This document shows positions 1 to 64,000 of a stretch of DNA of 64,000 bases, one piece after another (the stretch's first letter is position 1; every line of letters starts with the position of its first letter). The notes under the pieces are model-generated. The model saw nothing but the letters and a program-made list of their open reading frames with translations, did not search any database and was not told where the DNA came from. Made by a program: the position numbers and the translations under genes. Location: positions 124,001 through 188,000 of the forward strand of contig NZ_JAHLEL010000051.1 of NCBI RefSeq assembly GCF_020131355.1, in the 5' to 3' direction. The DNA is from Pseudonocardia sp. ICBG1293 (GTDB lineage Bacteria > Actinomycetota > Actinomycetes > Mycobacteriales > Pseudonocardiaceae).

Positions 1-87
1 GTGGCCCGCGGCGCGCAGGGCCGGGACCACCCGCTCCCACGCCCACCCGCCGTGCCACGCGCCGTGGACCAGGAGGAACGTGCTCAC
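1..87 (-). CDS. Alpha/beta hydrolase, N-terminal fragment cut by the window edge
   Basis: The minus-strand frame reads VSTFLLVHGAWHGGWAWERV and then VPALRAAGH before leaving the window. The hydrophobic strand followed by HGAWHGGW is the oxyanion-hole region that opens plant-type esterase/hydroxynitrile-lyase-like alpha/beta hydrolases. The GTG start overlaps the stop of the upstream RraA-type aldolase by 4 nt (GTGA), so the two are translationally coupled. Only 29 residues are visible, so catalytic residues cannot be checked. Substrate unknown; context suggests hydrolysis of an ester or lactone of an aromatic-pathway intermediate (inference). Confidence 0.7.
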   Translation of the reverse strand, partial: MSTFLLVHGAWHGGWAWERVVPALRAAGH

Positions 88-791
88 GGGTGCTCCTGCT
101 CGTCGGCGGGGTCGTCGACGTAGCGGACGCCGAGCCGTTCCAGCAGGGGACGCATGCCGTAGACGTCGAGACCCAGCTCGCCCGCGCGGAACCGGCGACG
201 CTTGGCCTCCTCGTTCGCCTCGCGCGCGGCGGCGGCCTCGACGACCGACTCGGCCTCGGACAGCGGGACGCAGAGCACGCCGTCGTCGTCGGCGACGACG
301 ACGTCGCCGGGGGCCACCAGCTGCCCGGCCACCACGACCGGCACGTTGACCGATCCCGGGACCGCCTTCGCCGTGCCCTGCGCGTGCACCGCCCGCGACC
401 ACACCGGGAAGCCCATCGCCTGCAGGTCGGCGATGTCGCGCACCCCCGCGTCGGTGACCAGGCCGCGCACCCCGCGGTGCAGCAGCTGGGTGGCGAACAG
501 GTCGCCGAACATGCCGTCGGTGGATCGCGAGGTGGTGGCGACCACCAGGACGTCACCCGCCCGGCACTGCTCGATCGACGCGTGGATCATCAGGTTGTCG
601 CCGGGGTGGGACAGGACGGTGACCGCGCGCCCCGCGATCCGGGCCCCGGGGTAGATCGGGCGCAGCTCGGGACCGAGCAGCCCGCGGCGGCCGTGGGCCT
701 CGTGGGCGGTGGCGACACCACTCCTGGCCAGTGCGTCGACGACTTGGGTCGACGGCCCGCGCTTCGTCCGGACGATCACGTGGCCGGTCAC
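84..791 (-). CDS. RraA-family aldolase, probable 4-carboxy-4-hydroxy-2-oxoadipate (CHA) aldolase / oxaloacetate decarboxylase
   Basis: A 235-residue protein of the RraA-like fold. Recognisable segments are GMFGDLFATQLLHRGVRGLV, VTDAGVRDIADLQAMGFPVW and GDVVVADDDGVLCVP, which correspond to the conserved substrate/metal-binding parts of class II pyruvate aldolases of the LigK/GalC type. These cleave CHA to pyruvate and oxaloacetate at the end of the gallate/protocatechuate 4,5-cleavage pathway. The GTG start is chosen because it overlaps the upstream PIG-L gene stop by 4 nt (788-791). The PIG-L neighbour resembles 4-oxalomesaconate hydratase, the preceding step, which supports this role over an RNase E regulator (RraA proper). 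Cytosolic. Pathway assignment is inference; the family is clear. Confidence 0.8.
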   Translation of the reverse strand: MTGHVIVRTKRGPSTQVVDALARSGVATAHEAHGRRGLLGPELRPIYPGARIAGRAVTVLSHPGDNLMIHASIEQCRAGDVLVVATTSRSTDGMFGDLFATQLLHRGVRGLVTDAGVRDIADLQAMGFPVWSRAVHAQGTAKAVPGSVNVPVVVAGQLVAPGDVVVADDDGVLCVPLSEAESVVEAAAAREANEEAKRRRFRAGELGLDVYGMRPLLERLGVRYVDDPADEQEHP

Positions 792-1528
792 AGCAGCACG
801 TCCCCGACGATCGGGAACACCCGCTGGTAGGCCTCGGCCTGCACGATCGACCTGGCGCCGCCGTTCCGGACGGCCTGCACCCCCCGGCGCAGGCCGAGAT
901 CGGTGTAGTACTGCACGAGGTGCGACTGCGCTCCCATGCACTCCATGGCCTTGCGCTTGCGGTCGAACACCGGGGTGATGTCCAGCAGCAGGTCGGGGCC
1001 GAAGCCACACTGCTCGGGCTGGTGTGGTTCGAACTGCAGCACCTGCGGTGCTCCGATCGGGCTCGTCGAACGGTCGTGGCCCGCGGCCTGCGCGACCTGC
1101 CGGGCGAGCAGCGTCGCCTCGTGCGCGGCGTCGTGATCGCGGTTGTACGGGTCGTTCGCGACATGGGTGAGCAGCACCTCGGGCTGCGCCGACCGCATCG
1201 CGCCGACGATGCGGTCGAGCCCGGCGTCGTCGATACGCAACGGGTAGTCGCCCAGGTCGAGGAAGGAGATCGCGGCACCGAGGGTTGCGGCGGCCGCCTC
1301 GGCCTCCGAGCGCCTGCCCGCCTTCGCCTTCTCCAGGGTCATGCCCTCCTGCCGCCACAGGCCCTGGGACTCCCCGCGCTCGCCGTAGCTCAGACAGACG
1401 ATGCGCACGTCGTAGCCGCGCTCGGCGTAGAGGGCGAGCGCTCCGCCCGCGCGCCAGACGAAGTCACCGGAGTGGGCACTGACCACCAGTACGGAGGGTC
1501 GTTTCTCATCAGCCATCGCTGCAGCCAT
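788..1528 (-). CDS. PIG-L/LmbE-family protein, probable 4-oxalomesaconate hydratase (GalB-like)
   Basis: About 246 residues. The N-terminal motif is VVSAHSGDFVWRAGGALALY rather than the deacetylase-type AHPDDE, and a second zinc-ligand block NDPYNRDHDAAHEAT follows. The AHxxDFVWRAGG form is typical of the PIG-L branch that acts as 4-oxalomesaconate hydratase in gallate catabolism rather than as an N-deacetylase. It is coupled by a 4-nt overlap to the RraA-type aldolase that would use its product. Start is uncertain: ATG at 1528 has AGAAAGG close upstream, a second ATG at 1516 gives 242 residues, and the frame opens further upstream. The ring-cleavage dioxygenase is not in the window. Confidence 0.75.
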   Translation of the reverse strand: MAAAMADEKRPSVLVVSAHSGDFVWRAGGALALYAERGYDVRIVCLSYGERGESQGLWRQEGMTLEKAKAGRRSEAEAAAATLGAAISFLDLGDYPLRIDDAGLDRIVGAMRSAQPEVLLTHVANDPYNRDHDAAHEATLLARQVAQAAGHDRSTSPIGAPQVLQFEPHQPEQCGFGPDLLLDITPVFDRKRKAMECMGAQSHLVQYYTDLGLRRGVQAVRNGGARSIVQAEAYQRVFPIVGDVLL

Positions 1529-1699
1529 CGCCTTTCTCGGCCGATCGGGTCGGGCCACCGCGCGTCCACGATGGCGCCGAGCACGACGCTAGGCACGGGC
1601 CCGGAACGCGGTAATGCGCGAATGACCGGACCGGTGCGGAGCCTCGGCCGGTGAGCCCTACGTCATTCGTCGTGGTGGCGGCGCGGCGCCGCGGCCCGG

Positions 1700-2005
1700 T
1701 ACCCGGAGTGGGCGGCGGTCGCCCCGCCCGCGGCCCTCCTGCTCTTCCACGCAGGGGGCGCGGCCTCCGGCGGATCGAGCCTGGCGGCCTACGCCTACCC
1801 GAGCAGGCTGCGGACGCCTTGCACCGGCGTGACGATGGCGCCGGCCTCGGGCGCCGTGGCCGTCGGCCTGTTCTGTCACCCGCTGCCGCAGGAGACCGGC
1901 GGTGTGGGCGGCGCCATCCTCGTGACGGCGCTCGTCCCCGCGCTCGTCCCCGCGGCCGGGGCCGTGGTCGCGACCGTGATCCGCTGGGACCCCGAACGGG
2001 ACGCG
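1700..2005 (+). pseudogene. Decayed C-terminal remnant of an MFS transporter
   Basis: This stretch of the 640-bp gap between the GalB-like gene and the MHS transporter reads as a membrane-protein tail in one frame: YPEWAAVAPPAALLLFHAGG, then AAYAYPSRLRTPCTGVTMA, then QETGGVGGAILVTALVPALV and ending near RWDPERD. The YPSRLR-TG pattern matches the cytoplasmic loop motif YPTRxRxTG of aromatic-acid/metabolite symporters, followed by the last two helices. No start codon, no N-terminal two thirds, and the frame runs on out of register into the next gene. I take it as a residue of an older aromatic-acid permease replaced by the intact transporter downstream. Confidence 0.55.
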
Positions 2006-2198
2006 CCCCCACCGTCTCCGCGGTCGGAGCCCCCCGGTGACGGGGCACGGGGAGTACGTCATCCGTCCCGACCCGGCACGGCGGCTGCGCCGGGCGTGAC
2101 CGGTCATTGCTCGGTGGTCGCCGTCGGATGCTCCTTGCAAGCATCGGTGCGGCGCCGGAGTGGGGCGTCGTCGTGCCACCTCAGTGAAGAGGAGCAAC

Positions 2199-3590
2199 AT
2201 GAGCGAGCCAGCCTCCGCGATGTCCGAGCGCCAGTCCCGACGGGTCGCCTTCGCGACACTCATCGGGACCACGATCGAGCTCTACGACTTCTTCATCTAC
2301 GCGACCATCGCCTCGCTGGTCTTCTCCCAGGTGTTCTTCGCGCCCGCGGGGGCCGGTGTCGCCCAGCTCCTGTCCTTCGCCACCATCGGCATCAGCTTCG
2401 TCTTCCGGCCGCTGGGCGCGTTCCTCGCGGGCCACCTCGGCGATCGCGTCGGCCGACGCACGATGCTGGTCGCGACGCTGGTCCTCATGGGCGGGGCGAC
2501 CACGGCCATCGGCCTGTTGCCGACGTTCGAGACCGCAGGCGTGCTCGCCCCCGTCCTCCTGCTGCTCCTGCGCATCCTCCAGGGCATCGCCGCAGGTGGC
2601 GAATGGGGAGGCGCCGTGCTGATGGCGGTCGAGCACGCACCACGCGGGTGGCGCGGCCGCGCGGGCGCCTTCCCCCAGCTCGGATCGCCGCTCGGCATGA
2701 TCCTCGCCTCCGGCGTCACGGCCCTGATGACCGGCGTGATCTCGCCCGGCCAGGCCTTCCTCGACTGGGGGTGGCGGATCCCGTTCCTGTTCAGCGTGGT
2801 GCTGATCGTGATCGGCTTCGTCGTGCGGCTCTCGGTCGACGAGAGCCCGGTCTTCGCCGAGATGGCCGCGAAGCGGGCCCGCAGCAAGACCCCGGTCGTC
2901 GAGCTGTTCCGCAGGCACTGGGCGCTCGTGCTGCTCGCCGCGCTGATCATGGCGGGCAACAACGCCGGGGGCTACGTGACCATGGGCGGCTTCCTCTCGA
3001 GCTACACGACCGACCCGGACGGACCCTTCGGGCTCGACCGGACGTCGGTGCTGCTGGCGATCACGGGCGCGGCCGTGGTCTGGGCGTTCACCACGTACGC
3101 CGCGGGGGTGCTCGCCGACCGCATCGGCCGCAGGCGGATCAACCTGATCGGCTACGGCTGTCTGATCCTGGCGGTCTTCCCGATGTTCGCCCTGGTGTCG
3201 ACCGGGAGCGTCTGGCTGCTGTTCGTCGGGGTCTCCCTGTTCACCTTCGGCTCCGGCCTCGCCTTCGGCGGGCAGGCGGCCTGGTACACGGAGCTCTTCC
3301 CGGCATCGGTGCGGTATTCGGGTGTCGCCATCTCCTTCGCCATCGGTTCGATCATTGGCGGTGCGTTCGCCCCGCTCATCGCCTCCGCGGTGCTGCAGTC
3401 CACCGGGACCCTGTACGCGGTGGCCTTCTACCTCCTGGGCATGTTCGTCCTCGCGACGATCGCATGCGTGCTGCTCCGTGACCGGCCCGACATCGACCTC
3501 GGCCCGGACAACCAGGCCGAGCAGGAACGCGGTGCCACGGTGTTCGACCGACGGCCCCTGCAGCCCGCGGACTCTCCCGCGTCGCTCTGA
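2199..3590 (+). CDS. MHS-family MFS transporter (aromatic/organic acid:H+ symporter)
   Basis: 463 residues with about 12 predicted membrane segments. Signatures of the metabolite:H+ symporter branch are visible: TTIELYDFFIYATIASLVFS in TM1, GHLGDRVGRRTML between TM2 and TM3, LQGIAAGGEWGGAVLMAVEH in TM4-5, and LADRIGRRRINL in the second half. The ATG at 2199 is preceded by GAAGAGGAG at good spacing, which decides the start. It sits between a minus-strand aromatic-acid pathway and plus-strand ThDP-enzyme/dehydrogenase genes, so its cargo is probably an aromatic or oxo-acid (inference). Inner membrane. Confidence 0.85.
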   Translation: MSEPASAMSERQSRRVAFATLIGTTIELYDFFIYATIASLVFSQVFFAPAGAGVAQLLSFATIGISFVFRPLGAFLAGHLGDRVGRRTMLVATLVLMGGATTAIGLLPTFETAGVLAPVLLLLLRILQGIAAGGEWGGAVLMAVEHAPRGWRGRAGAFPQLGSPLGMILASGVTALMTGVISPGQAFLDWGWRIPFLFSVVLIVIGFVVRLSVDESPVFAEMAAKRARSKTPVVELFRRHWALVLLAALIMAGNNAGGYVTMGGFLSSYTTDPDGPFGLDRTSVLLAITGAAVVWAFTTYAAGVLADRIGRRRINLIGYGCLILAVFPMFALVSTGSVWLLFVGVSLFTFGSGLAFGGQAAWYTELFPASVRYSGVAISFAIGSIIGGAFAPLIASAVLQSTGTLYAVAFYLLGMFVLATIACVLLRDRPDIDLGPDNQAEQERGATVFDRRPLQPADSPASL

Positions 3591-3658
3591 TCCCGATCCG
3601 CACGACCGGCGGCGGGCTCCCCGTCGTCTCCCGACCAGCGAAGGGCACCGGTGAACCC

Positions 3659-5324
3659 GTGGCGACCGAATCGACCCGGTCCGAACCCACCGTCGCAGCC
3701 GCGGCGGCCGAGATCCTCCGATCCGAGGGCGTGACCTACCTACCCGCCTACCCGCTGAACCCGCTCATCGAGGCCGCGGCGGGCCTGGGGATCCGTCCGG
3801 TGATCGTCCGGCAGGAGCGGGTCGGCGTCCACCTGGCGGATGCCATCAGCCGGCTCGGCGACACCGTCGGCGTGACCTGCATGCAGTCCGGGCCGGGCAT
3901 CGAGAACGCGTTCGGCGCCGTTGCGCAGGCCTACGCCGAGGGCGTCCCGCTCGTCGTCATCCCGGGGGGAGCGCCCCGGGCCGAGGCATGGGTCCCGCCC
4001 GCGTTCAACGCGGCGCTGAACTTCCGGCACGTGACGAAGGCGACCGAGCAGGTCACGACGGGCGCCGGGCTCGTCCCCGCGCTGCGCCGCGCGTTCACCC
4101 AGGCCCGCAACGGCCGCCCCGGTCCGGTGCTCGTCGAGATCCCGGCGGACGTCTGGGACGAGGCGGCGCCCGGCCTGGAGACCTACACGCCGTCGCGCCG
4201 CGCGCGTTCGGCGCCCGACACCGGGTCGGTGGAGGCCGCGGCCCGCGCCCTGGTCGACGCCGACCGGCCGCTGCTCTACGCGGGCCAGGGTGTGCACCGC
4301 GCGAAGGCGTGGCGACAGCTGCGCGAGCTCGCGGAACTCCTCGAGGCGCCGGTGACGACCAGCATCGAGGGGAAGAGCGCGTTCCCCGAGACCCACCCGC
4401 TCGCCCTGGGCTCGGGCGGGGTCGCCATGCCGCGCGCGGTGTTCGAGCACGTGCGGGACGCGGACGTCGTGTTCGGTGTCGGGGCCAGTTTCTCCTCGAC
4501 CCCGTTCGGGATCCGGTTCCCCACCGCGGGGAAGAGCTTCGTCCACAACACCGCCGACCCCGGCGACCTGGGCAAGAACATCCCGGCCGAACACGCCCTG
4601 CTGGGGGACACCGCGCTCACCCTCGACCTCCTGCTCGAGGCGGTGGCCGACCACCTCGCCCGTCCCCGCGGCCGTGCCGAGGAGGTGGCCGGGCGGATCC
4701 GGGCGCAGAACGGGCCGTGGCTCGACGAGTGGCGACCCCTCCTGACCAGTACCGCGACGCCGTTGTCGCCCTACCGCGTGATCTGGGACCTCCTGCACAC
4801 CGTCGACGTCGAGCGGACCACGATCACCCACGACGCGGGCAGCCCGCGGGACGAGCTGACCCCGTTCTGGCGGTCGGTGGCCCCCCACAGCTATCTGGGC
4901 TGGGGGAAGTCCACCCAGCTCGGCTACGGCCTCGGCCTGGCGATGGGCGCCAAGCTCGCGCAGCCCGAGCGGCTGTGCATCAACGTGTGGGGCGCCGCCG
5001 CCATCGGCATGACGGGCATGGACCTCGAGACCTGCGCGCGCGCCGGCATCCCGGTCCTGTCGATCCTGTTCAACAACTCCGCCATGGCGATGGAGGACCG
5101 GATCATGGCCACCTCCCGTGAGCGCTTCGCCAGCACCGACATCACCGGCGAGTACGCGGAGATGGCGCGGGCCTTCGGCCTGCACGCCGAGCGCGTCGCC
5201 ACGCCCGCCGAGATCGCGCAAGGCCGTCGCCGCGACCGAGGACGGCACACCGGCGCTCCTGGAGTTCGTCACCACCCGGGAGAAGACCTACTCGACCTTC
5301 GACTACGCCACCTACCAGGGCTGA
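3659..5324 (+). pseudogene. ThDP-dependent enzyme (acetolactate-synthase/benzoylformate-decarboxylase fold), frameshifted and lacking the metal-binding Asp
   Basis: The frame gives a full ThDP-enzyme: N-terminal Pyr domain with the catalytic Glu in RQERVGVHLADA, a central domain, and the C-terminal PP domain with SYLGWGKSTQLGYGLGLAMG. Near 5213-5219 the frame is lost; the last residues (KAVAATEDGTPALLEFVTTR to DYATYQG) continue one base out of phase, so the product needs a shift to reach about 555 residues. The ThDP motif reads VWGAAAIGMTGMDLE, with Ala at residue 446 where GDxx normally supplies the Mg2+-binding Asp (GCC in place of GAC), followed by FNNSAM. Both defects suggest loss of function. 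It precedes the dehydrogenase by 9 nt. The intact ancestor was probably a 2-oxoacid decarboxylase/ligase. Confidence 0.75.
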
Positions 5325-5333
5325 GGGGGAACC

Positions 5334-6326
5334 GTGCGCGCAGCACAGATGGTCGCTCCGGGACGTCTCGAGACCGTCGAGGTCCCGATCCCGGAGCCCG
5401 GGGAGGGCGAGGTCCTCGTCCGTACGCACCGTGCCTCGATCTGTGGAAGCGACCTCCACGTCGTCTTCGACGGCTTCTACGCCGGCGGGTACCCCGCCCC
5501 GCCCGGCTTCCCCGGACACGAGGGCGTCGGCGTGGTGGAACGGTCCCGCTCGGCCGATTTCGCCCCCGGCGACGCGGTCCTCGTGGCGCCGGTCCCGCAC
5601 GCGGCGGGCTGCTTCGCCCAGTGGCAGGTCGTCTCCGAGCGCTCGCTGGTGACCCTGCCCCCGGACGGCGACCTCGACCGGCTGCTGATGGCCCAGCAGC
5701 TGGGCACCACGATCTACGCCATGCGCCGGTTCTGGCCCTCGACCATGGGCAGCGGCGAAGGGCGCTCGGTGGCGATCTGCGGCGCCGGGTCGGCCGGGTT
5801 GTTCTTCACCCAGCTGGCCCGCCGGGCGGGGTTCAGCTCCGTGCTCATCGCCGACAAGGCGCCGTCGCGGGTGGCGCTCGCGGCCGCATTCACGGTGGAC
5901 GCCGCAGTGGACGTCGCGCAGACCCCGTTCGAGGACGCCGTCGCCGAGATGACCGGCGGGGTGGGAGCCGACCTGGTCATCGAGGCCGCGGGCTACGACG
6001 AGACGCGCATCCAGTGTCTGCGCGCCGTCCGGCCGCAGGGCCGGATCGGGCACTTCGGTTTCCCGGAGCGGCCCAGCGGGCCGACGCCCTGGGACTTCGC
6101 GGAGGCCTGGGCCAAGCAACCGTCCATCGAGCACAACCACAGCACCCAGCTCGAGCCGGGCCTCACCGCGTTCCGCGAGGCCGTGGACCTCATCCACTCC
6201 GGGGCCGTCGACGTGACCCCGTTCCTCGAGCCGGTCTACCGGCTCGAGGACACCCAGCAGGCGTTCGAGGCGGCCCGCGACCAGCGGGGCGGGAAAGTCA
6301 CGGTCGACCTCTCCGGCGCGGTCTGA
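5334..6326 (+). CDS. Zinc-type medium-chain alcohol dehydrogenase
   Basis: 330 residues of the MDR superfamily. Catalytic-zinc ligands are visible in ASICGSDLHVV and GFPGHEGVGVVE; the nucleotide-binding site is AICGAGSAGLFFTQLARRAG, followed by GADLVIEAAG. The usual four-Cys structural-zinc loop is absent (VPHAAGCFAQW occupies that region), as in sorbitol/threonine-dehydrogenase-like subgroups. GTG start with GAGGGGGA 3 nt upstream. It follows the broken ThDP enzyme directly, suggesting an original two-gene unit in which an aldehyde or acyloin made by the ThDP enzyme was oxidised or reduced here (inference). Substrate not identifiable. Confidence 0.8.
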   Translation: MRAAQMVAPGRLETVEVPIPEPGEGEVLVRTHRASICGSDLHVVFDGFYAGGYPAPPGFPGHEGVGVVERSRSADFAPGDAVLVAPVPHAAGCFAQWQVVSERSLVTLPPDGDLDRLLMAQQLGTTIYAMRRFWPSTMGSGEGRSVAICGAGSAGLFFTQLARRAGFSSVLIADKAPSRVALAAAFTVDAAVDVAQTPFEDAVAEMTGGVGADLVIEAAGYDETRIQCLRAVRPQGRIGHFGFPERPSGPTPWDFAEAWAKQPSIEHNHSTQLEPGLTAFREAVDLIHSGAVDVTPFLEPVYRLEDTQQAFEAARDQRGGKVTVDLSGAV

Positions 6327-6362
6327 CACGGGAGGTCGTCCCGGAGCCGCGGACCGGACACA

Positions 6363-6400
6363 CCGCAGGGGGTAGGACGGTGACGTCCTACCCCCTGCGG
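6363..6400. terminator. Perfect 16-bp hairpin, probable bidirectional terminator
   Basis: Arms CCGCAGGGGGTAGGAC and its exact complement flank the 6-nt loop GGTGAC. It lies between the dehydrogenase stop and the 3' end of the convergent tRNA genes, so it can end both transcripts. No T-run follows, as is common in actinobacteria. Confidence 0.8.
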
Positions 6401-6406
6401 ATCACG

Positions 6407-6482
6407 TGGTGCGCCGTCAGGGACTCGAACCCCGAACCCGCTGGTTAAGAGCCAGCTGCTCTGCCAATTGAGCTAACGGCGC
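6407..6482 (-). tRNA. tRNA-Lys (anticodon CTT)
   Basis: Cloverleaf on the minus strand: acceptor GCGCCGT pairs with ACGGCGC, D-arm GCTCAATTGGCAGAGC, anticodon stem GCTGG/CCAGC with loop CTCTTAA giving anticodon CTT, and T-arm GGGGTTCGAGTCCC. The discriminator is A and the CCA end is encoded (6407-6409). Confidence 0.97.
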
Positions 6483-6531
6483 ATGTGTACTTGTCCGTCG
6501 CACAGCTCTGCTGCTGCAGAATCGGCGACCG

Positions 6532-6605
6532 GGTGAGTGACGGGACTTGAACCCGCGGCCCCCTGGACCACAACCAGGTGCTCTACCAACTGAGCTACAC
6601 CCACC
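6532..6605 (-). tRNA. tRNA-His (anticodon GTG)
   Basis: Minus-strand cloverleaf with acceptor GTGGGTG/CACTCAC (one G-T pair), D-arm GCTCAGTTGGTAGAGC, anticodon stem CCTGG/CCAGG with loop TTGTGGT giving GTG, and T-arm GCGGGTTCAAGTCCCGT. A G at -1 (6605) faces C73 (6532), the His identity pair. CCA is not encoded. It lies 49 bp upstream of tRNA-Lys and is probably co-transcribed with it. Confidence 0.97.
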
Positions 6606-6643
6606 ATCGCGATCTCCCGGGCACTCCCGGAAGCGCTGGAGGA

Positions 6644-6649
6644 ACTATA
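6644..6649 (-). promoter_or_regulatory. Putative -10 element of the tRNA-His/tRNA-Lys transcript
   Basis: TATAGT on the minus strand about 39 nt before the tRNA-His 5' end, the only TANNNT-like hexamer in the gap between orn and the tRNA pair. No convincing -35 is seen in the GC-rich sequence upstream. Confidence 0.45.
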
Positions 6650-6670
6650 GACCGGGGCCCCCGGGGCTCC

Positions 6671-7303
6671 TCAGCCGGGGGTCGTACCGGCCTGCGGGGG
6701 CGCCGCGACGTGCGCGACCGCCGCTGCGGCGGCCTGCGCCTGCTCGGTCGTCGGGCCGGGCGGCGCGACGAACAGCGCCTGCCGGTAGTAGGCCAGCTCG
6801 CGGATGGACTCGCGGATGTCGGCGAGCGCGCGGTGCGCCAGGCCCTTCTCCGGCTTGGCGTAGAACACCCGCGGGAACCAGCGCCGCGCCAGCTCCTTCA
6901 CCGAGCTGACGTCGATCATCCGGTAGTGCAGGTAGGCGTCCAGCTCGGTCATGTCCCGTGCGATGAACCCGCGGTCGGTGGCGATCGAGTTGCCGGCCAG
7001 CGGCGCGGAGCGGGCGTCCGGGACATGGGTGCGGATGTAGTCGAGCACCATCTTCTCGGCCTGCTCGACGGTGACCGTCGCCCGGCGGACCTCCTCGGTC
7101 AGCCCGGAACGGGCGTGCATGTCGCGCACGACCTCGGGCATCGCGTCGAGCTTCGCGTCGTCGCAGGCGATGACGACGTCGACGCCCTCGCCGAGGATGT
7201 TCAGGTCGCCGTCGGTGACGAGCGCCGCGATCTCGACCAGGGCATCGGACCCCAGGTCGAGCCCGGTCATCTCGCAGTCGATCCACACCAGCCGGTCGGT
7301 CAT
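6671..7303 (-). CDS. orn: Oligoribonuclease
   Basis: 210 residues, DEDDh 3'-5' exonuclease that degrades the shortest RNA fragments and linear di-GMP in the cytosol. The active-site residues are visible: [11 protein letters not shown] (D, E), [13 protein letters not shown] (D) and [13 protein letters not shown] (H, D). A C-terminal Ala/Pro-rich tail of about 25 residues ([18 protein letters not shown]) extends beyond the usual length. I choose the ATG at 7303 because TAGTCT lies 6 nt upstream, the spacing of a leaderless actinobacterial promoter; a GTG 6 nt earlier (7309) would be inside that window. Confidence 0.95.
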
Positions 7304-7309
7304 CGCCAC

Positions 7310-7315
7310 AGACTA
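7310..7315 (-). promoter_or_regulatory. -10 element of a leaderless orn transcript
   Basis: TAGTCT on the minus strand with 6 nt to the ATG at 7303, so transcription would start at or next to the start codon. Confidence 0.55.
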
Positions 7316-7370
7316 GGTGACATCGCCCGGGTGGGCGCGCGCCTGCGCCGTCACCGTCGGGGGAGTGGCC

Positions 7371-7376
7371 TAGGCT
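7371..7376 (+). promoter_or_regulatory. -10 element of a leaderless transcript
   Basis: TAGGCT with 6 nt to the GTG at 7383. It supports that start and a leaderless mRNA for the HerA-like ATPase. Confidence 0.55.
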
Positions 7377-7382
7377 CGGCGC

Positions 7383-8945
7383 GTGGCTGACGACACACCC
7401 GCCCGCACCATCGCCGCCGGTTACGCGACCGAGGGGGCGGCGCTGGAGCTCGGCACCGTCCTCGTGGACGGTGTGTGCGACCCGCAGGCGCCCGTCCGCC
7501 TCCCGCTGGCGACGCTGAACCGGCACGGGCTGGTCGCCGGCGCGACCGGCACCGGCAAGACGAAGACGCTGCAGGCGCTGGCCGGGCAGCTCTCCGACGC
7601 CGGGGTCCCGGTCCTGCTCGCCGACGTGAAGGGCGACCTGTCCGGGATGGCCCGCCCGGGCGAGCCGGGGGAGAAGATCACCTCCCGCGCCACCGACACC
7701 GGCGACGACTGGACCCCGACCGCGTACCCGGTGCAGTTCCTGTCGCTGGGCGACGGCGGGGTCGCCGTCCCGGTCCGGGCCACGCTGACCCAGTTCGGCC
7801 CGATCCTGCTCGCGAAGGTGCTGGGCCTCAACGCGACCCAGGAGTCCACGCTCGGGCTGATCTTCCACTGGGCCGACCAGCGCGGCCTGCCGCTGCTCGA
7901 CACCAAGGACCTGCGCGCGGTCATCACGCACCTCACCTCCGACGAGGGCAAGGCCGATCTCAAGGGGATCGGCGGGGTGTCGTCGTCGACGGCCGGGGTG
8001 ATCCTGCGCGCGCTGGTCAACCTGGAGGCCCAGGGCGGCGAGGAGTTCTTCGGCGAGCCCGAGTTCGAGCCGGCCGACCTCATGCGCCAGGTCGAGGGCA
8101 AGGGCGTCGTCACGCTGCTGGAGCTGGCCGAGCGCGCCGCGAGCCCGGTGCTGTTCTCGACGTTCCTGATGTGGCTGCTCGCCGAGCTGTACGAGGAGCT
8201 CCCCGAGGCGGGCGACCTGGACCGGCCCAAGCTGGTGTTCTTCTTCGACGAGGCGCACCTGCTGTTCACCGACGCCTCGAAGGCGTTCCTCGACCGGATC
8301 GAGCAGACCGTCAAGCTGATCCGCTCCAAGGGTGTCGGGGTGTTCTTCTGCACCCAGCTGCCCACCGACGTGCCGAACGAGGTGCTGTCCCAGCTGGGCG
8401 CGCGGATCCAGCACGCGTTGCGTGCCTTCACCCCGGACGACCAGAAGGCGCTGTCGCGCACGGTGCGGACCTATCCGAAGTCCGAGGTCTACGACCTGGA
8501 GTCGGCGCTGACGTCGCTCGGGACGGGCGAGGCGGTCGTCACCGTGCTGTCCGAGCGCGGTGCCCCGACCCCGGTCGCGTGGACCCGGCTGCGGGCTCCG
8601 CGCTCGCTGATGGCCGCGCTGCCCGTCGACGAGGTCCGGGCCGAGGCCGCGGCGTCGCCGTTGCAGGCGAAGTACGGGCAGATGGTCGATCGCGAGTCCG
8701 CCTACGAGAAGCTGACCGCCGCCATCGCGTCCGGCCCGGGCGGCGAGGCCACGCCGGTCGGGCAGCCCGCACCCGCCCCCGACGCCGGACAGGCGCCGCC
8801 TCCGCCACCCCCGCAGGACCAGCCGGGCGGCGGGTTCTTCTCCAAGATCGGCGACTTCCTGCAGTCGCCGACCGGTCGTCAGCTCACCAACACGGTGACC
8901 CGCGAGATCACCCGCAGTCTGTTCGGGACCCGCCGGCGTCGCTGA
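7383..8945 (+). CDS. HerA-like ATPase, DUF853 family
   Basis: 520 residues. Walker A GATGTGKT at residues 53-60 and Walker B LVFFFDEAH at about 284-292 identify a FtsK/HerA-type RecA-fold ATPase; ADVKGDLSGMA and ALRAFTPDDQKALSR are characteristic of the DUF853 helicase-like group. Near the C-terminus a Pro/Gln-rich linker (APPPPPPQDQPGGG) leads to a short basic tail RSLFGTRRRR. Function in vivo is not established for this family; HerA relatives are DNA translocases acting in end resection, but no NurA partner is adjacent. The 3' end overlaps the convergent PH-domain gene by 38 bp. Confidence 0.85.
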   Translation: MADDTPARTIAAGYATEGAALELGTVLVDGVCDPQAPVRLPLATLNRHGLVAGATGTGKTKTLQALAGQLSDAGVPVLLADVKGDLSGMARPGEPGEKITSRATDTGDDWTPTAYPVQFLSLGDGGVAVPVRATLTQFGPILLAKVLGLNATQESTLGLIFHWADQRGLPLLDTKDLRAVITHLTSDEGKADLKGIGGVSSSTAGVILRALVNLEAQGGEEFFGEPEFEPADLMRQVEGKGVVTLLELAERAASPVLFSTFLMWLLAELYEELPEAGDLDRPKLVFFFDEAHLLFTDASKAFLDRIEQTVKLIRSKGVGVFFCTQLPTDVPNEVLSQLGARIQHALRAFTPDDQKALSRTVRTYPKSEVYDLESALTSLGTGEAVVTVLSERGAPTPVAWTRLRAPRSLMAALPVDEVRAEAAASPLQAKYGQMVDRESAYEKLTAAIASGPGGEATPVGQPAPAPDAGQAPPPPPPQDQPGGGFFSKIGDFLQSPTGRQLTNTVTREITRSLFGTRRRR

Positions 8946-10572
8946 CCTGCGGCGGGATCCGGAAGGGCGCGACCGGGTCCGGGGTGACCGCTGCCATCAG
9001 CGCGACGGCGTCGGCGGGGTCCAGGTCCAGCACCTGCACCGAGCCGCCGCCCGCGGCGGTGGTCGCCTCCAGCGTCAGCACCCCGGCGCGGCGCTGGAAC
9101 AGGCTCTGCCGTATCCGCCAGCCGATGACGCCGTCGCGGCGCAGCGCGGTCGTCGTGCGCAGCAGCGACCCGTGCCGGGCGACGAGGTAGTGCTCGTCGA
9201 GCCGGTGGCCCAGGGCGCGGTAGCGGTCCAGCGCCAGCGGTACGGCCGCCACGACCAGCGCGACGCCGACCACGACCGGCCACACCGCGGCATCGAACCA
9301 GGCCACCACCCCGAGGGCGGCGGCCGGGACGAGCGCGGGGCCGACCGCGCGCACCAGGCGCCGGGTCCGGGCGCGCCGCGGGTGCGCGCGCAGGGGCCCG
9401 TCGGTCACCGGGCCGGTCGCGCGGCCAGCCGTCGCGGCGACCGCGTGGGCGTGTGCGCGGCGCACCGGCGGGCCGAGTGCGCCGCTGCCGGAGTCGGCGT
9501 CGTCGCCGGCCAGGCCGACGGCCAGCGCCCCGGCCTGGGCGCCGCCGCCCAGGGCCCGCACCAGCAGCGGCTCGGACACCGTGACCCCACGCAGCCGCTG
9601 CTCGGACACCGACAGCGAGCGCTTGGTCAGCAGGCCGCGTCGCACCCGCAGCGTGCCGTCGGGCTCGCGGCTGAGCCGGTGGTCCCACCAGCGTTCGACG
9701 AACAGCACGATGCTGCCGACGACCATGACCAGCAGCAGCGCACCGACCGCGACGAGCACCGTCGCCCAGACCGGCGCGGTCGACAGCTCCCCGGCGACGG
9801 CGTCGGCGCCGGGCAGCGAGCGCGGGTCGAGACCGGTCTCGTTCAGCACGTTCCAGCCCGCGCCGGCCAGCGCGCCGATCGCGGCCAGCGAGCTGACCGT
9901 GAGCGGGGCGTAGCGCAGTGAGGACCAGTCGATCCGGTCGAGCTCCTCACCGGCGGGCTCCTCCTGGTCCACCGGGCGGGCCGCGGAGCCGGTCCCGCCG
10001 GCATCCCCTCCGTCGATCCCGGCGGGCGCCGTCCCGGTCCCGCCGGGATCGATCCCGGCGGCGGTCGTCGCGGGGGCCGTGGCGGGCCGGGCGAGCAGCT
10101 CACGACGCAGCCGTTCGGCCTCGTCGGTGGTGACGGCGTCGAGGTCGAGGCCCGCATCCGACCTGCTCTGCCCGGAGCCGACCTTCACCACCGACAGCCC
10201 GACGATCCGGTGCAGCAGCGGCGCGGTCAGGTCGACGGTGCGGATCCGGTCCCGCGGCACCGAGCGACGCTGCCGGATCAGCAGCCCGCTGTGCAGCTCG
10301 ACGCGCTCGTCGGTGATCCGGTAGCGGGTCGTGCGCCACCGCACGACACCCGCCGCGACGGTGACGACGACCGCGGCCCCCGCGATCCAGACCTGGGTCG
10401 AGTTGCCGCTGCCCGCGCCGAACAGGACGAGCACGACCAGCGCCGGGGCCAGGCGCAGCAGCGCGGTGGCCGGGCCGACGAGCAGCATCTGGACCGGCAG
10501 CCGTCGCCACTCGACCTCGTCGAGGGTCGTGCCGGTGCCGGTGCCCGCGGCGGGTGCGTCGGGCTCGGTCAC
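8908..10572 (-). CDS. PH (bPH2/YdbT-like) domain membrane protein, two or more tandem domains
   Basis: 554 residues with several membrane segments, e.g. MLLVGPATALLRLAPALVVL and VWATVLVAVGALLLVMVVGS. After each hydrophobic pair comes a bacterial PH domain: RYRITDERVELHSGLLIRQR with VPRDRIRTVDL, then LRVRRGLLTKRSLSVSEQRL, then EHYLVARHGSLLRTTTALRR. This repeated layout matches YdbT of Bacillus and its actinobacterial homologues. The GTG start at 10572 overlaps the stop of the smaller PH protein by 4 nt, forming the usual YdbS-YdbT pair. A Gly/Pro/Ala-rich linker with GGTG/DGGD motifs lies near the middle. Precise role unknown; in Bacillus the pair is linked to bacteriocin resistance. Confidence 0.8.
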   Translation of the reverse strand: MTEPDAPAAGTGTGTTLDEVEWRRLPVQMLLVGPATALLRLAPALVVLVLFGAGSGNSTQVWIAGAAVVVTVAAGVVRWRTTRYRITDERVELHSGLLIRQRRSVPRDRIRTVDLTAPLLHRIVGLSVVKVGSGQSRSDAGLDLDAVTTDEAERLRRELLARPATAPATTAAGIDPGGTGTAPAGIDGGDAGGTGSAARPVDQEEPAGEELDRIDWSSLRYAPLTVSSLAAIGALAGAGWNVLNETGLDPRSLPGADAVAGELSTAPVWATVLVAVGALLLVMVVGSIVLFVERWWDHRLSREPDGTLRVRRGLLTKRSLSVSEQRLRGVTVSEPLLVRALGGGAQAGALAVGLAGDDADSGSGALGPPVRRAHAHAVAATAGRATGPVTDGPLRAHPRRARTRRLVRAVGPALVPAAALGVVAWFDAAVWPVVVGVALVVAAVPLALDRYRALGHRLDEHYLVARHGSLLRTTTALRRDGVIGWRIRQSLFQRRAGVLTLEATTAAGGGSVQVLDLDPADAVALMAAVTPDPVAPFRIPPQVSDAGGSRTDCG

Positions 10573-11120
10573 GTCGCGTCCCCGCTGTGCCGCCCGGTCG
10601 TCTCGGTGAGCCGTCGGGCGAGCTCGGCGGCGGCGTCGGCGTCGAGCCCGGCGATGCGGACCGGGCCACGGGCCGACGCGGTCGTCACGGTCACCGTCGC
10701 CAGGCCCAGCGCCTGCTGCAGCGGCCCGTGCTCGGTGTCGACCGTCTGCACCCGGGGGATCGGCGCGATCCGCCACTCCCGGACCAGCCAGCCGGACCGG
10801 GTGTAGACGGCGTCCTCGGTCACCTCCCAGCGGTGCAGCCGGTACCGCAGACCGGGCACGACGAGCGTCCCGACCAGCAGCCACAGCACGGTCAGCACCC
10901 CGGTCGCGATCAGCAGCCCGTGCCACGGGACCGCGGGCAGCAGGAACCACGCGACGACCTGGCCGACGAGCAGCACGAGCGGGACCGGTACCGCCGAGAG
11001 CCGCCACCACCAGATCGCGCGGGGATCCAGCCGGTTCGCGGGCGGGCGCAGCGGGAGCGGCGGCGCGTCGGTCGGGATCCCGGGCCCGGGGTCGCCGGTG
11101 CGGGGGCCGGTGGCGGTCAT
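10569..11120 (-). CDS. PH (YdbS-like) domain membrane protein
   Basis: 183 residues. A Pro-rich N-terminus is followed by two membrane helices (AVPVPLVLLVGQVVAWFLLP and LLIATGVLTVLWLLVGTLVV) and one PH domain with the typical pattern YRLHRWEVTEDAVYTRSGWL, PIPRVQTVDTEHGPLQQALG and TVTVTTASARGPVRIAGLDA. It is the first gene of a two-gene operon with the YdbT-like protein (4-nt overlap). ATG at 11120; CAGAGT with 6 nt spacing upstream could be a weak leaderless -10. Confidence 0.85.
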   Translation of the reverse strand: MTATGPRTGDPGPGIPTDAPPLPLRPPANRLDPRAIWWWRLSAVPVPLVLLVGQVVAWFLLPAVPWHGLLIATGVLTVLWLLVGTLVVPGLRYRLHRWEVTEDAVYTRSGWLVREWRIAPIPRVQTVDTEHGPLQQALGLATVTVTTASARGPVRIAGLDADAAAELARRLTETTGRHSGDAT

Positions 11121-11172
11121 GGCCCCACTCTGCCGAACGGAACGCGCCGGGAGCATCCGCGCGCGCCGTCGA

Positions 11173-11262
11173 GCACCCCACCGTGGCCGAAAGTGGGGTG
11201 CAGCCGAGTGGCACCCCACGTGCGCCGTCGACCGGTGACGGGTACGTGGTGTGCCACTCGGC
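11173..11262. repeat. Cluster of interlocking inverted repeats between the ArnT-like gene and the PH operon
   Basis: Segment A GCACCCCAC (11173-11181) pairs with B GTGGGGTGC (11193-11201); B can instead pair with C GCACCCCAC (11211-11219); C lies inside a 19-nt arm (11203-11221) that pairs, with one mismatch, with 11244-11262 across a 22-nt loop. The A-B, B-C and C-D hairpins exclude one another. It is downstream of the ArnT-like gene and upstream of the PH operon on the same strand, so it may act as terminator and/or regulatory switch. Confidence 0.7.
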
Positions 11263-11274
11263 GGGCGACGACGG

Positions 11275-13431
11275 TCAGTGGGCCTGCGCGGACAGGTCGT
11301 AGACCGTGGTGCCGTCGACGGTCGTCGCGGTGTAGTGCTGCGCGACCCAGGCGGTGATCTCGGCCCCGGTGCCGCCGCGGGCGCCGCCGGGGCCGCCCCG
11401 CTCACCGCCGCTGACGAAGTACCGGATGTCGCCGTCCGCGACGTACTGCCGGAACCGGTCCAGGGTGGGGGAGGCGTCGCTGCCGGAGAAGCCGCCGATC
11501 GCCATGACCGCGGTGTCCCCGCCCGCGGCGAGCATCATCGACGCCGCGCCCTGGGAACCGATCGTCGCCGCGGCCCAGCGGGCCGGGCCCGCGTCCCGCA
11601 GCAGCGCGACGACCTGCGGGCCGGTCCGCTCGGTCCCCGGACCACCGCCGGACATCCCGCCCGGCCCACCCGCACCGGTCCGTCCGGTACCGGGTTGCGC
11701 GGCACCGTCCGGGAGACCACCACCGGCGTCCGGCGGGGCGGCACCGGCCGGGCCCCCGGTGTCCCCGGTGTCCCCGGTGCCCTCGGGGCCGGTCGTCCCG
11801 GCACCGTCGGCCCGGTCGCGATCGCCCCGCCCGTCGCGGAACCCGCCCGGGCCCTCGGCCCCGGCGACCGCCGGCCCTGCGGTCGGGATGGACCCCTCGT
11901 GCGGGGTCGCCACGGTCTGGACCGCGTAGGCCGCGGGTGCGGCCACCCCGCTCAGGACCGCGACACCGACCGCCACGGCGAGCCACCGCCGTCCCCGCGC
12001 GGGGGCCAGCAGCGCCGCACCGGACACCACCCCCGCCACCAGCACCACCCAGCGCAGCCAGGGCAGGAACTGCGGCGACCAGCCGAGCAGCACGAACGCC
12101 CAGACCGCGGTCCCGGCGGTGGCGACGGCGAGCACCCCGCGGACCCACCCGAGGTCACGGTGTCCGAGCAGTTCGCGGCCGCCGACCGCCACCAGCGCCG
12201 CGATCCCCGGCGCCAGCGCCACCGCGTAGTACGGGTGGACGATCCCCTCCATGAACGACAGCACCAGCACCGTCACCAGCGTCCAGCCGCCCCACACGAG
12301 CAGCGAGCCGCGGACGGCGTCGGTGCGCGGCGCGCGTCCGCGCAGCACCAGCGCCGCGACGAGCAGCAGCAGCGCCGCCGGGAGCAGCCAGGAGATCTGG
12401 GTGCCGAACGACGTCCCGAACATCCGCAGGAACCCGGCCTGACCGCCGAAGCTCGCGCCGCCGGGACCACCCGGGGGCATGCCGCCACCGCCGGGAACAC
12501 CGCCCGGGAACGCACCACCCGGGAACGCGCCGCCGGGGAACGCACCGGCCGCGGCGTCGCGCACGGTGTCACGGCCCCGGCCGCCCTCGCCGCCGACGAT
12601 CCGGCCCAGCCCGTTGTAGCCGAAGGCCAGGCCGAGCGGGGTGTTGTCCCCGGACCCGCCGATGTAGGGGCGGGCGTCGACCGGCCACAGGGCGACGGCG
12701 AGCAGCCACCAGCCGGCGCCGACGACGATCCCGGCACCGCCGACGAGCAGCTGCCACACCCGTCGCGACGGACGGCCGGGCGCGGCCCACAGCCAGGCCA
12801 GGGCCAGACCGGGCAGCACCAGGAACGCCTGCAGCGACTTGGTCAGGAACGCGAACCCCAGCACCAGCCCGACCGCCGCGATCCACCGGGTCCGGCCGTC
12901 CTCCAGACCCCGGACCAGCAGGTACGCCGCCAGGACGAGCAGCAGCGTGAGCATCGCGTCGGGGTTGTCGAAGCGGAACATCAGCGCCGCGACGGGCGTG
13001 AGCGCCAGCAGCGCCCCGGCCAGCAGCCCGGCGCCGTGCCCGGACACCCGGCGGACCGCGGCGTACAGCAGCCCGACCGCGGCGACGCCCATCAGCGCCT
13101 GCGGCACCAGCAGGCTCCAGGACGAGAACCCGACGATCCGTGCGGAGATCTCCATCGGCCACAGCGACGCGGGCGGCTTGTCGACGGTGATCGCGTTCTC
13201 CGGGTCGAGGGACCCGAAGAAGAACGCCGTCCAGTCGTTCGCCCCGGCCTGCACCGCGGCGGCGTAGAAGGAATTGGCCCAGCCCGAGGCGGCCAGGTTC
13301 CACAGGTAGAGCACGCCCGTCGCGACGAGCAGCGCGACGACCGAGACGGGCCGGGTCCAGCGGCGCGGACCGTCGGACGGGGGCGGAGGAGCGTCGGACC
13401 GGGTGGGGAACCGGTCGAGGGTGCTGGTCAC
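11275..13431 (-). CDS. ArnT-like GT39 glycosyltransferase (polyprenyl-phosphate sugar transferase)
   Basis: 718 residues, about 11 membrane helices. GT39/ArnT features: NLAASGWANSFYAAAVQAGA, ITVDKPPASLWPMEISARIV with the catalytic acidic region, and PDAMLTLLLVLAAYLLVRGL. A Gly/Pro/Phe-rich external loop with near-perfect GGAFP repeats interrupts the membrane part, as in actinobacterial relatives. The C-terminal external domain of about 150 residues (GSQGAASMMLAAGGDTAVMA, IGGFSGSDASPTL) is also typical. GTG start, 4-nt overlap with the GT2-GtrA gene, which would make the polyprenyl-phosphate sugar donor used here on the outer face. Acceptor unknown. Confidence 0.85.
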   Translation of the reverse strand: MTSTLDRFPTRSDAPPPPSDGPRRWTRPVSVVALLVATGVLYLWNLAASGWANSFYAAAVQAGANDWTAFFFGSLDPENAITVDKPPASLWPMEISARIVGFSSWSLLVPQALMGVAAVGLLYAAVRRVSGHGAGLLAGALLALTPVAALMFRFDNPDAMLTLLLVLAAYLLVRGLEDGRTRWIAAVGLVLGFAFLTKSLQAFLVLPGLALAWLWAAPGRPSRRVWQLLVGGAGIVVGAGWWLLAVALWPVDARPYIGGSGDNTPLGLAFGYNGLGRIVGGEGGRGRDTVRDAAAGAFPGGAFPGGAFPGGVPGGGGMPPGGPGGASFGGQAGFLRMFGTSFGTQISWLLPAALLLLVAALVLRGRAPRTDAVRGSLLVWGGWTLVTVLVLSFMEGIVHPYYAVALAPGIAALVAVGGRELLGHRDLGWVRGVLAVATAGTAVWAFVLLGWSPQFLPWLRWVVLVAGVVSGAALLAPARGRRWLAVAVGVAVLSGVAAPAAYAVQTVATPHEGSIPTAGPAVAGAEGPGGFRDGRGDRDRADGAGTTGPEGTGDTGDTGGPAGAAPPDAGGGLPDGAAQPGTGRTGAGGPGGMSGGGPGTERTGPQVVALLRDAGPARWAAATIGSQGAASMMLAAGGDTAVMAIGGFSGSDASPTLDRFRQYVADGDIRYFVSGGERGGPGGARGGTGAEITAWVAQHYTATTVDGTTVYDLSAQAH
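12488..12546 (-). repeat. Short tandem repeat encoding GGAFP units
   Basis: Three consecutive 15-bp units encode GAFPG-GAFPG-GAFPG followed by a degenerate VPGGGG unit in the external loop of the ArnT-like protein. The units differ at silent positions. Copy number may vary between strains. Confidence 0.6.
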
Positions 13432-14713
13432 GCGGCGGTCGCCTTCTCGAGCGGGGAGGGGGTGGACCGGGTGCGGAACACCCAGGAACGGAACAGGACG
13501 AAGCGCAGCACCGTCGCGACCAGGTTGGCCGCGACGATCACCGCGGCCTCGACGGCGAGGTGCGCGCCGGGGGCGAGGGCGCCGAGCACGGCGAGGGCTC
13601 CGGTGGTCAGGACGAGGCCGAGCGCGAACACGATGAGGCCCTGGAACTGGTGGGTGACCGCGCGGTCCCGGCCCCGGACGCCGAAGGTGAACCGCCGGTT
13701 CAGCGCGGTGTTGGCGACCGCGCAGACCAGCAGCGGACGACGTTCGCCGCGATCGGTCCGAGCGTCCCGCGCAGCGCGAGGAACAGCAGCAGGTTCGCCA
13801 CCGTCGACGCGACGCCGATCGCGGCGAAGCGGGCCAGCTGGAACGGCATCGCCCGCGGCACCCCGGGGACCTCCGGCGGGGCCAGCGGCGCCCGGCCGAG
13901 CTGCGCGCGGACCTCGGCCAGCGGCAGCGCACCCGTCGCCAGCGCCCGGCCGACCCGCCACACGCCCTTCAGGTCCGCGACGGCCGTCGCCACGATGTCC
14001 ACGCTGGAGTCCGGGTCGTCGACCCAGTCGACGGGCACCTCGTGGATGCGCAGCCCGGAGCGCTCGGCCAGCACCAGCAGCTCGGTGTCGAAGAACCAGC
14101 CGGTGTCCTCGACCAGCGGCAGCAGCCGCCGGGCCACGTCGGAGCGGATCGCCTTGAACCCGCACTGGGCGTCGGAGAAGCGGGCCGAGAGCGCGCCGCG
14201 CAGGAGCAGGTTGTAGCTGCGGGAGAGGAACTCCCGCTTCGGTCCGCGCACCACCCGTGACCCGCGACCCAGCCGGGTCCCGATCGCCAGGTCGGAGTGC
14301 CCGGACACGAGCGGGGCGACCAGCGGGAGCAGCGCGCCGAGGTCGGTGGAGAGGTCGACGTCGCAGTAGGCGAGCACGTCGGCGTCGGAGCCGGACCAGA
14401 CCTGGCGCAGCGCGCGGCCACGGCCCTTCCGGTCCAGGCGCACCGTGGTGACCTCGGCGATCTCGGCGGCGAGGCGCTGCGCGATCTGCGGGGTGGCGTC
14501 GGTGCTGGCGTTGTCGGCGACGGTGATCCGGAACGTGTAGGGGAACCCGGAGGCGAGGAACGCGTGCAGGCGCCGCACCGACGACTCCAGGTCGCGCTCC
14601 TCGTCGAAGACGGGGACGACGATGTCGAGCACGGTCCGGTCGCGGTCGGACGGACGCGCTCCGGGGCGTCCCGGGTGGGTGCCGGTTGCGGGGCCGGTGA
14701 CGACTGTGGTCAT
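13428..14713 (-). pseudogene. GT2 dolichyl/polyprenyl-phosphate sugar synthase fused to GtrA, with a frameshift
   Basis: The first 325 residues form a GT2 DPM1-like domain: LDIVVPVFDEERDLESSVRR, VADNASTDATPQIAQ, AYCDVDLSTDLGALLP (DxD) and SDAQCGFKAIRSDVARRLLP. The first GtrA helix (LARFAAIGVASTVANLLLFL) follows, then at 13734-13736 the frame breaks: the coding strand has GTCGTCCGCTG where GTCGTCCCGCTG would continue into LLVCAVANTALNRRFTFG and three more helices. One missing C restores a 428-residue GT2-GtrA protein, so this may be a sequencing error or recent mutation. It would load a sugar on polyprenyl phosphate and flip it for the ArnT-like partner. Confidence 0.8.
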
Positions 14714-14848
14714 GGGGTCGACGATCGGGTCCCGGGCTGTCGTGGCGGTGTGATCGACCTGTGCGTCGGCTGTGAGCCGGGCGTCCGGTCCCCGCGGAGC
14801 CGATGAACCGGTGGACGTCCGGTGCTGCGCCGCCGCTCCACCCCGGTC

Positions 14849-14910
14849 CGTCGATCAGTACCCGGGTGCGGTCCGTCCGTGCTGCGACAGCACTGACGTA
14901 CTGATCGACG
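14849..14910 (-). repeat. 62-nt palindromic structured repeat, copy 1
   Basis: Outer arms CGTCGATCAGTAC/GTACTGATCGACG (13 bp) enclose 36 nt that contain an inner hairpin GTGCTG-TCG-CAGCAC (minus-strand reading). The same element, same length, is at 60909-60970 in the opposite orientation, with two paired changes in the inner stem (T-A to C-G at two positions). Here it sits between two divergent genes. Function unknown. Confidence 0.8.
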
Positions 14911-14987
14911 CCACGGCGCCGGGGAGGGCGGGCGTGGGTGCGGGCGCGGCGGTGCGGGGTGGGTGGGCCCGGGGGAGAATCGACGGC

Positions 14988-15506
14988 GTGCCGATCTCCG
15001 CCCCGCTCCCGGCGTCGGTCCCGGCCGGCCCGCGGCTGATGCTCCCCGGGTGGACCCCGGAGGTCGCGGCGGCCGTCGTCGCCGGGACCCGGCGGGACGA
15101 CTGGTCGTCGGACTTCCCGGCGGAGGGGGACCGGGTGGTCGCACGGCTGCTCGCCCGCGACCCGGCCGGGCCGGGGTGGGGCGAGCTCGGCCACCGGCTG
15201 CTCGTCGAACGCGACGGCGGCGCGGTCGTCGGTGGCGCAGGCCTGTTCCCCGCCCCCGACGACGGCCCGTCGGCCGTCGAGCTCGGCTACGGCGTCGTAC
15301 CGTCCCGGCGCGGCCGGGGCTACGCCGTCGAGGCCGCCCGGGTGCTGCTCGCCCTCGCCCGCGCGGCCGGGGCGTCGCCACTGGTCGCGGGCGTCGAGCC
15401 CGGCAACCCCGCCTCGGAGCGGGTGCTGGAGCGGATCGGGATGCGCCCCACCGGGACCCGTGACGGGGTCGTGCGGTTCCGGCTCGACGTAGGGTCGGGC
15501 GCGTGA
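14988..15506 (+). CDS. GNAT family N-acetyltransferase
   Basis: 172 residues. The acetyl-CoA binding region reads VELGYGVVPSRRGRGYAVEA (motif A, RxxGxG/A variant) followed by VEPGNPASERVLERIGMRPT (motif B), as in RimJ/RimL-type enzymes. GTG start with GGGGGAG about 9 nt upstream. The stop overlaps the HAD phosphatase start by 4 nt (GTGA). Substrate not predictable; the RimJ/L branch acetylates protein N-termini or small amines. Confidence 0.8.
   Translation: MPISAPLPASVPAGPRLMLPGWTPEVAAAVVAGTRRDDWSSDFPAEGDRVVARLLARDPAGPGWGELGHRLLVERDGGAVVGGAGLFPAPDDGPSAVELGYGVVPSRRGRGYAVEAARVLLALARAAGASPLVAGVEPGNPASERVLERIGMRPTGTRDGVVRFRLDVGSGA
15490..15495 (+). promoter_or_regulatory. Possible internal leaderless -10 for the HAD gene
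   Basis: TAGGGT inside the last codons of the GNAT gene, 7 nt before the GTG at 15503. It would allow the HAD gene a transcript of its own besides read-through. Confidence 0.4.
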
Positions 15507-16294
15507 TCAGGCTCGTCGCGCTCGACATCGACGGCACCATCGTCCACGGGCGCAGGCCCCCGAGCCCCGCGGTCCTGGACGCGATCGCGCTCGCCGGGTC
15601 CCGGGCCCAGGTGATGCTGTGCACCGGACGGACGGTGGTCGGCGTGGCCGGCGCGCTGGACGCGATCGGGCTGCGCGACGGCGTCACCCTGACCTCGAAC
15701 GGCGCCGTCGAGATGGAGACCGCGAGCCGTCGGGTCCTCGGCATGGAACGGCTCGCCCCCGAGGCCGTGACCGCCGCCGTCGAGGCGATGTCCGGGCTGT
15801 TCCCCGGCGCGGTGTTCGCCTGCGAGCACGTCGGTGTCGGACAGCGGGTCAGCGCCCCGTTCCCGGACGGCGTGCTGGCCGGCACCGTCACCGAGGTCGG
15901 CCGCGAGGGGCTGCTCGACGAGCCGACGCCCAAGCTCGTCATGTACTGGCCGGACCACGACCCGGCCGAGACCGCGGCCCGCGCGGCCCGGCTGCGGGTG
16001 CCCGGCACCGAGCCGACCCTGGACCACGAGCTGCCGTGGGTGACGCTGGTGTCGGCCGGGGTGTCCAAGGCGTCCGGGCTCGCCCGGGTCGCGGCCCGGC
16101 TCGGCGTCGACCGGTCCGAGGTCCTCGCCGTCGGCGACGGCGACGGCGACAACGACCGCGCGATGCTGCGCTGGGCGGGCCGGGGGATCGCGATGGGCCA
16201 GGCCCCGCCGCAGGTGCACGCCGATGCCGACGAGTCGACCGCGACCGTGGCCGAGGACGGCCTGGCCCGGGCCCTGGAGCGCGTGTTCGGCTAG
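15503..16294 (+). CDS. HAD-superfamily hydrolase, Cof type
   Basis: 263 residues. Motif I LVALDIDGTIV (DxDGT), motif II MLCTGRTV, Lys region SAGVSKASGLARVAARLGVD and motif IV AVGDGDGDNDRAMLRWAG define a Cof/IIB-cap phosphatase that dephosphorylates sugar phosphates or nucleotides. The usual GDGxND is extended to GDGDGDND. Start is GTG overlapping the GNAT stop by 4 nt. Its 3' end overlaps the convergent gene by 4 nt. Cytosolic; substrate unknown. Confidence 0.85.
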   Translation: MIRLVALDIDGTIVHGRRPPSPAVLDAIALAGSRAQVMLCTGRTVVGVAGALDAIGLRDGVTLTSNGAVEMETASRRVLGMERLAPEAVTAAVEAMSGLFPGAVFACEHVGVGQRVSAPFPDGVLAGTVTEVGREGLLDEPTPKLVMYWPDHDPAETAARAARLRVPGTEPTLDHELPWVTLVSAGVSKASGLARVAARLGVDRSEVLAVGDGDGDNDRAMLRWAGRGIAMGQAPPQVHADADESTATVAEDGLARALERVFG

Positions 16295-17202
16295 TGCTCG
16301 ACGGGGGTGTCCGCGACCAGCGGTGTCGCCGCCTCGAGCGCGGCCCCGCAGGACGGCGGCCGGGGCGGCAGCGAGGTGTCGATGACGACCGGCACCGTCC
16401 ACCGCCGGCCGTCGCGGGACCGCACGGTCACCTCGCCCGGCCCGTCGACGGCGTCGACCAGCAGCGCGCAGGCGTCGCCGATGCCGGTGTGCTCGCGCAC
16501 GGCCAGCTCGGCCAGCTGGCGGACCGGGTCCAGCCCGGTGTGCCCGCGGCAGCCCCACGGGTCCACCCCACCGCCGGCCGCGGCCTTCAGGGCGGCGAGC
16601 GCGCCGCCGGTGTCGAGGCGGCCGTAGGCGTAGCCGGTGGGCAGCACGAGTGCGGTCGGGGCGAACCGGTGCCCGCCGAGGTGCGTGCACTCCCAGACGT
16701 CGGCGCCCTCGGCGGCCAGCTCGCCGGCGAGCGCGCGGCCCCGGACGGCGCAGCAGACGTCGCGCCTGCCGTGTGCGCACACCAGCATCACCGGGTCGAG
16801 TACCGGGACGCCCGCGCCCGGGTCCAGGTCGATGCGGGCGAGGTCGTCGGTGCCGCGCACGGTGTGCGTCCACACCCGCGAGTCACCCGGTGCGAGGTCG
16901 GCGACGTAGACGGTGCGCTCGCCGTCGGTGTCGCAGCGGCCCTCGCGACCGGGACGGCGGATCAGCAGCAGGGTGACGTCGTCGTCGCGCAGCCGGTCGC
17001 ACAGCGCGGTGACGGCCGGGTCCGGGTGGTCGGCGACCTTCCGCGGCCACGCGCCGACGTGCTCGACGGCGACGAGGCGCCGCACGTGCGGCGCGGTGCC
17101 GGTCAACGGCTCCCCGACGGCCTCGCTCAGCCCGGCGCAGCCCGCGGCCGGCGCTCCGGCGGGGGGACCGCCGAGTGCGCCACGTGCCGCGGTGACCGTC
17201 AT
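16291..17202 (-). CDS. Sucrase/ferredoxin-like family protein (thioredoxin-like [2Fe-2S] fold)
   Basis: 303 residues. The family signature is clear: LVCAHGRRDVCCAVRGRALA and VWECTHLGGHRFAPTALVLP followed by TGYAYGRLD, with the Cys/His set that binds an iron-sulfur cluster in thioredoxin-like ferredoxins. The ATG at 17202 has TAAGAT 6 nt upstream, a leaderless promoter arrangement, and the IS5-type element is inserted exactly there. Physiological role of this actinobacterial family is not established; low-potential electron transfer is the usual assumption. Confidence 0.8.
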   Translation of the reverse strand: MTVTAARGALGGPPAGAPAAGCAGLSEAVGEPLTGTAPHVRRLVAVEHVGAWPRKVADHPDPAVTALCDRLRDDDVTLLLIRRPGREGRCDTDGERTVYVADLAPGDSRVWTHTVRGTDDLARIDLDPGAGVPVLDPVMLVCAHGRRDVCCAVRGRALAGELAAEGADVWECTHLGGHRFAPTALVLPTGYAYGRLDTGGALAALKAAAGGGVDPWGCRGHTGLDPVRQLAELAVREHTGIGDACALLVDAVDGPGEVTVRSRDGRRWTVPVVIDTSLPPRPPSCGAALEAATPLVADTPVEH

Positions 17203-17208
17203 CGGGCC

Positions 17209-17214
17209 ATCTTA
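17209..17214 (-). promoter_or_regulatory. -10 element of the sucrase/ferredoxin-like gene, split from its upstream region by the IS
   Basis: TAAGAT on the minus strand, 6 nt from the ATG at 17202. Its first three bases are the TTA target duplication of the IS, so the hexamer is intact but everything upstream is now IS sequence. Confidence 0.55.
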
Positions 17215-18194
17215 GAGGTCGCGCGGATTGGTTGGTGATCATGGACGTCGTGCAGGTCGGGCGTTCCAGCGGTGTGTGGTCCAGGCCTGCCGAATCAAGC
17301 TACGGAGTGTGACGATCGTGTCGGCGAGGTCGAAGAACGCGTCGACGACGATTTCTCGTCGTTCGTAGCAGCGCTGCAGCCGGTTGAAGCTGTTGTGCCA
17401 AGCGTTGGTCCGCTCGACGTGCCAGCGGCGGGTGGCCTGGATCGGCGCTTTCTCACCCTTGTGCGCGATCTCGCCGTGCAGGCCTCGTTCGGCCAGCGTG
17501 TCGCGGGTCTTGCCGGAGTCATAGCCGGCGTCGAGGTGCACGGTGATGTCGTCGGGCAGCGGGCCGAGAGCATCGAGGCGGTCGAGGGTGGGGCCCAGTA
17601 GCGGGGAGTCGTGCCGGTTGGCTCCGGCCAGGACTCGGCCCAGCGGGATGCCGTATCCCTCGACGAGCACCGAACGTTTCATACCCTGTTTGCGCCGGTC
17701 CACCGGCGACGGACCGGCGACCTCGCCGCCGCCGGGGGCCTTGGTGATGGCGCCATCGACGGCGATGTCGTGCAGCAGCAGACCGACGATGCGGTCGTAG
17801 GCGTCCAGGACGATCCGACGCAGCTGGGCGAAGACCCCGAGCCTGATCCACTCGTCACGACGATCGCGGATGGTGGTCGCCGAGCAGGTGCTGTCAGCGA
17901 TGCCCTCATACGAGCAGCCGAACCGCAGTACCTGCAGGAGCTTGTCGAACACGATCCGATCCGCGATCCGGCGGCGATGGCAGCCCAGCGGATGGGTGGG
18001 ATCGAACTCGTCTCGATGAGGCAGCAGCGCGGTGAACTGGTCCCACAACGGCTCGGTCAGCCATGATGGCAGGGTGGGCACGCGGCCTCCAGACGATCAC
18101 GAAGCGTAGATAACTTCATGATCGGCAGGCCCGTACCCGCCCTCGCCCCCAGACACTCGACCGCGGCCAAGCTGTGACCAATCCGCGCGACCTC
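17215..18194 (-). mobile_element. Complete IS5-type insertion sequence (IS1031-like group), 980 bp
   Basis: Both ends carry the 18-bp inverted repeat GAGGTCGCGCGGATTGGT (17215-17232 and complement at 18177-18194), flanked by the 3-bp duplication TTA (17212-17214 and 18195-18197). A TNA duplication is the rule for the IS1031 group of the IS5 family. It contains one intact DDE transposase gene. It lies between the sucrase/ferredoxin-like gene promoter and a MITE with which it shares a TTA. Confidence 0.9.
17239..18081 (-). CDS. IS5-family DDE transposase
   Basis: 280 residues, full length for the group. An N-terminal DUF4096-like region (WDQFTALLPHRDEFDPTH, GCHRRRIADRIVFDKLLQVL) is followed by the RNase-H-like core with acidic residues D109 (AVDGAITK), D184 (HLDAGYDSGKTRD) and E223 (HVERTNAWHNSFNRLQRCYE, the Y-x2-R-x3-E-x6-R/K-type block). 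No frameshift or internal stop, so the copy is potentially active. Confidence 0.92.
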   Translation of the reverse strand: MPTLPSWLTEPLWDQFTALLPHRDEFDPTHPLGCHRRRIADRIVFDKLLQVLRFGCSYEGIADSTCSATTIRDRRDEWIRLGVFAQLRRIVLDAYDRIVGLLLHDIAVDGAITKAPGGGEVAGPSPVDRRKQGMKRSVLVEGYGIPLGRVLAGANRHDSPLLGPTLDRLDALGPLPDDITVHLDAGYDSGKTRDTLAERGLHGEIAHKGEKAPIQATRRWHVERTNAWHNSFNRLQRCYERREIVVDAFFDLADTIVTLRSLIRQAWTTHRWNARPARRP

Positions 18195-18197
18195 TTA

Positions 18198-18318
18198 GAG
18201 GTCATTTCAGAACGAGGTCGACGTGTCTGTTGTAGACGACAAGCGGCTATCTGACCTGCCGTTTGATCTGTCGTCGAGGGGTCAATGGAAACTCGACAAG
18301 TCGTTCTGAAACGACCTC
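18198..18318. mobile_element. 121-bp MITE-like element with TTA duplications
   Basis: Ends are GAGGTCATTTCAGAACGA (18198-18215) and the complement of GAGGTCGTTTCAGAACGA (18301-18318), one mismatch in 18 bp, flanked by TTA at 18195-18197 and 18319-18321. It has no coding capacity. The terminal GAGGTC is shared with the neighbouring IS, but the inner TIR bases differ, so another IS5-type transposase probably mobilised it. The left TTA is also the right target duplication of the IS. Confidence 0.8.
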
Positions 18319-18362
18319 TTAGGGAAGGTTTCCCTGACTTCAACCCGGGGTGCCCGGACGGG

Positions 18363-20090
18363 TCACCCGCGGCCGGGCAGCTCGGCGCGCAGCACCTTCC
18401 CGGTCTGGTTGCGGGGCAGCTCGTCGAGGAAGTGGACGTCGCGCGGGGCGGCGAACTTCTCCAGGTCGGACTTCACCCGGCTGCGGATCGCGTCCGCGGT
18501 GACGTCGGCACCCGGCTCCAGCACCACCCAGGCGGCGAAGCGCTGGCCGTACTCGTCGTCGTCCACGCCGAGCACGCAGGCCTCCCGTACCCCGTCCATG
18601 CCCGAGACGAGGTCCTCCACCGGGCCGGGGTGCAGGTTCTCCCCGCCGGAGACGATCATGTCGTCGGCCCGGCCGGTGAGGAACAGCCGTCCCTGCTCGT
18701 CCAGGTGCCCGACGTCGCCGGTCCCGAGCAGCCCGTCGCGCTCCTCCAGGCCGTCCTCGCCGCCGGTGTAGCCCTCGAACGGCAGGTCGTTGCCCACGAA
18801 GACCCGGCCGTCGACACCCGCGGCGGCGGGCCGGTCGTCGTCGTCGAGGATGACCAGGGTGGTCCCGGTCGGGGCGCGGCCCGCGGTGCCGGGGGCGTCG
18901 CGCAGGTCCTCCGGTCCGGCGATCGAGACCCAGGAGACCTCGGTGGAGCCGTATAGGTTGAACAGGCAGTCGCCGAAGCGGTCCATGAACCGGTTCGCCT
19001 GGCCGCCGGGCAGCGCCGACCCGGAGACGGCCACGATGCGCGGGCCCTCGTCGGAGCCCCAGCCCTCGGCCTCGGACTCCAGGACCCGCTGGAGCATCAC
19101 CGGCACCGCGAACACCGTCGTGCACCGGCGCTCGCGCACGGCGGCGAGGAACCCCTCGGGGGTGAACCTGCGGCGCAGCACGACGGTCGCGCCGTGCAGC
19201 GAGGCGAGCAGCAGTCCGGCGTTGCCCCAGGTGTGGAACAGCGGCGCGGCGATGTGGGTCGGCTCGCCCGCACGCAGCGGGATGGCGGACAGGATCGACG
19301 CCGCGGGGGCCAGGGTCGAGGGGTGCGGGCGCTTCGCGCCCTTCGGCGTCCCGGTGGTGCCGGAGGTCAGCACGATCTGCTTGGACGGCTCCGGCATGAA
19401 CGGCAGCTCGCCGGGCCCGCCGCGCCGGACCATCGCCTCGAGGTCGTCGATCGCGCGGTCGCCCGCCGGGCGCGGCCCGTCCGGGTTGTGGGTGAGGACG
19501 ACCCGCGGCCCGGCCGGGACGATGTCGAGGAAGTCCGGGTCGGCGACCAGGGTGTGCAGCTGCTGCTGCTCCTGCACCCCCCGCATCTGCTCGGCCGAGA
19601 GCCCGGTGTTGACCAGCACGACGTCGGCACCGGCCTTGCCGGCGGCCACCATCGCCTCGATCGGGGCGCGGGCGTTGCGGCACAGCACGCCGACCGGTGC
19701 GCCGGGCCCGGCGCCCGAGTCCAGCAGCGCCAGCGCGAGGCGGTCGGTGCGCTCCTCCAGCTCGGCGTAGGTGGTGACCCCGTCGTCGTCGACGACCGCG
19801 AGCCGGTAGGGATGGCGGGCCGCCCCGACGGCGAACGCCGCGGTGATGCTGTTCCCGTAGCGCACCAGTGCGCGACCCATCCCGTACAGCTTCCCCGGGC
19901 CGAGCGGGCGCACGACGCCCGAGCGGGTCAGGGCCACGGCGGCGCGGGCGGTGCCGCTGCCCAGCTCGTAGGCGGCGCGGGCGGTGCCGGAGAGGTTCTG
20001 GAGCAGCGGGGAGCCAGCCATGCGGCGCAGTCTGGCAGGGCCACCCGACGCGCCGTCGTGTCCGGTACGGGGATCTGTGTCAGAGGTCAC
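18363..20090 (-). CDS. Acyl-CoA ligase, FadD2-like
   Basis: 575 residues of the ANL superfamily. P-loop IVLTSGTTGTPKGAKRPHPS, A4-A5 region LFNLYGSTEVS, A7 GTGDVGHLDEQGRLFLTGRA and A8/A10 with DMIVSGGENLHPGPVEDLV and PRNQTGKVLRAELPGRG give a complete active site including the catalytic Lys. A hydrophobic N-terminal extension (MAGSPLLQNLSGTARAAYEL) is typical of mycobacterial FadD2-like enzymes. It activates fatty or other carboxylic acids to CoA thioesters. GTG at 20090 has only a weak AGG upstream; ATG at 20021 is an alternative. The MITE lies just past its 3' end. Confidence 0.85.
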   Translation of the reverse strand: MTSDTDPRTGHDGASGGPARLRRMAGSPLLQNLSGTARAAYELGSGTARAAVALTRSGVVRPLGPGKLYGMGRALVRYGNSITAAFAVGAARHPYRLAVVDDDGVTTYAELEERTDRLALALLDSGAGPGAPVGVLCRNARAPIEAMVAAGKAGADVVLVNTGLSAEQMRGVQEQQQLHTLVADPDFLDIVPAGPRVVLTHNPDGPRPAGDRAIDDLEAMVRRGGPGELPFMPEPSKQIVLTSGTTGTPKGAKRPHPSTLAPAASILSAIPLRAGEPTHIAAPLFHTWGNAGLLLASLHGATVVLRRRFTPEGFLAAVRERRCTTVFAVPVMLQRVLESEAEGWGSDEGPRIVAVSGSALPGGQANRFMDRFGDCLFNLYGSTEVSWVSIAGPEDLRDAPGTAGRAPTGTTLVILDDDDRPAAAGVDGRVFVGNDLPFEGYTGGEDGLEERDGLLGTGDVGHLDEQGRLFLTGRADDMIVSGGENLHPGPVEDLVSGMDGVREACVLGVDDDEYGQRFAAWVVLEPGADVTADAIRSRVKSDLEKFAAPRDVHFLDELPRNQTGKVLRAELPGRG

Positions 20091-20184
20091 TGTGCCTGTC
20101 CGTCATGTTTCGAAGGGTGAGGACGATGTGTCTGTCGGTGACCCACAGGTCGCCGCACTCCACCACACACCGTCGGGGATCCTG

Positions 20185-20391
20185 ATGCGTCTCTACCTGC
20201 CCACACGCACGTCCGCTTCCGGCCGCACCCTGGTCCGTGCGGGACGTCCGGCCACGTCGATGCCCGGGGTCGGCGGTCTCGCCGGCGTCTGCCGCTGCGG
20301 AGCGGCCCGCCCCGCCGACGCGCGCGGCCTGCCGTGGCGCGACTGCCCGTCCTGTACCCCGCGCCGGGCGCTGAGCGCTCCGGCCTCGTAG
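20185..20391 (+). CDS. Small hypothetical protein with a possible zinc ribbon
   Basis: 68 residues from ATG with GGGGAT 4 nt upstream: MRLYLPTRTSASGRTLVRAG, then a C-terminal half with CRCGAARPADARGLPWRDCP-SC, i.e. CxC and CxxC pairs about 16 residues apart that could bind zinc. It lies in the 345-bp gap between the divergent acyl-CoA ligase and speG and reads towards speG. No family recognised; the gap is otherwise empty. It could be a chance frame in GC-rich DNA. Confidence 0.35.
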   Translation: MRLYLPTRTSASGRTLVRAGRPATSMPGVGGLAGVCRCGAARPADARGLPWRDCPSCTPRRALSAPAS

Positions 20392-20435
20392 GTTCCGTGG
20401 CGACGGACGCCGGGTCCGTCGACCGCGGAGGCCAC

Positions 20436-20975
20436 ATGAGCACGCCCACCCCCGAGATGCGGCTGCGCGCCCTGGAGCGGGAGGACCTGCCGTTCGTCCA
20501 CGGGCTGTCGAACGACTCCGGGATCATGTCGTACTGGTTCGAGGAGCCCTACGAGTCGCTCGTCGAGCTGCAGGAGATCTTCGCCCGGCACGTGCACGAC
20601 AACCGGGAGCGGCGCTTCATCATCGACTGCGCGGGCGAGCGTGCCGGCCTGGTCGAGCTGGTGGAGATCGACTACATCCACCGCAACACCGAGTTCCAGA
20701 TCATCGTCGCCCCCGCCTTCCAGGGCCGGGGGCTGGCGGCCCGCGCCACCGCCGCGGCGCTCGACCACGCCTTCGGCGTGCTGAACCTGCACAAGGTGTA
20801 TTTGGTCGTCGACGTCGACAACGCCCGTGCCGTGCGCGCCTACGAGCGCACCGGCTTCGTCGTCGAGGGGGAGCTGCGCGAGGAGTACTTCGCCAGCGGC
20901 CGCTACCACGACGCCTACCGGATGGCGGTGCTGCAGCGCGAGCACCTCGGCCGCGTGGTCGGCGGGGCGCCCTGA
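20436..20975 (+). CDS. speG: Spermidine N1-acetyltransferase
   Basis: 179 residues, the length of SpeG. Nearly the whole protein follows the SpeG pattern: MRLRALEREDLPFVHGLSND, MSYWFEEPYESLVELQEIFA, RRFIIDCAGERAGLVELVEI, acetyl-CoA loop VAPAFQGRGLAARATAAALD, and VVDVDNARAVRAYERTGFVV. The enzyme acetylates spermidine/spermine and protects against polyamine toxicity; SpeG is a cytosolic dodecamer with an allosteric polyamine site. ATG with GGAG 5 nt upstream. Monocistronic. Confidence 0.92.
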   Translation: MSTPTPEMRLRALEREDLPFVHGLSNDSGIMSYWFEEPYESLVELQEIFARHVHDNRERRFIIDCAGERAGLVELVEIDYIHRNTEFQIIVAPAFQGRGLAARATAAALDHAFGVLNLHKVYLVVDVDNARAVRAYERTGFVVEGELREEYFASGRYHDAYRMAVLQREHLGRVVGGAP

Positions 20976-21324
20976 ACCGACCGGACCGGCCGGCAGGGAG
21001 GGGGACCCGTCGGCCGGCCCGGCGTGCACCGGTCGCGGGCATGCGACCGGAGTCGAGCGCGTCGACCATGATGACGACGACACCCATGAACACTACCCGC
21101 CTGGTGTGTCGCCGTGTCAACGTTTCGCTACGCTGCGACCATGACCTGCAGGAACCGTGTGTGGCTCGGTCCGGACGCGATGTCGCGGTGCGGATCGGCC
21201 ACGTGATGACATCGTCGGTCCCCGGGTGACGGCCCGTGACCGCCGTCGCCGGGGGGCACGGGGCGGCTGCGGCCCGCCCGTCGTCGCCGTGCGCGCCCGG
21301 CTACCCCGAGTAGGATCCGCCCCG
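20976..21324 (+). other. 349-bp intergenic region before the MerR gene
   Basis: No convincing gene. Just after speG, CCGGCCG and CGGCCGG (about 20983-21022) could form a terminator hairpin. At 21129-21134 TACGCT lies 6 nt before an ATG (21141) that opens a 21-codon frame containing two Cys; this could be a leaderless small peptide or only a promoter. TAGGAT at 21311 serves the MerR gene. Confidence 0.4.
21311..21316 (+). promoter_or_regulatory. -10 element of a leaderless MerR-gene transcript
   Basis: TAGGAT with 8 nt to the ATG at 21325, slightly wider than the usual 6-7 nt. Confidence 0.45.
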
Positions 21325-22119
21325 ATGTCCGGATCGACGACGGCCGGGGACGAGTTCCCGATCGACCAGCTCGCCGCGCGTGCCGGTATGACCGTCCGCA
21401 ACGTGCGCGCCCACCTGTCCCGCGGGCTGCTGCAGCCGGGGGAGATGCGCGGGCGCACCGCCTGGTACGGCCCGGTCCACCTGGCCCGGCTGGAACTCAT
21501 CGCCGGTCTGCAGCGACGGGGGTTCTCCCTGGCCGCGATCGGGGTCCTGATCAACCAGACGCCCTCCGGCAGCGCCGAGGAGGCGCTGCGCCTCTACCGC
21601 GGGATGCTCGCGCCGTGGCAGCCGGAGGGGCCGGTCGAGCTGGCCGAACAGGAGCTGGCCGAGTGGGCCGGTGCCCGTACCTCCCCGGAGTACGTCGAGC
21701 AGCTCGTCGCCTCCGGGCTGGTCGAGCGCACCGGTCCGGGGCGGCTGCGCGTGCTCAACCCGTCGATGGTCCGGTCCGGGGCGCACGCGGTCGCGCTCGG
21801 CCTGGCCCCGGAGGCGGTGCAGGCCGTCGGCGACGAGCTGCTCGGCCGCACCCGGGAGATCGCCGAGATCTTCGTCGAGCTGTTCCGCGAGCAGGTCTGG
21901 GCCGCGCACGTCGCCGCCGGGCTGCCCCGCAGCGGCGTCGCCGACCTGCGCACGGCGGTCGAGGCACTGCAGCCGGTCGCCACCCAGTCGTTGCTGGGTG
22001 CCTTCCGCCAGACGATGCAGGAGGCGATGGACGACTTCATCCGCCGGCTGTCGGTCGACCTCGCACCGGCCGACCCGCCGGTCGACCCCGGGTCCGCGGA
22101 GCCGTCACCGGACCGGTAG
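21325..22119 (+). CDS. MerR-family transcriptional regulator
   Basis: 264 residues. N-terminal winged HTH: FPIDQLAARAGMTVRNVRAH followed by LSRGLLQPGEMRGRTAWYGP and HLARLELIAGLQRRGFSLAA-IGVLI, the MerR DNA-binding pattern. The long C-terminal helical domain (SPEYVEQLVASGLVERTGPG, ALGLAPEAVQAVGDELLGRT) has no metal-binding Cys and no recognised ligand pocket, so the signal is unknown; this two-part organisation occurs in actinobacterial MerR proteins linked to lipid or drug stress. Its 3' end overlaps the convergent histidine kinase gene by 15 bp. Confidence 0.85.
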   Translation: MSGSTTAGDEFPIDQLAARAGMTVRNVRAHLSRGLLQPGEMRGRTAWYGPVHLARLELIAGLQRRGFSLAAIGVLINQTPSGSAEEALRLYRGMLAPWQPEGPVELAEQELAEWAGARTSPEYVEQLVASGLVERTGPGRLRVLNPSMVRSGAHAVALGLAPEAVQAVGDELLGRTREIAEIFVELFREQVWAAHVAAGLPRSGVADLRTAVEALQPVATQSLLGAFRQTMQEAMDDFIRRLSVDLAPADPPVDPGSAEPSPDR

Positions 22120-23601
22120 GTCGACGGTGAACACCGTCCGGCCGGGGACGCTGTCGACCCCGACCGTCCCGTCGTGGGCGGCGACGACCGCGGCCACGAT
22201 CGCCAGGCCGAGTCCCGTGCTGGGGGTGTCGTTCCCCGCACGGCTGCGCCCCTGGGCGCCGCGGGCGAACCGTTCGAACACCCGGGGTGCGACGTCCGGG
22301 GCGATGCCGGGGCCGTCGTCGGCGACCCGTAGCCGGACGCGGCCGGGCGCGGGGCGGTCGAGGGAGACGGTGACCGCCGTACCGGGCGGGGTGTGGGTGC
22401 GGGCGTTCGCGAGCAGGTTGGTGACGACCTGGGCGAGCCGGTGGGCGTCGCCGGTGACGGTGACCGGCTCGTCGGGCAGTTCCGGGAGCCAGCGGTGGTC
22501 ACGGCCTGCGACGTGGGCGTCCCCGACCGCGTCGAGCACCAGCCGGGTCAGGTCGACCTCGGCGCGTTCCAGCGGACGGCCCGCGTCGATCCGGGCGAGC
22601 AGCAGCAGGTCCTCGACCAGCGTGGACATGCGCTCGGCCTGCGAGGCGATCCGGGTGAGGGCGTGGGTGGTCCGCTCCGGCACCGGGTCACGCTCGCGGC
22701 GGGACAGCTCGGCGTAGCCGCGGATCGCGGTCAGCGGGGTGCGCAGCTCGTGACTCGCATCGGCGACGAAGCGGCGCAGCCTGGTCTCGGACTCCTGGCG
22801 GGCGGCGAGTGCACCCTCCACGTTGTCGAGCATGTGGTTGAGCGCGGTCCCGACCTGGCCGACCTCGGTGCGCGGGTCCGGGTCGGGGACGCGGGCGGCG
22901 AGGTGGACCTCGCCGCGGTCCAGCGGCAGGTCCCCGACCTGCGCGGCGACGCCCGCCACGCGTTCGAGCGGGCGCAGCTCCCGGCGCACCAGCACCGCGG
23001 CGGCGATCCCGGCGAGCACGACCGCGCCGCCGAGCACGACCAGCTCGGTGACCACCAGCCTGCTGACGGTCGCGCCGGCGTTGTCCGGCTGGGCGATCAG
23101 GTAGGTCGTCGCCCCCTGGGCCCAGCCGGTCGCGCGGTAGTCCCCGAGCGAGAGCGTGACGTCGTGCGCGGCGGTGTCGGCCGGAACCGCACCGAGGGCG
23201 GCCAGGTCGGCCTCGGACACCGTCGCGGTGGTCCCGCCGCGCTGGGCCAGCCGGGCGGTCACGACGCGGCCGTCGACGAACACCGCCCCGATCGAGTTCG
23301 CGCCCGGTCCGGGGCCGAGGAACATCCCGCCGGGCCCGCCCGGGCCCGGGCCCTCGGCCGGGGTGCCGCGGGACCCGTCGTCGCGGGTGAGCGGGCCGGG
23401 TGCGCGGCCGGTCTGCTGGGCGACGAAGCCCTCCAGCGAGAACGACAGCTCGCGGTCCTGCCGGGTGGACAGGTACCGGTCCAGGGACAGCGTCGTCGCG
23501 ACGCCGATCGCCACGCACGCCACCGTGAACAGCAGCAGCACCGTCGCGACGAGCCGGGCCCGCAGCGAGCGGACCCGGCCGGAGACGCGGGTGACGACCA
23601 T
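22105..23601 (-). CDS. Sensor histidine kinase of an OmpR-type two-component system (TrcS-like)
   Basis: 498 residues. TM1 LRARLVATVLLLFTVACVAI, an extracytoplasmic sensor of about 145 residues with a Pro/Gly-rich stretch, TM2 LVVTELVVLGGAVVLAGIAA, HAMP domain (RRELRPLERVAGVAAQV), H-box FVADASHELRTPLTAIRGYA, N-box VVTNLLANARTHTPPG, G1 VADDGPGIAPDV and G2 STGLGLAIVAAVVAAHDG. ATG at 23601 follows the response-regulator stop by 5 nt, so the two are one operon. Layout and neighbouring genes resemble TrcRS/TcrXY systems of mycobacteria. Signal unknown. Confidence 0.92.
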   Translation of the reverse strand: MVVTRVSGRVRSLRARLVATVLLLFTVACVAIGVATTLSLDRYLSTRQDRELSFSLEGFVAQQTGRAPGPLTRDDGSRGTPAEGPGPGGPGGMFLGPGPGANSIGAVFVDGRVVTARLAQRGGTTATVSEADLAALGAVPADTAAHDVTLSLGDYRATGWAQGATTYLIAQPDNAGATVSRLVVTELVVLGGAVVLAGIAAAVLVRRELRPLERVAGVAAQVGDLPLDRGEVHLAARVPDPDPRTEVGQVGTALNHMLDNVEGALAARQESETRLRRFVADASHELRTPLTAIRGYAELSRRERDPVPERTTHALTRIASQAERMSTLVEDLLLLARIDAGRPLERAEVDLTRLVLDAVGDAHVAGRDHRWLPELPDEPVTVTGDAHRLAQVVTNLLANARTHTPPGTAVTVSLDRPAPGRVRLRVADDGPGIAPDVAPRVFERFARGAQGRSRAGNDTPSTGLGLAIVAAVVAAHDGTVGVDSVPGRTVFTVDLPVR

Positions 23602-23606
23602 CGCGC

Positions 23607-24347
23607 TCAGTCCGCGCCGGGCCGCAGCACGTAGCCCGCGCCGCGCACGGTGTGGATCATCGGCGGTCGGCCGGCGTCGATCTTCTTGCGCAGGTAGGAC
23701 ACGTACAGCTCGACCACGTTGGACTGGCCGCCGAAGTCGTAGTTCCACACCCGGTCGAGGATCTGGGCCTTGGACAGCACCCGGCGCGGGTTGCGCATGA
23801 GGTAGCGCAGCAGCTCGAACTCGGTGGCCGTCAGCTCGACCGGCTCGCCCGCACGGGAGACCTCGTGGGCGTCCTCGTCGAGGACCAGGTCGCCCACCAC
23901 CAGCTCCGAGCTGCGCGCGGCGGCGGCCATCCCGGCACGGCGCAGCAGGCCGCGCAGCCGCGCCACGAGCTCCTCCAGCGAGAACGGCTTGGTGACGTAG
24001 TCGTCGCCGCCCGCGGTCAGCCCGGCGACCCGGTCCTCGACGGCGTCGCGTGCGGTCAGGAACAGGACCGGGACCTCGGGGGTGTCGGCGCGGACCCGGC
24101 GCAGGACCTCGAAGCCGTCGACGTCGGGCAGCATCACGTCGAGCACGATCGCGTCCGGCCGGAACTCGCGGGCGTGGCGTACGGCGGCCAGGCCGTCCGC
24201 GGCGGTGCGGACCTCCCAGCCCTCGTAGCGCAGGGCCATCGACAGCAGGTCGGCGAGCGTCATCTCGTCGTCGACGACGAGCACGCGGATCGGGCCGCCG
24301 TCGGCGCGGCGCAGCGGGTCCGCGTCCCGGTCCATCACCTCGCTCAT
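23607..24347 (-). CDS. OmpR/PhoB-family response regulator
   Basis: 246 residues. Receiver domain: VLVVDDEMTLADLLSMALRY (acidic pocket), phosphoacceptor Asp in DAIVLDVMLPDVDGFEVLRR, Thr in VLFLTARDA and Lys in DYVTKPFSLEELVARL. C-terminal winged helix: VELTATEFELLRYLMRNPRR, VLSKAQILDRVWNYDFGGQS and YLRKKIDAGRPPMIHTVRGA. First gene of the operon with the kinase. Start uncertain: ATG at 24347 has no SD, while ATG at 24335 is preceded by GAGGTG. Confidence 0.93.
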   Translation of the reverse strand: MSEVMDRDADPLRRADGGPIRVLVVDDEMTLADLLSMALRYEGWEVRTAADGLAAVRHAREFRPDAIVLDVMLPDVDGFEVLRRVRADTPEVPVLFLTARDAVEDRVAGLTAGGDDYVTKPFSLEELVARLRGLLRRAGMAAAARSSELVVGDLVLDEDAHEVSRAGEPVELTATEFELLRYLMRNPRRVLSKAQILDRVWNYDFGGQSNVVELYVSYLRKKIDAGRPPMIHTVRGAGYVLRPGAD

Positions 24348-24395
24348 GTTAGGAGCACACCGCACGGACCTGTGCGACGGCTGTGGGCGGTCTCT

Positions 24396-25157
24396 CTACC
24401 GCGCGCGCCAGTACCCGGTGGCGTAGACCGCGCGCCGGTCGAAACCGCGCTCGCCGAGCAGGTGCGCCCGCAGGTCCTTGACCGCCGCGGACTCCCCGGA
24501 CAGCCACGCCTGGCCGGGCCCGGCGGGCAGCTCGACCGCCCGCACCGCCGCGACCAGCGGCTCTCCGGCGGGTGCGTCCCCGCGGTGCACCCAGGTGACG
24601 GCCGGCCCGCCGGGCAGCGACTGCTCCTCGCCGGCGTCGGCGACCTCGGCGACCACCCGTACCGGCACCCCGGGGGCGGCCTCGGCGAGCGTCTCGCAGA
24701 CGGTCGCGATGGCCGGCAGCGCGGACTCGTCGCCGATCACGAGGTGGTGCGCGGCCGCCGGGTCCGGCTCCCAGCGCCCGCCGGGCTCGGACACCCCGAC
24801 CCAGTCCCCGGGTGCGGCCGACACGGCCCAGGCGGCCGCAGGCCCGTGTCCGGTGTGGACGACGAAGTCGACGTCGAGCTCGCCGTGCTCGCCCGCGCCG
24901 GGGGCGAACCGGCGCACCGTGTAGGTGCGGATCGCCGGCCTGGCCTCGCCGGCGGGCCAGACCGGGCCGCCGGTCGAGGCGCGTGGCACGGCGGGACGCT
25001 CCTGACCCTCGACCGGGAAGAACATCTTGATCCGACGGTCCGGGCCGTGCCCGGGGAACCCGGCCAGCTCCTCGCCGGTCAGGGTCACCCGGACCATGCC
25101 GGGGGTGACGCGCTCGGTGCGGGCCACCTGCAGCAGGCGTGGTGCGGTCGTGCTCAT
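24396..25157 (-). CDS. Siderophore-interacting protein (SIP/ViuB family ferric-siderophore reductase)
   Basis: 253 residues. FAD-binding domain with the family motif IRTYTVRRFAPGAGEHGELD and VDFVVHTGHGPAAAWAVSAA; NAD(P)H-binding half with HHLVIGDESALPAIATVCET and LSGESAAVKDLRAHLLGERG, ending in VYATGYWRAR, the conserved SIP terminus. It reduces Fe3+-siderophore complexes in the cytosol to release iron. No siderophore transport gene is adjacent and no IdeR box is seen upstream. It lies downstream of tetR on the same strand with a 26-nt gap, so the two may be co-transcribed. Confidence 0.9.
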   Translation of the reverse strand: MSTTAPRLLQVARTERVTPGMVRVTLTGEELAGFPGHGPDRRIKMFFPVEGQERPAVPRASTGGPVWPAGEARPAIRTYTVRRFAPGAGEHGELDVDFVVHTGHGPAAAWAVSAAPGDWVGVSEPGGRWEPDPAAAHHLVIGDESALPAIATVCETLAEAAPGVPVRVVAEVADAGEEQSLPGGPAVTWVHRGDAPAGEPLVAAVRAVELPAGPGQAWLSGESAAVKDLRAHLLGERGFDRRAVYATGYWRAR

Positions 25158-25183
25158 GGCCGGGAATTGTCCCGGACGCGCGC

Positions 25184-25789
25184 TCAGGCCCGGCGGCCGA
25201 GGCCCGCCAGGCCGGTCCAGACCAGGTCCATCAGGTACTCGGTGGCCTGCTCGGCGGTGACCGACTCGTCCTGGCCGCGCCAGACCGCGAGCCGCTCGCA
25301 GGCCCCGACGATCACCTGCGCCCAGCCGGTCAGCCGGGCCGGCCCGGTACCCGGTACCTGTGCGGCGAGCAGCGCGGCGATGAAGTCGGTCTGCTGGGCG
25401 CGGATCTCCTCCAGCGCGGTGCCGGTGACCCCGGCCTCGGAGCAGAACAGCTGCCAGGCCGGCGCCCGCCGGTCCAGGTAGTGGAAGAACGCGAGCGTGC
25501 CGCCCCGCAGCATCGCCTCCGGTGACTCCGCGTCCCCCGCCGCCCGGGCGACGACCTCGAGCAGCTCGGCCCGGGCCCGGGCGATCGCCGCGAGCAGCAG
25601 GCCCTCCTTGGAGCCGAAGTGGGTGTAGAGCACCGGCTTGGTGACCCCGACCCGCTCGGCGACTTGCTCCATCGAGACCTCGGCGTAGCCGCGTTCGCCG
25701 AAGACCGCGACCGCCGCGTCGACGATCTGGCGCTCGCGCTCCGCCCTGGGCACGCGGCGGCGGGGGCCGGGTACGGTCTGCGCGGTCAC
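25184..25789 (-). CDS. TetR-family repressor, probably autoregulated and controlling menC
   Basis: 201 residues. N-terminal HTH: RQIVDAAVAVFGERGYAEVS, MEQVAERVGVTKPVLYTHFG, SKEGLLLAAIARARAELLEV, a classic TetR/AcrR domain; the C-terminal domain (FFHYLDRRAPAWQLFCSEAG) is of the TetR_C_33-like type. GTG start is leaderless behind TAATAT. A 25-bp palindrome covers its promoter and the menC ribosome-binding region, which implies autoregulation and control of menC. Inducer unknown. Confidence 0.88.
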   Translation of the reverse strand: MTAQTVPGPRRRVPRAERERQIVDAAVAVFGERGYAEVSMEQVAERVGVTKPVLYTHFGSKEGLLLAAIARARAELLEVVARAAGDAESPEAMLRGGTLAFFHYLDRRAPAWQLFCSEAGVTGTALEEIRAQQTDFIAALLAAQVPGTGPARLTGWAQVIVGACERLAVWRGQDESVTAEQATEYLMDLVWTGLAGLGRRA

Positions 25790-25796
25790 GTCGGAG

Positions 25797-25802
25797 ATAT
25801 TA
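25797..25802 (-). promoter_or_regulatory. -10 element of a leaderless tetR transcript
   Basis: TAATAT on the minus strand, 7 nt before the GTG at 25789; it overlaps the end of the palindromic operator. Confidence 0.55.
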
Positions 25803-25825
25803 CCCGCAGTAAGTTACTGGCGGTA
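25801..25825. promoter_or_regulatory. TetR operator between tetR and menC
   Basis: Imperfect palindrome TACCCGCAGTAA-G-TTACTGGCGGTA (two mismatches across 12-bp arms). It covers the tetR -10/-35 interval and ends 14 bp before the menC ATG, so binding would block both divergent genes. Confidence 0.7.
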
Positions 25826-25839
25826 GGAAGCGAGCGGGA

Positions 25840-26799
25840 ATGGACGTCTACGCCCTGCCGATGACCACCCGGTTCCGCGGGATCACCGTACGGGAGGGAC
25901 TGCTGCTGGCCGGCCCGGCCGGCTGGGGCGAGTTCTGCCCCTTCCCCGAGTACGACGACCGCGAGTCCGTCGCGTGGCTGGCCGCGGCCCGCGAGGCGGC
26001 CGGGGCGGGCTGGCCGGAGCCGGTGCGCGAGCAGGTGCCGGTCAACTGCACCGTGCCCGCCGTCGGCCCCGAGCACGCGCAGCGGATCGTGCGCGCCTCC
26101 GGCTGCACCACCGCGAAGGTCAAGGTCGCCGACGCGGGCGCCCCGTTGTCCGAGGACCTCGAGCGCGTCGCCGCCGTCCGTGACGCGCTCGGCCCCGCCG
26201 GGCTGGTCCGGGTGGACGCCAACGCCGCGTGGGACGTCGCGACGGCGGTCGCCGCCATCGGCGAGCTCGACCGGGCCGCCGGGGGACTGGAGTACGTCGA
26301 GCAGCCGTGCTGGGAGGTCGACGACCTCGCCGCCGTCCGCCGGGCCGTCGACGTGCCGATCGCCGCCGACGAGTCGATCCGCCGGGCCGAGGACCCGATG
26401 CGGGTGGTGGCGGCGGGCGCGGCCGACATCGTGGTGCTCAAGGTGTCACCGCTGGGCGGGGTGCGCCGGGCCCTGCGGATCGCCGAGGAGGTCGGGCTGC
26501 CGGTCGTCGTGTCCTCGGCGGTCGAGTCGGGCGTCGGGCTCGCCGCCGGGCTCGCGCTGGCCGGGGCGCTGCCGGAGCTGCACCACGCCTGCGGGCTGGC
26601 GACGGCGTCGCTGCTGGCCGACGACGTCGTCGACGAGCCGCTGCGTCCGGTGGACGGGCTCCTCCCGGTGCCGCGCCGCGCGCCCGAGCCGGTGCACCGG
26701 TCCCGGGTCGCCGCCGCTGCGGACCGGGCCGCGTGGTGGAACGGACGTCACGACCGGGTCGCGGCGCTCCTCGACACCGCGCCGCTCAGTACCGGTTGA
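25840..26799 (+). CDS. menC: o-Succinylbenzoate synthase
   Basis: 319 residues, enolase superfamily, typical of actinobacterial MenC. It dehydrates SHCHC to o-succinylbenzoate in menaquinone biosynthesis. Visible landmarks: catalytic KxK in TTAKVKVADAG, metal ligands in RVDANAAWDVATA, YVEQPCWEVDDL and IAADESIRRAED, and the second Lys in DIVVLKVSPLGGVRR. ATG is preceded by AGGAAGCGAGCGGGA. It is not next to other men genes but faces a TetR regulator with a shared operator. The last 14 bp overlap the convergent PPOX gene. Confidence 0.92.
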   Translation: MDVYALPMTTRFRGITVREGLLLAGPAGWGEFCPFPEYDDRESVAWLAAAREAAGAGWPEPVREQVPVNCTVPAVGPEHAQRIVRASGCTTAKVKVADAGAPLSEDLERVAAVRDALGPAGLVRVDANAAWDVATAVAAIGELDRAAGGLEYVEQPCWEVDDLAAVRRAVDVPIAADESIRRAEDPMRVVAAGAADIVVLKVSPLGGVRRALRIAEEVGLPVVVSSAVESGVGLAAGLALAGALPELHHACGLATASLLADDVVDEPLRPVDGLLPVPRRAPEPVHRSRVAAAADRAAWWNGRHDRVAALLDTAPLSTG

Positions 26800-27397
26800 C
26801 CCGCCCGTCGCGGCGCAGCGCCGCGTCGATCGCCCGGGCCGGGCCGGGGACCCGGTACTGGCCCTTCACGAGCTTCCCGGCGCTGGGGACCGCACCCGTC
26901 TCCGGCCAGGTCGCCGGGTCCCACAGCGACGAGCGCAGGAACGCCTTCGCGCAGTGCAGGAACAGCTCGTCGATCTCCACGACGATCGCGATCTCGGGCG
27001 TCGAGCCCTGCACGGTCAACCGCTCGGCGAAGTCCGGCCGGTGCACGATCCGCGCCCGCCCGTTGATCCGCACGGTGTCGTTCGACCCCGGCACGACGAC
27101 GATCATGCCGACCCGCGGGTCGTGCAGGATGTTGCGCATCGAGTCCAGCCTGCGGTTGCCCTTGCGGTCGGCGAAGGCGACCGAGTGCTCGTCGAGCACC
27201 AGCAGCGAGCCCGCCGGGTCGCCCCGCGGTGAGACGTCCACCCCGTCCGGCCCGGTCGTCGCGAGCAGGAAGAACGGCGACGCGGCCAGGAACTCCGCGG
27301 TCACCGGGTCGACCCGGTCGCGGGCCTTGTCCCGGATGAAGTCCGGCACCTCGCCGATGATCTCCCTGAGCCTGGCCTCGTCGGTGACGTCGTCCAT
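26786..27397 (-). CDS. PPOX-class FMN-binding protein (pyridoxamine-phosphate-oxidase-like)
   Basis: 203 residues. Split-barrel flavoprotein pattern: FLAASPFFLLATTGPDGVDV, SPRGDPAGSLLVLDEHSVAF, ADRKGNRRLDSMRNILHDPR and VGMIVVVPGSNDTVRINGRA, as in the MSMEG_1061-like FMN-dependent group. A C-terminal LFLHCAKAFLRSSLWDPATW motif is also typical of that group. Likely a reductase of an F420- or FMN-linked substrate or a protein of oxidative metabolism; substrate unknown. AAAGGGGG lies 3 nt upstream of the ATG and a palindrome is centred 22 nt upstream. Confidence 0.82.
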   Translation of the reverse strand: MDDVTDEARLREIIGEVPDFIRDKARDRVDPVTAEFLAASPFFLLATTGPDGVDVSPRGDPAGSLLVLDEHSVAFADRKGNRRLDSMRNILHDPRVGMIVVVPGSNDTVRINGRARIVHRPDFAERLTVQGSTPEIAIVVEIDELFLHCAKAFLRSSLWDPATWPETGAVPSAGKLVKGQYRVPGPARAIDAALRRDGRVNRY

Positions 27398-27412
27398 GGA
27401 CCCCCTTTGTTC

Positions 27413-27426
27413 TTAGGGCACCCTAA
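27413..27426. promoter_or_regulatory. Palindrome TTAGGG-CA-CCCTAA upstream of the PPOX gene
   Basis: Exact 6-bp arms with a 2-nt centre, 16 bp from the PPOX start and 45 bp from the divergent flavoprotein start. It resembles half-sites of IdeR/DtxR boxes but is too short for one (14 instead of 19 bp). Candidate operator for an unidentified regulator. Confidence 0.4.
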
Positions 27427-27457
27427 TACCGAACGCGCCGTGCGGGCGCCCCCCGCC

Positions 27458-27463
27458 TAGTGT
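27458..27463 (+). promoter_or_regulatory. -10 element of a leaderless transcript
   Basis: TAGTGT with 7 nt to the ATG at 27471 of the renalase-like flavoprotein. Confidence 0.5.
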
Positions 27464-27470
27464 CCCGGGG

Positions 27471-28424
27471 ATGGGCGTGATCGTGATCGGGGCCGGTATC
27501 GCCGGGGTGAGCTGTGCCGCGGAGCTGGCCGCGCGCGGCGTCGACGTGACGGTGTACGAGCGGGCCCGCGCGGCCGGGGGCAGGCTTGCGGTCCACCGCC
27601 ACGAGGGCCGTCCCGCCGACATCGGCGCCGCCTACTTCACCGTCTCCGACGACCGTTTCGCCGCCCGCGTCCGCCGCTGGGCCGACGACGGCCTGGTCCG
27701 TGAGTGGACCGACACGCTGGCGGTGTTCGACGGCACCACCCGCGGCGACGACACCCCGGGCCCGGTGCGGTTCGCCGCTCCGGCCGGGCTGCGGTCGCTG
27801 GTCACCGCGACCGCGGGCGAGCTGGACCTGCGCACCGGCCGCACCGTCGAGCGGGTCCGGCCCGGCCCGGACGGCCCGACCGTCGACGGTGCGCGCGCCG
27901 ACGCCGTCGTGCTGGCGATGCCCGACCCGCAGGCCGCGCGGCTGCTGGACCCGGACACGCCCGCGGGCGCCGCGGTCGCCGGGCGGGAGTGGAACCCCGT
28001 GCTCGCGCTGACCGCCGGGTTCGCCCGGCGGGACTGGCCGCGGCTGCCCGCGGCGTTCGTCAACGACCACCCGGTCCTCACGCTGGTCGCCGACGACGGC
28101 GACCGCCGGGGCGACGACGCCCCGGTGCTCGTCGCGCACTCCACCGGAGACCTCGCCCGCACCCACGACGCCGACCCCGGTGGCGCCGCGCCCGCGATGA
28201 CCGCGGCCCTGCGCGAGCTGCTGGGCGTCACCGACGAGCCGGGCTGGACGCACGTGCACCGCTGGCGCCTCGCCGCGCCCGCGGGCACCCGGGACGAGAC
28301 CTTCCACCTCGACGACGACGGCATCGGGCTCGCCGGCGACGGCTGGGGCCGGTCCCGGGTGCAGACGGCGTGGCTGTCCGGGCTGGAGCTGGCCGGGGCG
28401 CTCGCGGACCGCCTGGGCCGCTGA
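27471..28424 (+). CDS. Renalase-like FAD-dependent amine-oxidase-fold protein
   Basis: 317 residues. Rossmann FAD motif GVIVIGAGIAGVSCAAELAA at the N-terminus, then VTVYERARAAGGRLAVHRHE, and the substrate-side motif DIGAAYFTVSDDRFAARVRR characteristic of renalase-like NAD(P)-binding proteins; the C-terminal FAD contact is LAGDGWGRSRVQTAWLSGLE. These enzymes oxidise isomeric (2- or 6-dihydro) NAD(P)H to NAD(P)+ using O2. Cytosolic. Start supported by the leaderless TAGTGT element. Monocistronic. Confidence 0.82.
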   Translation: MGVIVIGAGIAGVSCAAELAARGVDVTVYERARAAGGRLAVHRHEGRPADIGAAYFTVSDDRFAARVRRWADDGLVREWTDTLAVFDGTTRGDDTPGPVRFAAPAGLRSLVTATAGELDLRTGRTVERVRPGPDGPTVDGARADAVVLAMPDPQAARLLDPDTPAGAAVAGREWNPVLALTAGFARRDWPRLPAAFVNDHPVLTLVADDGDRRGDDAPVLVAHSTGDLARTHDADPGGAAPAMTAALRELLGVTDEPGWTHVHRWRLAAPAGTRDETFHLDDDGIGLAGDGWGRSRVQTAWLSGLELAGALADRLGR

Positions 28425-28543
28425 ACCCCGCACGCACCGCCCCGCACCCCCCGCCCCGCCCCGTCGCCGAGCCTCGACGAGCCCCGGCGGGTCCCGGGGA
28501 GGGTGGGTGGTGGCGGGCCCTGGCCGCGTGGGCGTCGGCGACC

Positions 28544-28549
28544 TACCGT
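28544..28549 (+). promoter_or_regulatory. -10 element of a leaderless transcript
   Basis: TACCGT with 6 nt to the ATG at 28556 of the FAD-linked oxidase. Confidence 0.5.
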
Positions 28550-28555
28550 CGGGTC

Positions 28556-30043
28556 ATGTCCGATCGCGTCACTGCTGCCGCCCCCGTCGCCCCGGGACCG
28601 GAGGAGCGGCCGTTCGGCGGCTCCACCGCCGCCGTCGAGCTCGAGCCGGGCGGACCGTCCGAGGCCGGGCGGGCGGTCCTCGCCGAGCTGGCCGCGGCGC
28701 TCGACGCCGACCGGGTACTCACCGACCCCGACGTCGTGCGTCCCTACGTCCACGACGAGGCCGAGTGGGCCGAGTACGGCACCCCGGTGTGCGTGGTGCG
28801 GGCGCGGACCACCGCCGACGTCGCGGCGACGGTGCGGGCCTGCGCCGCGCACCGGGTCCCGGTCGTCGCGCGGGGCGCGGGCACCGGGCTGTCCGGCGGG
28901 GCGAACGCCGTGGACGGCTGCGTGCTGCTCAGCCTGGAGCGGATGACCGCGATCCGGGAGATCTCGGCGGGGGAGCGGCTCGCCGTCGTCGAACCGGGTG
29001 TGGTCAACGACGACCTGCGCGCCGCCTGTGCCGAGCGGGACCTCTGGTACCCGCCGGACCCGGCGTCCGCGCCCTGGTCGACGATCGGCGGCAACGTCGC
29101 CACCAACGCGGGCGGGCTGTGCTGCGTCAAGTACGGCGTCACCCGTGACTACGTGCTCGCACTCGAGGTGGTCACCGCGACCGGTGAGGTCGTGCGGGTG
29201 GGTCGGCGCACCGCGAAGGGGGTCGTCGGCTACGACCTCGCCGGGCTGATGGTCGGCTCGGAGGGGACGCTCGGGATCATCACCGAGATCACGGTGAAGC
29301 TGCGCCCGGCGCGACCGGCCGCGCCGCGCACCGTCGTCGGGTTCTTCGACTCGCTCGCCGACTGCGGGGCCGCGGTCGCCGCCGTGACCGAGCAGGGACT
29401 GCAGCCCGCGGTGTTCGAGCTGGTCGACCGGGAGTGCCTGGCCGCGGTCAACGCGTGGCGCAACGCCGGGCTCCCCGAGGGCGCCGCCGCGCTCCTGCTC
29501 GCCCAGACCGACCTGCCCGAGCCCGCCGCGACCGCCGAGGCCGACGCGATCCTGGCCGCGTTCACCGCGCACGGGGCGACCGAGGCGATGGCCGCGACCG
29601 ACGGGACCGAGTCCGAGGCGCTGTTCGCCGCCCGCCGGATGGCCTACCCGGCGCTGGAGCAGCTCGGGATGGGCATGCTGACCGAGGACGTCTGCGTCCC
29701 GCGGCCGCGGATGGCGCAGATGCTCGCCCGGATCGAGGACATCGGCCGGCGCCACGCGGTCCGGATCGCCACGGTCGCGCACGCCGGCGACGGGAACCTG
29801 CACCCGCTGATGCTGACCCCGCACGAGGACCCGGACGCCCGCGACCGCACCCGGGCCGCGTTCGACGAGATCATCGCCGCGGCCGTCGAGCTGGGCGGCA
29901 CGGTCACCGGCGAGCACGGTGTCGGGCTGCTCAAGCGGGACGGGATGGAGCGCGAGCTCGGTCCCGGGGTGCTCGCCCTGCAGCGTGCGGTGAAGGCGGC
30001 ACTGGACCCGGACGGCATCCTGAACCCCGGCAAGGCTGTCTGA
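28556..30043 (+). CDS. FAD-linked oxidase (GlcD/D-lactate dehydrogenase-like, VAO family)
   Basis: 495 residues. PCMH-type FAD domain: VVRARTTADVAATVRACAAH, VVARGAGTGLSGGANAVDGC, WSTIGGNVATNAGGLCCVKY-G and GYDLAGLMVGSEGTLGIITE. C-terminal FAD-oxidase domain with VAHAGDGNLHPLMLTPHEDP (His ligands for a 2-hydroxyacid) and GEHGVGLLKRDGM, ending DPDGILNPGKAV. It oxidises a 2-hydroxy acid such as glycolate or D-lactate, passing electrons to quinone or a partner; no GlcE/GlcF subunits are adjacent. The ATG is set by the leaderless TACCGT element. Confidence 0.88.
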   Translation: MSDRVTAAAPVAPGPEERPFGGSTAAVELEPGGPSEAGRAVLAELAAALDADRVLTDPDVVRPYVHDEAEWAEYGTPVCVVRARTTADVAATVRACAAHRVPVVARGAGTGLSGGANAVDGCVLLSLERMTAIREISAGERLAVVEPGVVNDDLRAACAERDLWYPPDPASAPWSTIGGNVATNAGGLCCVKYGVTRDYVLALEVVTATGEVVRVGRRTAKGVVGYDLAGLMVGSEGTLGIITEITVKLRPARPAAPRTVVGFFDSLADCGAAVAAVTEQGLQPAVFELVDRECLAAVNAWRNAGLPEGAAALLLAQTDLPEPAATAEADAILAAFTAHGATEAMAATDGTESEALFAARRMAYPALEQLGMGMLTEDVCVPRPRMAQMLARIEDIGRRHAVRIATVAHAGDGNLHPLMLTPHEDPDARDRTRAAFDEIIAAAVELGGTVTGEHGVGLLKRDGMERELGPGVLALQRAVKAALDPDGILNPGKAV

Positions 30044-30103
30044 GCCCGACGCGTCGCCCGGATGGCCGCGCGTGATCGTCCGCGTACCGGGGAACCCCGC
30101 GGG

Positions 30104-31690
30104 ATGAGTACGACCGACCCGGCCCTGGTCCCCTCCGCACTCGCGCTGACCTACCGGGGGCCCGCGCACACCGGGGCGCCGCGGCTGTCCGGGATCGACG
30201 GGGTGCACGAGGTCGTACCGGTGGTCGCGGCGGAGGTCCGGGAGGTCGAGCGCATCGACACCGCCGACCTGCGGCTGTTCTCCGCGGGGATCGAGCTCGT
30301 CGTGGAGCACGTGGTGCCCGACCGCGCCTCGGTGGTGGCGCCCGGCGCGGTCTGGGTGCTGCGGCTGCCCGACGCGGGCCCCGACGACGAGCTGCGCGTC
30401 CCGCTGCCGGGCAGCGAGGTCGAGGGCGTCGCCGACCGGTCGGTGCCCGACGGCGTCGACGCACTCGTCCGCCGGGTCCGCGGCGAGGCGCCGCTGGTGC
30501 CGGTCGGGCGGGTGCACCTCACCCGCACCGTCGGCAGGCTGCGCGACGCGGCCGGGCGGGACCTGGCCACCCTGACCCGCGACCAGGTCGACGTCGCGAC
30601 CCTGGGTACCGCGGCGACGGTCGAGAGCTGGACCGAGGCCGTCGTCGAGCCGGGGACGGCCGGGACCGCCCTGCTGCAGGAGCTCGACGACGCCCTGCGG
30701 ACCACCGGCATGGTCCGGGCCCCGCGCGGCGCCCACGCCCGGCTCGCCGCGCTGCTGGCCGAGGCCGCGCCCGCCCGTCCACCCCGGCGGACCGGGCGCC
30801 GGGGCAGCGCCGGTGCGCTGCTGCTGCGCTACCTCGGTGAGCAGGTCGACGCCCTCGCCGCCCGCGAGCAGGACCTGCGCGCCGACCGCCCGGACGCGGT
30901 GCACCAGATGCGCATCGCCGCCCGCCGGATGCGCAGCGCGCTGCGTACCTACGCCGGGCTCCTGGAGGGGCCGCGGGCCGCGCACGTGGTCTCCGAGCTG
31001 CGCTGGCTGGGCCGGGCGCTGGCCGGCGAGCGCGACGCGGAGGTCCAGGAGGAACGGCTGAACGCCCGGCTGGGGGCGCTGGAGCCGGAGCTGCTGCTGG
31101 GGCCGGTGCAGGCCGCCGTCACCCGGCACTTCGCCCGCACCCGGGCCGAGACCGGGGCCGCGGTGCTCGACGTCGTCGGCGGGGAGCGCTACGCCGCCCT
31201 GCAGGGCGCGCTGCGCAGGCTGCTCGCCGACCCGCCGCTGTCGGCGAGGGCCCGCAGGCCCGCGACGAAGGTCGTGCCCGCGATGGTCGGCCGGACCGCG
31301 CGGAAGCTGGAACGGCGGATGGAGCGGGCGCTCGCCGATCTCGAGGCCGGGCACACCGCCCCCGACTCGCTGCACGACGCCCGTAAGACCGGCAAGCAGC
31401 TGCGCTACGCCACCGAGGTCGCCCGGCCCAGCGTCGGCCGGGGCGCACGGGCGTTCGCGAAGCGGCTCAAGAAGGTGTCCGACGTGCTCGGCGAACACCA
31501 GGACGCCGTCGTCTCCCGGGAGACGCTGCGCAGCCTCGGCGCCCGCGCCGGCGCCGAGGGGGGCAACGGGTTCACCTTCGGGGTGCTGCACGGGCGGGAC
31601 ACCGCGACGATGCTCGACCTGGAGCGCAGGCTGCCCACGGTGTGGGAGACGGCGTGGACGCGGCGCGCCCGCCGGTGGATGCGCCGCTAG
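30104..31690 (+). CDS. CYTH-CHAD domain protein
   Basis: 528 residues. The N-terminal third is a divergent CYTH-like domain: EVREVERIDTADLRLFSAGI and WVLRLPDAGPDDELRVPLPG, without the canonical ExExK, so triphosphatase activity is doubtful. The C-terminal 300 residues form a CHAD helical domain with its conserved basic His motifs: DAVHQMRIAARRMRSALRTY, LRWLGRALAGERDAEVQEER, SLHDARKTGKQLRYATEVAR and KRLKKVSDVLGEHQDAVVSR. CHAD domains bind inorganic polyphosphate and locate to granules. The start is ATG at 30104 behind GCGGG. The PHP gene follows after 10 nt. Confidence 0.85.
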   Translation: MSTTDPALVPSALALTYRGPAHTGAPRLSGIDGVHEVVPVVAAEVREVERIDTADLRLFSAGIELVVEHVVPDRASVVAPGAVWVLRLPDAGPDDELRVPLPGSEVEGVADRSVPDGVDALVRRVRGEAPLVPVGRVHLTRTVGRLRDAAGRDLATLTRDQVDVATLGTAATVESWTEAVVEPGTAGTALLQELDDALRTTGMVRAPRGAHARLAALLAEAAPARPPRRTGRRGSAGALLLRYLGEQVDALAAREQDLRADRPDAVHQMRIAARRMRSALRTYAGLLEGPRAAHVVSELRWLGRALAGERDAEVQEERLNARLGALEPELLLGPVQAAVTRHFARTRAETGAAVLDVVGGERYAALQGALRRLLADPPLSARARRPATKVVPAMVGRTARKLERRMERALADLEAGHTAPDSLHDARKTGKQLRYATEVARPSVGRGARAFAKRLKKVSDVLGEHQDAVVSRETLRSLGARAGAEGGNGFTFGVLHGRDTATMLDLERRLPTVWETAWTRRARRWMRR

Positions 31691-31693
31691 CCT
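31688..31693 (+). promoter_or_regulatory. -10 element of a leaderless transcript
   Basis: TAGCCT spanning the CHAD gene stop codon, 7 nt before the GTG at 31701. Confidence 0.5.
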
Positions 31694-31700
31694 GCACCGG

Positions 31701-32735
31701 GTGAGAGACGCCGTCGCCGACCTGCGCCGGATCGCGTTCCTGCTCGAACGTGCCCAGGAGTCGACCTACCGGGTGCGCGCGTTCCGGACCGCGGCCGCCG
31801 CCCTGCGCGGTCGCGACGCGGAGGAGCTGGCCCGGCTGCACGCCTCCGGTGGTCTCACCGACGTCAAGGGCGTCGGCGAGGTGACCGCCCGCTGCGTGGG
31901 GGAGTCCGTCGCCGGCGAGGAGCCCGTCTACCTGCGTCGGCTGGAGGACGCCGTCGCCCGCGCCGACGCCACCGGTGTGCCCCTGGCCGAGGCGGCGCTG
32001 CGGCTGCGCGAGTCGCTGCGCGGGGACTGCCACAGCCACACCGACGCCTCCGACGGCGGTTCGCCGCTCGCCGAGATGGCCGAGACCGCGATCGGACTGG
32101 GCCACGACTACCTGGTCGTCACCGACCACTCGCCGCGCCTGACCGTCGCGAACGGACTGTCCGCGGACCGGCTCCGCCGCCAGGTCGAGCAGATCGCACA
32201 GCTGAACGAGAGGATCACCGCGTCCGGGGCGGGCTTCCGCGTGCTCACCGGGATCGAGGTCGACATCCTCGACGACGGGGCACTCGACCAGGCCGAGGAC
32301 CTGCTCGCCTCGCTCGACGTCGTGGTCGCCAGCGTGCACTCGAAGCTGCGCATGCCGCGCGACGAGATGACCGAGCGGATGCTCACCGCCGTCGCGAACC
32401 CGCACGTGGACGTCCTCGGGCACTGCACCGGCCGGATGGTGACCGGTCGCCGCACACGCCCGGAGTCCGAGTTCGACGCGGGGGCCGTGTTCGCCGCCTG
32501 CGCCGAGCACGGTGTCGCGGTGGAGATCAACGCCCGCCCCGAACGCCTCGACCCGCCGAAGCGGTTGCTGCGCCTGGCCGTCGAGGCGGGGTGTGAGTTC
32601 ACCATCGACACCGACGCCCACGCGCCCGGCCAGCTCGACTGGCTCGACCACGGCTGCGCCCGTGCCGTCGCCTGCGGCGTGGACCCGGAGCGGATCCGCA
32701 ACACCCGCGACCTCGCGGGCCTGCTGCGCCGCTGA
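31701..32735 (+). CDS. PHP-domain phosphoesterase with N-terminal helix-hairpin-helix (PolX C-terminal-like)
   Basis: 344 residues. The N-terminal 110 residues resemble the PolX helical domain (LLERAQESTYRVRAFRTAAA, LTDVKGVGEVTARCVGESVA), without the polymerase palm. The PHP domain has the metal ligands in GDCHSHTDASDGGSPLAEMA, YLVVTDHSPRLTVANGLSAD, LTGIEVDILDDGALD, VVASVHSKLRMPRDEM, DVLGHCTGRMV and FTIDTDAHAPGQLDWLDHG. It is probably a phosphatase or 3'-5' exonuclease; histidinol-phosphatase is a common but unproven annotation. GTG start supported by the leaderless TAGCCT. Confidence 0.85.
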   Translation: MRDAVADLRRIAFLLERAQESTYRVRAFRTAAAALRGRDAEELARLHASGGLTDVKGVGEVTARCVGESVAGEEPVYLRRLEDAVARADATGVPLAEAALRLRESLRGDCHSHTDASDGGSPLAEMAETAIGLGHDYLVVTDHSPRLTVANGLSADRLRRQVEQIAQLNERITASGAGFRVLTGIEVDILDDGALDQAEDLLASLDVVVASVHSKLRMPRDEMTERMLTAVANPHVDVLGHCTGRMVTGRRTRPESEFDAGAVFAACAEHGVAVEINARPERLDPPKRLLRLAVEAGCEFTIDTDAHAPGQLDWLDHGCARAVACGVDPERIRNTRDLAGLLRR

Positions 32736-32834
32736 CCCGCCGCGTCTCCGCGTCTCCGCGCTGCCGCCGATCCGCTGCGCCGGTGAGGGCCGCGCTGCCG
32801 GCCCGCTGCGCCGGCGGGCTCCCGGGTGCCCGGC

Positions 32835-33236
32835 TCAGCGCAGCTCGAAGTCGGCGACGTCGAAGCCGGGGGAGACGACGCAGCTGACCAGGACCGCCCC
32901 CGGTCCCGCCGGCTCCGCCCGCTGCCACACCGCGGCCGGCACCTCCTGCTGCGGGCAGGCCGGCCCGAGGCGCAGCCGTGGCCCGGGGACGGGATCCGGC
33001 CCGTCACCCCCGAGGACCAGGTCCGCCTCCGGGCCCGAGTGCCGGCACCACAGCTCGGTGGACCGGACACGGTGCCAGCGGCCGGGGGCGTCGAAGAGGT
33101 AGAGGATCGCCGTCGCCGAGGGACGCGGACCGTACGGGGTGTCGACGACGACCGGGGAGGTCCAGGTCCGCCGGTACCACCCTCCCTCCGGGTGCGGGGC
33201 GAGGTCCAGCGCGACGGCGAGGTCGGGGCGAGCCAC
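32835..33236 (-). CDS. Cupin_5 (DUF985) family protein
   Basis: 133 residues, the normal size of DUF985 RmlC-like cupins. Signature: LDLAPHPEGGWYRRTWTSPV, SATAILYLFDAPGRWHRVRS, TELWCRHSGPEADLVLGGDG, QQEVPAAVWQRAEPAGPGAV and VVSPGFDVADFELR, with the family's usual ending. Metal ligands His and Glu are in the RWHRV-STELW block. Function unknown; related proteins bind small sugars or nucleotide sugars. GTG start at 33236 chosen by the family N-terminus. Confidence 0.82.
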   Translation of the reverse strand: MARPDLAVALDLAPHPEGGWYRRTWTSPVVVDTPYGPRPSATAILYLFDAPGRWHRVRSTELWCRHSGPEADLVLGGDGPDPVPGPRLRLGPACPQQEVPAAVWQRAEPAGPGAVLVSCVVSPGFDVADFELR

Positions 33237-33317
33237 GCCGCCACTGTGGCAGGCGGACGCGCGGTCCGTCCCCGGTCCCCACCCCGGGGCGCCCCCGGGG
33301 CATCGGCCCCGGGGCGC

Positions 33318-33383
33318 GTCGCACCCCTGGTGCGGTCGCCGCACCCGTCGCGGCGGGTGCGGGCGCCCCCGCCGGGGTGCGAC
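33318..33383. repeat. Nested inverted repeat in the cupin-GH16 intergenic region
   Basis: Outer arms GTCGCACCCC/GGGGTGCGAC (33318-33327 and 33374-33383) enclose inner arms CCGCACCCG/CGGGTGCGG (33339-33347 and 33354-33362) with a 6-nt loop TCGCGG. Both pairs are perfect. It lies in the 373-bp gap between the divergent cupin and GH16 genes, otherwise without any recognisable gene. Possible regulatory structure; the GCACCCC core recalls the repeat cluster at 11173-11262. Confidence 0.65.
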
Positions 33384-33609
33384 ACCTCCGTCCGCGGGGC
33401 GCCCCACGCGGCGACGGGTGCCACACCCGCCGTCGCGCACCGGCCGGTCACCCGACGTCACCGGCGCCCGCAGGAGGCTCACCGTCCGTCCACGAGCGAC
33501 CGCATCCCACCCATACGCGCGCTCCCCGGACGGGTGGTTCGACTGGTGCTCCTCACCCACCGCACGTGAGATGGGACCGCAGGTGACCGAGTGACGGGAG
33601 TGATCCACG

Positions 33610-34518
33610 GTGCGGACCAGGACCAGGACGACGGTGGCGGTGCTCGCCGCGACGCTCGCGCTGTCGGCGGTCACGACGGCCGGCACGGCGACGGCGACCC
33701 CGGCCGACCCCGCCGCACCCCCGGCGTCGTCGCACTGCGCCGAGACCGCGGCGCAGACGCTCGGCTGGGGCGCCCCCACCCGCGAGTCCGGTTTCGACGG
33801 CACCACCGTCCCGCCGGACTGGCACCCCTACGGCCCCGAGCCCGGCCACGACAAGAAGGGCACCCGCACCCCGGAGGCGGTCACGGTCGCCGACGGGGCG
33901 ATGACCATCTCCGCCGACGCCGACGGCAACACCGGTGCCGTCAGCTGGCACCCGGGCCAGCGCTACGGCCGCTGGGAGGCCTGCGTGAAGTCCGACGAGG
34001 GTGAGGGCGGGATCAACGCACTGCTGCTGCTCTGGCCGGTGGCCGAGGACTTCCCGGTCGGCGGCGAGGTCGACTGGATGGAGATCACCGACGACTCCCG
34101 CCGAAAGACCAACTTCTTCCTCCACTACGGACGCGACAACGACCAGGACCACGGGTCGGTGACGCACGACGCGACGCAGTGGTCGGCCTACGCGCTGGAG
34201 TGGACGCCGGAGAAGATCACCGCGTACGTGAACGGGAAGGAGTGGTACTCCAACACCGACACCGACCAGTTCCCGCCGCGCCCGATGAACATGACCATGC
34301 AGCTCGACTACTTCGGCAACGCCGGCGGCCCGACCGCCATGCACCTGGACTGGGCCCGGCAGTGGGCGCTGCCGCAGAGCACCGCGGCCACGCTGAGCCT
34401 GCCGCCCGGCTCGGCCGCGACCGGCCAGCCCCGCGACTTCCCCGACCGGACGCCGCGCGAGCTGTCGGAGCCCGAGCAGCAGGCCCAGACCGCGATGCTC
34501 GCCCGCGATCCGGGCTGA
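33610..34518 (+). CDS. Secreted GH16 glycoside hydrolase (beta-glucanase-like)
   Basis: 302 residues. An N-terminal Sec signal peptide (RTTVAVLAATLALSAVTTAG, cleavage near ATA-TPA) precedes a single GH16 domain. Catalytic block GGEVDWMEITDD: E153 nucleophile, D155 and E158 acid/base (ExDxxE pattern). Other family segments are SWHPGQRYGRWEACVKSDEG, YALEWTPEKITAYVNGKEWY and MTMQLDYFGNAGGPTAMHLD-WARQW. It probably cleaves beta-1,3 or mixed-linked glucans outside the cell. GTG start with GGGAG about 9 nt upstream. The C-terminal 40 residues are polar and have no known domain. Monocistronic. Confidence 0.87.
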   Translation: MRTRTRTTVAVLAATLALSAVTTAGTATATPADPAAPPASSHCAETAAQTLGWGAPTRESGFDGTTVPPDWHPYGPEPGHDKKGTRTPEAVTVADGAMTISADADGNTGAVSWHPGQRYGRWEACVKSDEGEGGINALLLLWPVAEDFPVGGEVDWMEITDDSRRKTNFFLHYGRDNDQDHGSVTHDATQWSAYALEWTPEKITAYVNGKEWYSNTDTDQFPPRPMNMTMQLDYFGNAGGPTAMHLDWARQWALPQSTAATLSLPPGSAATGQPRDFPDRTPRELSEPEQQAQTAMLARDPG

Positions 34519-34521
34519 GGC

Positions 34522-35544
34522 TCAGACCGCGGCGTCGAGCTCCGCGCGGGTGGGCGGGTTCGCGCCGTGCCGCGAGCAGGTGATCGCCGAGGCCGCGACG
34601 GCCTCGGTCAGCACGGCCTCCAGTGTCGGCCGGTCGATGCGGTACAGGTCGTCGCGGGCGGTCGCGCCCAGCAGCCCGCGCCGGTGCAGACCGGCGAGCA
34701 GCGCGGCGGTGAAACTGTCCCCGGCGCCCACCGTGTCGACGACGTCGACGGTGCGGCCGGGCAGCACCAGGTGCAGCCCCGACGACGTCCCGGCCAGCAC
34801 CCCCTCCGCGCCGAGGGTGACCACCACGACCGCCGGGCCGAGCTCGAGCCACTCGCCGACGACGTCGCCGGGCTCGCGCCCGGGGTGCAGCCAGCCCAGG
34901 TCCTCCTCGCTGACCTTCACCACGTCGGCCACGCCGAGCAGCTCGTGCACGCCGGGCAGGACCTCCTCGGGGGTGCCCATGAGCAGCGGCCGGAAGTTCG
35001 GGTCGTAGCTGACCGTCGCGGTGTCCACAGCGGAGGCGAGCAGCTCGCGCAGCGCCTCGTGGCCGGGGGCGGTGGTCAGCGCCAGCGATCCGGAATGGAC
35101 GGCGAGGACGGGACCGGCGGGACCGTCGTCGAGGGCGCCGTCGAGCTCGTCGTCGGTCCACTGCCAGTCCGCGGTGCCCGCGATCCGGAAGTCGTAGGAC
35201 GCCTGCCCGTCGGCGGCAAGCTCCACGATCGCCAGTGACGAGGCCTCGTCCGCCTCGACCGAGCGCGACAGGTCGACGCCGTTGTCGGCGAGGTGGGCGC
35301 GCAGCCTGCGCCCCAGCAGGTCGTCGGCCAGCCGGGCCAGCATCCGGGCCGGCACGTCGAGGCGGGACAGCCCGACCGCGACGTTGGCGGGGCTGCCACC
35401 GGGCGCGAACTCCCAGTACTGCTGTGTCGATGCGCGGTCCGCCTGCGCTTCCCGCTGCGCGGTCACGGGGACGATGTCGACGAGGGCTTCTCCGGCGACG
35501 GCGATCACTCCGCGTGGCGGGCGTCCGGCAGCTGTGTCGGGCAT
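34522..35544 (-). CDS. PfkB-family carbohydrate kinase, probable fructokinase
   Basis: 340 residues. PfkB signatures: FAPGGSPANVAVGLSRLDVP near the N-terminus and the anion-hole/catalytic motif VDVVDTVGAGDSFTAALLAG with Asp as base. Sugar-binding region IVELAADGQASYDFRIAGTA and ATVSYDPNFRPLLMGTPEEV match fructokinases of actinobacteria. It phosphorylates a sugar, most likely fructose, with ATP. The ATG at 35544 has TACAGT 6 nt upstream (leaderless). No sugar transporter is adjacent. Its stop is 3 nt from the convergent GH16 stop. Confidence 0.85.
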   Translation of the reverse strand: MPDTAAGRPPRGVIAVAGEALVDIVPVTAQREAQADRASTQQYWEFAPGGSPANVAVGLSRLDVPARMLARLADDLLGRRLRAHLADNGVDLSRSVEADEASSLAIVELAADGQASYDFRIAGTADWQWTDDELDGALDDGPAGPVLAVHSGSLALTTAPGHEALRELLASAVDTATVSYDPNFRPLLMGTPEEVLPGVHELLGVADVVKVSEEDLGWLHPGREPGDVVGEWLELGPAVVVVTLGAEGVLAGTSSGLHLVLPGRTVDVVDTVGAGDSFTAALLAGLHRRGLLGATARDDLYRIDRPTLEAVLTEAVAASAITCSRHGANPPTRAELDAAV

Positions 35545-35550
35545 GGCCGC

Positions 35551-35556
35551 ACTGTA
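35551..35556 (-). promoter_or_regulatory. -10 element of a leaderless kinase transcript
   Basis: TACAGT on the minus strand, 6 nt before the ATG at 35544. Confidence 0.5.
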
Positions 35557-35642
35557 GTGGTCCGATCCGCGCCCACGGTCGGGTCCGTGACGGGTCACGA
35601 CCACGTCACGGTGCGTCGACACGCACGTGGTAGGCATGACGG

Positions 35643-36644
35643 ATGCCCCGGAAGATCCCGGTCGTGGTGCTGGCCGGATTCCTCGGAGCCGGCAAGACGA
35701 CGCTGCTGAACCATCTGCTCGCCGCGGGCGGCGACGCCCGGATCGGCGTGGTCGTCAACGACTTCGGGTCGGTCGGCATCGACGCGATGCGTGTGGCCGG
35801 TCAGGCCGGTGACGTCGTCGGACTGGGCAACGGCTGCCTGTGCTGCGAGGTCGGCGAGGGCGGTGTGTCCTCGGTGCTGGAGAAGCTGACCCGGCGCCGC
35901 GACGAGATCGACGTCGTGGTCATCGAGGCCAGCGGCATCGCCGAGCCCGGCACACTGGTGCAGCTGGTGCTCGACGCGCTGGGGCAGCACCTGAGCTTCG
36001 GCGGGCTGGTCGAGGTCGTCGACGCCGCGGAGTTCGAGACCTCGCGCCGCCGCCACCCGCAGCTCGACAAGCACGTCGGGCTGGCCGACCTCGTCGTCCT
36101 CAACAAGATCGACCGGGTGGGGCCGGGGCCGCTGTGGCGGGTCCGGCGGCTGTGCCGGGAGGCGAACCCGCGGGCGCCGATCGTCCCGGTCCGCGACGGC
36201 GCGGTGGACCCGGCCCTGCTGTTCGACATCGAGATCGTGCCGGGCCGGCAGCTGATGCTGGGCGAGCGGGTCGACGAACCGCATGAGCACCACCTGCACG
36301 CCGGCTACCAGAGCCTGACGTTCCTGTGCGACGAGCCGCTCGACGCCGCCCGCCTGCAGGACCTGCTCGACGCCCGGCCGTCCGGGCTGTACCGGATCAA
36401 GGGGTCGGTGCGCTTCGCCGCCGCCCCCGAGCGGGAACGCTGGGACCTGCACACCGTCGGCCGCTACGTCCGGTTCCGCCGGACCCGGTGGGACGCCGGC
36501 GAGTCCCGCCGCACCACCCTGGTCCTGATCGGCACCGGCCTGGACTCCGACGCGCTGCGCCGGTCGCTGCAGGCCTGCGTCGCGACCGATTCCGACCGAC
36601 GCGACCCCGACGCCCTGCTCCCGGTCGCCCGCTACGCGACCTGA
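35643..36644 (+). CDS. CobW/COG0523 metal-chaperone GTPase
   Basis: 333 residues. G1 Walker A VVVLAGFLGAGKTTLLNHLL, metal-binding GLGNGCLCCEVGEGGVSSVL (CxCC), switch region VIEASGIAEPGTLVQLVLDA, and G4 NKID in LVVLNKIDRVG. The C-terminal CobW_C domain is present (YQSLTFLCDEPLDAARLQDL, LYRIKGSVRFAAAPERERWD), with a short His stretch HEHHLHAGYQ. GTP-driven chaperone for Zn2+, Co2+ or another metal; no Zur box was recognised upstream, so the metal is open. ATG has TAGGCA 6 nt upstream, a near-consensus leaderless -10. Confidence 0.88.
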   Translation: MPRKIPVVVLAGFLGAGKTTLLNHLLAAGGDARIGVVVNDFGSVGIDAMRVAGQAGDVVGLGNGCLCCEVGEGGVSSVLEKLTRRRDEIDVVVIEASGIAEPGTLVQLVLDALGQHLSFGGLVEVVDAAEFETSRRRHPQLDKHVGLADLVVLNKIDRVGPGPLWRVRRLCREANPRAPIVPVRDGAVDPALLFDIEIVPGRQLMLGERVDEPHEHHLHAGYQSLTFLCDEPLDAARLQDLLDARPSGLYRIKGSVRFAAAPERERWDLHTVGRYVRFRRTRWDAGESRRTTLVLIGTGLDSDALRRSLQACVATDSDRRDPDALLPVARYAT

Positions 36645-36660
36645 CGGCCCCGGGGAGGGC

Positions 36661-37233
36661 TCAGACCGAGGTGAGGTCCGGGCCCGTCGCCGGCTCGGCC
36701 AGCTGGGTCAGCGCCTCGGCGGCCCAGGCCTCCCCACCGGCGACGGCGGTCCACAGCAGGACACCGAGGGTGCGGGTCGGGTCGATCCGGCCCGCCTGCC
36801 AGGACGGCGTCGCGGCGAGCCGCTCGGCGCGCGCGCAGAGCTGCCGGGAGGCGGGGTCGTCCTCGGTGATGTCCCGGGCGAAGCGGGTGTGCCCGGTGCG
36901 GGCGCGGTAGGCCCGGACCGGGTCGGTGACGGCGTGGATGACCGAGAGCACCGCGATCGCCAGCCCGAGCGTGACGGGCAGGCAGACGAGGAACGCCAGC
37001 GCCGACCACGACCAGCTGTTGTCACCGACGGTGAGTGCCACGACGGCGGCCGCGACGACGGCGGTGCCGGTCATCGCACCGGCCGGGAGGCGGGTGTAGA
37101 CGAGGTCGCCCGCGTCGTCGACGACGTAGTCGGTGCCGGCGACCAGCGCCGGGTCGTACACGCGGTATCCGGTACGGGTGCGGACGAGGGTGGGCAGGCG
37201 GTCGGCGGGGGCGCCGGCGGCGAAGTCGTTCAT
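36661..37233 (-). CDS. Hypothetical membrane protein
   Basis: 190 residues, no family recognised. Soluble N-terminus of about 55 residues (LVRTRTGYRVYDPALVAGTD, YVVDDAGDLVYTRLPAGAMT), two membrane helices (GTAVVAAAVVALTVGDNSWS region and WSALAFLVCLPVTLGLAIAV-LSVI), and a cytosolic C-terminal half with charged helices. Start ATG with GAGCACG upstream. It follows the CobW gene convergently with a 16-nt gap. The 164 bp upstream hold nothing recognisable. Confidence 0.6.
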   Translation of the reverse strand: MNDFAAGAPADRLPTLVRTRTGYRVYDPALVAGTDYVVDDAGDLVYTRLPAGAMTGTAVVAAAVVALTVGDNSWSWSALAFLVCLPVTLGLAIAVLSVIHAVTDPVRAYRARTGHTRFARDITEDDPASRQLCARAERLAATPSWQAGRIDPTRTLGVLLWTAVAGGEAWAAEALTQLAEPATGPDLTSV

Positions 37234-37397
37234 GGTCGTGCTCGATCTGTGAGAATGCTGCTGCTCGCGGCCCACCTGATGGCCGTCTCGCCCGGTCAGT
37301 CGCCCACGATGCCGGTCGGTGTTACAGATTCACAACGTTCCTCGGCGCGTCCGGTCTGTGATGTTCGCCTCCCCCGCTTGCGAGCAACCCGGAGGGC

Positions 37398-38393
37398 TCA
37401 CCCGGGTGGCCAGGCGTCGCCCCACGCGGTGTCACGGGCGTGCCGGAACAGCTCCTGGCGACTGCGCGGGACGGGGGTGTCCCGCAGCGTCCCGTCCGCC
37501 CCGCAGACACGTAGCGTCACCAGTCCCTTGCGGGTCTGCGGATGCCGCACCACCCGGCCCGGGGCCCGCCCGGCGCTGCCGTCCTCGTCACGGACGGCGA
37601 CGACGTAGGAGAACTTCTCGTCCTCGTGACCCAGTGAACCCGCCTTCAGCACCCGGTGCCGCGAGCTGCGTCCGACCCGGACGGCGAAGTGGCACCAGTC
37701 GTCGCCGGTCACCGGGCAGGCGCCGTCGTGCGGGCAGGGCGCGGCGACGGTCAGGCCCGCGGCGAGCAGGCGGGTGCGCGCGTCGAGGATGCGGGCGTGC
37801 CCGGCCGGCGTCCCCGGCTCGACGAGCACGACCACCCGCGCGGCCCGGGCCGCGGCGTCGACCACGGCGTCGCGCACCGGGACCGGCAGCTCCCCGAGCA
37901 GGTAGCAGGCGGTCAGCAGGTCGGTGTCCGGCAGCGCCGGGGCGGTGCCGAGCACCGCGGCCTCCCAGCGCGTCCCGCGCAGCAGCGCCGACGGCGCCCC
38001 GCCCGCGAGCCTGCGGCCCAGCGCCCGGGCGGGCGTGGCCGCCTCCAGCACGGTGGCCCGCTGCAGCGACGGCCACACCTGCGCCGCCGCCCACACCGCG
38101 GCACCGGTCCCGCCGCCGAGGTCGAGCAGCGACGCCGGCTCCGGCACCCGCGCGGCCGCCCGCTCCAGCACGTCGAGGACCGCCGCGTGCGTGGCGGGCA
38201 TCCGGTACGCGGCGTAGGCGGCCGCGTCGTCGTCGGTGCGCAGGATCGGCGCGGTCGGCACCGTGCCGCTGCGGTAGTCGCGGATCAGCCGGCCGACGAC
38301 CGGCGCGAGCCGCGCGGCGGGGACGCGGTCGAGCGCGTCGTCGAGGGCGGCGGCCAGCGCGCCGGACAGGTCGGGGGACAGGTCGGGGACCAC
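37398..38393 (-). CDS. Rsm22-family rRNA methyltransferase-like protein
   Basis: 331 residues. SAM-binding motif PASLLDLGGGTGAAVWAAAQ, followed by the Rsm22 signature: VVVLVEPGTPAGHARILDAR, VAAPCPHDGACPVTGDDWCH-F (Cys/His cluster), RSSRHRVLKAGSLGHEDEKF-SYVVAVR and a C-terminal RVVRHPQTRKGLVTLRVCG. Eukaryotic mitochondrial Rsm22 is a ribosome-assembly methyltransferase-like protein with an Fe-S cluster; the bacterial role is unknown. GTG start; it follows idi by 24 nt on the same strand. Confidence 0.85.
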   Translation of the reverse strand: MVPDLSPDLSGALAAALDDALDRVPAARLAPVVGRLIRDYRSGTVPTAPILRTDDDAAAYAAYRMPATHAAVLDVLERAAARVPEPASLLDLGGGTGAAVWAAAQVWPSLQRATVLEAATPARALGRRLAGGAPSALLRGTRWEAAVLGTAPALPDTDLLTACYLLGELPVPVRDAVVDAAARAARVVVLVEPGTPAGHARILDARTRLLAAGLTVAAPCPHDGACPVTGDDWCHFAVRVGRSSRHRVLKAGSLGHEDEKFSYVVAVRDEDGSAGRAPGRVVRHPQTRKGLVTLRVCGADGTLRDTPVPRSRQELFRHARDTAWGDAWPPG

Positions 38394-38417
38394 CGCCCCA
38401 TTCCACCAGCCCGGTGC

Positions 38418-38957
38418 TCAGCCCCGGGCGCCGACCAGCAGCGGGTCGGCCAGCGCGTCGAGCAGCGGGGCCTGCAGCCGCGCCCACGGCGACAGCCCCG
38501 ACGCCGGGTCGTCGGCGGCGGCGCGGAAGCGCGACCAGCTCCACCAGGCCACGTCCTCGACCTCGTCGGGGCGCGGCTCGGGCTCGCCGGTGATCCGGGC
38601 GACGAACACCGGGCAGAGCTCGTTCTCCTCGATCCCGTCCTGCGACGCGCGGTAGCTGAAGTCCGGCAGCACCACCCGCAGCTCGGTCGCGCGGATGCCC
38701 AGCTCGTCGGCCAGCCTGCGGTGCACCGCGTCGGCCATGTCCTCACCGGGGGCGGGGTGACCGCAGCAGGTGTTGGTCCAGACCAGTGGGAAGGCCTTCT
38801 TGGTCCGGGCCCGCCGGGTCACCAGCAGGCGGCCGGAGTCGTCGACCCCGTAGCAGGAGAACGCCAGGTGTCGCGGGGTGGTCGCACCGTGCACGGTGGC
38901 CTTGTCCGCGACGCCGACCGGGTTGCCGTCGTCATCCAGCAGCACGACCTGTTCCAT
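38418..38957 (-). CDS. idi: Isopentenyl-diphosphate delta-isomerase, type I
   Basis: 179 residues, the length of bacterial type I IDI. Catalytic Cys in LVWTNTCCGHPAPGEDMADA, catalytic Glu in IEENELCPVFVARITGEPEP, plus the Nudix-like block HRRLADELGIRATELRVVLP and the metal-binding His in KATVHGATTPRHLAFSCYGV. It interconverts IPP and DMAPP. It lies just downstream of the geranylgeranyl-reductase gene and upstream of rsm22 on one strand, a plausible isoprenoid unit. The ATG has TAGACA 7 nt upstream, close to a leaderless -10. Confidence 0.95.
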   Translation of the reverse strand: MEQVVLLDDDGNPVGVADKATVHGATTPRHLAFSCYGVDDSGRLLVTRRARTKKAFPLVWTNTCCGHPAPGEDMADAVHRRLADELGIRATELRVVLPDFSYRASQDGIEENELCPVFVARITGEPEPRPDEVEDVAWWSWSRFRAAADDPASGLSPWARLQAPLLDALADPLLVGARG

Positions 38958-39006
38958 GCCGTCCTGTCTACCGGAGCCCGGCCGTGGAGGCCCGTCGGCC
39001 GGCGCC

Positions 39007-39079
39007 GGCTCACACGCCGGGGGCGGGCGGCCCGGGTTACCGGACGGCCGCGGCTCAGACGCCGGGGCGGGCGGCTCCC
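39007..39079. repeat. Imperfect duplication of the 3' end of the reductase gene
   Basis: The segment GGCTCACACGCCGGGGGCGG at 39007 and GGCTCAGACGCCGGGGCGGG at 39052 are near-identical starts of a copy of about 28 bp. The second contains the real stop of the reductase gene (39055-39057); the first is a downstream copy that would encode ARPRV-like codons and another stop. Confidence 0.45.
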
Positions 39080-40128
39080 CGGCGCCGGACCACACCGGCG
39101 AGCGCGGCACCCGGCAGGTGGGCGGCGACGACCGCGAGCGCGGTGGGGGAGACCGTGCCGCGTGCCAGCCCCAGCCCGACCGCGCAGTCGAACACCCGCT
39201 GGTGCCGCGCGGCGGCGCCGATCGCGGCGCCCGCGTCGTCGCCGCGCAGCGCGTTGCGGCCGGCCAGGATCCCGGAGGCGACGGCGTCGAAGATCCCCTC
39301 GCCGGTCAGCGGGTTCACCTTCGCCGCGGCGTCGCCGGCCAGCAGCACCCGCCCGTCGGGCTGGAAGCGGGGCGCGGTGGACAGCGGCAGGTGGTGCGCG
39401 CGCAGCGTCGCCGGGTCGGGTTGCTGGCCGGGCAGCAGCGCGGCGAGCCGCTCCAGCAGCGCCGCACGGTTCCCGGCGCCGCGCTCGTCGAACACGCCGT
39501 AGCCCACGTTCGCGCCACCACCCGCGATCGGGAACGACCAGGCGTAGGCCGGGACGGTGCCGCCGGCGTACTCGATCGACAGCGTGCCGGGCTCGGCGGC
39601 GACCGGGGCGTACCCGCGGATCGCCACCGCCGTCGACGACGGCGGCACGCCCGGCGCGCCGAGCGCGCGGCGGACCACCGAGTGGGCGCCGTCGGCGCCG
39701 ATCACGACCCGGGCCGCGATGTCGTCGTCGAGCAGCACCCGGTCGCCGTGCGGGACCAGGGTGCGGACCCGGTGGCGCCGCAGCTCGGCCCCGGCCGCGA
39801 CGGCCGCCCCGACCAGCGCGGCGTCGAGCTCCAGCCGCGGGACGACCCGGTTCGGCCGGGGAGCGGTGCGGTGCACGACCCGGCCCGCCGCGGTGCGCAG
39901 GCGCAGCCGCGGCGCCGCGACGCCGAGCGTCCGGATCCCGGTGGCGCCGAGCTCGTCGAGCAGGTCGAACACCTCGGCCGCGACGCCGTCGCCGCAGGTC
40001 TTGTCGCGGGGGAAGGCCGCGGCGTCGAGCAGCAGCACCGACGCCGCCGGGCGCAGCCGCAGCACGTTGAGCGCCGCGGCACAGCCGGCCGGACCGGCAC
40101 CGACCACGACGACGTCGTAGGTGGACAT
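39055..40128 (-). CDS. Geranylgeranyl-reductase-family FAD oxidoreductase
   Basis: 357 residues. Rossmann FAD motif DVVVVGAGPAGCAAALNVLR, conserved PRDKTCGDGVAAEVFDLLDE (typical of GGR family), PRPNRVVPRLELDAALVGAA, ARVVIGADGAHSVVRRALGA and the second FAD contact RVLLAGDAAAKVNPLTGEGI-FDAV. Substrate-side YxWxFP motif appears as YAWSFPIAGGGANVGYGVFD. It saturates double bonds of polyprenyl groups, such as the MK-8/9(H2-H4) side chain or polyprenyl phosphate. ATG at 40128. Located upstream of idi. Confidence 0.88.
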   Translation of the reverse strand: MSTYDVVVVGAGPAGCAAALNVLRLRPAASVLLLDAAAFPRDKTCGDGVAAEVFDLLDELGATGIRTLGVAAPRLRLRTAAGRVVHRTAPRPNRVVPRLELDAALVGAAVAAGAELRRHRVRTLVPHGDRVLLDDDIAARVVIGADGAHSVVRRALGAPGVPPSSTAVAIRGYAPVAAEPGTLSIEYAGGTVPAYAWSFPIAGGGANVGYGVFDERGAGNRAALLERLAALLPGQQPDPATLRAHHLPLSTAPRFQPDGRVLLAGDAAAKVNPLTGEGIFDAVASGILAGRNALRGDDAGAAIGAAARHQRVFDCAVGLGLARGTVSPTALAVVAAHLPGAALAGVVRRRGAARPGV

Positions 40129-40275
40129 GGCGTCATTCTCCCTCCCCGCCGGGGGCGGAAACGGTTCGCCACCGCCCGGGAGGCCGTGGTCCACTCGCGC
40201 ACCGCCACCCCGCCGGCCGGCCGCCCGGCCGCCACCGCGGGTGGGCACGCCCGTCACGTCGGAGAGGACCACGCT

Positions 40276-41742
40276 GTGACCACCGAGCCGGCTGCCGGCC
40301 GCGACGCCGGGCGACTGCCCGCCGGAGCCCTGCTGATCATCGCGCTGCTGGTCGGCTCGGCCTTCGTGATGATCCTGAACGAGACGATCATGAGCGTGGC
40401 GTTGCCGGCGCTGATCGCCGACCTGCGGGTCACCCCGGCCACCGCGCAGTGGCTGACCAGCGGTTTCCTGTTGACGATGGCGGTGGTCATCCCGATCACC
40501 GGTTACCTGCTGGGGCGGTTCCCGCCGCGCTCGGTGTACCTCGCCTCGATGGGGCTGTTCAGCACCGGCACCCTGCTGTGTGCGATCGCGCCGGCGTTCG
40601 GGTTCCTGCTGGCCGGGCGGGTCGTGCAGGCCACCGGCACCGCGGTGATGATCCCGCTGCTCATGACCACGATCCTGCGCCTGGTCCCGGCGAGCCGCCG
40701 CGGGCAGACCATGGGCACGATCTCGATCGTCATCGCCGTGGCGCCCGCGGTCGGCCCGACGCTGTCCGGGGTGATCCTGTCCGCGCTGGGCTGGCGCTGG
40801 ATGTTCTGGATCGTGCTGCCGATCGCCCTGGTCGCCCTCCTCGCGGGGGCGCTCCGGCTGCGGGTGGCCGCGCAGACCACGCGCTCCCCGCTCGACGTCA
40901 CCTCGGTGCTGATCTCGGCGGTCGCGTTCTCCGGGATCGTCTACGGGCTGTCCGCGATCGGTGAGTCCGCGGCCGGGGGTACGCACGCCGCGGTCCCGCC
41001 CTGGGTCCCGCTGGTGCTCGGTGCGGTGGCGCTGGCGGTGTTCGTGCACCGCCAGATCCGGCTGCAGCGCGGCACCGGCACGGCGCCGCTGCTGGACCTG
41101 CGCCCGTTCGCGGTCCGCCGGTACTCGCTGTCGCTGGTGCTCGTCGCGACCGGATTCATGTCGCTGTTCGGCGCGATCATCCTGCTGCCGCTCTACATCC
41201 AGGAGGTGCTGGGCGACAGCGCGTTCGTCGCCGGGCTGGTGGTACTCCCGGGCGGGCTGGTGATGGGACTGCTGGGCCCGTTCGTCGGCCGGGCCTACGA
41301 CCGGCTCGGCGCGCGTCCGCTGGTGCTGCCCGGCTCGGTGTTGCTCGCGGTCGTGATGTGGGGGTTCACCACGCTGGGCGCGGACACCCCGATCCTGCTG
41401 GTGGTGCTGCTGCACGTGGGCCTGTCCGCGGCGCTGGCGCTGATGTTCACGCCGCTGATGACCGACGCGCTGGGCTCGCTGCCGGGCGAGCTGTACTCGC
41501 ACGGCAGCGCCATCCTCACCACGCTCCAGCAGGTCGCCGGCGCGGCGGGGACGGCGCTGTTCATCACCGTGATGACGCTGGCCTCGGCCGGCGCCGGGGT
41601 CGACGCGGCCGGCGTGCACGCGGCGTTCCTGGTCGCGGCGGTCGTGTCGCTGGTGACGGTGGCCGTCGCGGTCGCGGCGGCCCGCCTGCCCGCCCCCACC
41701 GGGGCCGCGCAGGACGCCCCGGCCCGCCGCGGCGCCCCGTGA
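40276..41742 (+). CDS. DHA2-family MFS drug exporter (14 TM)
   Basis: 488 residues, about 14 helices. DHA2 motif C region and motifs are visible: VMILNETIMSVALPALIADL (TM1 with D/E), AQWLTSGFLLTMAVVIPITG, RVVQATGTAVMIPLLMTTIL, GQTMGTISIVIAVAPAVGPT with LSGVILSALGWRWMFWIVLP (motif C), and GLLGPFVGRAYDRLGARPLV. It probably exports drugs or metabolites by proton antiport. GTG start with GGAGAGGA 7 nt upstream. Divergent from the reductase gene; no regulator adjacent. A strong hairpin follows the stop. Confidence 0.88.
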   Translation: MTTEPAAGRDAGRLPAGALLIIALLVGSAFVMILNETIMSVALPALIADLRVTPATAQWLTSGFLLTMAVVIPITGYLLGRFPPRSVYLASMGLFSTGTLLCAIAPAFGFLLAGRVVQATGTAVMIPLLMTTILRLVPASRRGQTMGTISIVIAVAPAVGPTLSGVILSALGWRWMFWIVLPIALVALLAGALRLRVAAQTTRSPLDVTSVLISAVAFSGIVYGLSAIGESAAGGTHAAVPPWVPLVLGAVALAVFVHRQIRLQRGTGTAPLLDLRPFAVRRYSLSLVLVATGFMSLFGAIILLPLYIQEVLGDSAFVAGLVVLPGGLVMGLLGPFVGRAYDRLGARPLVLPGSVLLAVVMWGFTTLGADTPILLVVLLHVGLSAALALMFTPLMTDALGSLPGELYSHGSAILTTLQQVAGAAGTALFITVMTLASAGAGVDAAGVHAAFLVAAVVSLVTVAVAVAAARLPAPTGAAQDAPARRGAP

Positions 41743-41747
41743 CGTCG

Positions 41748-41775
41748 CCCGGCACCCCGCGCGCGGGGTGCCGGG
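41748..41775. terminator. 13-bp hairpin between two convergent transporter genes
   Basis: CCCGGCACCCCGC and its exact complement flank a 2-nt GC centre, 5 bp after the DHA2 gene stop and 58 bp from the convergent MHS gene stop. Likely bidirectional terminator. Confidence 0.75.
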
Positions 41776-41832
41776 GCAGGTGACGGACCGCTCCAGCGGG
41801 TGGAGGGGTGCCGGTTCCCGCGACGGGGCGGG

Positions 41833-43164
41833 TCAGCGGGTGGCCGCGTCCTCGGTGGTCCCCGCGGGTGCGGGGACCTCCGGGCCGGTCAGCCCGTCGC
41901 GGGAGGTCTCGCGCAGTGCGAGCACCGACCCGACCGAGACCAGCGCGAGCACCACGATGACCGCCGAGAGCAGCCCGGTGCCGAACCCGGCGGCCTGCAG
42001 CGACGCGAACAGCGCCGGGGACAGGCCCGCGCCCATCCCGGAGATCTGGTAGCCCAGTGACGCGCCGGTGTAGCGCGAGCCGGTGGAGAACATCTCGGAG
42101 TACAGCGCCGCGGACGGCCCGAACCAGGCCGCGTGCGTCACGCCCTGCCCGACCACCACGGCCAGGGTCAGCAGCACGGCCGAACCGGTGTCGATCATCG
42201 GGAAGATCGCGATGCACCACAGTCCGGTGGCCACCGCCCCGCCCAGGACGACCGGTCGTCGTCCGACCCGGTCCGACAGCGCGGAGAACCCGATGATGCC
42301 CACGATGGCGACCACGGAGGACAGGGTCAGTGCGTTCAGCACGGTCTGGCGCTCGAACCCGGCACCGACCGAGTAGGAGATGAGGAACGTGGTGAGCGTT
42401 CCCTGCGCCACGAACGCCCCGAACCCGACACCGACGGCGAGCAGCAGGTTGCGCGGCCGGGACAGCACCTCCAGCAGCGGCGCGCGGGCGGGCGTCGTCG
42501 GCGTCGCGGCGGCCGCGGCGGCGAACACCGGGGTCTCGGTGACCGACAGCCGGACGAACAGGCCGATGCCCAGCAGCACCACGCTCAGCAGGAACGGGAT
42601 CCGCCAGCCCCAGGTGAGGAACGCGTCCCCGGTCAGCGACGCCGACAGCGCCAGCACCAGCGTCGAGAGCACCATGCCGCTGGGTGCGCCCGCGTTGGTG
42701 AAGCTCGCCCACAGCCCGCGTCGCGACGACGCGTGCTCGGCCGACATCAGCACCGCGCCGCCCCACTCGCCGCCCACCGCGATGCCCTGCACGACGCGCA
42801 GGACGATCAGCAGCACCGGGGCCAGCGCGCCGACCTGCGCGTAGGTCGGCAGCAGGCCGATCAGGGTGCTCGCCACCCCCATCACGACCATGCTGATCAC
42901 CAGCATCTTCTTGCGCCCGACGCGGTCCCCGAAGTGGCCGAACACGATGCCGCCGATCGGGCGGGCCAGGTAGCCGGTGGCCAGCGTCCCGAAGGCGGCG
43001 ACCGTGCCGACCAGCGGGTCGAGGTCGGAGAAGAACACCGCGTTGAACACCACGGCCGACGCCGTCGCGTACAGCAGGAAGTCGTAGTACTCGATCAGGC
43101 TGCCGAGATAGCTCGACAGGACGGCGCGCCGGCGTTGGGTCTGGGAGAACCGGGGGTGCGTCAT
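41833..43164 (-). CDS. MHS-family MFS transporter (probable hydroxycinnamate/aromatic acid importer)
   Basis: 443 residues, 12 TM. MHS motifs: SLIEYYDFLLYATASAVVFN in TM1, GHFGDRVGRKKMLVISMVVM, VQGIAVGGEWGGAVLMSAEH and ALSDRVGRRPVVLGGAVATG. It is divergent from the MarR gene and shares a regulatory region with a CAAGNNNCTTG operator, so it is probably the importer of the pathway encoded at 43.8-49.9 kb (CouT/PhdT-like by position; inference). Start ATG at 43164. Confidence 0.87.
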   Translation of the reverse strand: MTHPRFSQTQRRRAVLSSYLGSLIEYYDFLLYATASAVVFNAVFFSDLDPLVGTVAAFGTLATGYLARPIGGIVFGHFGDRVGRKKMLVISMVVMGVASTLIGLLPTYAQVGALAPVLLIVLRVVQGIAVGGEWGGAVLMSAEHASSRRGLWASFTNAGAPSGMVLSTLVLALSASLTGDAFLTWGWRIPFLLSVVLLGIGLFVRLSVTETPVFAAAAAATPTTPARAPLLEVLSRPRNLLLAVGVGFGAFVAQGTLTTFLISYSVGAGFERQTVLNALTLSSVVAIVGIIGFSALSDRVGRRPVVLGGAVATGLWCIAIFPMIDTGSAVLLTLAVVVGQGVTHAAWFGPSAALYSEMFSTGSRYTGASLGYQISGMGAGLSPALFASLQAAGFGTGLLSAVIVVLALVSVGSVLALRETSRDGLTGPEVPAPAGTTEDAATR

Positions 43165-43206
43165 CGCAGCTCCCTGCCATCGGTGGAATGGAAAGCAGCT
43201 TTATAG

Positions 43207-43217
43207 CAAGAACCTTG
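43207..43217. promoter_or_regulatory. MarR operator 1 (CAAGAACCTTG)
   Basis: Palindrome CAAG-AAC-CTTG in the divergent promoter region between transporter and marR, 20 bp upstream of the marR -10 hexamer, so binding would cover the -35 position. Confidence 0.7.
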
Positions 43218-43236
43218 TGATCAGTGCCGCGGTCGT

Positions 43237-43242
43237 TAGGAT
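43237..43242 (+). promoter_or_regulatory. -10 element of a leaderless marR transcript
   Basis: TAGGAT with 7 nt to the GTG at 43250. It decides the start over the in-frame GTG at 43217, which lies inside the operator. Confidence 0.55.
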
Positions 43243-43249
43243 CGCACAC

Positions 43250-43729
43250 GTGACGGATGCGGCGGCGGTACCGACGGGGGCGCGCGGACAGCGGCTGACC
43301 TACCTGGTCAAGCGCCTGGAGATGGCCGAACGGGCCCGGATGGAGGAGGCGTTGCGCCCGCTGGGCGTGACGCTGGCCCAGTACACCGCGCTGAGCGTGC
43401 TGGAACGCCGTGGCGGGCTGTCCTCGGCCCAGCTCGCACGGCGGCACTTCGTGACCCCCCAGGCGATGCAGCAGCTCGTGGCGGCGATGGAGCGTGACGG
43501 CTTCGTCGAGCGCCGCCCGGCCCCGGACAACCGCCGGATCCTGCAGGTCTGGCTCACCCCGCACGGCGACGCGACGCTGGCCGGGTGCCACGGCGCGGCC
43601 GGGGTCGTCGAGTGCCGGATGCTCGACGCGCTGGAGCCGGAGCAGGCCGAGGTGTTCGCGGACGCCCTCGACCGCTGTCTCGCCGCGCTGGCCGGTCGCG
43701 ACCCGATCCCGCCGGACGGCGATGCTTGA
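43250..43729 (+). CDS. MarR-family regulator of the aromatic CoA pathway
   Basis: 159 residues. MarR winged helix: QRLTYLVKRLEMAERARMEE, LRPLGVTLAQYTALSVLERR, GGLSSAQLARRHFVTPQAMQ-QLVAAMERDGF and wing VERRPAPDNRRILQVWLTPH. It is flanked by three CAAGNNNCTTG palindromes, one before itself/transporter and two before the CoA-ligase operon. In CouR/FerR-type systems the effector is the aryl-CoA thioester; by analogy this regulator would be released by an aryl-CoA made by the ligase (inference). Confidence 0.88.
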   Translation: MTDAAAVPTGARGQRLTYLVKRLEMAERARMEEALRPLGVTLAQYTALSVLERRGGLSSAQLARRHFVTPQAMQQLVAAMERDGFVERRPAPDNRRILQVWLTPHGDATLAGCHGAAGVVECRMLDALEPEQAEVFADALDRCLAALAGRDPIPPDGDA

Positions 43730-43737
43730 CCGCATGC

Positions 43738-43766
43738 CAAGCACCTTGCTATCAAGCTACTTGATA
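43738..43766. promoter_or_regulatory. MarR operators 2 and 3 before the catabolic operon
   Basis: CAAGCACCTTG (43738-43748) and CAAGCTACTTG (43753-43763, extended to the 17-bp perfect palindrome TATCAAG-CTA-CTTGATA), centres 15 bp apart. They lie between the marR stop and the ligase SD, in position to block initiation. Confidence 0.75.
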
Positions 43767-43786
43767 TCGAGGAGCGAGGGAGCCCC

Positions 43787-45295
43787 ATGAGTCCGATCAC
43801 CGGTCCCGGCCTCGGGCTGGGCACCTGGCCCGCCCGCCGGGCGCGGATCAGTCCGCACGCCCCGGCCCTGTCCGACGGGGACCGTGCGGTCGACCACGCC
43901 GAGCTGGCCGAGCGTGTCGCCCGGATCGCGGGCGGCCTGGCGGAGCGGGGCATCGGGCCGGGCGACCGGGTCGCCTGGCTCGGGGTGAACGCCGTCGCCA
44001 CCCTGGAGACGTTCTTCGCCGCGTGGCGGCTCGGCGCGGTCGCGGTCCCGCTGAACCACCGCCTGGCGCCCGCCGAGATCGGCTACATGCTCGACGACTG
44101 CGGGGCCGCACTGCTCGTCCACGGCGCCGACGCCGACGACCTCGTCGCCGCGACCGCCCCGTCGGTCCCGGTGGTCCGTGGTGTCGAGGACCTGGCCCGC
44201 GGGCCCGCCCGCGACGACGCCGGCGCCGGTCTCGACGACCCGGCGGTGCTGCTCTACACCTCCGGCACCACCGGTCGTCCGAAGGCGGCCGTGCTGACCC
44301 ACGGCAACCTGACCTGGAACACCGTCAACCAGCTCGCCCACGTCGACGTCTGCTCCGACGAGCGCACGCTGTGCATCTCGCCGCTGTTCCACTGCGTCGG
44401 CCTGTCCCAGGTCACGTTGCCCACGCTGTTCAAGGGCGGCAGCGTGGAGCTCGCCGCACGGTTCGACCCGGCGGTGGTCCTGGGCCGGATCGCCGAGGCC
44501 CGGATCACCAGCTTCGCCGCGGTCCCGACGATGCTGCAGATGCCGTGCGAGGCACCGTCGTTCGCGGCCACCGACCTGACGTCGCTGCGCACCGTGGTCT
44601 ACGGCGGCTCCCCGGTGCAGGAGCGGGTGGCCCGGGCGTGGCTGGAGCGCGGGGTCGCGCTGCAGCAGGGCTACGGGATGACCGAGGCCGCCCCCGGCGT
44701 GCACATGGCGACCCGCGACGGCACGGGCGCGCACCCCCCGACCTCGGTCGGGGTGCCGCACTTCTTCACCGACGTGGCCGTCGAGCGCGACGGCCGGCTC
44801 GTCCCGCTCGACGACGAGCCCGGTGAGCTGCTCGTGTGTGGCCCGCACGTCAGCCCCGGCTACTGGAACCGGCCCGACGAGACCGCGGCGTCGCGTCGCG
44901 GGGAGTGGTTCCGCACCGGTGACGTGCTCCGCGCCGGGTCCGACGGCTGGGCGTTCGCCGTCGACCGGGTCAAGGACATGATCATCTCCGGCGGGGAGAA
45001 CGTGTACCCGGCCGAGGTGGAGGCGGTCGCCGTCACCCACCCCGACATCGCGGACTGTGCCGTCGTCGGGGTGCCCGACGAGCGCTGGGGCGAGGTCGGT
45101 GCCGCCTACGTGCAGCTGCGCCCCGGCGCCGCCCTGGACGCCGAGGCCGTGCAGACACTGCTCGCCGGGCGGCTGGCCCGCTACAAGGTCCCGAAGTACG
45201 TGCGGTTCGTCGACGAGCTGCCCCGCAACGCGTCCGGCAAGGTCCGGCGCGTCGACCTGCGTACGGCCGCGGCCGGCGCCGAGGAGTTGTCGTGA
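43787..45295 (+). CDS. Acyl/aryl-CoA ligase (ANL superfamily), probable hydroxycinnamate-CoA ligase
   Basis: 502 residues. P-loop VLLYTSGTTGRPKAAVLTHG, substrate/A4 region CISPLFHCVGLSQVTLPTLF, A5 QQGYGMTEAAPGVHMATRDG, A7-A8 EWFRTGDVLRAGSDGWAFAV-DRVKDMIISGGENVYP and A10 ELPRNASGKVRRVDLRTAAA with the catalytic Lys. GAGGAGCGAGGGAG precedes the ATG. First gene of a five-gene operon of 4-nt overlaps. It would activate an aromatic or phenylpropanoid acid to its CoA ester, the first step of the cou/phd-like route. Confidence 0.85.
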   Translation: MSPITGPGLGLGTWPARRARISPHAPALSDGDRAVDHAELAERVARIAGGLAERGIGPGDRVAWLGVNAVATLETFFAAWRLGAVAVPLNHRLAPAEIGYMLDDCGAALLVHGADADDLVAATAPSVPVVRGVEDLARGPARDDAGAGLDDPAVLLYTSGTTGRPKAAVLTHGNLTWNTVNQLAHVDVCSDERTLCISPLFHCVGLSQVTLPTLFKGGSVELAARFDPAVVLGRIAEARITSFAAVPTMLQMPCEAPSFAATDLTSLRTVVYGGSPVQERVARAWLERGVALQQGYGMTEAAPGVHMATRDGTGAHPPTSVGVPHFFTDVAVERDGRLVPLDDEPGELLVCGPHVSPGYWNRPDETAASRRGEWFRTGDVLRAGSDGWAFAVDRVKDMIISGGENVYPAEVEAVAVTHPDIADCAVVGVPDERWGEVGAAYVQLRPGAALDAEAVQTLLAGRLARYKVPKYVRFVDELPRNASGKVRRVDLRTAAAGAEELS

Positions 45296-46083
45296 ACCCC
45301 GCCGTCGTGCAGTCGCTGCCCGAGTCGCTGACCGTGGAACTGGACGACGAGGTGGCCGTGCTGCGGCTGTCCCGGCCGCGCAAGCGCAACGCGCTGGACG
45401 ACGCCACCGTGCTCGGCATCGAGGAGTTCTTCGCCCGGCCACCGGAGGGGGTGCGCGCCGTCGTCCTCGACGCCGAGGGCGACCACTTCTGCGCCGGCCT
45501 GGACCTGTCCGAGCTCGGCGACCGCGACGTCGTCGCGGCGATGGAGCACTCCCGGATGTGGCACCGCGCGTTCGCCCGGCTCGCCGAGGGGCGCCTGCCG
45601 GTGGTCTCGGTGCTCAAGGGGGCCGTCGTCGGCGGCGGACTGGAGCTGGCCTCGGCCACCCATCTGCGGGTCGCCGAGGACTCCACGTTCTACGCGCTGC
45701 CCGAGGGCCAGCACGGCCTGTTCGTCGGTGGCGGCGGGTCGGTGCGGGTGCCACGGCTGGTCGGTGTGCACCGGATGACCGACATGATGCTGACCGGCCG
45801 CGTCCTCGACGCCGACGAGGGCCACGCCCTGGGCCTGTCGCACTACCGCGCCGGCCCGGGGGAGGGACTGGCGCGCGCCTGCGAACTGGCCCGCACCGTC
45901 GCCGGGAACTCCGCGATCACCAACGTCGCGGTGCTCCAGGCGCTGCCGCGGATCGCCGAGGCGTCCCCGGACCACGGCTTCATGATGGAGTCGCTGGTCG
46001 CCGCCGTCGCCTCGTCGAGCGCCGAGGCCCAGGAACGGATGCGGGCCTTCCTCGACGGCCGCGGCGGGAAGGTGCGCCGGTGA
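45292..46083 (+). CDS. Enoyl-CoA hydratase/isomerase (crotonase) family protein
   Basis: 263 residues. Crotonase fold: LRLSRPRKRNALDDATVLGI, oxyanion-hole segment GDHFCAGLDLSELGDRDVVA, and the second peptide-NH contact LKGAVVGGGLELASATHLRV. At the usual catalytic Glu positions the sequence has YALPEGQHGLFVGGGGSVRV, with Glu at the first site and Gly-rich in place of the second Glu loop, so hydratase versus hydratase/lyase cannot be decided. GTG start overlapping the ligase stop by 4 nt. It would hydrate the aryl-enoyl-CoA. Confidence 0.82.
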   Translation: MNPAVVQSLPESLTVELDDEVAVLRLSRPRKRNALDDATVLGIEEFFARPPEGVRAVVLDAEGDHFCAGLDLSELGDRDVVAAMEHSRMWHRAFARLAEGRLPVVSVLKGAVVGGGLELASATHLRVAEDSTFYALPEGQHGLFVGGGGSVRVPRLVGVHRMTDMMLTGRVLDADEGHALGLSHYRAGPGEGLARACELARTVAGNSAITNVAVLQALPRIAEASPDHGFMMESLVAAVASSSAEAQERMRAFLDGRGGKVRR

Positions 46084-48026
46084 GCGAGCTGCTGCGTCCC
46101 GTCGCCGCCGACGTCCGGGAGACCACCGAGATCGGCCGGTTCGTCACCGCCGTCGAGCGCGAGCACGGCCGGACCCTCGACGACTACCCCGCCCTGCACC
46201 GGTGGTCGGTGACCGAGCCCGAGGCGTTCTGGTCCGCGGTCGCGAGCCACCTCGGCGTGCGGTTCGACACCCCGCCCCGGGCGGTGCTCGGGAACCGGGG
46301 GATGCCGGGTGCCGAGTGGTTCCCCGGCGCGACCCTGAACTACGCCGGGCACGCCCTGGACGGGCCGGAGGACCAGACCGCCGTCGTCGCGTACTCGCAG
46401 ACCCGCGAGCGGGTCGAGCTCACCTGGGGCGGGCTGCGCGAGCAGGTCGCCCGGGCCCGGGCCGGTCTGCGCAGGCTCGGTGTCGGGCGCGGCGACCGGG
46501 TCGCGGCGTACCTGCCGAACCTACCCGAGACCGTCGTCGCGTTCCTGGCGACCGCGTCGCTCGGCGCGGTCTGGACGAGCTGCGCACCCGAGTTCGGCCC
46601 GCGCAGCGTGCTCGACCGGTTCGGCCAGCTCGACCCGGTCGTGCTGCTCACCGTCGGTGGCTACGGCTGGGCCGGGCGCGACGTCGACCGCCGCGACGAG
46701 GTCGCCGCGATCCGCGCCGGGCTCCCGTCCGTGCGCCACGTCGTCGCGGTGCCCTACGGGCCGCACGCCGTGCCCGACGCGCTGTCCTGGGACGAGCTGC
46801 TGGCCGCCGACCCGGAGCCCGGTGCCGAGCCGGTCCCGTTCGACCACCCGCTGTGCGTGCTGTTCTCCTCCGGCACCACCGGGCTGCCCAAGGCGATCGT
46901 GCACGGGCACGGCGGCATCCTGCTCGAGCACCTCAAGAACCACGCCCTGAGCTGGGACCTCGGCCCCGGCGACCGGATCCTCTGGTACTCCACGACCGCC
47001 TGGATGATGTGGAACGCGCTGGTCTCCGGGCTGCTGCGGCAGGCGTCGATCGTGCTGATCGACGGCAACCCCGCCCACCCCGACCTCGGGTGGCAGTGGC
47101 GCCTCGCCGCGGAGACCGGGGCGACGCTGGTGGGCGCGAGCCCCGGCTTCCTCATGGCCTCGCGCGCGGCGGGCCTGCACCCGGCCGCCGAGCACGACCT
47201 GTCCGCGGTCCGCCAGATCGGCGCCGCGGGGAGCCCGCTGCCGCCCGAGGGCTACCGCTGGGTGGCCGAGGAGTTCGGCCCCGACGTCCTGCTCAACGTC
47301 GGCAGCGGCGGCACCGACGTCTGTTCGGGCATCGTGCAGGGCAGCCCGTTCCAGCCGGTGTGGTCCGGCGAGATATCGGGACCCTGCCTCGGCGTCGACG
47401 CCGCCGCCGTCGACGACGCGGGCCACCCGGTCGTCGGCGAGCTCGGCGAGCTCGTCATCCGGGGCCCGATGCCGTCGATGCCCGTCGGCTTCTGGGGCGA
47501 CGACGACGGCACCCGCTACCGCGACACCTACTTCGCCACCTGGCCCGGGGTGTGGCGGCACGGCGACTGGGTCCGCTTCTCCGCCGCCGGCTCCGCGGTC
47601 GTCGCGGGCCGTTCCGACGACACCCTCAACCGGGGCGGGGTGCGGCTGGGGACGGCCGAGTTCTACCGCGTCGTGGAGGAGCTGCCCGAGGTCGACGACT
47701 CGCTCGTGGTGCACCTGGAGGACCCCGCGGGCGGCAACGGCGAGCTGCTGCTGTTCGTGCAGACCGCCGAGGGCGCCGTCCTCGACGACGCCCTCGTCAC
47801 CCGGATCCGCACCGCGCTGCGCGGCGAGCTCACCCCGCGCCACGTGCCGGACCGGATCGAGGCCGTGCCGGTCGTGCCGCGCAACCGCACGGGCAAGAAG
47901 CTGGAGGTCCCCGTGAAACGGATCCTGCTCGGCGCCGCCGTCGACGACGTCGCCTCCCGCGACGTGCTCGCCGACCCCACCGCGCTCGACGCGTTCGTCC
48001 GTCCCGCCTCCGGGGCGTCGGCGTGA
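46080..48026 (+). CDS. Acetoacetyl-CoA synthetase-like ligase
   Basis: 648 residues, the size of AacS. N-terminal AACS-type extension (YPALHRWSVTEPEAFWSAVA, PGAEWFPGATLNYAGHALDG), P-loop VLFSSGTTGLPKAIVHGHGG, WYSTTAWMMWNALVSGLLRQ-A, VGSGGTDVCSGIVQGSPFQP, HGDWVRFSAAGSAVVAGRSD and the C-terminal Lys in PRNRTGKKLEVPVKRILLGA. It activates acetoacetate or a similar 3-oxo acid. AacS-like genes are not a standard part of cou/phd clusters, so here it may reactivate an acid released by the amidohydrolase step. GTG start, 4-nt overlaps at both ends. Confidence 0.87.
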   Translation: MSELLRPVAADVRETTEIGRFVTAVEREHGRTLDDYPALHRWSVTEPEAFWSAVASHLGVRFDTPPRAVLGNRGMPGAEWFPGATLNYAGHALDGPEDQTAVVAYSQTRERVELTWGGLREQVARARAGLRRLGVGRGDRVAAYLPNLPETVVAFLATASLGAVWTSCAPEFGPRSVLDRFGQLDPVVLLTVGGYGWAGRDVDRRDEVAAIRAGLPSVRHVVAVPYGPHAVPDALSWDELLAADPEPGAEPVPFDHPLCVLFSSGTTGLPKAIVHGHGGILLEHLKNHALSWDLGPGDRILWYSTTAWMMWNALVSGLLRQASIVLIDGNPAHPDLGWQWRLAAETGATLVGASPGFLMASRAAGLHPAAEHDLSAVRQIGAAGSPLPPEGYRWVAEEFGPDVLLNVGSGGTDVCSGIVQGSPFQPVWSGEISGPCLGVDAAAVDDAGHPVVGELGELVIRGPMPSMPVGFWGDDDGTRYRDTYFATWPGVWRHGDWVRFSAAGSAVVAGRSDDTLNRGGVRLGTAEFYRVVEELPEVDDSLVVHLEDPAGGNGELLLFVQTAEGAVLDDALVTRIRTALRGELTPRHVPDRIEAVPVVPRNRTGKKLEVPVKRILLGAAVDDVASRDVLADPTALDAFVRPASGASA

Positions 48027-48969
48027 GCGCGCCCGGCACCGCGGCCGGGGTCGGCACCGTCGCCGTCGTCGGGACGGGGGTGATCGGCGTCGGCTGGACG
48101 GCGCTGTTCCTGGCCCACGGGCTGCACGTGCGCGCCTTCGACCCCGCCCCGGACGCGGAGGACCGGCTGCGCGCCGACCTCGCCGCGCTCGGCCCGTTCC
48201 CCGGCCACGCGGGCCCGCTGCCGGTGCAGAACCTGGTGTTCGCCACGAGCGCCGGCGCCGCGGCCGGGCCCGCCGGGTTCGTCCAGGAGAACGGCCCCGA
48301 GCGCGAGGACCTCAAGCACGCCCTGTTCGCCGAGCTGGACGAGGCCGCGGCCCCGGCGTCGTCCTCGCCTCCAGCTCCTCGGGCCTGCTCCCGACGAGCA
48401 TCGCCCGCGGCGCCGCCCGTCACCCCGAGCGGGTGCTCGTCGGGCACCCCTTCAACCCGCCGCAGGTCATCCCGCTGGTCGAGGTCGTGCCGGGGGAGCG
48501 GACCGCGGAGGCCGCGGTGGACACCGCGACGGCGTTCTACACCGCGCTGGGCAGACGGCCCGTCCGGCTGCGGGCCGAGGTGCCCGGTCACCTGGCCAAC
48601 CGGCTGCAGGCCGCGTTGTGGCAGGAGGCGTACTCGCTGGTCGAGCGCGGTGTGGCCACGGTCGCCGACGTCGACGCCGCCATCTCCCACGGGCCCGGCC
48701 TGCGCTGGGCCGTGCTCGGGCCGTTCGCCAACCAGCACCTGTCCGGAGGCCCCGGCGGCCTCGCGCACATCCTGGAGCACCTCGGTCCGCCCACCGAGCG
48801 GTGGTGGCGCGACCTCGGACAGGTCACGCTCACCCCCGAGCTGGCCACGACGCTGGTCGACGGCGTCCGCGACGCGCTGGACGGCCTCGACGGCCCCGAG
48901 CTCGCCGCCCGCCGCGACACCGTCCTCGCCGCACTGCTCGAGGCCAAGTCCCGTACCGAGCTCCCCTGA
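48023..48969 (+). pseudogene. 3-Hydroxyacyl-CoA dehydrogenase, frameshifted at a C-run
   Basis: N-terminal Rossmann half VAVVGTGVIGVGWTALFLAH, then PAGFVQENGPEREDLKHALF-AELDEAA. At 48351-48354 the sequence CCCC breaks the frame; a fifth C would give AAPGVVLASSSSGLLPTSIA and continue as VGHPFNPPQVIPLVEVVPGE (the conserved HPFNPP) and the C-terminal dimer domain AISHGPGLRWAVLGPFANQH. Restored length 315 residues. Everything else is intact, so sequencing error, phase variation or fresh mutation are all possible. It would oxidise the 3-hydroxyacyl-CoA made by the crotonase. Confidence 0.85.
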
Positions 48970-48983
48970 CGGAGGTTCCCCGC

Positions 48984-49856
48984 ATGCCCATCGACCCCGC
49001 CGCCGTCGACGCGATCGACGTGCACGTCCACGTCGAGCAGGACGGCCACGGCTGTCTCGCTCTCGACCAGGAGCTGCTCGACGCCTCGGCCAAGTACTTC
49101 AAGGCCGACCAGGACCGCACCCCGACCATCGACGCGATCGCCGAGCACTACCGGTCGCGGCGGATCGCCGCGGTGGTGTTCACCGTCGACGCGCCGTCGG
49201 GAACCGGCCACCCGCCGCTGTCCAGCGAGGAGATCGCCGACGCGGCGGCCGCGCACGACGACATCCTGATCCCGTTCGGCTCGGTCGACCCGCACACCGG
49301 CAAGGCCGCGGTCGCCCGTGCCCGGCGGCTGGTCACCGAGCACGGGGTCCGCGGCTTCAAGTTCCATCCCAGCCTGCAGGCGTTCGAGCCGAACGACGTG
49401 CGCTTCTACCCGCTCTACGAGGCCATCGCCGAACTCGGCGTGCCCGCGCTGTTCCACACCGGACAGACCGGGATCGGCGCCGGGCTGCCGGGCGGGCGCG
49501 GGATCAAGCTGCGGTACTCGAACCCGATGCTGCTCGACGACGTCGCCGCCGACCACCCCGGCCTCACCGTGATCATGGCGCACCCGTCGGTGCCGTGGCA
49601 GGACGAGGCGATCTCCATCGCCACCCACAAGTCCAACGTCTACATCGACCTGTCCGGCTGGTCGCCGAAGTACTTCCCCCCGCAGCTGGTGCGGGCGGCG
49701 AACACCATGCTGCGCCGCAAGGTGCTGTTCGGGTCGGACTACCCGGTCATCACACCGGACCGCTGGCTCGCCGACCTCGAGACGCAGGAGATCAGGCCCG
49801 AGGTCCGTCCGCTGATCCTCAAGGACAACGCCGTGCGGGTGCTCGGCCTGGGGTGA
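48984..49856 (+). CDS. Amidohydrolase-2 family metal-dependent hydrolase (CouO/PhdC-like)
   Basis: 290 residues. TIM-barrel amidohydrolase of the ACMSD type: IDVHVHVEQDGHGCLALDQE (HxH), FKFHPSLQAFEPNDVRFYPL, ALFHTGQTGIGAGLPGGRGI-KLRYSNP (His), VIMAHPSVPWQDEAISIATH (His) and LFGSDYPVITPDRWLADLET (Asp). Members next to aryl-CoA ligase, hydratase and dehydrogenase genes act in side-chain shortening of phenylpropanoids, proposed to cleave the 3-oxoacyl-CoA hydrolytically. ATG behind GGAGG. Last gene of the operon; a hairpin follows. Confidence 0.85.
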   Translation: MPIDPAAVDAIDVHVHVEQDGHGCLALDQELLDASAKYFKADQDRTPTIDAIAEHYRSRRIAAVVFTVDAPSGTGHPPLSSEEIADAAAAHDDILIPFGSVDPHTGKAAVARARRLVTEHGVRGFKFHPSLQAFEPNDVRFYPLYEAIAELGVPALFHTGQTGIGAGLPGGRGIKLRYSNPMLLDDVAADHPGLTVIMAHPSVPWQDEAISIATHKSNVYIDLSGWSPKYFPPQLVRAANTMLRRKVLFGSDYPVITPDRWLADLETQEIRPEVRPLILKDNAVRVLGLG

Positions 49857-49869
49857 TCGGCCCCGGTGA

Positions 49870-49901
49870 GGGGGCCGGTGCCGCATCCGGTACCGGACCC
49901 C
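49870..49901 (+). terminator. 14-bp hairpin after the catabolic operon
   Basis: Arms GGGGGCCGGTGCCG (49870-49883) and CGGTACCGGACCCC (49888-49901) with a 4-nt loop, one mismatch and one G-U pair. It begins 14 nt after the amidohydrolase stop. Confidence 0.65.
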
Positions 49902-50241
49902 TCGGTCGTCGCGACCGGCGCCCGGACCGTCGTGGGGCGCCGGATCCGGCCCGCGACGGCCCCCACCGGACGACCGGATGTCCGGACTCCTTCTCGGGGA
50001 GATCATCGGCGGCGACGTCGTCGCAGGTCAGCGGCGTGGAGCGATCCGGTTCCCGACGTCGTTGACACGATCGGGTGATTGATGGTTGCCGTTTCGGGCG
50101 GTCTCGTGCGGACCGTCCGGGCTCGCCCGGAGTAGCCCAGGTCACGTTCCGTGCCCCGTTTCGCGCCGAACCGGTCCCGGTCCCATGATGTGGACAGGGC
50201 CGGTCGCCGGTTACTCCGAACGGGTCTGCACACTTCCTCCC
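49902..50241 (+). other. Upstream region of the sulfur operon
   Basis: 340 bp without a convincing gene. TTGACA at about 50063 and TGGACA at about 50191 are -35-like; TACTCC and CACACT (50229-50234, 7 nt before the leader ATG) are possible -10 elements. The last would give a leaderless transcript of the leader peptide. No operator palindrome stands out. Confidence 0.4.
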
Positions 50242-50322
50242 ATGCACCTCGTCCCCCGGTTCGCGGTTCGGCGCCACGTCGATCTGCGCCGCCAGGCGAG
50301 CGCGCTCTGTTCCGTCGCCTGA
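50242..50322 (+). CDS. Leader peptide of the HVDLxRxxSALC type (sulfur-gene leader)
   Basis: 26 codons: MHLVPRFAVRRHVDLRRQAS then ALCSVA and TGA. The RRHVDLxRxASALC core is the pattern of short peptides annotated as putative leader peptides before sulfur-assimilation operons in actinobacteria, where a Cys codon near the end is thought to sense cysteine supply by attenuation. No SD is visible; the ATG may be the transcript start. It stands 312 nt before the first structural gene of an operon with a sulfur transporter and a methanethiol-oxidase-like protein, which fits. The motif recognition is from memory of such peptides and not a search. Confidence 0.7.
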   Translation: MHLVPRFAVRRHVDLRRQASALCSVA

Positions 50323-50634
50323 CCGCGCCCGGCTCCCGGGGCGCGCCCGCGCTCCGCCGCACGCCGTCCCCGCCACGGGGCCCGCAGCCGCGGTAGCCAC
50401 GGGCCCGCCCCAGCGCCCCGAGCTCCTCCTCGACCGCCCGCGCCCCCGCGCGGACCTCCCGCCCCGCCCGCACGGCGGCCCGGGAGGGGGTCGAGGCCCG
50501 CCGGAGCACACGTCCGCACCTGCCGCGCCCCCCCCGTCACCGTCCCGCACGGACGGTGCGGCGGCCCGCCGCTGCGCGAACGTCCACATCGGACCGCACC
50601 ATCCGCTCCCCGTCACGAATGAAGGAGACACGTC
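50323..50634 (+). promoter_or_regulatory. GC-rich 5' leader, possible attenuator
   Basis: 312 nt between leader peptide and first structural gene with several potential hairpins: CCCGGCTCCCGGG near 50327, and CCGCAC-GGACG-GTGCGG at 50545-50561 about 74 nt before the GTG. Spacing suits translation-coupled attenuation. No other gene seen; minus-strand frames here are low-complexity Arg/Gly/Pro. Confidence 0.4.
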
Positions 50635-50985
50635 GTGCCTCAGCACCGCGCACGGTCCGCGTCCCGGGTCCGGCTGATCGCCGGCGGCGCCGCACTGGCC
50701 GGCACCGCCCTGATCGGCCTGTCCGGCGCGGCCCAGGCGGCCACGCCGGACCTGGTCCCCGACCTGGGTCCGATCCTCAGCGCCCCGAACGACGACCAGC
50801 CGGACCCGGCGCCGACCGCGCCGCCGGTCGAGTCGTCCTACGAGGCGTTCGACTCCGACCAGCCGATCCAGCAGCTGCGTGACTTCGCCCCCGCGGGCGT
50901 CCCCGCCGCCGGTCTGGTCGACGTCGTGTCGAAGGCGCCCAAGCAGATCACCCCGACCTTCCTGTCCGGCGGGGCCGGCGAATGA
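50635..50985 (+). CDS. Small secreted protein of the methanethiol-oxidase-like operon
   Basis: 116 residues, no family recognised. Clear signal peptide (RVRLIAGGAALAGTALIGLS-GAAQA, cleavage after AQA). The mature part is acidic and Pro-rich: DLVPDLGPILSAPNDDQPDP, then SSYEAFDSDQPIQQLRDFAP and DVVSKAPKQITPTFLSGGAG. No Cys or His, so it is not an obvious metal carrier. GAAGGAG precedes the GTG. Its stop overlaps the next gene's start by 4 nt, so it is part of the same operon and may be a partner or stability factor of the exported enzyme. Confidence 0.75.
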   Translation: MPQHRARSASRVRLIAGGAALAGTALIGLSGAAQAATPDLVPDLGPILSAPNDDQPDPAPTAPPVESSYEAFDSDQPIQQLRDFAPAGVPAAGLVDVVSKAPKQITPTFLSGGAGE

Positions 50986-52814
50986 GCCTGCTCCCGCAGT
51001 CCCGCTGGGCACGACGAGGGCTCGTCGCCCTCGCCGGTGCCGCCGTCGTCGCCGGGGTCGTCGCGATCCCGGCGGCGGCCCAGGGAACGATCGACAAGGT
51101 CAAGTCCGAGGTCACCGGCGCCGACGGCAAGAACTACTGGGTCGAGAACAACCTCACGCCGGAGGCCCGTCAGCAGTCCGCCGACGGGCCCAAGAAGGAG
51201 TACGCGCTCGTCTGGGCCGGTGACGAGAACATCGCCGACACCGCGGTCGCGGACGTGCGCAACCTGCCCGGGTCGCTGCTCGACCCGGTCGACAAGGTCC
51301 GCGACGCGGCGCCCGGCCCGGACTTCCTGGCCGTCGTCGACGTCACCGAGGACACCCCGGACTACGGCAAGGTCGTCAACACCGCGACCGTCGGACCGCT
51401 GGTGGAGAACGAGCCGCACCACATGCAGTACTCGTGGCGCAAGGGCGACAAGATCTACGCGGGCGGCCTGTACTCCGCGGCCACCTACGTCTTCGACGTC
51501 GCGGCGCTGCCGGAGATCAAGCTCTCCGGCATCTCGCTCCCGTCCCAGACGCTGTGCGGCTCGGTCCCCGACGCCTACTGGGTCCTGAAGGACGGCACCG
51601 CGTACGGCACCTACATGGGCGGCCCGGTCGCCCCGGGCCCGTGCCGCTACACCAACGGTGAGGTCCGGACCGGCAACGGCTTCGCGGGCGCGCCCGGCTC
51701 GGTCGTGCGGTTCGACCAGGAGGGCAAGAACCTGGTCGAGGCCCCGGCCGCGACCGAGACCCCGGAGGACCCGACCCAGTGCCTCAACATGCCGGCACTG
51801 GGCAACCCCACCTGCGCCAACCCGCACGGCATCCAGGTCCGCGAGGACCTGAACACCATGGTCACCAGTGACTACGCGGAGCCGCGGTCGATCATCCTCG
51901 ACCCGGTCAAGAACCCGTCGCCGTACCTGCGTCGGCCGACCGTGCGGACCTGGGACATCTCCGACCTGAACAAGTCGAAGGTCAAGTCGGTGCAGTACCT
52001 GCCGACCGGCCCGCGCTCCAACGGTGTCGACCCGCTGCGCAACGAGAACCGCGCCGTCATGGAGACCACGGTCACCAACCGGCCGGAGCACAAGGGCGCC
52101 TTCGCCCAGACCATGCAGGGCGGTGCGATCCACTACACGCCGGACATCACCGCCGAGAACCCGGTCTGGAAGGAGGTCTTCGACCTGGCGACCGTCGCCC
52201 CGGAGCTGGGCGTCGGTGGCGAGAACGGCGGCCCGAGCGCCAACGGTGGCTGGATCCAGACCAGCGCCGACGACACGACGCTCTACCACGCCACGATCGG
52301 TCGCAAGGCCGGCACGCTGGGCCCGGACGACAAGGGCACGGCGGGCGGTGTCTTCTCGCTCGACATCGAGAAGCTGCTGGCCTCGGGCGACGCGCCGCAG
52401 TGCTCCATCGACACCATCGAGGAGAGCACCGCCGGTGGTGCCGAGAGCGACTGCCCGACCATCAAGGGCACGGTCGGCATCAACCCGGACCAGACCGGTG
52501 CGGGCCCGCACCGGGGCGCGCTGGACAACCTGGAGCGCGGTGACGACGGCTACTACCGGCACACCGACCAGCCCCGGCGCCTCGCGACCGCGAACTACTT
52601 CGTGGCCCGCACCGGGCTCGACGGTGACCACCGCCTGTGCATGACCGACATCGCCCCGGACGGCACGCTGAGCCTGGACGAGTCGTTCAAGGACGAGGAC
52701 ACCGGCGAGACCTGCGTCAACTTCAACCGCGAGAGCTGGCCGCACGGCGACTTCGGTAACGCCAAGCCGCACTCGATGCTGTTCGTCGCCGCCGACGAGG
52801 ACATCAAGGACTGA
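50982..52814 (+). CDS. Exported SBP56 / methanethiol-oxidase-superfamily protein
   Basis: 610 residues. N-terminal signal peptide (ARRGLVALAGAAVVAGVVAI-PAAAQG; RR suggests possible Tat use). The mature part follows the selenium-binding-protein-56 beta-propeller pattern: EYALVWAGDEN, GPDFLAVVDVTEDTPDYGKV, NEPHHMQYSWRKGDKIYAGG-LYSAATYVFDV with the HH pair near residue 145, CANPHGIQVREDLNTMVTSD, VRTWDISDLN and NAKPHSMLFVAADED. Bacterial SBP56 proteins (MtoX) are copper-dependent, periplasmic oxidases converting methanethiol to formaldehyde, H2S and H2O2. This copy is longer (usual about 430-470) and divergent, so activity is inferred. Overlaps the next gene by 1 nt (TGATG). Confidence 0.72.
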   Translation: MSLLPQSRWARRGLVALAGAAVVAGVVAIPAAAQGTIDKVKSEVTGADGKNYWVENNLTPEARQQSADGPKKEYALVWAGDENIADTAVADVRNLPGSLLDPVDKVRDAAPGPDFLAVVDVTEDTPDYGKVVNTATVGPLVENEPHHMQYSWRKGDKIYAGGLYSAATYVFDVAALPEIKLSGISLPSQTLCGSVPDAYWVLKDGTAYGTYMGGPVAPGPCRYTNGEVRTGNGFAGAPGSVVRFDQEGKNLVEAPAATETPEDPTQCLNMPALGNPTCANPHGIQVREDLNTMVTSDYAEPRSIILDPVKNPSPYLRRPTVRTWDISDLNKSKVKSVQYLPTGPRSNGVDPLRNENRAVMETTVTNRPEHKGAFAQTMQGGAIHYTPDITAENPVWKEVFDLATVAPELGVGGENGGPSANGGWIQTSADDTTLYHATIGRKAGTLGPDDKGTAGGVFSLDIEKLLASGDAPQCSIDTIEESTAGGAESDCPTIKGTVGINPDQTGAGPHRGALDNLERGDDGYYRHTDQPRRLATANYFVARTGLDGDHRLCMTDIAPDGTLSLDESFKDEDTGETCVNFNRESWPHGDFGNAKPHSMLFVAADEDIKD

Positions 52815-54820
52815 TGTCGGTGCCGACCCTCCTGCTGCCCGTCGGGGCAGCGCTCGTGCCGGCCGGCGGGCTCCTGCCCGCCGGCCCGGCCGGGGACGCC
52901 CCCGCCCTGCTCCGTGCAGTGGCGGGGGCCGCCCCGGCGGTCCTCGCCGCAGGACCTCAGGACGGCGTGCCGTTCGCGGACGCGGCCCTGCGCCTGGTCC
53001 TGCTCACCGCGCTCGCCGTGGTGGCCGGGTCCGGCCTGGTGCGCGTCCTCGCCGGTGCGCCCGGACGCGCCGAACGGGTCGTCGCGGGAGTCGCGGCGCT
53101 CGTCGCCGTCTCCGCCGCGGTTGCCGCGGTGACCCGGTCCGGCGCCGGGCCGACCGGCTGGACCCTGCTGCTCGCGGCGACGGTCGCGGTGCCGGCCCTG
53201 CTGGCCACGTCCCGCCCCGTGTTCTCCGTGCTCCCCGCGGCGGTGGTCACGGCACTGCTGGTCCTGCAGCTCGCCGGTACCCCGGGCGCCGGACCGCGGT
53301 TCGCGCTCGACGCCGGGTACGCCGTCGCCGGGGCGCTGGCCGCCGGCGCCGCGGTGCACCTGGTCACCACCCGTACCGACGACTCCGCGCGGCCCGCCCG
53401 GGTGCGCGTGCTCGGCGTCGCGGCGGGAGCCGTGGGGGCCGTGCTCGCCGTGGTCCGGCTCGTCGTCGCCGGTCCCTTCTCCCTCACCGACCTGCACGGC
53501 ACCGGCTTCGGCCGGGCCGCGCTGGTGACCGTCGTGGCTCCCGCGGCCGTCGCGGGCCTGCTGCTCGCCGAGACGTGGCTGACCCGCCGCGCCGCCGGCG
53601 GGAGCCGGTCCGAGGCCGTGCGTGCCGACGAGGTGCGCGACCGGCTCCGCACGCCGTCCGCGCTGGCCGCGGTCACCGCGGTCGGGGCCGCCACGCTGCT
53701 GGCGGCACTGCCCGCGCCGGCTCCCGCTGCCGTCCCCGGACAGGCGCTGGTGCGTGCGGTCGACCTCGGGGCCGGGCCGCTCACGCTGGCGGTGGCCCCG
53801 ATGCGGCCCGGCCCGAACCTGGTGCAGCTCACCGGCGCCGGGGTCAGCGTGACCGGCCCGGACGCCACCATGCCCGCCGGTCACGCCGCGGAGGGCGCCC
53901 CCGCCGGCTACGCCGTGCGGGCCGGCGACCGGGACGTGCCCTTCACCGCGCGCTCGGGCGCCCCGGGCGGCTGGGCACTGGTCGACCTGCCCGAGGGCAC
54001 GACCTCGATCACCCTCACCGCGGGCGGACTGGCCCGCGCGGTGCCGGTCGACGTCGGCACCGACCGGACCGCGCCCGCCGGCGCGACCGGCGCCGACGGC
54101 CCGGAGTGCCTGTCGGCCGCCCTCGGGCGGATCGTGGCCGGGGGCGACCCCGAGCTCGGCCCGTGCCCGTCGGAGACCCTCGACCCGGCCGACGCCCGCG
54201 CCCTGCGCGGCACCGTCCGCGCGCTCGCCTCGCAGCAGGCACCGGGCCTGGCGATCGCCGGGGACGTCTCACCGCGCTCCCGCGCCGCCGCCGACGCCGT
54301 GCGCGCCGAGGCCGCCGCCGCCGGGCTGCCGGTGCGCTCGGCCCCGGGACCGGACGACGCCCTGGTCGTCCTGTCCGGGTGGCAGCACGCCGCGACCACC
54401 GTGCGGGACACCGCCCGCACGGCGCTGACCACGCCGACCGCACTCGGCGGGACCTACCTCGCGCCCTGGTTGCTGACCGGGGGAGTGCTGGGGCAGAGCC
54501 CCGGCACCCTGCTGCCGCTGGACTTCGGACCGCAGGAGCAGGTTCCGCAGCGCTACGTCCGGACGCTCGCCGCGGTCGCACCGGGGTCCGCCCCGTCGCT
54601 GTCGGGACTGCGTGCCTGGGCCGCGACGACCGGTGATCCCTACACCGACCCGTCGCCCGCCCTGTACGGTGCCGCCCCGGTCAGCGTGCCGATGACCACC
54701 GACACCGGCGACGGCGGGCACCACGGTGCTCCGAACGAGGCCGCCTGGTTCCCGGGCGGCGCCGTCGTCCGGATCGGCTCCGCCCTCGACCCCGGCGGCC
54801 CCGCCGGACCCACCCCCTGA
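52814..54820 (+). CDS. Polytopic membrane protein with CopD-like segment and large external C-terminal domain
   Basis: 668 residues, not matched with confidence to a named family. The first 300 residues contain about eight helices; the stretch FSLTDLHGTGFGRAALVTVV near residue 224 and the following helix resemble the YGR region of copper-resistance CopD domains. From about residue 305, after VTAVGAATLLAALPAPAPAA, an external domain of about 360 residues begins: PGQALVRAVDLGAGPLTLAV, LVDLPEGTTSITLTAGGLAR, and an ABC/peptidase-like LVVLSGWQHAATTVRDTART-ALTTPTALGGTYLAPWLL block. The C-terminus has HHGAPNEAAWFPGGAVVRIG. Position directly after the copper-enzyme-like gene suggests metal delivery or anchoring (inference). 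Confidence 0.65.
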   Translation: MSVPTLLLPVGAALVPAGGLLPAGPAGDAPALLRAVAGAAPAVLAAGPQDGVPFADAALRLVLLTALAVVAGSGLVRVLAGAPGRAERVVAGVAALVAVSAAVAAVTRSGAGPTGWTLLLAATVAVPALLATSRPVFSVLPAAVVTALLVLQLAGTPGAGPRFALDAGYAVAGALAAGAAVHLVTTRTDDSARPARVRVLGVAAGAVGAVLAVVRLVVAGPFSLTDLHGTGFGRAALVTVVAPAAVAGLLLAETWLTRRAAGGSRSEAVRADEVRDRLRTPSALAAVTAVGAATLLAALPAPAPAAVPGQALVRAVDLGAGPLTLAVAPMRPGPNLVQLTGAGVSVTGPDATMPAGHAAEGAPAGYAVRAGDRDVPFTARSGAPGGWALVDLPEGTTSITLTAGGLARAVPVDVGTDRTAPAGATGADGPECLSAALGRIVAGGDPELGPCPSETLDPADARALRGTVRALASQQAPGLAIAGDVSPRSRAAADAVRAEAAAAGLPVRSAPGPDDALVVLSGWQHAATTVRDTARTALTTPTALGGTYLAPWLLTGGVLGQSPGTLLPLDFGPQEQVPQRYVRTLAAVAPGSAPSLSGLRAWAATTGDPYTDPSPALYGAAPVSVPMTTDTGDGGHHGAPNEAAWFPGGAVVRIGSALDPGGPAGPTP

Positions 54821-54843
54821 CCACCCCCCACGAGGAGACTCCC

Positions 54844-56139
54844 GTGTCGATCACGAAGGATCCGCCCGGCCGGTCGCCGGGATCCCTGACCCGCGCGCTG
54901 CGCGAGCTTCCCGGAACCGGGCGCACCGCGTTCGGCCCGCAGGACCGCGCGGCCGCCCCGCCGCAGTGGCGGGTCGTCGCCGTCGGCCTGGTCCTGGCCG
55001 TGCTGTTCCTGGTCGGGGTGAGCACGGTGGCCCCGGCGACGATGGTCGGCACCGCTGCGCTCGGCCTCGCACTCGGTTTCACCCTGTTCCACTCGCGGTT
55101 CGGCTTCACCTCCGGCTGGCGTCAGCTCGTCGCGGTCGGGCAGGGCGCGGCGATCCGCGCGCACATGGTCATGCTGGCGACGGCGTCGGTGCTGTTCGCG
55201 GTGATCCTCTCGTCCGGGTTCGCCCTGGCCGGCGAGCCGAAGGGGTTCACGAACCCGATCGGCATCGGGCTCGTCGTCGGTGCCTTCCTGTTCGGCATCG
55301 GCATGCAGGTCGGCAGGTCGTGCGCCTCGGGCACGCTGTTCGCCGTCGGCAGCGGGCAGTCCGCCATCGTGCTGACGTTGTTCGGGTTCGTCCTCGGCTC
55401 GATGTTCGCGGTGTTCACCCACACCTTCTGGACGCAGACCGTCCCGCAGGGTCCGAGCGTCAACCTGGCCCAGCTGCTGGGCTACCCCGGGGCCGTCGCC
55501 CTCACGTTGCTCGTGACGGCCGCGATCACCGCGGTCACCTGGGTGGTCGCCCGCCGCCGCACCCCGCCGCCGGTGGAGCGACCTCCGTCGGCCCGCGGCG
55601 TCGCGCGGGTCCTGCGCGGCTCGTGGCCGATGTGGGTCGGCGCGATCGTGCTCGCCGCGCTCAACGCGGCGGTCCTGTTCGTCTCCGCGGCCCCCTGGGG
55701 CGTGACCTCGGCCTTCGCGCTGTGGGGCTCGAAGGTGCTGCAGGCGCTCGGGTTCGACATGGCGGGCCTGGCCTACTGGCAGGTCCCGGCGAACGCCCGG
55801 TCGCTCGCCGCCCCGGTGCTGGCCGACCGGATCTCGAACCTCGACGTCGGCATCATGATCGGCGCGCTGGTCGCCTCCGCGGTCGGCGGCGCGTTCGTGC
55901 TGCACAAGCGGGTCCCGTGGAAGCTCGCGCTCGGCGCGGTCCTCGGCGGCATCGCGATGGGCTACGGCGCGCGCCTCGCGGGCGGCTGCAACATCGGTGC
56001 CTACTTCTCCGGCATCGCCTCGTTCAGCCTGCACGGCTGGATCTGGGCCGTCGTCGCACTCGGCGGCACCTGGGTCGGGCTGCGGCTGCGGCCGCTCTTC
56101 GGCCTGTCCAACCCCAAACCGGCCGACTCGCTCTGCTGA
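54844..56139 (+). CDS. YeeE/YedE-family sulfur-compound transporter
   Basis: 431 residues, about 10-11 TM. Two inverted YeeE/YedE halves with the conserved Cys motifs: GIGMQVGRSCASGTLFAVGS (Cys near residue 160) and YGARLAGGCNIGAYFSGIAS (Cys near 381), plus GFTLFHSRFGFTSGWRQLVA at the start. In TsuA of this family such cysteines relay thiosulfate across the membrane; YedE proteins handle other reduced sulfur or selenium species. GTG behind GAGGAGAC. Its place after the methanethiol-oxidase-like gene suggests uptake of sulfide/thiosulfate produced outside (inference). Confidence 0.87.
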   Translation: MSITKDPPGRSPGSLTRALRELPGTGRTAFGPQDRAAAPPQWRVVAVGLVLAVLFLVGVSTVAPATMVGTAALGLALGFTLFHSRFGFTSGWRQLVAVGQGAAIRAHMVMLATASVLFAVILSSGFALAGEPKGFTNPIGIGLVVGAFLFGIGMQVGRSCASGTLFAVGSGQSAIVLTLFGFVLGSMFAVFTHTFWTQTVPQGPSVNLAQLLGYPGAVALTLLVTAAITAVTWVVARRRTPPPVERPPSARGVARVLRGSWPMWVGAIVLAALNAAVLFVSAAPWGVTSAFALWGSKVLQALGFDMAGLAYWQVPANARSLAAPVLADRISNLDVGIMIGALVASAVGGAFVLHKRVPWKLALGAVLGGIAMGYGARLAGGCNIGAYFSGIASFSLHGWIWAVVALGGTWVGLRLRPLFGLSNPKPADSLC

Positions 56140-56177
56140 GCCTGCCGGACGCTCCCCCCACCAGAGAGGTTCACACG

Positions 56178-56507
56178 ATGACCGCACGCACGACCGTCCG
56201 CGCGCTGGCCGCTGTCGCCGGCGCCGGGGCGCTGGCCACCCTGGCCGGTGGACTCGCGCACGCCGACGAGGGCCACCACGACAGCCGGCACGGCCACGGC
56301 GACGCCTACTACGACGGCTCCGTCTGGCGCTACGACGGCGAGGTGACCCCGAGCGACTCGGCGGACCTCGACGAGTCCGCCGGCGAGGGCGGGGACACCC
56401 CGGTGTACCTGCTCTCCGGGGTCCCGGGCGCGCCGCTGCCCGAGGACCTGCTGAAGCCGGTCGACCTGACCGCACCCGCGTTCGGGGTGCTCGACGGCCT
56501 GACCTGA
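56178..56507 (+). CDS. Small secreted His-rich protein
   Basis: 109 residues. Signal peptide TTVRALAAVAGAGALATLAG-GLAHA, then a His/Asp cluster DEGHHDSRHGHGDAYYDGSV (residues 30-49; five His) that could bind Cu or Zn, an acidic middle (DSADLDESAGEGGDTP) and a C-terminus VYLLSGVPGAPLPEDLLKPV-DLTAP. No family recognised. GAGAGG lies 8 nt before the ATG, 38 nt after the transporter stop, same strand, before a terminator; so it ends the operon. A secreted metal carrier for the exported oxidase is a reasonable guess. Confidence 0.72.
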   Translation: MTARTTVRALAAVAGAGALATLAGGLAHADEGHHDSRHGHGDAYYDGSVWRYDGEVTPSDSADLDESAGEGGDTPVYLLSGVPGAPLPEDLLKPVDLTAPAFGVLDGLT

Positions 56508-56581
56508 CCGGTCCCACCCCGGGTGGCTGCGCACAGGGCCGCCCGGGGTGCACCCGGCTCGCACGGGGCAGGCGGGCCGGT

Positions 56582-56616
56582 GACCGTCCCGTCCGGGATC
56601 TCCGGACGGGGCGGTC
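56582..56616. terminator. 15-bp hairpin between convergent operons
   Basis: GACCGTCCCGTCCGG and CCGGACGGGGCGGTC flank GATCT; one G-U pair, no mismatch. It closes the sulfur operon (plus) and the YceI gene (minus). Confidence 0.75.
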
Positions 56617-56634
56617 GTGTGCGCGGTGAGGTGC

Positions 56635-57438
56635 TCAGCCCTCCTGCAGGACCGCCTGCACGTCGAGGTCGATCCGCAGGGTCCGCCCGACCGCCAGCAC
56701 ACCGGCCAGCACCGACTGGTTCCAGTCGATCGCGAACTCGTCGCGGGAGATCTCGGTCGTGGCGGTGAACGCCGCCCGGGTGCCGCCCCAGAGGTCGGGC
56801 CCGGTGCCGCCGTAGGTCATGTGCAGGTCGACCGGGGCCTTGACCCCCTTGAGCGCGAGCATGCCGTGCACCGTCCACCGGGTGGCGTCGACCCGGGTCA
56901 GGCCGTCGCCCTCGTAGCCGATGGCCGGGTGGGCGTCGACGTCGAGGAAGTCGGCGGTCCGCAGGTGGGTGTCGCGGTCGGGGTCGTCGGAGTCCACCGA
57001 GCCCGCGTCGATCGACACGCTCACCGAGCTGGCCTCGAACGGGTCGGCCACCCGCAGGTCGCCGGAGAACCGGCGCAGCCTGCCGTGGATGCGGCTCATG
57101 CCCAGGTGCAGGGCGGTGGCCCGGATACTGGAGTGCTGCGGGTCGATCCGCCACAGGCCGGGAGCGGGCAGTACCGCGCCACCGGCCCGGGCCAGCTCCA
57201 TGCGGCCGAGGTCGGTGCCGTCCCCGATGAGCGCGACCGACCGCGCGGACGGCTCGTACCCCGCCGCCGCGACGACGACCGTGTGCGGTCCCGGTGCGAG
57301 CTCCGCCACCGCGAACCCGCCGTCGGCCCGGCTGGCCGCCCGGCCCCGCTGGACCCCGCCCGCGTCCATCACGGTGACCGTCGCGCCGATCACCGGCCAG
57401 CCGTCGGGTGTGCTCAGCCGTCCGTAGAGCTCAGCCAC
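56635..57438 (-). CDS. YceI-family protein with N-terminal carboxypeptidase-regulatory-like domain
   Basis: 267 residues. Residues 1-80 are a CarboxypepD_reg/Ig-like fold (LYGRLSTPDGWPVIGATVTV, DGGFAVAELAPGPHTVVVAA-AGYEP). The rest is a YceI lipocalin-like barrel: GLWRIDPQHSSIRATALHLG, DPFEASSVSVSIDAGSVDSD, RDTHLRTADFLDVDAHPAIG-Y, WTVHGMLALKGVKAPVDLHM and FAIDWNQ. YceI barrels bind polyisoprenoids or lipids. No signal peptide, so it would stay in the cytosol. The start overlaps the upstream gene by 8 nt. The fusion repeats the domain of its operon neighbour. Confidence 0.85.
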   Translation of the reverse strand: MAELYGRLSTPDGWPVIGATVTVMDAGGVQRGRAASRADGGFAVAELAPGPHTVVVAAAGYEPSARSVALIGDGTDLGRMELARAGGAVLPAPGLWRIDPQHSSIRATALHLGMSRIHGRLRRFSGDLRVADPFEASSVSVSIDAGSVDSDDPDRDTHLRTADFLDVDAHPAIGYEGDGLTRVDATRWTVHGMLALKGVKAPVDLHMTYGGTGPDLWGGTRAAFTATTEISRDEFAIDWNQSVLAGVLAVGRTLRIDLDVQAVLQEG

Positions 57439-58252
57439 GTCCCTGCTCCGTCCTCGTGGGGCCGCCGATCCGGTCGCCGGTCGGGTCGGGGGCGCCGAAG
57501 CGCACCTCGACCGGTGTCGTCGCGCCGCGTGCCACCTGCACCGCGACCACGACCGGGGCCCAGCCGCTCGCCGTCAGCTCGTGGCGGCCGGGCGGCAGGC
57601 CGTGCAGCTCGTAGCTCCCGTCCCGCCCGGTGGTGGTCTCGGCGACGGTGCGCCCGTCGCTGTCCCCGATCACGATCCGCGCCCCGGGGACCGGACGACC
57701 GTCGCCGCTGCGGGCGACGCCGGCGATCCCGGCCAGGGCCGGGAACCGCAGCTCCACCGGCGGCGCCGCCGGGTCGGCGTCCACCGTGCGGGCCAGCGGC
57801 CCGTGCCCCGGCGCGGTCGCGGTGAGGGTGTGCGGACCGGTGCCGGGGGTCTCGGCCAGGAACCGGCCCCCCGGGTCGGTCGGGGTGTGGGCGACGACCT
57901 CGCCCGCGGTGTCGATCAGCGTGACGGCGGCGCCCCCGACCGGCCGCCCGACGGCGTCGGTCAGCGTGCCCCGCACGGTGCCGCCGCCGGCGACGGTCAC
58001 GTCGTGCCGGGCGGGGGAGGCGCCGACGGCGACCAGCCCCGCGTCGGGCCCGGCGCCGTCGGTGCGGGTCACCACCAGGTACGTCCCGCCGGTGCCCAGA
58101 CCGACGCCGTAGGTGCCGTCCTCGCCGCCGCCGGCGCGCCCGTGCTGGCGGCCGTCGAGGTCGGCGACGGTGACGGTCGCGCCCGGCACGGGGGCACCGG
58201 TCCGCCCCCGCACGGTGCCCACGACCGCAGGTCCGTCCCGTTCCGGTGTCAC
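57431..58252 (-). CDS. Triple carboxypeptidase-regulatory-like (Ig-fold) repeat protein
   Basis: 273 residues made of three tandem CarboxypepD_reg domains: VVGTVRGRTGAPVPGATVTV-AD, TVRGTLTDAVGRPVGGAAVT-LIDT and IAGVARSGDGRPVPGARIVI-GDSDG, each with the DGxY/F-x-L-xPGxH/Y ending (GSYELHGLPPGRHELTASGW). No signal peptide or enzyme domain. It forms an operon with the YceI fusion protein that carries a fourth copy. GTG start at 58252. Probably a binding or scaffold protein; function unknown. Confidence 0.75.
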   Translation of the reverse strand: MTPERDGPAVVGTVRGRTGAPVPGATVTVADLDGRQHGRAGGGEDGTYGVGLGTGGTYLVVTRTDGAGPDAGLVAVGASPARHDVTVAGGGTVRGTLTDAVGRPVGGAAVTLIDTAGEVVAHTPTDPGGRFLAETPGTGPHTLTATAPGHGPLARTVDADPAAPPVELRFPALAGIAGVARSGDGRPVPGARIVIGDSDGRTVAETTTGRDGSYELHGLPPGRHELTASGWAPVVVAVQVARGATTPVEVRFGAPDPTGDRIGGPTRTEQGRG

Positions 58253-58267
58253 GTCGCGACCTCCCAG

Positions 58268-58290
58268 TTAGTTGTGCATCGCAACGATAA
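58268..58290. promoter_or_regulatory. Palindromic operator before the Ig-repeat/YceI operon
   Basis: TTA-GTTGTG-CAT-CGCAAC-GA-TAA: 6-bp arms with one mismatch around a CAT centre, extended by TTA/TAA. It looks like a MarR-type site; no MarR gene is next to it. Confidence 0.55.
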
Positions 58291-58375
58291 CCCTCCCGGG
58301 TGGACCCCGTGTCACCCCCACCGGTGCCGTCGGCCGTGGATCGTGTCGCCGTGCACGCGGGGGCTTGCGTCACGT

Positions 58376-58405
58376 GTAACCGGTGGTAACGTTACCGGTG
58401 GTTAC
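58376..58405. promoter_or_regulatory. 30-bp palindromic operator before the diiron oxygenase operon
   Basis: Inner perfect palindrome GGTAACGTTACC (58385-58396) with outer arms GTAACC (58376) and GGTTAC (58400) symmetric about the same centre, separated by GGT on both sides. Typical of TetR-family sites; the regulator is not in the window. It ends 32 bp before the AurF-like ATG. Confidence 0.75.
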
Positions 58406-58437
58406 AGCAATGACGTCGTTGTCTGCGAGGAGTCGAC

Positions 58438-59382
58438 ATGACCGCCACCGTTCCGGAGCACGGGCTCGAGGCCGGGAACGACCGGCGCCCGGCGGACCAG
58501 CACGCCGCCGACCGTCACGACACCGCCGAGCGTCTGCTGCGCTCGTCCGCGGAGATGTCCTTCGACCCGGCGACCCAGGTCGACTGGGACACCCCGCTGG
58601 ACCGCGACCTCCACGGCATGAGCCCGGAGTGGAGCAGCCTGTTCGGCACCGCCTACTGGGCGGAGCTGACCGAGGAGCAGCGCAAGGAGCTGACCCGCCA
58701 CGAGTCCGCATCGGTCGCCTCGACCGGCATCTGGTTCGAGATGATCCTGCAGCAGCTGATCCTGCGGGACTTCTACGCCAAGGACCCGACCGACCCGGCC
58801 TTCCAGTGGGCACTGACCGAGATCGCCGACGAGTGCCGCCACTCGATCATGTTCGCCCGCGGCTCGGCCAAGCTCGGCGCCCCGGCCTACATCCCGAAGA
58901 AGCGCGTCGTCGCGCTGGGGCGGCTCTGTGCTGCCGTCTACTCCGGGGAAGCCGCCTACGCTTCCATCCTCGTCGCCGAGGAGGTTCTCGACGTGATGCA
59001 GCGGGACTGGATGCGCGACGAGCGCGTCGTCCCGTTCGTGCGGACGATCAACAACATCCACGTGGTCGAGGAGTCGCGGCACATGAAGTTCGCCCGCGAG
59101 GAGACGCGTGACCGTCTCCGCGGGGCGGGCCCGGTGCGCCGCCGGGTCCAGGCGCTGTTCGTGGCGCTGGCCGCCTACGAGATCGTCACCGCGATGTGGA
59201 ACGAGGAGCTGTACGAGAACGCGGGCCTCGACCGCAGGCGCGCGCTGCACGAGGCGCGCAACAACGAGCACCACAAGGCGATGCTGCGGTCCTCCTGCGC
59301 CGGGCTGATGGAGTTCCTGTCCTCCTGCGGCCTGCTCACGAAGCCTGCGCTGTACTTCTACCGCCGCGCGAACCTGATCTGA
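58438..59382 (+). CDS. AurF-type diiron oxygenase
   Basis: 314 residues, ferritin-like four-helix fold of the p-aminobenzoate N-oxygenase family. Diiron ligands are expected in LTRHESASVASTGIWFEMIL, TEIADECRHSIMFARGSAKL (E, H), ILVAEEVLDVMQRDW, and NIHVVEESRHMKFAREETRD (EExxH). It would oxidise an amine or other substrate with O2, needing electrons from the ferredoxin-reductase encoded 13 nt downstream. GAGGAG precedes the ATG. Substrate unknown; the repressible promoter suggests a stress or specialised-metabolite role. Confidence 0.87.
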   Translation: MTATVPEHGLEAGNDRRPADQHAADRHDTAERLLRSSAEMSFDPATQVDWDTPLDRDLHGMSPEWSSLFGTAYWAELTEEQRKELTRHESASVASTGIWFEMILQQLILRDFYAKDPTDPAFQWALTEIADECRHSIMFARGSAKLGAPAYIPKKRVVALGRLCAAVYSGEAAYASILVAEEVLDVMQRDWMRDERVVPFVRTINNIHVVEESRHMKFAREETRDRLRGAGPVRRRVQALFVALAAYEIVTAMWNEELYENAGLDRRRALHEARNNEHHKAMLRSSCAGLMEFLSSCGLLTKPALYFYRRANLI

Positions 59383-59395
59383 CCCGGAGCCGGCC

Positions 59396-60895
59396 GTGCC
59401 CTTCGCGATCACCCAGACCTGCTGCACCGACGCGTCCTGCGTCGCGGCCTGCCCGGTCAACTGCATCCACCCGACGCCCGGTGAGGCGGACTTCGCCACG
59501 ACCGACATGCTCTACATCGACCCGCGGGCGTGCATCGACTGCGGGGCGTGTGCCGACGCCTGCCCGGTCGACGCGATCTTCCCGGTGGAGAGGCTGAGTG
59601 CCTCGCTCGCCGGGTACGCCGAGGTCAACGCGGACTACTACGAGGGCAGGCCGGTCGCCGGGAAGCTGGAGGGCGACTCCCCGCTGTTCCACGAGTGGTA
59701 CCCGCTGTCGTTCACGCGGTCGCTGCCCGCGGACATGGCGCCGCTCGACGTCGCCGTCGTCGGGACCGGGCCCGCGGGGATGTACGCCGCGCAGGACCTG
59801 CTGCTGCACACCTCGTCGACGGTCACGCTCTACGACCGGCTCGACGTCGCGGGCGGGCTGGTCCGGTTCGGGGTAGCGCCCGACCACCCGTCGACGAAGG
59901 GGGTCGGGGAGTCCTTCGCCCGGTTCCACGCGCACCCGCGGGTGCGGATGCGGCTGGGCACCGAGATCGGCCGCGACGTGTCGGTCGAGGAGCTGGCCGC
60001 CCGGCACGACGCCGTGGTCTGGGCCGTCGGCGCGCCCGCGCCGCGGGACCTGGGCCTGCCGGGGGAGGGGTTGCCCGGCAGCATCGCCGCCGACACCGTC
60101 GTGGGTTGGTACAACGGCCATCCCGACGTGCCGCGCGACGCCGTCGACACGTCGGTGGAGCGGGTCGTCGTGGTCGGTACCGGCAACGTCGCGATCGACG
60201 TCGCCCGGGTGCTCACCGCCCCGGCCGCCGACCTGGAGGGCACGCCGATCGACCCCGCCGCGCTCGCGGCGCTGCGTGCCGGTGCGGTCACCGACGTCGT
60301 GCTGCTCGCCCGTCGCGGCCCGGAGGCGGTCGCCGCGACCGCCCCGGAGCTGCGCGAGCTCCTCGGTCGCAGCACGGTCGAGGTGGTCGTGGACGACCAC
60401 GACCCGCGGATCGCCGAGTCCCTCGACGGTCCCGCCGCGTCCCCGGCGCACGCGCTGCTCCGCGGCGCCCGCCGGGAGAAGATCGACTGGTCGGTGCCCG
60501 CCGAGCGGCCGCGGGTGGTGTTCCGGTTCCACTCGGCGCCCGAGGGCGTCGACGGCAGCACCCGGGCCGAGGGGGTGCACACCGCCGACGGCACGCTGAT
60601 CGCGGCCGGTCTGGTCGTGCGTGCGGTCGGGCACCGCGGCCGCCCGGTCGCCGGTCTGCCCTTCGACGACGAGCGCGGCGTCGTCCCGCACGACGCCGGG
60701 CGGGTCGAGGGCCGTCCCGGCCACTACGTCGTCGGCTGGATCAAGCGCGGCCCGTCCGGCGGGATCGGGACGAACCGCACCTGCGCGGCCGAGACGGTCG
60801 GATCCCTGCTCGACGACGCCGTCGCCGGTCGGCTCCCGTCGCGCCGACCGCGTTCGCGCCTGGGCACGCTCACCCGGCGCCTCCGCCGGGGCTGA
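59396..60895 (+). CDS. Ferredoxin-ferredoxin:NADP+ reductase fusion (FprB-like)
   Basis: 499 residues. The N-terminal ferredoxin carries two cluster motifs, CTDASCVAACPVNCI and CIDCGACADACPVDAIFPVE. The rest is an adrenodoxin-reductase-like flavoprotein: VAVVGTGPAGMYAAQDLLLH (FAD), GVAPDHPSTKGVGESFARFH, VVVVGTGNVAIDVARVLTAP (NADP) and VVGWIKRGPSGGIGTNRTCA. It passes electrons from NADPH through the fused ferredoxin, presumably to the AurF-type enzyme in the same operon. GTG with GGAG 6 nt upstream, 13 nt after the oxygenase stop. Basic C-terminal tail (TRRLRRG). Confidence 0.92.
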   Translation: MPFAITQTCCTDASCVAACPVNCIHPTPGEADFATTDMLYIDPRACIDCGACADACPVDAIFPVERLSASLAGYAEVNADYYEGRPVAGKLEGDSPLFHEWYPLSFTRSLPADMAPLDVAVVGTGPAGMYAAQDLLLHTSSTVTLYDRLDVAGGLVRFGVAPDHPSTKGVGESFARFHAHPRVRMRLGTEIGRDVSVEELAARHDAVVWAVGAPAPRDLGLPGEGLPGSIAADTVVGWYNGHPDVPRDAVDTSVERVVVVGTGNVAIDVARVLTAPAADLEGTPIDPAALAALRAGAVTDVVLLARRGPEAVAATAPELRELLGRSTVEVVVDDHDPRIAESLDGPAASPAHALLRGARREKIDWSVPAERPRVVFRFHSAPEGVDGSTRAEGVHTADGTLIAAGLVVRAVGHRGRPVAGLPFDDERGVVPHDAGRVEGRPGHYVVGWIKRGPSGGIGTNRTCAAETVGSLLDDAVAGRLPSRRPRSRLGTLTRRLRRG

Positions 60896-60908
60896 CCCCC
60901 CACCTCGC

Positions 60909-60970
60909 CGTCGATCAGTACCTCAGCGCCGTCCAGGCGCCGGACGACGACGCTCGGGTACTGATCGACA
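60909..60970 (+). repeat. 62-nt palindromic structured repeat, copy 2
   Basis: Arms GTCGATCAGTACC/GGTACTGATCGAC around a centre that holds hairpin GCGCC-GTCCA-GGCGC. Same length and layout as the element at 14849-14910 (opposite orientation). Here it lies between convergent genes, 13 nt after the reductase stop, where it could terminate transcription. Confidence 0.8.
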
Positions 60971-61018
60971 AGCCGGGTGGGCGCGGGCTGCCGGGCGGCC
61001 GGGGGCGGCCGTCCCGGG

Positions 61019-61831
61019 TCAGCGGCTCAGGTCCAGCAGGGACAGGGCGCCGCGCAGCACGTCGTCGATCCGGGCGAGCGGGACGGTGCGCCGCCACCCG
61101 TCGAGCCGGCCGCGCACCACGATCCGGTCGGGGGCGAGGTCGAGGCCGTGCAGCCGCAGCGCCGCGGGCAGCCCGGGCAGCTCGACCCGGCCCGAGCGGA
61201 CGGCGGCCAGCGGGCTGCGGTCGACCATCGCCCGCACGGAGCGACGGGTGTCGGCCGAGCGCGGCGGGCCCATCCACCGCCCGGCGAGGGTCAGCCCACT
61301 GACCTTCCAGGACAGGGTGTGCCCGTCCACCGACACCGCGAGGTCGGCGGCCCCGAGCGCGGGACGGCGACGGAGCCGGGCCCGGGCCACGCCATCGGGG
61401 TCGACACCCACCTCGACCTGGGGGACGTGCTCCCGCAGCCGCCCGGCGACCCACGCCGGGTCGAGCTCGGCCTCGATCTCCACCGGGCCGGACACCAGCT
61501 CCGGGGCGAGGCCGGCGCGCAGCCGCACGTCGGCGGCGGTCACGCTGAGCCCGCGCAGCGCCAGACCGGGCCGCACGACCTCGCGCGCGGCCAGGGTGAC
61601 CCGGTCGAACCGTCCCGTCGTCAGTGCCCGGACCCCGAGCCCGGACGACGCGACGGCGGTCGGCACCAGCCGGACCTCCGCTCCGCGGGACCGCAGCGTC
61701 GTCGGTCGTCCGACGTAGCGCAGCCGTGCCGCCTCCAGCAGCGCGCGCAGGAGCAGTGCCGACCCCGGCGCGGTGCCCGCGTCCAGCAGGGCCGTCGTCG
61801 CCCGGGCCCCGGCCGGCGTCTCGACTGCCAT
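61019..61831 (-). CDS. LmeA-like (DUF2993) protein
   Basis: 270 residues. DUF2993-like features: LRGLSVTAADVRLRAGLAPE, SGPVEIEAELDPAWVAGRLR, ADLAVSVDGHTLSWKVSGLT and a C-terminal LPGLPAALRLHGLDLAPDRI-VVRGRLDGWRRTVPL. Mycobacterial LmeA is a cell-envelope phospholipid-binding protein affecting lipomannan elongation. No signal peptide is evident from the ATG at 61831 and no SD is clear, so the start could be wrong or this branch cytosolic. Confidence 0.7.
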   Translation of the reverse strand: MAVETPAGARATTALLDAGTAPGSALLLRALLEAARLRYVGRPTTLRSRGAEVRLVPTAVASSGLGVRALTTGRFDRVTLAAREVVRPGLALRGLSVTAADVRLRAGLAPELVSGPVEIEAELDPAWVAGRLREHVPQVEVGVDPDGVARARLRRRPALGAADLAVSVDGHTLSWKVSGLTLAGRWMGPPRSADTRRSVRAMVDRSPLAAVRSGRVELPGLPAALRLHGLDLAPDRIVVRGRLDGWRRTVPLARIDDVLRGALSLLDLSR

Positions 61832-62226
61832 GACGCTGCGGGCTCCCTCGGACGGTGGGCACGGACGGGTCGAGCGTCGCAGGCCCGGCGGCGTCCCGCC
61901 CGTCGCGGGCCGGGGTGTGCGACGACCCGCACGGCGGCGTCGGCCGGTGGCGCGACGGCGGTCGCCCGGGCCCGGTGCACCGGCGCCGCCACCGTCCACG
62001 GCGGCCCGGCGGTGCCCGGTCCCGCGCCGTCGGGCGCACCGGACCGGGGCGCCAGGCGCGTCTCCTCCGTCGTTGTCCCGCAAGGCCATCCGGGTGAGGG
62101 ACCTGGCCGGACCGGACGCGCCGTCACCGCCGGGAGGGCCTCGTCGGGGCGTTGACACCACCCCGGCCGGGTGATCGGGGGCCCGCGGTATGGACAAGTG
62201 CACCGGTGCTGACGGCACCGTCTGTC
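61832..62226. other. 395-bp intergenic region without a recognisable gene
   Basis: Divergent gap between the LmeA-like and kinase genes. Minus- and plus-strand frames are only Arg/Gly/Pro-rich. TTGACA at 62152-62157 is a possible -35 for the kinase gene; no clear -10. Nothing else is seen. Confidence 0.5.
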
Positions 62227-63048
62227 ATGACAGTGATGCGTTCTCCGGTCCCGGAGACCGATGTGATCGCCGGGCGCTACATCCTCGCGACCCACATCGG
62301 CATCGGGTCGACCGCGACGGTCTACCGGGCGTGGGACCCGCACGAGGACCGCGCGGTCGCCGTCAAGCTGTTCCTCGACCGCTGCGACACCGGCGGGGTG
62401 GACCGGCAGTGCCGTGAGCTGCGGGCCATGGCCCACCTGGACCACCGGAACCTGGTGCGGCTGCTGGGCGTGGACCGTGGTCGTCCGTTCCTGGTGTGCG
62501 AGCTCGTCGAGGGGGAGACCCTGGCCGCACGGCTGGCCCGCGGAGCGCTGTCCGCCGCACAGGTCGCCGGGATCGGCGCCGACATCGCGTCCGGGCTCGC
62601 GCATCTGCACGCCCGTGGGGTGGTGCACCGCGACGTCAAGCCCGCCAACATCCTGCTCTGCGCCGAGACCGGCCGGGCGCGTCTCACCGACTTCGGCATC
62701 GCCCGCGTGCTGGCCCACTCGGTGCTGACCCGGACCGACGCGGTCCTCGGCACCGCGGCCTACCTCGCTCCCGAGCAGGTCGCCGGCGAGGCCGTCACCC
62801 CCGCCGCCGACGTCTACGCACTGGGCCTGGTGCTGATCGAGGCGCTCACCGGGGAGCGGGAGTACCCGGGCACCACCGTGGAGTCCGCCGTCGCCCGGCT
62901 GCACCGGTCCCCGCGTGTCCCGGACGGACTGCCGGTCCGGTTGCGCCGCATGCTGTCCGGCATGACCTCCCGGCAGCCGGGCGGGCGGGCGACCGCGGCC
63001 GGGTCCGCGGACCGCCTCGGGGCCCACCGCCCCGGAACCCACCGGTGA
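62227..63048 (+). CDS. Soluble serine/threonine protein kinase
   Basis: 273 residues, Hanks-type kinase without transmembrane or sensor domain. Gly-loop HIGIGSTATVYRAWDPHEDR, VAIK Lys in AVAVKLFLDRCDT, catalytic loop VVHRDVKPANILLCAETGRA, DFG in LTDFGIARVLAHSVLTRTDA, and APE in GTAAYLAPEQVAGEAVTPAA-DVYALG. The C-lobe is short and ends in a basic tail (GSADRLGAHRPGTHR). It would phosphorylate cytosolic targets; none is suggested by neighbours. ATG at 62227; an in-frame start 75 nt upstream lacks family support. Confidence 0.88.
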   Translation: MTVMRSPVPETDVIAGRYILATHIGIGSTATVYRAWDPHEDRAVAVKLFLDRCDTGGVDRQCRELRAMAHLDHRNLVRLLGVDRGRPFLVCELVEGETLAARLARGALSAAQVAGIGADIASGLAHLHARGVVHRDVKPANILLCAETGRARLTDFGIARVLAHSVLTRTDAVLGTAAYLAPEQVAGEAVTPAADVYALGLVLIEALTGEREYPGTTVESAVARLHRSPRVPDGLPVRLRRMLSGMTSRQPGGRATAAGSADRLGAHRPGTHR

Positions 63049-63199
63049 CGGGCGCGGGGCCGGCCCACGCCCGCGGCCCCGTCCGCCGCCACGCCGCGGG
63101 GGACGGCCCGTCCGGGGGCACGGGCGACGCCGGCCCGTGCGCGCGGCGGCCGCCGCGGCACCGATGGTGGACCGCGCCGGTGTCCGACAGGCTGCACGG

Positions 63200-64000
63200 A
63201 TGCAGGGAGAACTGGCGTTCATCGGGGTCCCGACCAGCGCGGGCGCCCACCACGCGGGCCAGGACCGGGCGCCGGCGGTGTTGCGGGAGCGTGGCCTGCT
63301 GAGCCGGCTGCGCTCCGCCGGGGTGCCGGTCACCGACTCCGGTGACGTGGCGGGCGAGGTGTGGTCGCCGGACGCCGTCGGCGCGGCGGCACGCAACATC
63401 GCCGCGGTGGTGCGGGTGGCCCGCCGGGTGGCCGACGCCGTCGAGCGGGAGAGCCGGGCGGGCCGGGTGCCGCTGGTGGTGGGCGGGGACTGCACGATCA
63501 CCCCGGGTGTCGTGGCGGGCCTGCAACGGGTCAACGACGACGTCCGGCTGGCCTACGTCGACGGGGACGCCGACCTGTCGTCGCCGGAACGGACCCGCAG
63601 CGGGGTGCTGGACGCGACCGGGGTCGCGCACCTGCTCGGGATCGCCGACACCGAGCTGGCCCGGATCGGTGCGCGGCATCCGCTGCTCGCTGCGCACCAG
63701 CTGACGCTGCTCGGCTACGACGCCACCGACCGCGACAGCTACGACGCCGCCGCCCTCGCCGCCCGTCCGGAGCTGGTCCACGCCGACGACCGTCGGCTGC
63801 GCGAGGATCCCGACGGGTGCACGGCCCGGGCGCTGGCGGCCCTGCGGGACCGGGGCGGTCGGGACGCCGCGGTGGTGGTGCACTTCGACATCGACGCCGT
63901 CGACTCGCGCGACCTCCCCCTGGCGAACTTCCCGCACTACGGGACCGGCGTGCCGGCGGAGACCGCCCGACGGGTGCTGCGGGGTCTGCTGGCCGCGCCG
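63200..64000 (+). CDS. Arginase/agmatinase-fold protein with altered metal ligands, cut by the window edge
   Basis: 267 codons visible, open to the end. Ureohydrolase fold: ELAFIGVPTSAGAHHAGQDR, RAPAVLRERGLLSRLRSAGV, VPLVVGGDCTITPGVVAGLQ, LAYVDGDADLSSPERTRSGV and VVVHFDIDAVDSRDLPLANF. In true arginases the manganese ligands are GGDH, DAHAD and DxDxxD; here GGDC and DGDAD replace His by Cys and Gly, while DIDAVD is kept. The C-terminus with the last part of the fold is missing. Either one metal site is lost or the enzyme has another activity. Confidence 0.8.
   Translation, partial: MQGELAFIGVPTSAGAHHAGQDRAPAVLRERGLLSRLRSAGVPVTDSGDVAGEVWSPDAVGAAARNIAAVVRVARRVADAVERESRAGRVPLVVGGDCTITPGVVAGLQRVNDDVRLAYVDGDADLSSPERTRSGVLDATGVAHLLGIADTELARIGARHPLLAAHQLTLLGYDATDRDSYDAAALAARPELVHADDRRLREDPDGCTARALAALRDRGGRDAAVVVHFDIDAVDSRDLPLANFPHYGTGVPAETARRVLRGLLAAP

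Follow-up and report, generated by a model that had tools for sequence, protein, structure and literature searches.

An SBP56-like propeller and a CopD-like partner behind a cysteine-type leader peptide: a candidate sulfur-scavenging operon of soil actinobacteria

Introduction

Scavenging of organic sulfur is well known from SsuD, TauD and SfnG, which are intracellular flavin or iron oxygenases. The system described below is most closely related to the SBP56 family (PF05694), which includes the Hyphomicrobium methanethiol oxidase MtoX (curated model NF052453) and human SELENBP1. The product of this family is debated, i.e., sulfide or sulfane sulfur; Rhodobacteraceae MTOs make sulfane sulfur, according to an excerpt of PMC10936201. 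Among YeeE-like proteins, an excerpt of PMC11582611 presents SoxT1A as an importer of sulfur and SoxT1B as a signal unit. The mycobacterial gene cysA2 has an upstream leader with a C-terminal cysteine cluster (PMC4633059, in excerpt).

Here, we describe an operon found in a 64,000-nucleotide stretch of DNA from Pseudonocardia sp. ICBG1293 (referred to as the window), with which soil actinobacteria probably draw sulfur from extracellular compounds during cysteine shortage. If this reading is true, sulfur chemistry is done outside the cell by a metal-dependent propeller enzyme with a partner of its own, and the sulfur is brought back via a YedE-type importer. It would give a function to a family whose members are labelled hypothetical protein in the Streptomyces plasmid records examined, some copies being found on such plasmids beside a complete-looking sulfate-assimilation set. 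The finding extends the SBP56 family, and the operon constitutes a natural cysteine-responsive context for testing the SBP56 product.

Organization and conservation of the locus

A first-pass annotation of the window had proposed a leader peptide and five co-directional, tightly spaced or overlapping genes, and their coordinates were confirmed. These six elements, and the leader-to-gene region between the first two, are all found on the + strand within positions 50242-56507:

50242..50322, +, 26-aa leader peptide MHLVPRFAVRRHVDLRRQASALCSVA, putative cysteine attenuator (NF042934, 28.5 bits, cut-off 27; motif upstream of 79/121 distinct loci)
50323..50634, +, leader-to-gene region, 312 nt, presumed attenuation site (no Rfam family above threshold; no convincing conserved fold)
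50635..50985, +, small secreted protein, 116 aa, without Cys (no Pfam match; cluster of 161 members in 96/140 loci; secretion judged by eye)
50982..52814, +, SBP56-like protein of 610 aa, a seven-bladed propeller with an export-type N-terminus and a proposed copper-dependent oxidase of sulfur compounds (AF2, Foldseek, VIA, hhalign)
52814..54820, +, 668-aa CopD-like membrane protein with a beta domain and a type-1 periplasmic-binding-like domain (homologues, AF2, VIA)
54844..56139, +, YeeE/YedE-family sulfur transporter (PF04143, 220 bits)
56178..56507, +, small secreted protein, 109 aa, five His between residues 28 and 40 (no Pfam match; secretion judged by eye)

The SBP56-like gene overlaps the upstream secreted-protein gene by 4 bases and is itself overlapped by the CopD-like gene by 1 base, while gaps of 23 and 38 bases separate the CopD-like gene from the YedE gene and the latter from the last gene.

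Collapsing 140 homologous loci on exact identity over the last 250 residues left 121 distinct loci, among which close non-identical relatives remain; the loci are related by descent, i.e., the counts given below are not counts of independent events. Protein surveys of an order and a class sample, with 5 or 3 candidates scored per genome, yielded at least 22/249 and at least 15/394, respectively. Among the best 80 of 171 relatives, for which names were scanned, is Pseudonocardia sulfidoxydans, a species presumably linked to sulfide degradation, and several carriers belong to antibiotic-producing genera. Amycolatopsis, Saccharopolyspora and Pseudonocardia dioxanivorans are culturable, non-pathogenic carriers.

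The CopD-like partner is encoded directly downstream of the SBP56-like gene in 113 of 118 distinct loci, a count that leaves out three of the 121 with too little downstream room and includes the partners in L106 and L169, which were missed by the gene caller and added after tblastn. The partner is not the next gene in L123, L124, L128, L129 and L218. Across genomes of the genus, it is found in 26/27 of those with the SBP56-like gene versus 4/33 of those without, and a YedE protein above 190 bits in 23/27 versus 12/33. The YedE and small secreted proteins vary across loci, being present, absent or moved, and three Pseudonocardia loci (L050-L052) hold neither YedE nor leader. The conserved core is the pair of SBP56-like and CopD-like genes; the five-gene order is not the conserved unit.

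The SBP56-like propeller

The AF2 model of the 610-aa protein (pLDDT 85.6) has 2ECE as its nearest PDB structure in Foldseek (E 1.1e-17; next match 5.2e-9), and VIA aligned it to 2ECE with Z 29.9 over 378 residues at 3.2 A, on a par with 1l0q (Z 30.3) and 7bid (Z 29.3). Using hhalign, a probability of 91.8 (E 7.4e-7, 284 columns) was obtained against the canonical SBP56 profile. The first-pass assignment to SBP56 thus stands for the fold, but not at the level of the family profile, i.e., PF05694 gave 18.4 bits over residues 111-150 only, below the gathering score of 34. A phmmer search of the protein against the PDB returned no convincing relative (best E 0.28). The best curated match is the MtoX model NF052453, yet at 27.3 bits against an equivalog cut-off of 650; membership in MtoX proper was rejected on this cut-off and on the ligand residues discussed below. 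As judged from these models, the 610-aa protein is an SBP56-type propeller by fold but forms a separate branch. Inspected by eye, its N-terminus is hydrophobic and of the export type, as had been claimed.

Eight candidate metal-binding residues, H146, H147, H282, H510, H550, H597, E361 and D197, are invariant in 37/37 homologues, all of which keep the HH motif common to SBP56. The invariant Glu was aligned by hhalign to the conserved SBP56 Glu (by spacing SELENBP1 E252, off by one; SELENBP1 ligand roles are those given in an excerpt of PMC10362175). In contrast, the HxxH copper motif of MtoX and SELENBP1 (H137/H140) has no His at the aligned site in any of the 37 homologues, whether the site is placed opposite residues 188/191 (hhalign) or 197/200 (manual alignment), and both alignments lack an Asp opposite SELENBP1 D189. 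One of the 37 rows (L118) has an HxxH at another position between residues 150 and 266. Because the motif is absent at the aligned site, the copper site is a guess from the other invariant residues. The earlier proposal of a methanethiol/C1 enzyme found no support in the MtoX score or at the HxxH site.

The invariant cysteines listed are C267 and C278 only, and our guess is that these form a disulfide. RpMTO needs Cys28, according to an excerpt of PMC10936201, which counts against our main reading given this short list.

The CopD-like partner

The 668-aa partner (AF2 model, pLDDT 84.6) matches no Pfam family at E up to 0.1, i.e., it is below detection for CopD (PF05425), and its CopD-like label, as first proposed, therefore rests on homologues. 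Out of seven partner homologues, L131 scores 42 bits against the CopD cut-off of 32.1, L133 (29.2) and L125 (19.3) are below it and the other four have no match; L131 is composed of CopC, CopD and Peripla_BP_6. In VIA, periplasmic-binding-protein (PBP) folds match residues 421-655 with Z ~16, while no Foldseek match reaches E 0.001, the best (0.005) being to cytochrome bd and PBP folds. Both assignments, PBP and helix bundle, are based on VIA Z values of 14-17, which for helical bundles is not far above the level of unrelated proteins. The window protein ends in a Met/His stretch, and of 36 partner sequences at least 90 percent have His near the C-terminus. The partner is derived from fusions of CopC with CopD, and its last domain is of the type-1 periplasmic-binding kind; we propose that the partner is a copper loader or a substrate receptor. 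As started by the gene caller, the partners in L116-L118 look to have lost most of the membrane part.

The transporter and the small secreted proteins

The identification of a YeeE/YedE transporter was borne out by PF04143 (220.2 bits, gathering score 27) and by matches to the TsuA structures 8j4c/6leo; the window gene is the one PF04143 match found in its genome. Cys160, Cys382 and Cys431 are conserved in 73/73 YedE relatives, one of them at the very C-terminus. YedE is found within seven genes at 59/121 loci, on the opposite strand in 8 of these, so that the association is not just that of a single frozen operon. At the remaining 62/121 loci no YedE was found within seven genes, 9 of these holding <4 kb downstream.

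The 116-aa protein belongs to a family of small secreted proteins that recurs around the operon (161 members, 96/140 loci). The last protein had been called His-rich, which holds for a short stretch in the window, but the trait is limited to a cluster of 7 members; at most other loci the small secreted proteins belong to other clusters.

The leader peptide and neighboring genes

The window leader passes the curated NCBIfam model NF042934 (28.5 bits, cut-off 27), which upholds its description as a sulfur-type leader. The Cys-ending motif RRHVDLRxQASALC precedes the operon in 79/121 distinct loci, as compared to 0/121 when these regions are read on the reverse strand, and to 6/452 strand-readings of other gaps, so that it is not a chance peptide. 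A relaxed pattern gains no loci (again 79/121, with 0/121 reverse and 4/452 other readings). No leader was found at 42/121 loci, of which 4 hold <700 nt upstream and two have a leader one gene further upstream. Elsewhere, the same leader precedes a TauD-family gene (L158), SsuD-like genes (L161, L162) and an MsnO8-family gene (L046, L154), one member of each having been scanned; none of the 59 YedE genes has its own leader.

In positions 49700-57000 the sole Rfam match at E up to 1 was a snoRNA model far below threshold, which we rejected, and RNAalifold, applied to 16 leader regions from the genus and 19 of the Amycolatopsis type, showed no convincing conserved attenuator. An AsnC-type regulator cluster is found within seven genes at 9/121 loci, i.e., 8/42 without the leader and 1/79 with it, and directly upstream in L051 and L052; it could provide an alternative control.

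In four of five Streptomyces plasmid records opened, the operon adjoins cysD; three of these four also hold cysC, cysH, an ABC transporter (annotated as one for aliphatic sulfonates in two records) and a nitrite/sulfite reductase, while the fifth has no sulfur gene nearby. A rhodanese-domain gene (60.8 bits) is found near the L116 operon, with same-cluster genes in L117, L122 and L133. Three distant loci, L125, L126 and L130, have molybdenum-hydroxylase-type gene pairs close by (the L125 pair was scanned). In L129 the propeller gene is directly followed by a multicopper oxidase gene, and L128 has a gene of that cluster close by. Some loci have, by eye, a separate gene resembling a type-1 PBP nearby. 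The own genome contains selD; selenium handling as the main role, suggested by this gene and by the names selenium-binding protein and YedE/FdhT, is the less likely reading, as the leader and cys neighbors favor sulfur.

Proposed function and alternatives

From the above discussion, we consider it somewhat more probable than not that the operon is a cysteine-regulated, extracytoplasmic and presumably copper-dependent sulfur-scavenging module, where activity, metal and substrate are predictions. When Cys-tRNA is scarce, the ribosome would stall at the leader Cys codon and the downstream genes would be expressed, as expected from the leader family. The propeller would be exported, and a rearranged constellation of invariant His, Asp and Glu residues would bind a metal in its central pore, copper being the most likely. 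The CopD-like partner may supply copper or present the substrate on the outer side of the membrane, and would thereby stand in for the SCO1 of MtoX loci. The enzyme would then act outside the cytoplasm, oxidizing a small thiol or a similar organosulfur compound to yield sulfane sulfur or sulfide, and YedE would import the released sulfur for cysteine synthesis, possibly handing it on via the invariant C-terminal cysteine. Counting against this reading are the missing HxxH motif, the 62 loci without a nearby YedE, the 42 without a leader, L050-L052 with neither, the 12 genus genomes that have YedE but no SBP56-like gene and the Streptomyces record devoid of nearby sulfur genes. The more specific scheme, which we hold tentatively and at somewhat less than even chance, is that of a second, separate actinobacterial SBP56 lineage with a rebuilt metal pocket and a CopC-CopD-PBP partner replacing SCO1/MauG, in which cysteine-attenuated extracellular desulfurization of thiols or other organosulfur compounds feeds sulfur into cysteine synthesis through a YedE channel, whose C-terminal cysteine hands it over.

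A true extracytoplasmic methanethiol oxidase for C1-sulfur, converting methanethiol to formaldehyde and sulfide as a source of carbon as well as sulfur, would share the fold and HH motif of SBP56, and the best curated match, though weak, is to MtoX; the molybdenum-hydroxylase-type pairs could oxidize the aldehyde, and P. sulfidoxydans is a carrier. We nevertheless regard this alternative as unlikely, as the score is far below 650 bits, the HxxH-site His and the Asp at the D189 place are missing and the SCO1 of the genome sits outside the locus. The leader marks cysteine supply, not carbon, and together with the cys-gene neighbors it favors the acquisition of sulfur over C1 metabolism.

The propeller and the PBP domain of the partner could alternatively form a non-enzymatic receptor that binds copper or a compound of sulfur or selenium and either passes it to YedE or signals its presence. 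Such a role is quite unlikely in our judgment: the invariant His, Asp and Glu residues have the look of a catalytic or metal-binding set and the leader indicates cysteine, set against the periplasmic-binding fold of the partner, the separate PBP-like genes near some loci, the precedent of SoxT1B and the presence of selD; the AsnC-type regulator, adjoining in L051 and L052, is near only 9/121 loci. Least probable, and in our view improbable, is a copper-handling module, where the SBP56-like protein would store or chaperone copper and control by cysteine would stem from thiol-copper chemistry, not from the supply of sulfur. The CopC-CopD ancestry and C-terminal His of the partner, the multicopper oxidase gene at L129 and the same-cluster gene at L128 agree with this idea, but neither the association with YedE and cys genes nor the TauD-, SsuD- and MsnO8-like company of the leader has an obvious role in copper homeostasis.

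Comparison with known systems

The window protein shares with MtoX and SELENBP1 the propeller, the export-type N-terminus, the HH motif and the aligned Glu, and the locus resembles MtoX loci in having a copper-type partner gene near the propeller gene. The protein is ~150 residues longer than canonical SBP56, and the locus differs by its cysteine-type leader, CopD-PBP partner and YedE neighbor. MtoX loci have SCO1, whereas the only SCO1 match of this genome is found on another contig (C8; the operon is on C51), in line with the coherent module without SCO1 that was first proposed.

As regards the CopC-CopD/PcoD proteins (PF04234, PF05425), L131 and L133 start with CopC followed by CopD (just below cut-off in L133) and then the same C-terminal region, while the window partner is without a CopC domain and its conserved part comprises the extracytoplasmic beta and type-1 PBP domains. 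The leader resembles the actinobacterial cysteine leaders of NF042934 in passing the cut-off and in its position upstream of sulfur genes, but has a single Cys in a terminal ALC where the mycobacterial polycysteine attenuators have a C-terminal cysteine cluster. With TsuA, SoxT1A and YedE/FdhT the transporter shares PF04143 and the CxSG and GGCN cysteine motifs. It falls below the curated models for TsuA (66.4 of 400 bits, NF052577, and 48 of 645) and YedE/FdhT (141 of 350 bits), and its family is set apart by the very C-terminal Cys found in 73/73 relatives.

Operon Layout and Cysteine Leader

The window corresponds to G000:C51:124001−188000. Both the open-reading-frame list and the calls of a codon-usage gene caller place five co-directional genes at 50635−56507. 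The first three overlap by 4 and 1 bases and the remaining gaps are 23 and 38 bases, which bears out the tightly packed run behind a leader described in the first-pass annotation:

50242−50322, leader peptide of 26 codons, ahead of the five-gene run
50982−52814, SBP56-like protein (610 residues)
52814−54820, CopD-like membrane partner (668 residues)
54844−56139, YeeE/YedE-family (PF04143) transporter, here YedE

Small secreted proteins are encoded at either end of the run.

Upstream, a gene named by eye as 3-hydroxyacyl-CoA-dehydrogenase-like (48027−48969) is broken by a frame change, with the C-terminal 178 residues in another frame at 48433−48969; intact relatives have 321 (L034) and 309 (L037) residues, and the change is either a sequencing error or a real pseudogene. 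On the minus strand at 56635−58252 are two genes with carboxypeptidase-regulatory-like domains (one a YceI fusion, the other with three repeats), which remain adjacent to the operon in several loci of the genus. At 58438−60895, an AurF-type oxygenase gene (324 bits) lies 13 bases ahead of a fused ferredoxin/NAD(P)-oxidoreductase gene, a plausible oxygenase−reductase pair.

The 140 homologous loci gathered (the window plus 22, 37 and 80 others) reduce to 121 distinct ones. The window leader clears the NF042934 cut-off, and the motif RRHVDLRxQASALC, with a stop soon after, is found upstream of the operon in 79 of the 121. The opposite strand gave 0/121, and other gaps gave 6 hits in 452 strand-readings; the sulfur-type leader originally proposed stands. 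With the pattern used, 42 loci lack a leader; two of these have it one gene further up (the position seen in L119 and L121), and contig ends contribute (four loci with <700 nt upstream). A TTGACA box lies 36 nt before the first in-frame leader ATG (distance taken from the reference row) and is identical in 19/19 Amycolatopsis-type regions, a spacing that would fit a leader located close to the 5' end or directly at it. In mycobacteria, cysteine-rich upstream ORFs of cysA2 were proposed as attenuators (PMC4633059), and cysteine-responsive attenuation is credited to Canestrari 2020 in PMC9094748.

The remaining leader matches in these loci comprise three that are chance-like (L163, L169, L222) and five that precede sulfur-scavenging-type genes near the SBP56-like operon:

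L158 14958−15884, TauD-family gene (183.7 bits)
L161 3480−4607 and L162, SsuD-like genes (best model for L161 alkanesulfonate monooxygenase, 184 of 510 bits)
L046 13018−14148 and L154, MsnO8-family monooxygenase genes (L046, 318.7 bits)

The leader may therefore mark sulfur-scavenging genes in actinobacteria. An AsnC-type regulator cluster is found near 8 of the 42 leaderless loci (directly upstream in L051 and L052; also L116, L117, L210, L216, L217 and L221) and 1 of the 79 leader-bearing ones, perhaps as an alternative amino-acid-responsive control.

The SBP56-like Protein

Because the 610-residue protein scores below the cut-offs of both SBP56 (18.4 bits over 40 residues; cut-off 34) and the methanethiol oxidase model (27.3 bits; cut-off 650), it could not be identified from sequence profiles alone. 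An AlphaFold2 model calculated from an alignment of 37 homologues (pLDDT 85.6, pTM 0.87) gave as its top Foldseek match in the PDB 2ECE, SBP56 of Sulfolobus tokodaii, at E 1.1e-17 (runner-up 5.2e-9). With the VIA aligner, 378 residues were aligned with 2ECE at 3.2 Å (Z 29.9, 21% identity), a result tied with two generic propellers that both covered fewer residues. A profile−profile comparison with ten aligned canonical proteins, from 12 actinobacterial SBP56 proteins found through PF05694, yielded a probability of 91.8 and E 7.4e-7 over 284 columns. By these structural and profile matches the protein is a distant SBP56 relative; the earlier assignment failed the direct HMM search but held at the level of modelled fold and profile. 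A PF05694 search found no canonical SBP56 in this genome.

The gene distribution is patchy: it occurs in 27 of 60 genomes of the genus and, as lower bounds from a wider survey, in at least 22/249 of the order and at least 15/394 of the class. When named genomes were scanned, Pseudonocardia accounted for the highest identities (up to 85%) among the best 80 of 171 relatives.

SELENBP1 activity requires H73, H74, H137, H140, D189 and E252 (PMC10362175), and H89, H90, H140 and H412 are proposed ligands in Hyphomicrobium MtoX (PMC5739008). Mapped by spacing, the SELENBP1 sites would correspond to HH 66−67, HxxH 134−137, D186 and E250 (spacing off by one) of canonical actinobacterial SBP56. Of these, HH (146−147) and E361, which hhalign aligns with E250, are invariant in 37/37 SBP56-like homologues. 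The HxxH counterpart falls at residues 188/191 by hhalign or 197/200 by our own reading, and none of these positions is a His in any of the 37; residue 197 is Asp in all, and only L118 has an HxxH elsewhere in this stretch. An Asp at the D186 position is missing both under hhalign, which places C278 opposite D186 and H282 opposite the neighboring conserved His (190), and under ungapped spacing, where H282 is one residue off. H282, H510, H550 and H597 are invariant in 37/37. The putative metal pocket seems rebuilt rather than lost, which makes copper likely.

CopD-like Partner and Gene Neighborhood

In 111 of the 118 loci having room, the gene that comes straight after the SBP56-like one, in the same orientation, is CopD-like, a count that rises to 113/118 with two missed genes located by tblastn. 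Within the 60 genus genomes, the partner is present in 26/27 with the SBP56-like gene vs 4/33 without. Distant versions show its ancestry: in L131, a single chain combines CopC (63 bits), CopD (42 bits) and Peripla_BP_6 (56 bits). In the window partner model (pLDDT 84.6), the first 300 residues contain eight long helices, a beta domain follows, and residues 421−655 resemble type-1 periplasmic-binding proteins (Z about 16); Foldseek matches were weak (best E 0.005). These data agree with the membrane protein with a large external domain inferred originally. The conserved portion is the predicted extracytoplasmic part, and a His near the C-terminus is kept in at least 90% of 36 sequences. A few distant loci (L129, L128, L124 and L126) have, near the SBP56-like gene, either a multicopper oxidase gene (scanned in L129, 8018−9367) or what by eye resembles a separate type-1 periplasmic-binding protein gene.

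The gene order proposed for the module is conserved for this pair, but less so for YedE, which is within seven genes in 59/121 loci (51 same strand, 8 opposite), in none of the 59 with its own leader. In the other 62, no YedE is nearby (nine have <4 kb downstream); contig ends account for only a few of the missing leaders and transporters. The Pseudonocardia loci L050−L052 have the pair with neither leader nor YedE, and YedE often occurs without the pair. The window YedE, the sole PF04143 match found in its genome, matches TsuA structures, and its three cysteines, the last of which is among the final three residues, are kept in 73/73 relatives. YedE scores above 190 bits in 23/27 genus genomes with the SBP56-like gene vs 12/33 without. 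Selected clusters of small, predicted secreted proteins are near 87/121 loci; the His-rich type is local to a few species.

Six Streptomyces plasmid records contain a homologue. In three of the five examined, the pair diverges from cysH-cysC-cysD and ABC-transporter genes, next to which comes a nitrite/sulfite reductase; in two of these three the transporter is an aliphatic-sulfonate one. Another record has only cysD, and the last has no sulfur gene near the homologue. In L031, L234 and L235, on linear plasmids, SARP regulators adjoin the complete-looking sulfate-assimilation set, which perhaps provides a biosynthetic cluster with sulfur. In 9/121 loci, a gene of the class-V aminotransferase/cysteine-desulfurase type occurs within seven genes. 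A member of one cluster of related genes is nearby in 4/60 loci (L116, L117, L122, L133), and the L116 member has a rhodanese domain (60.8 bits). Close to the SBP56-like gene in L125 (10741−13643), L126 and L130 are paired genes of the molybdenum-hydroxylase type, for the [2Fe-2S] and molybdopterin subunits. A clear SelD (G000:C38:596117−597025, 378.9 bits) in the window's genome makes selenium metabolism in Pseudonocardia sp. ICBG1293 probable.

Proposed Sulfur-Scavenging Cycle

We infer every chemical step of the following cycle. Cysteine shortage would lead to operon expression; the SBP56-like protein would be exported, loaded with metal by its partner and oxidize an external thiol, and the freed sulfur would be imported for cysteine synthesis. 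Methanethiol oxidases (MTOs) are reported to give sulfane sulfur, not H2S (PMC10936201), and the YeeE-like SoxT1A carries sulfur into the cytoplasm (PMC11582611), which together with the leader is consistent with a cycle from cysteine shortage to cysteine synthesis.

None of the papers listed in literature searches, most of them judged by title and opening of the abstract, described the pair or operon. While RpMTO depends on Cys28 (PMC10936201), the only cysteines among the invariant residues of the SBP56-like family are C267 and C278. What appears new is the conserved combination in which a known fold, importer and leader type are joined to a new partner and a seemingly rebuilt site.
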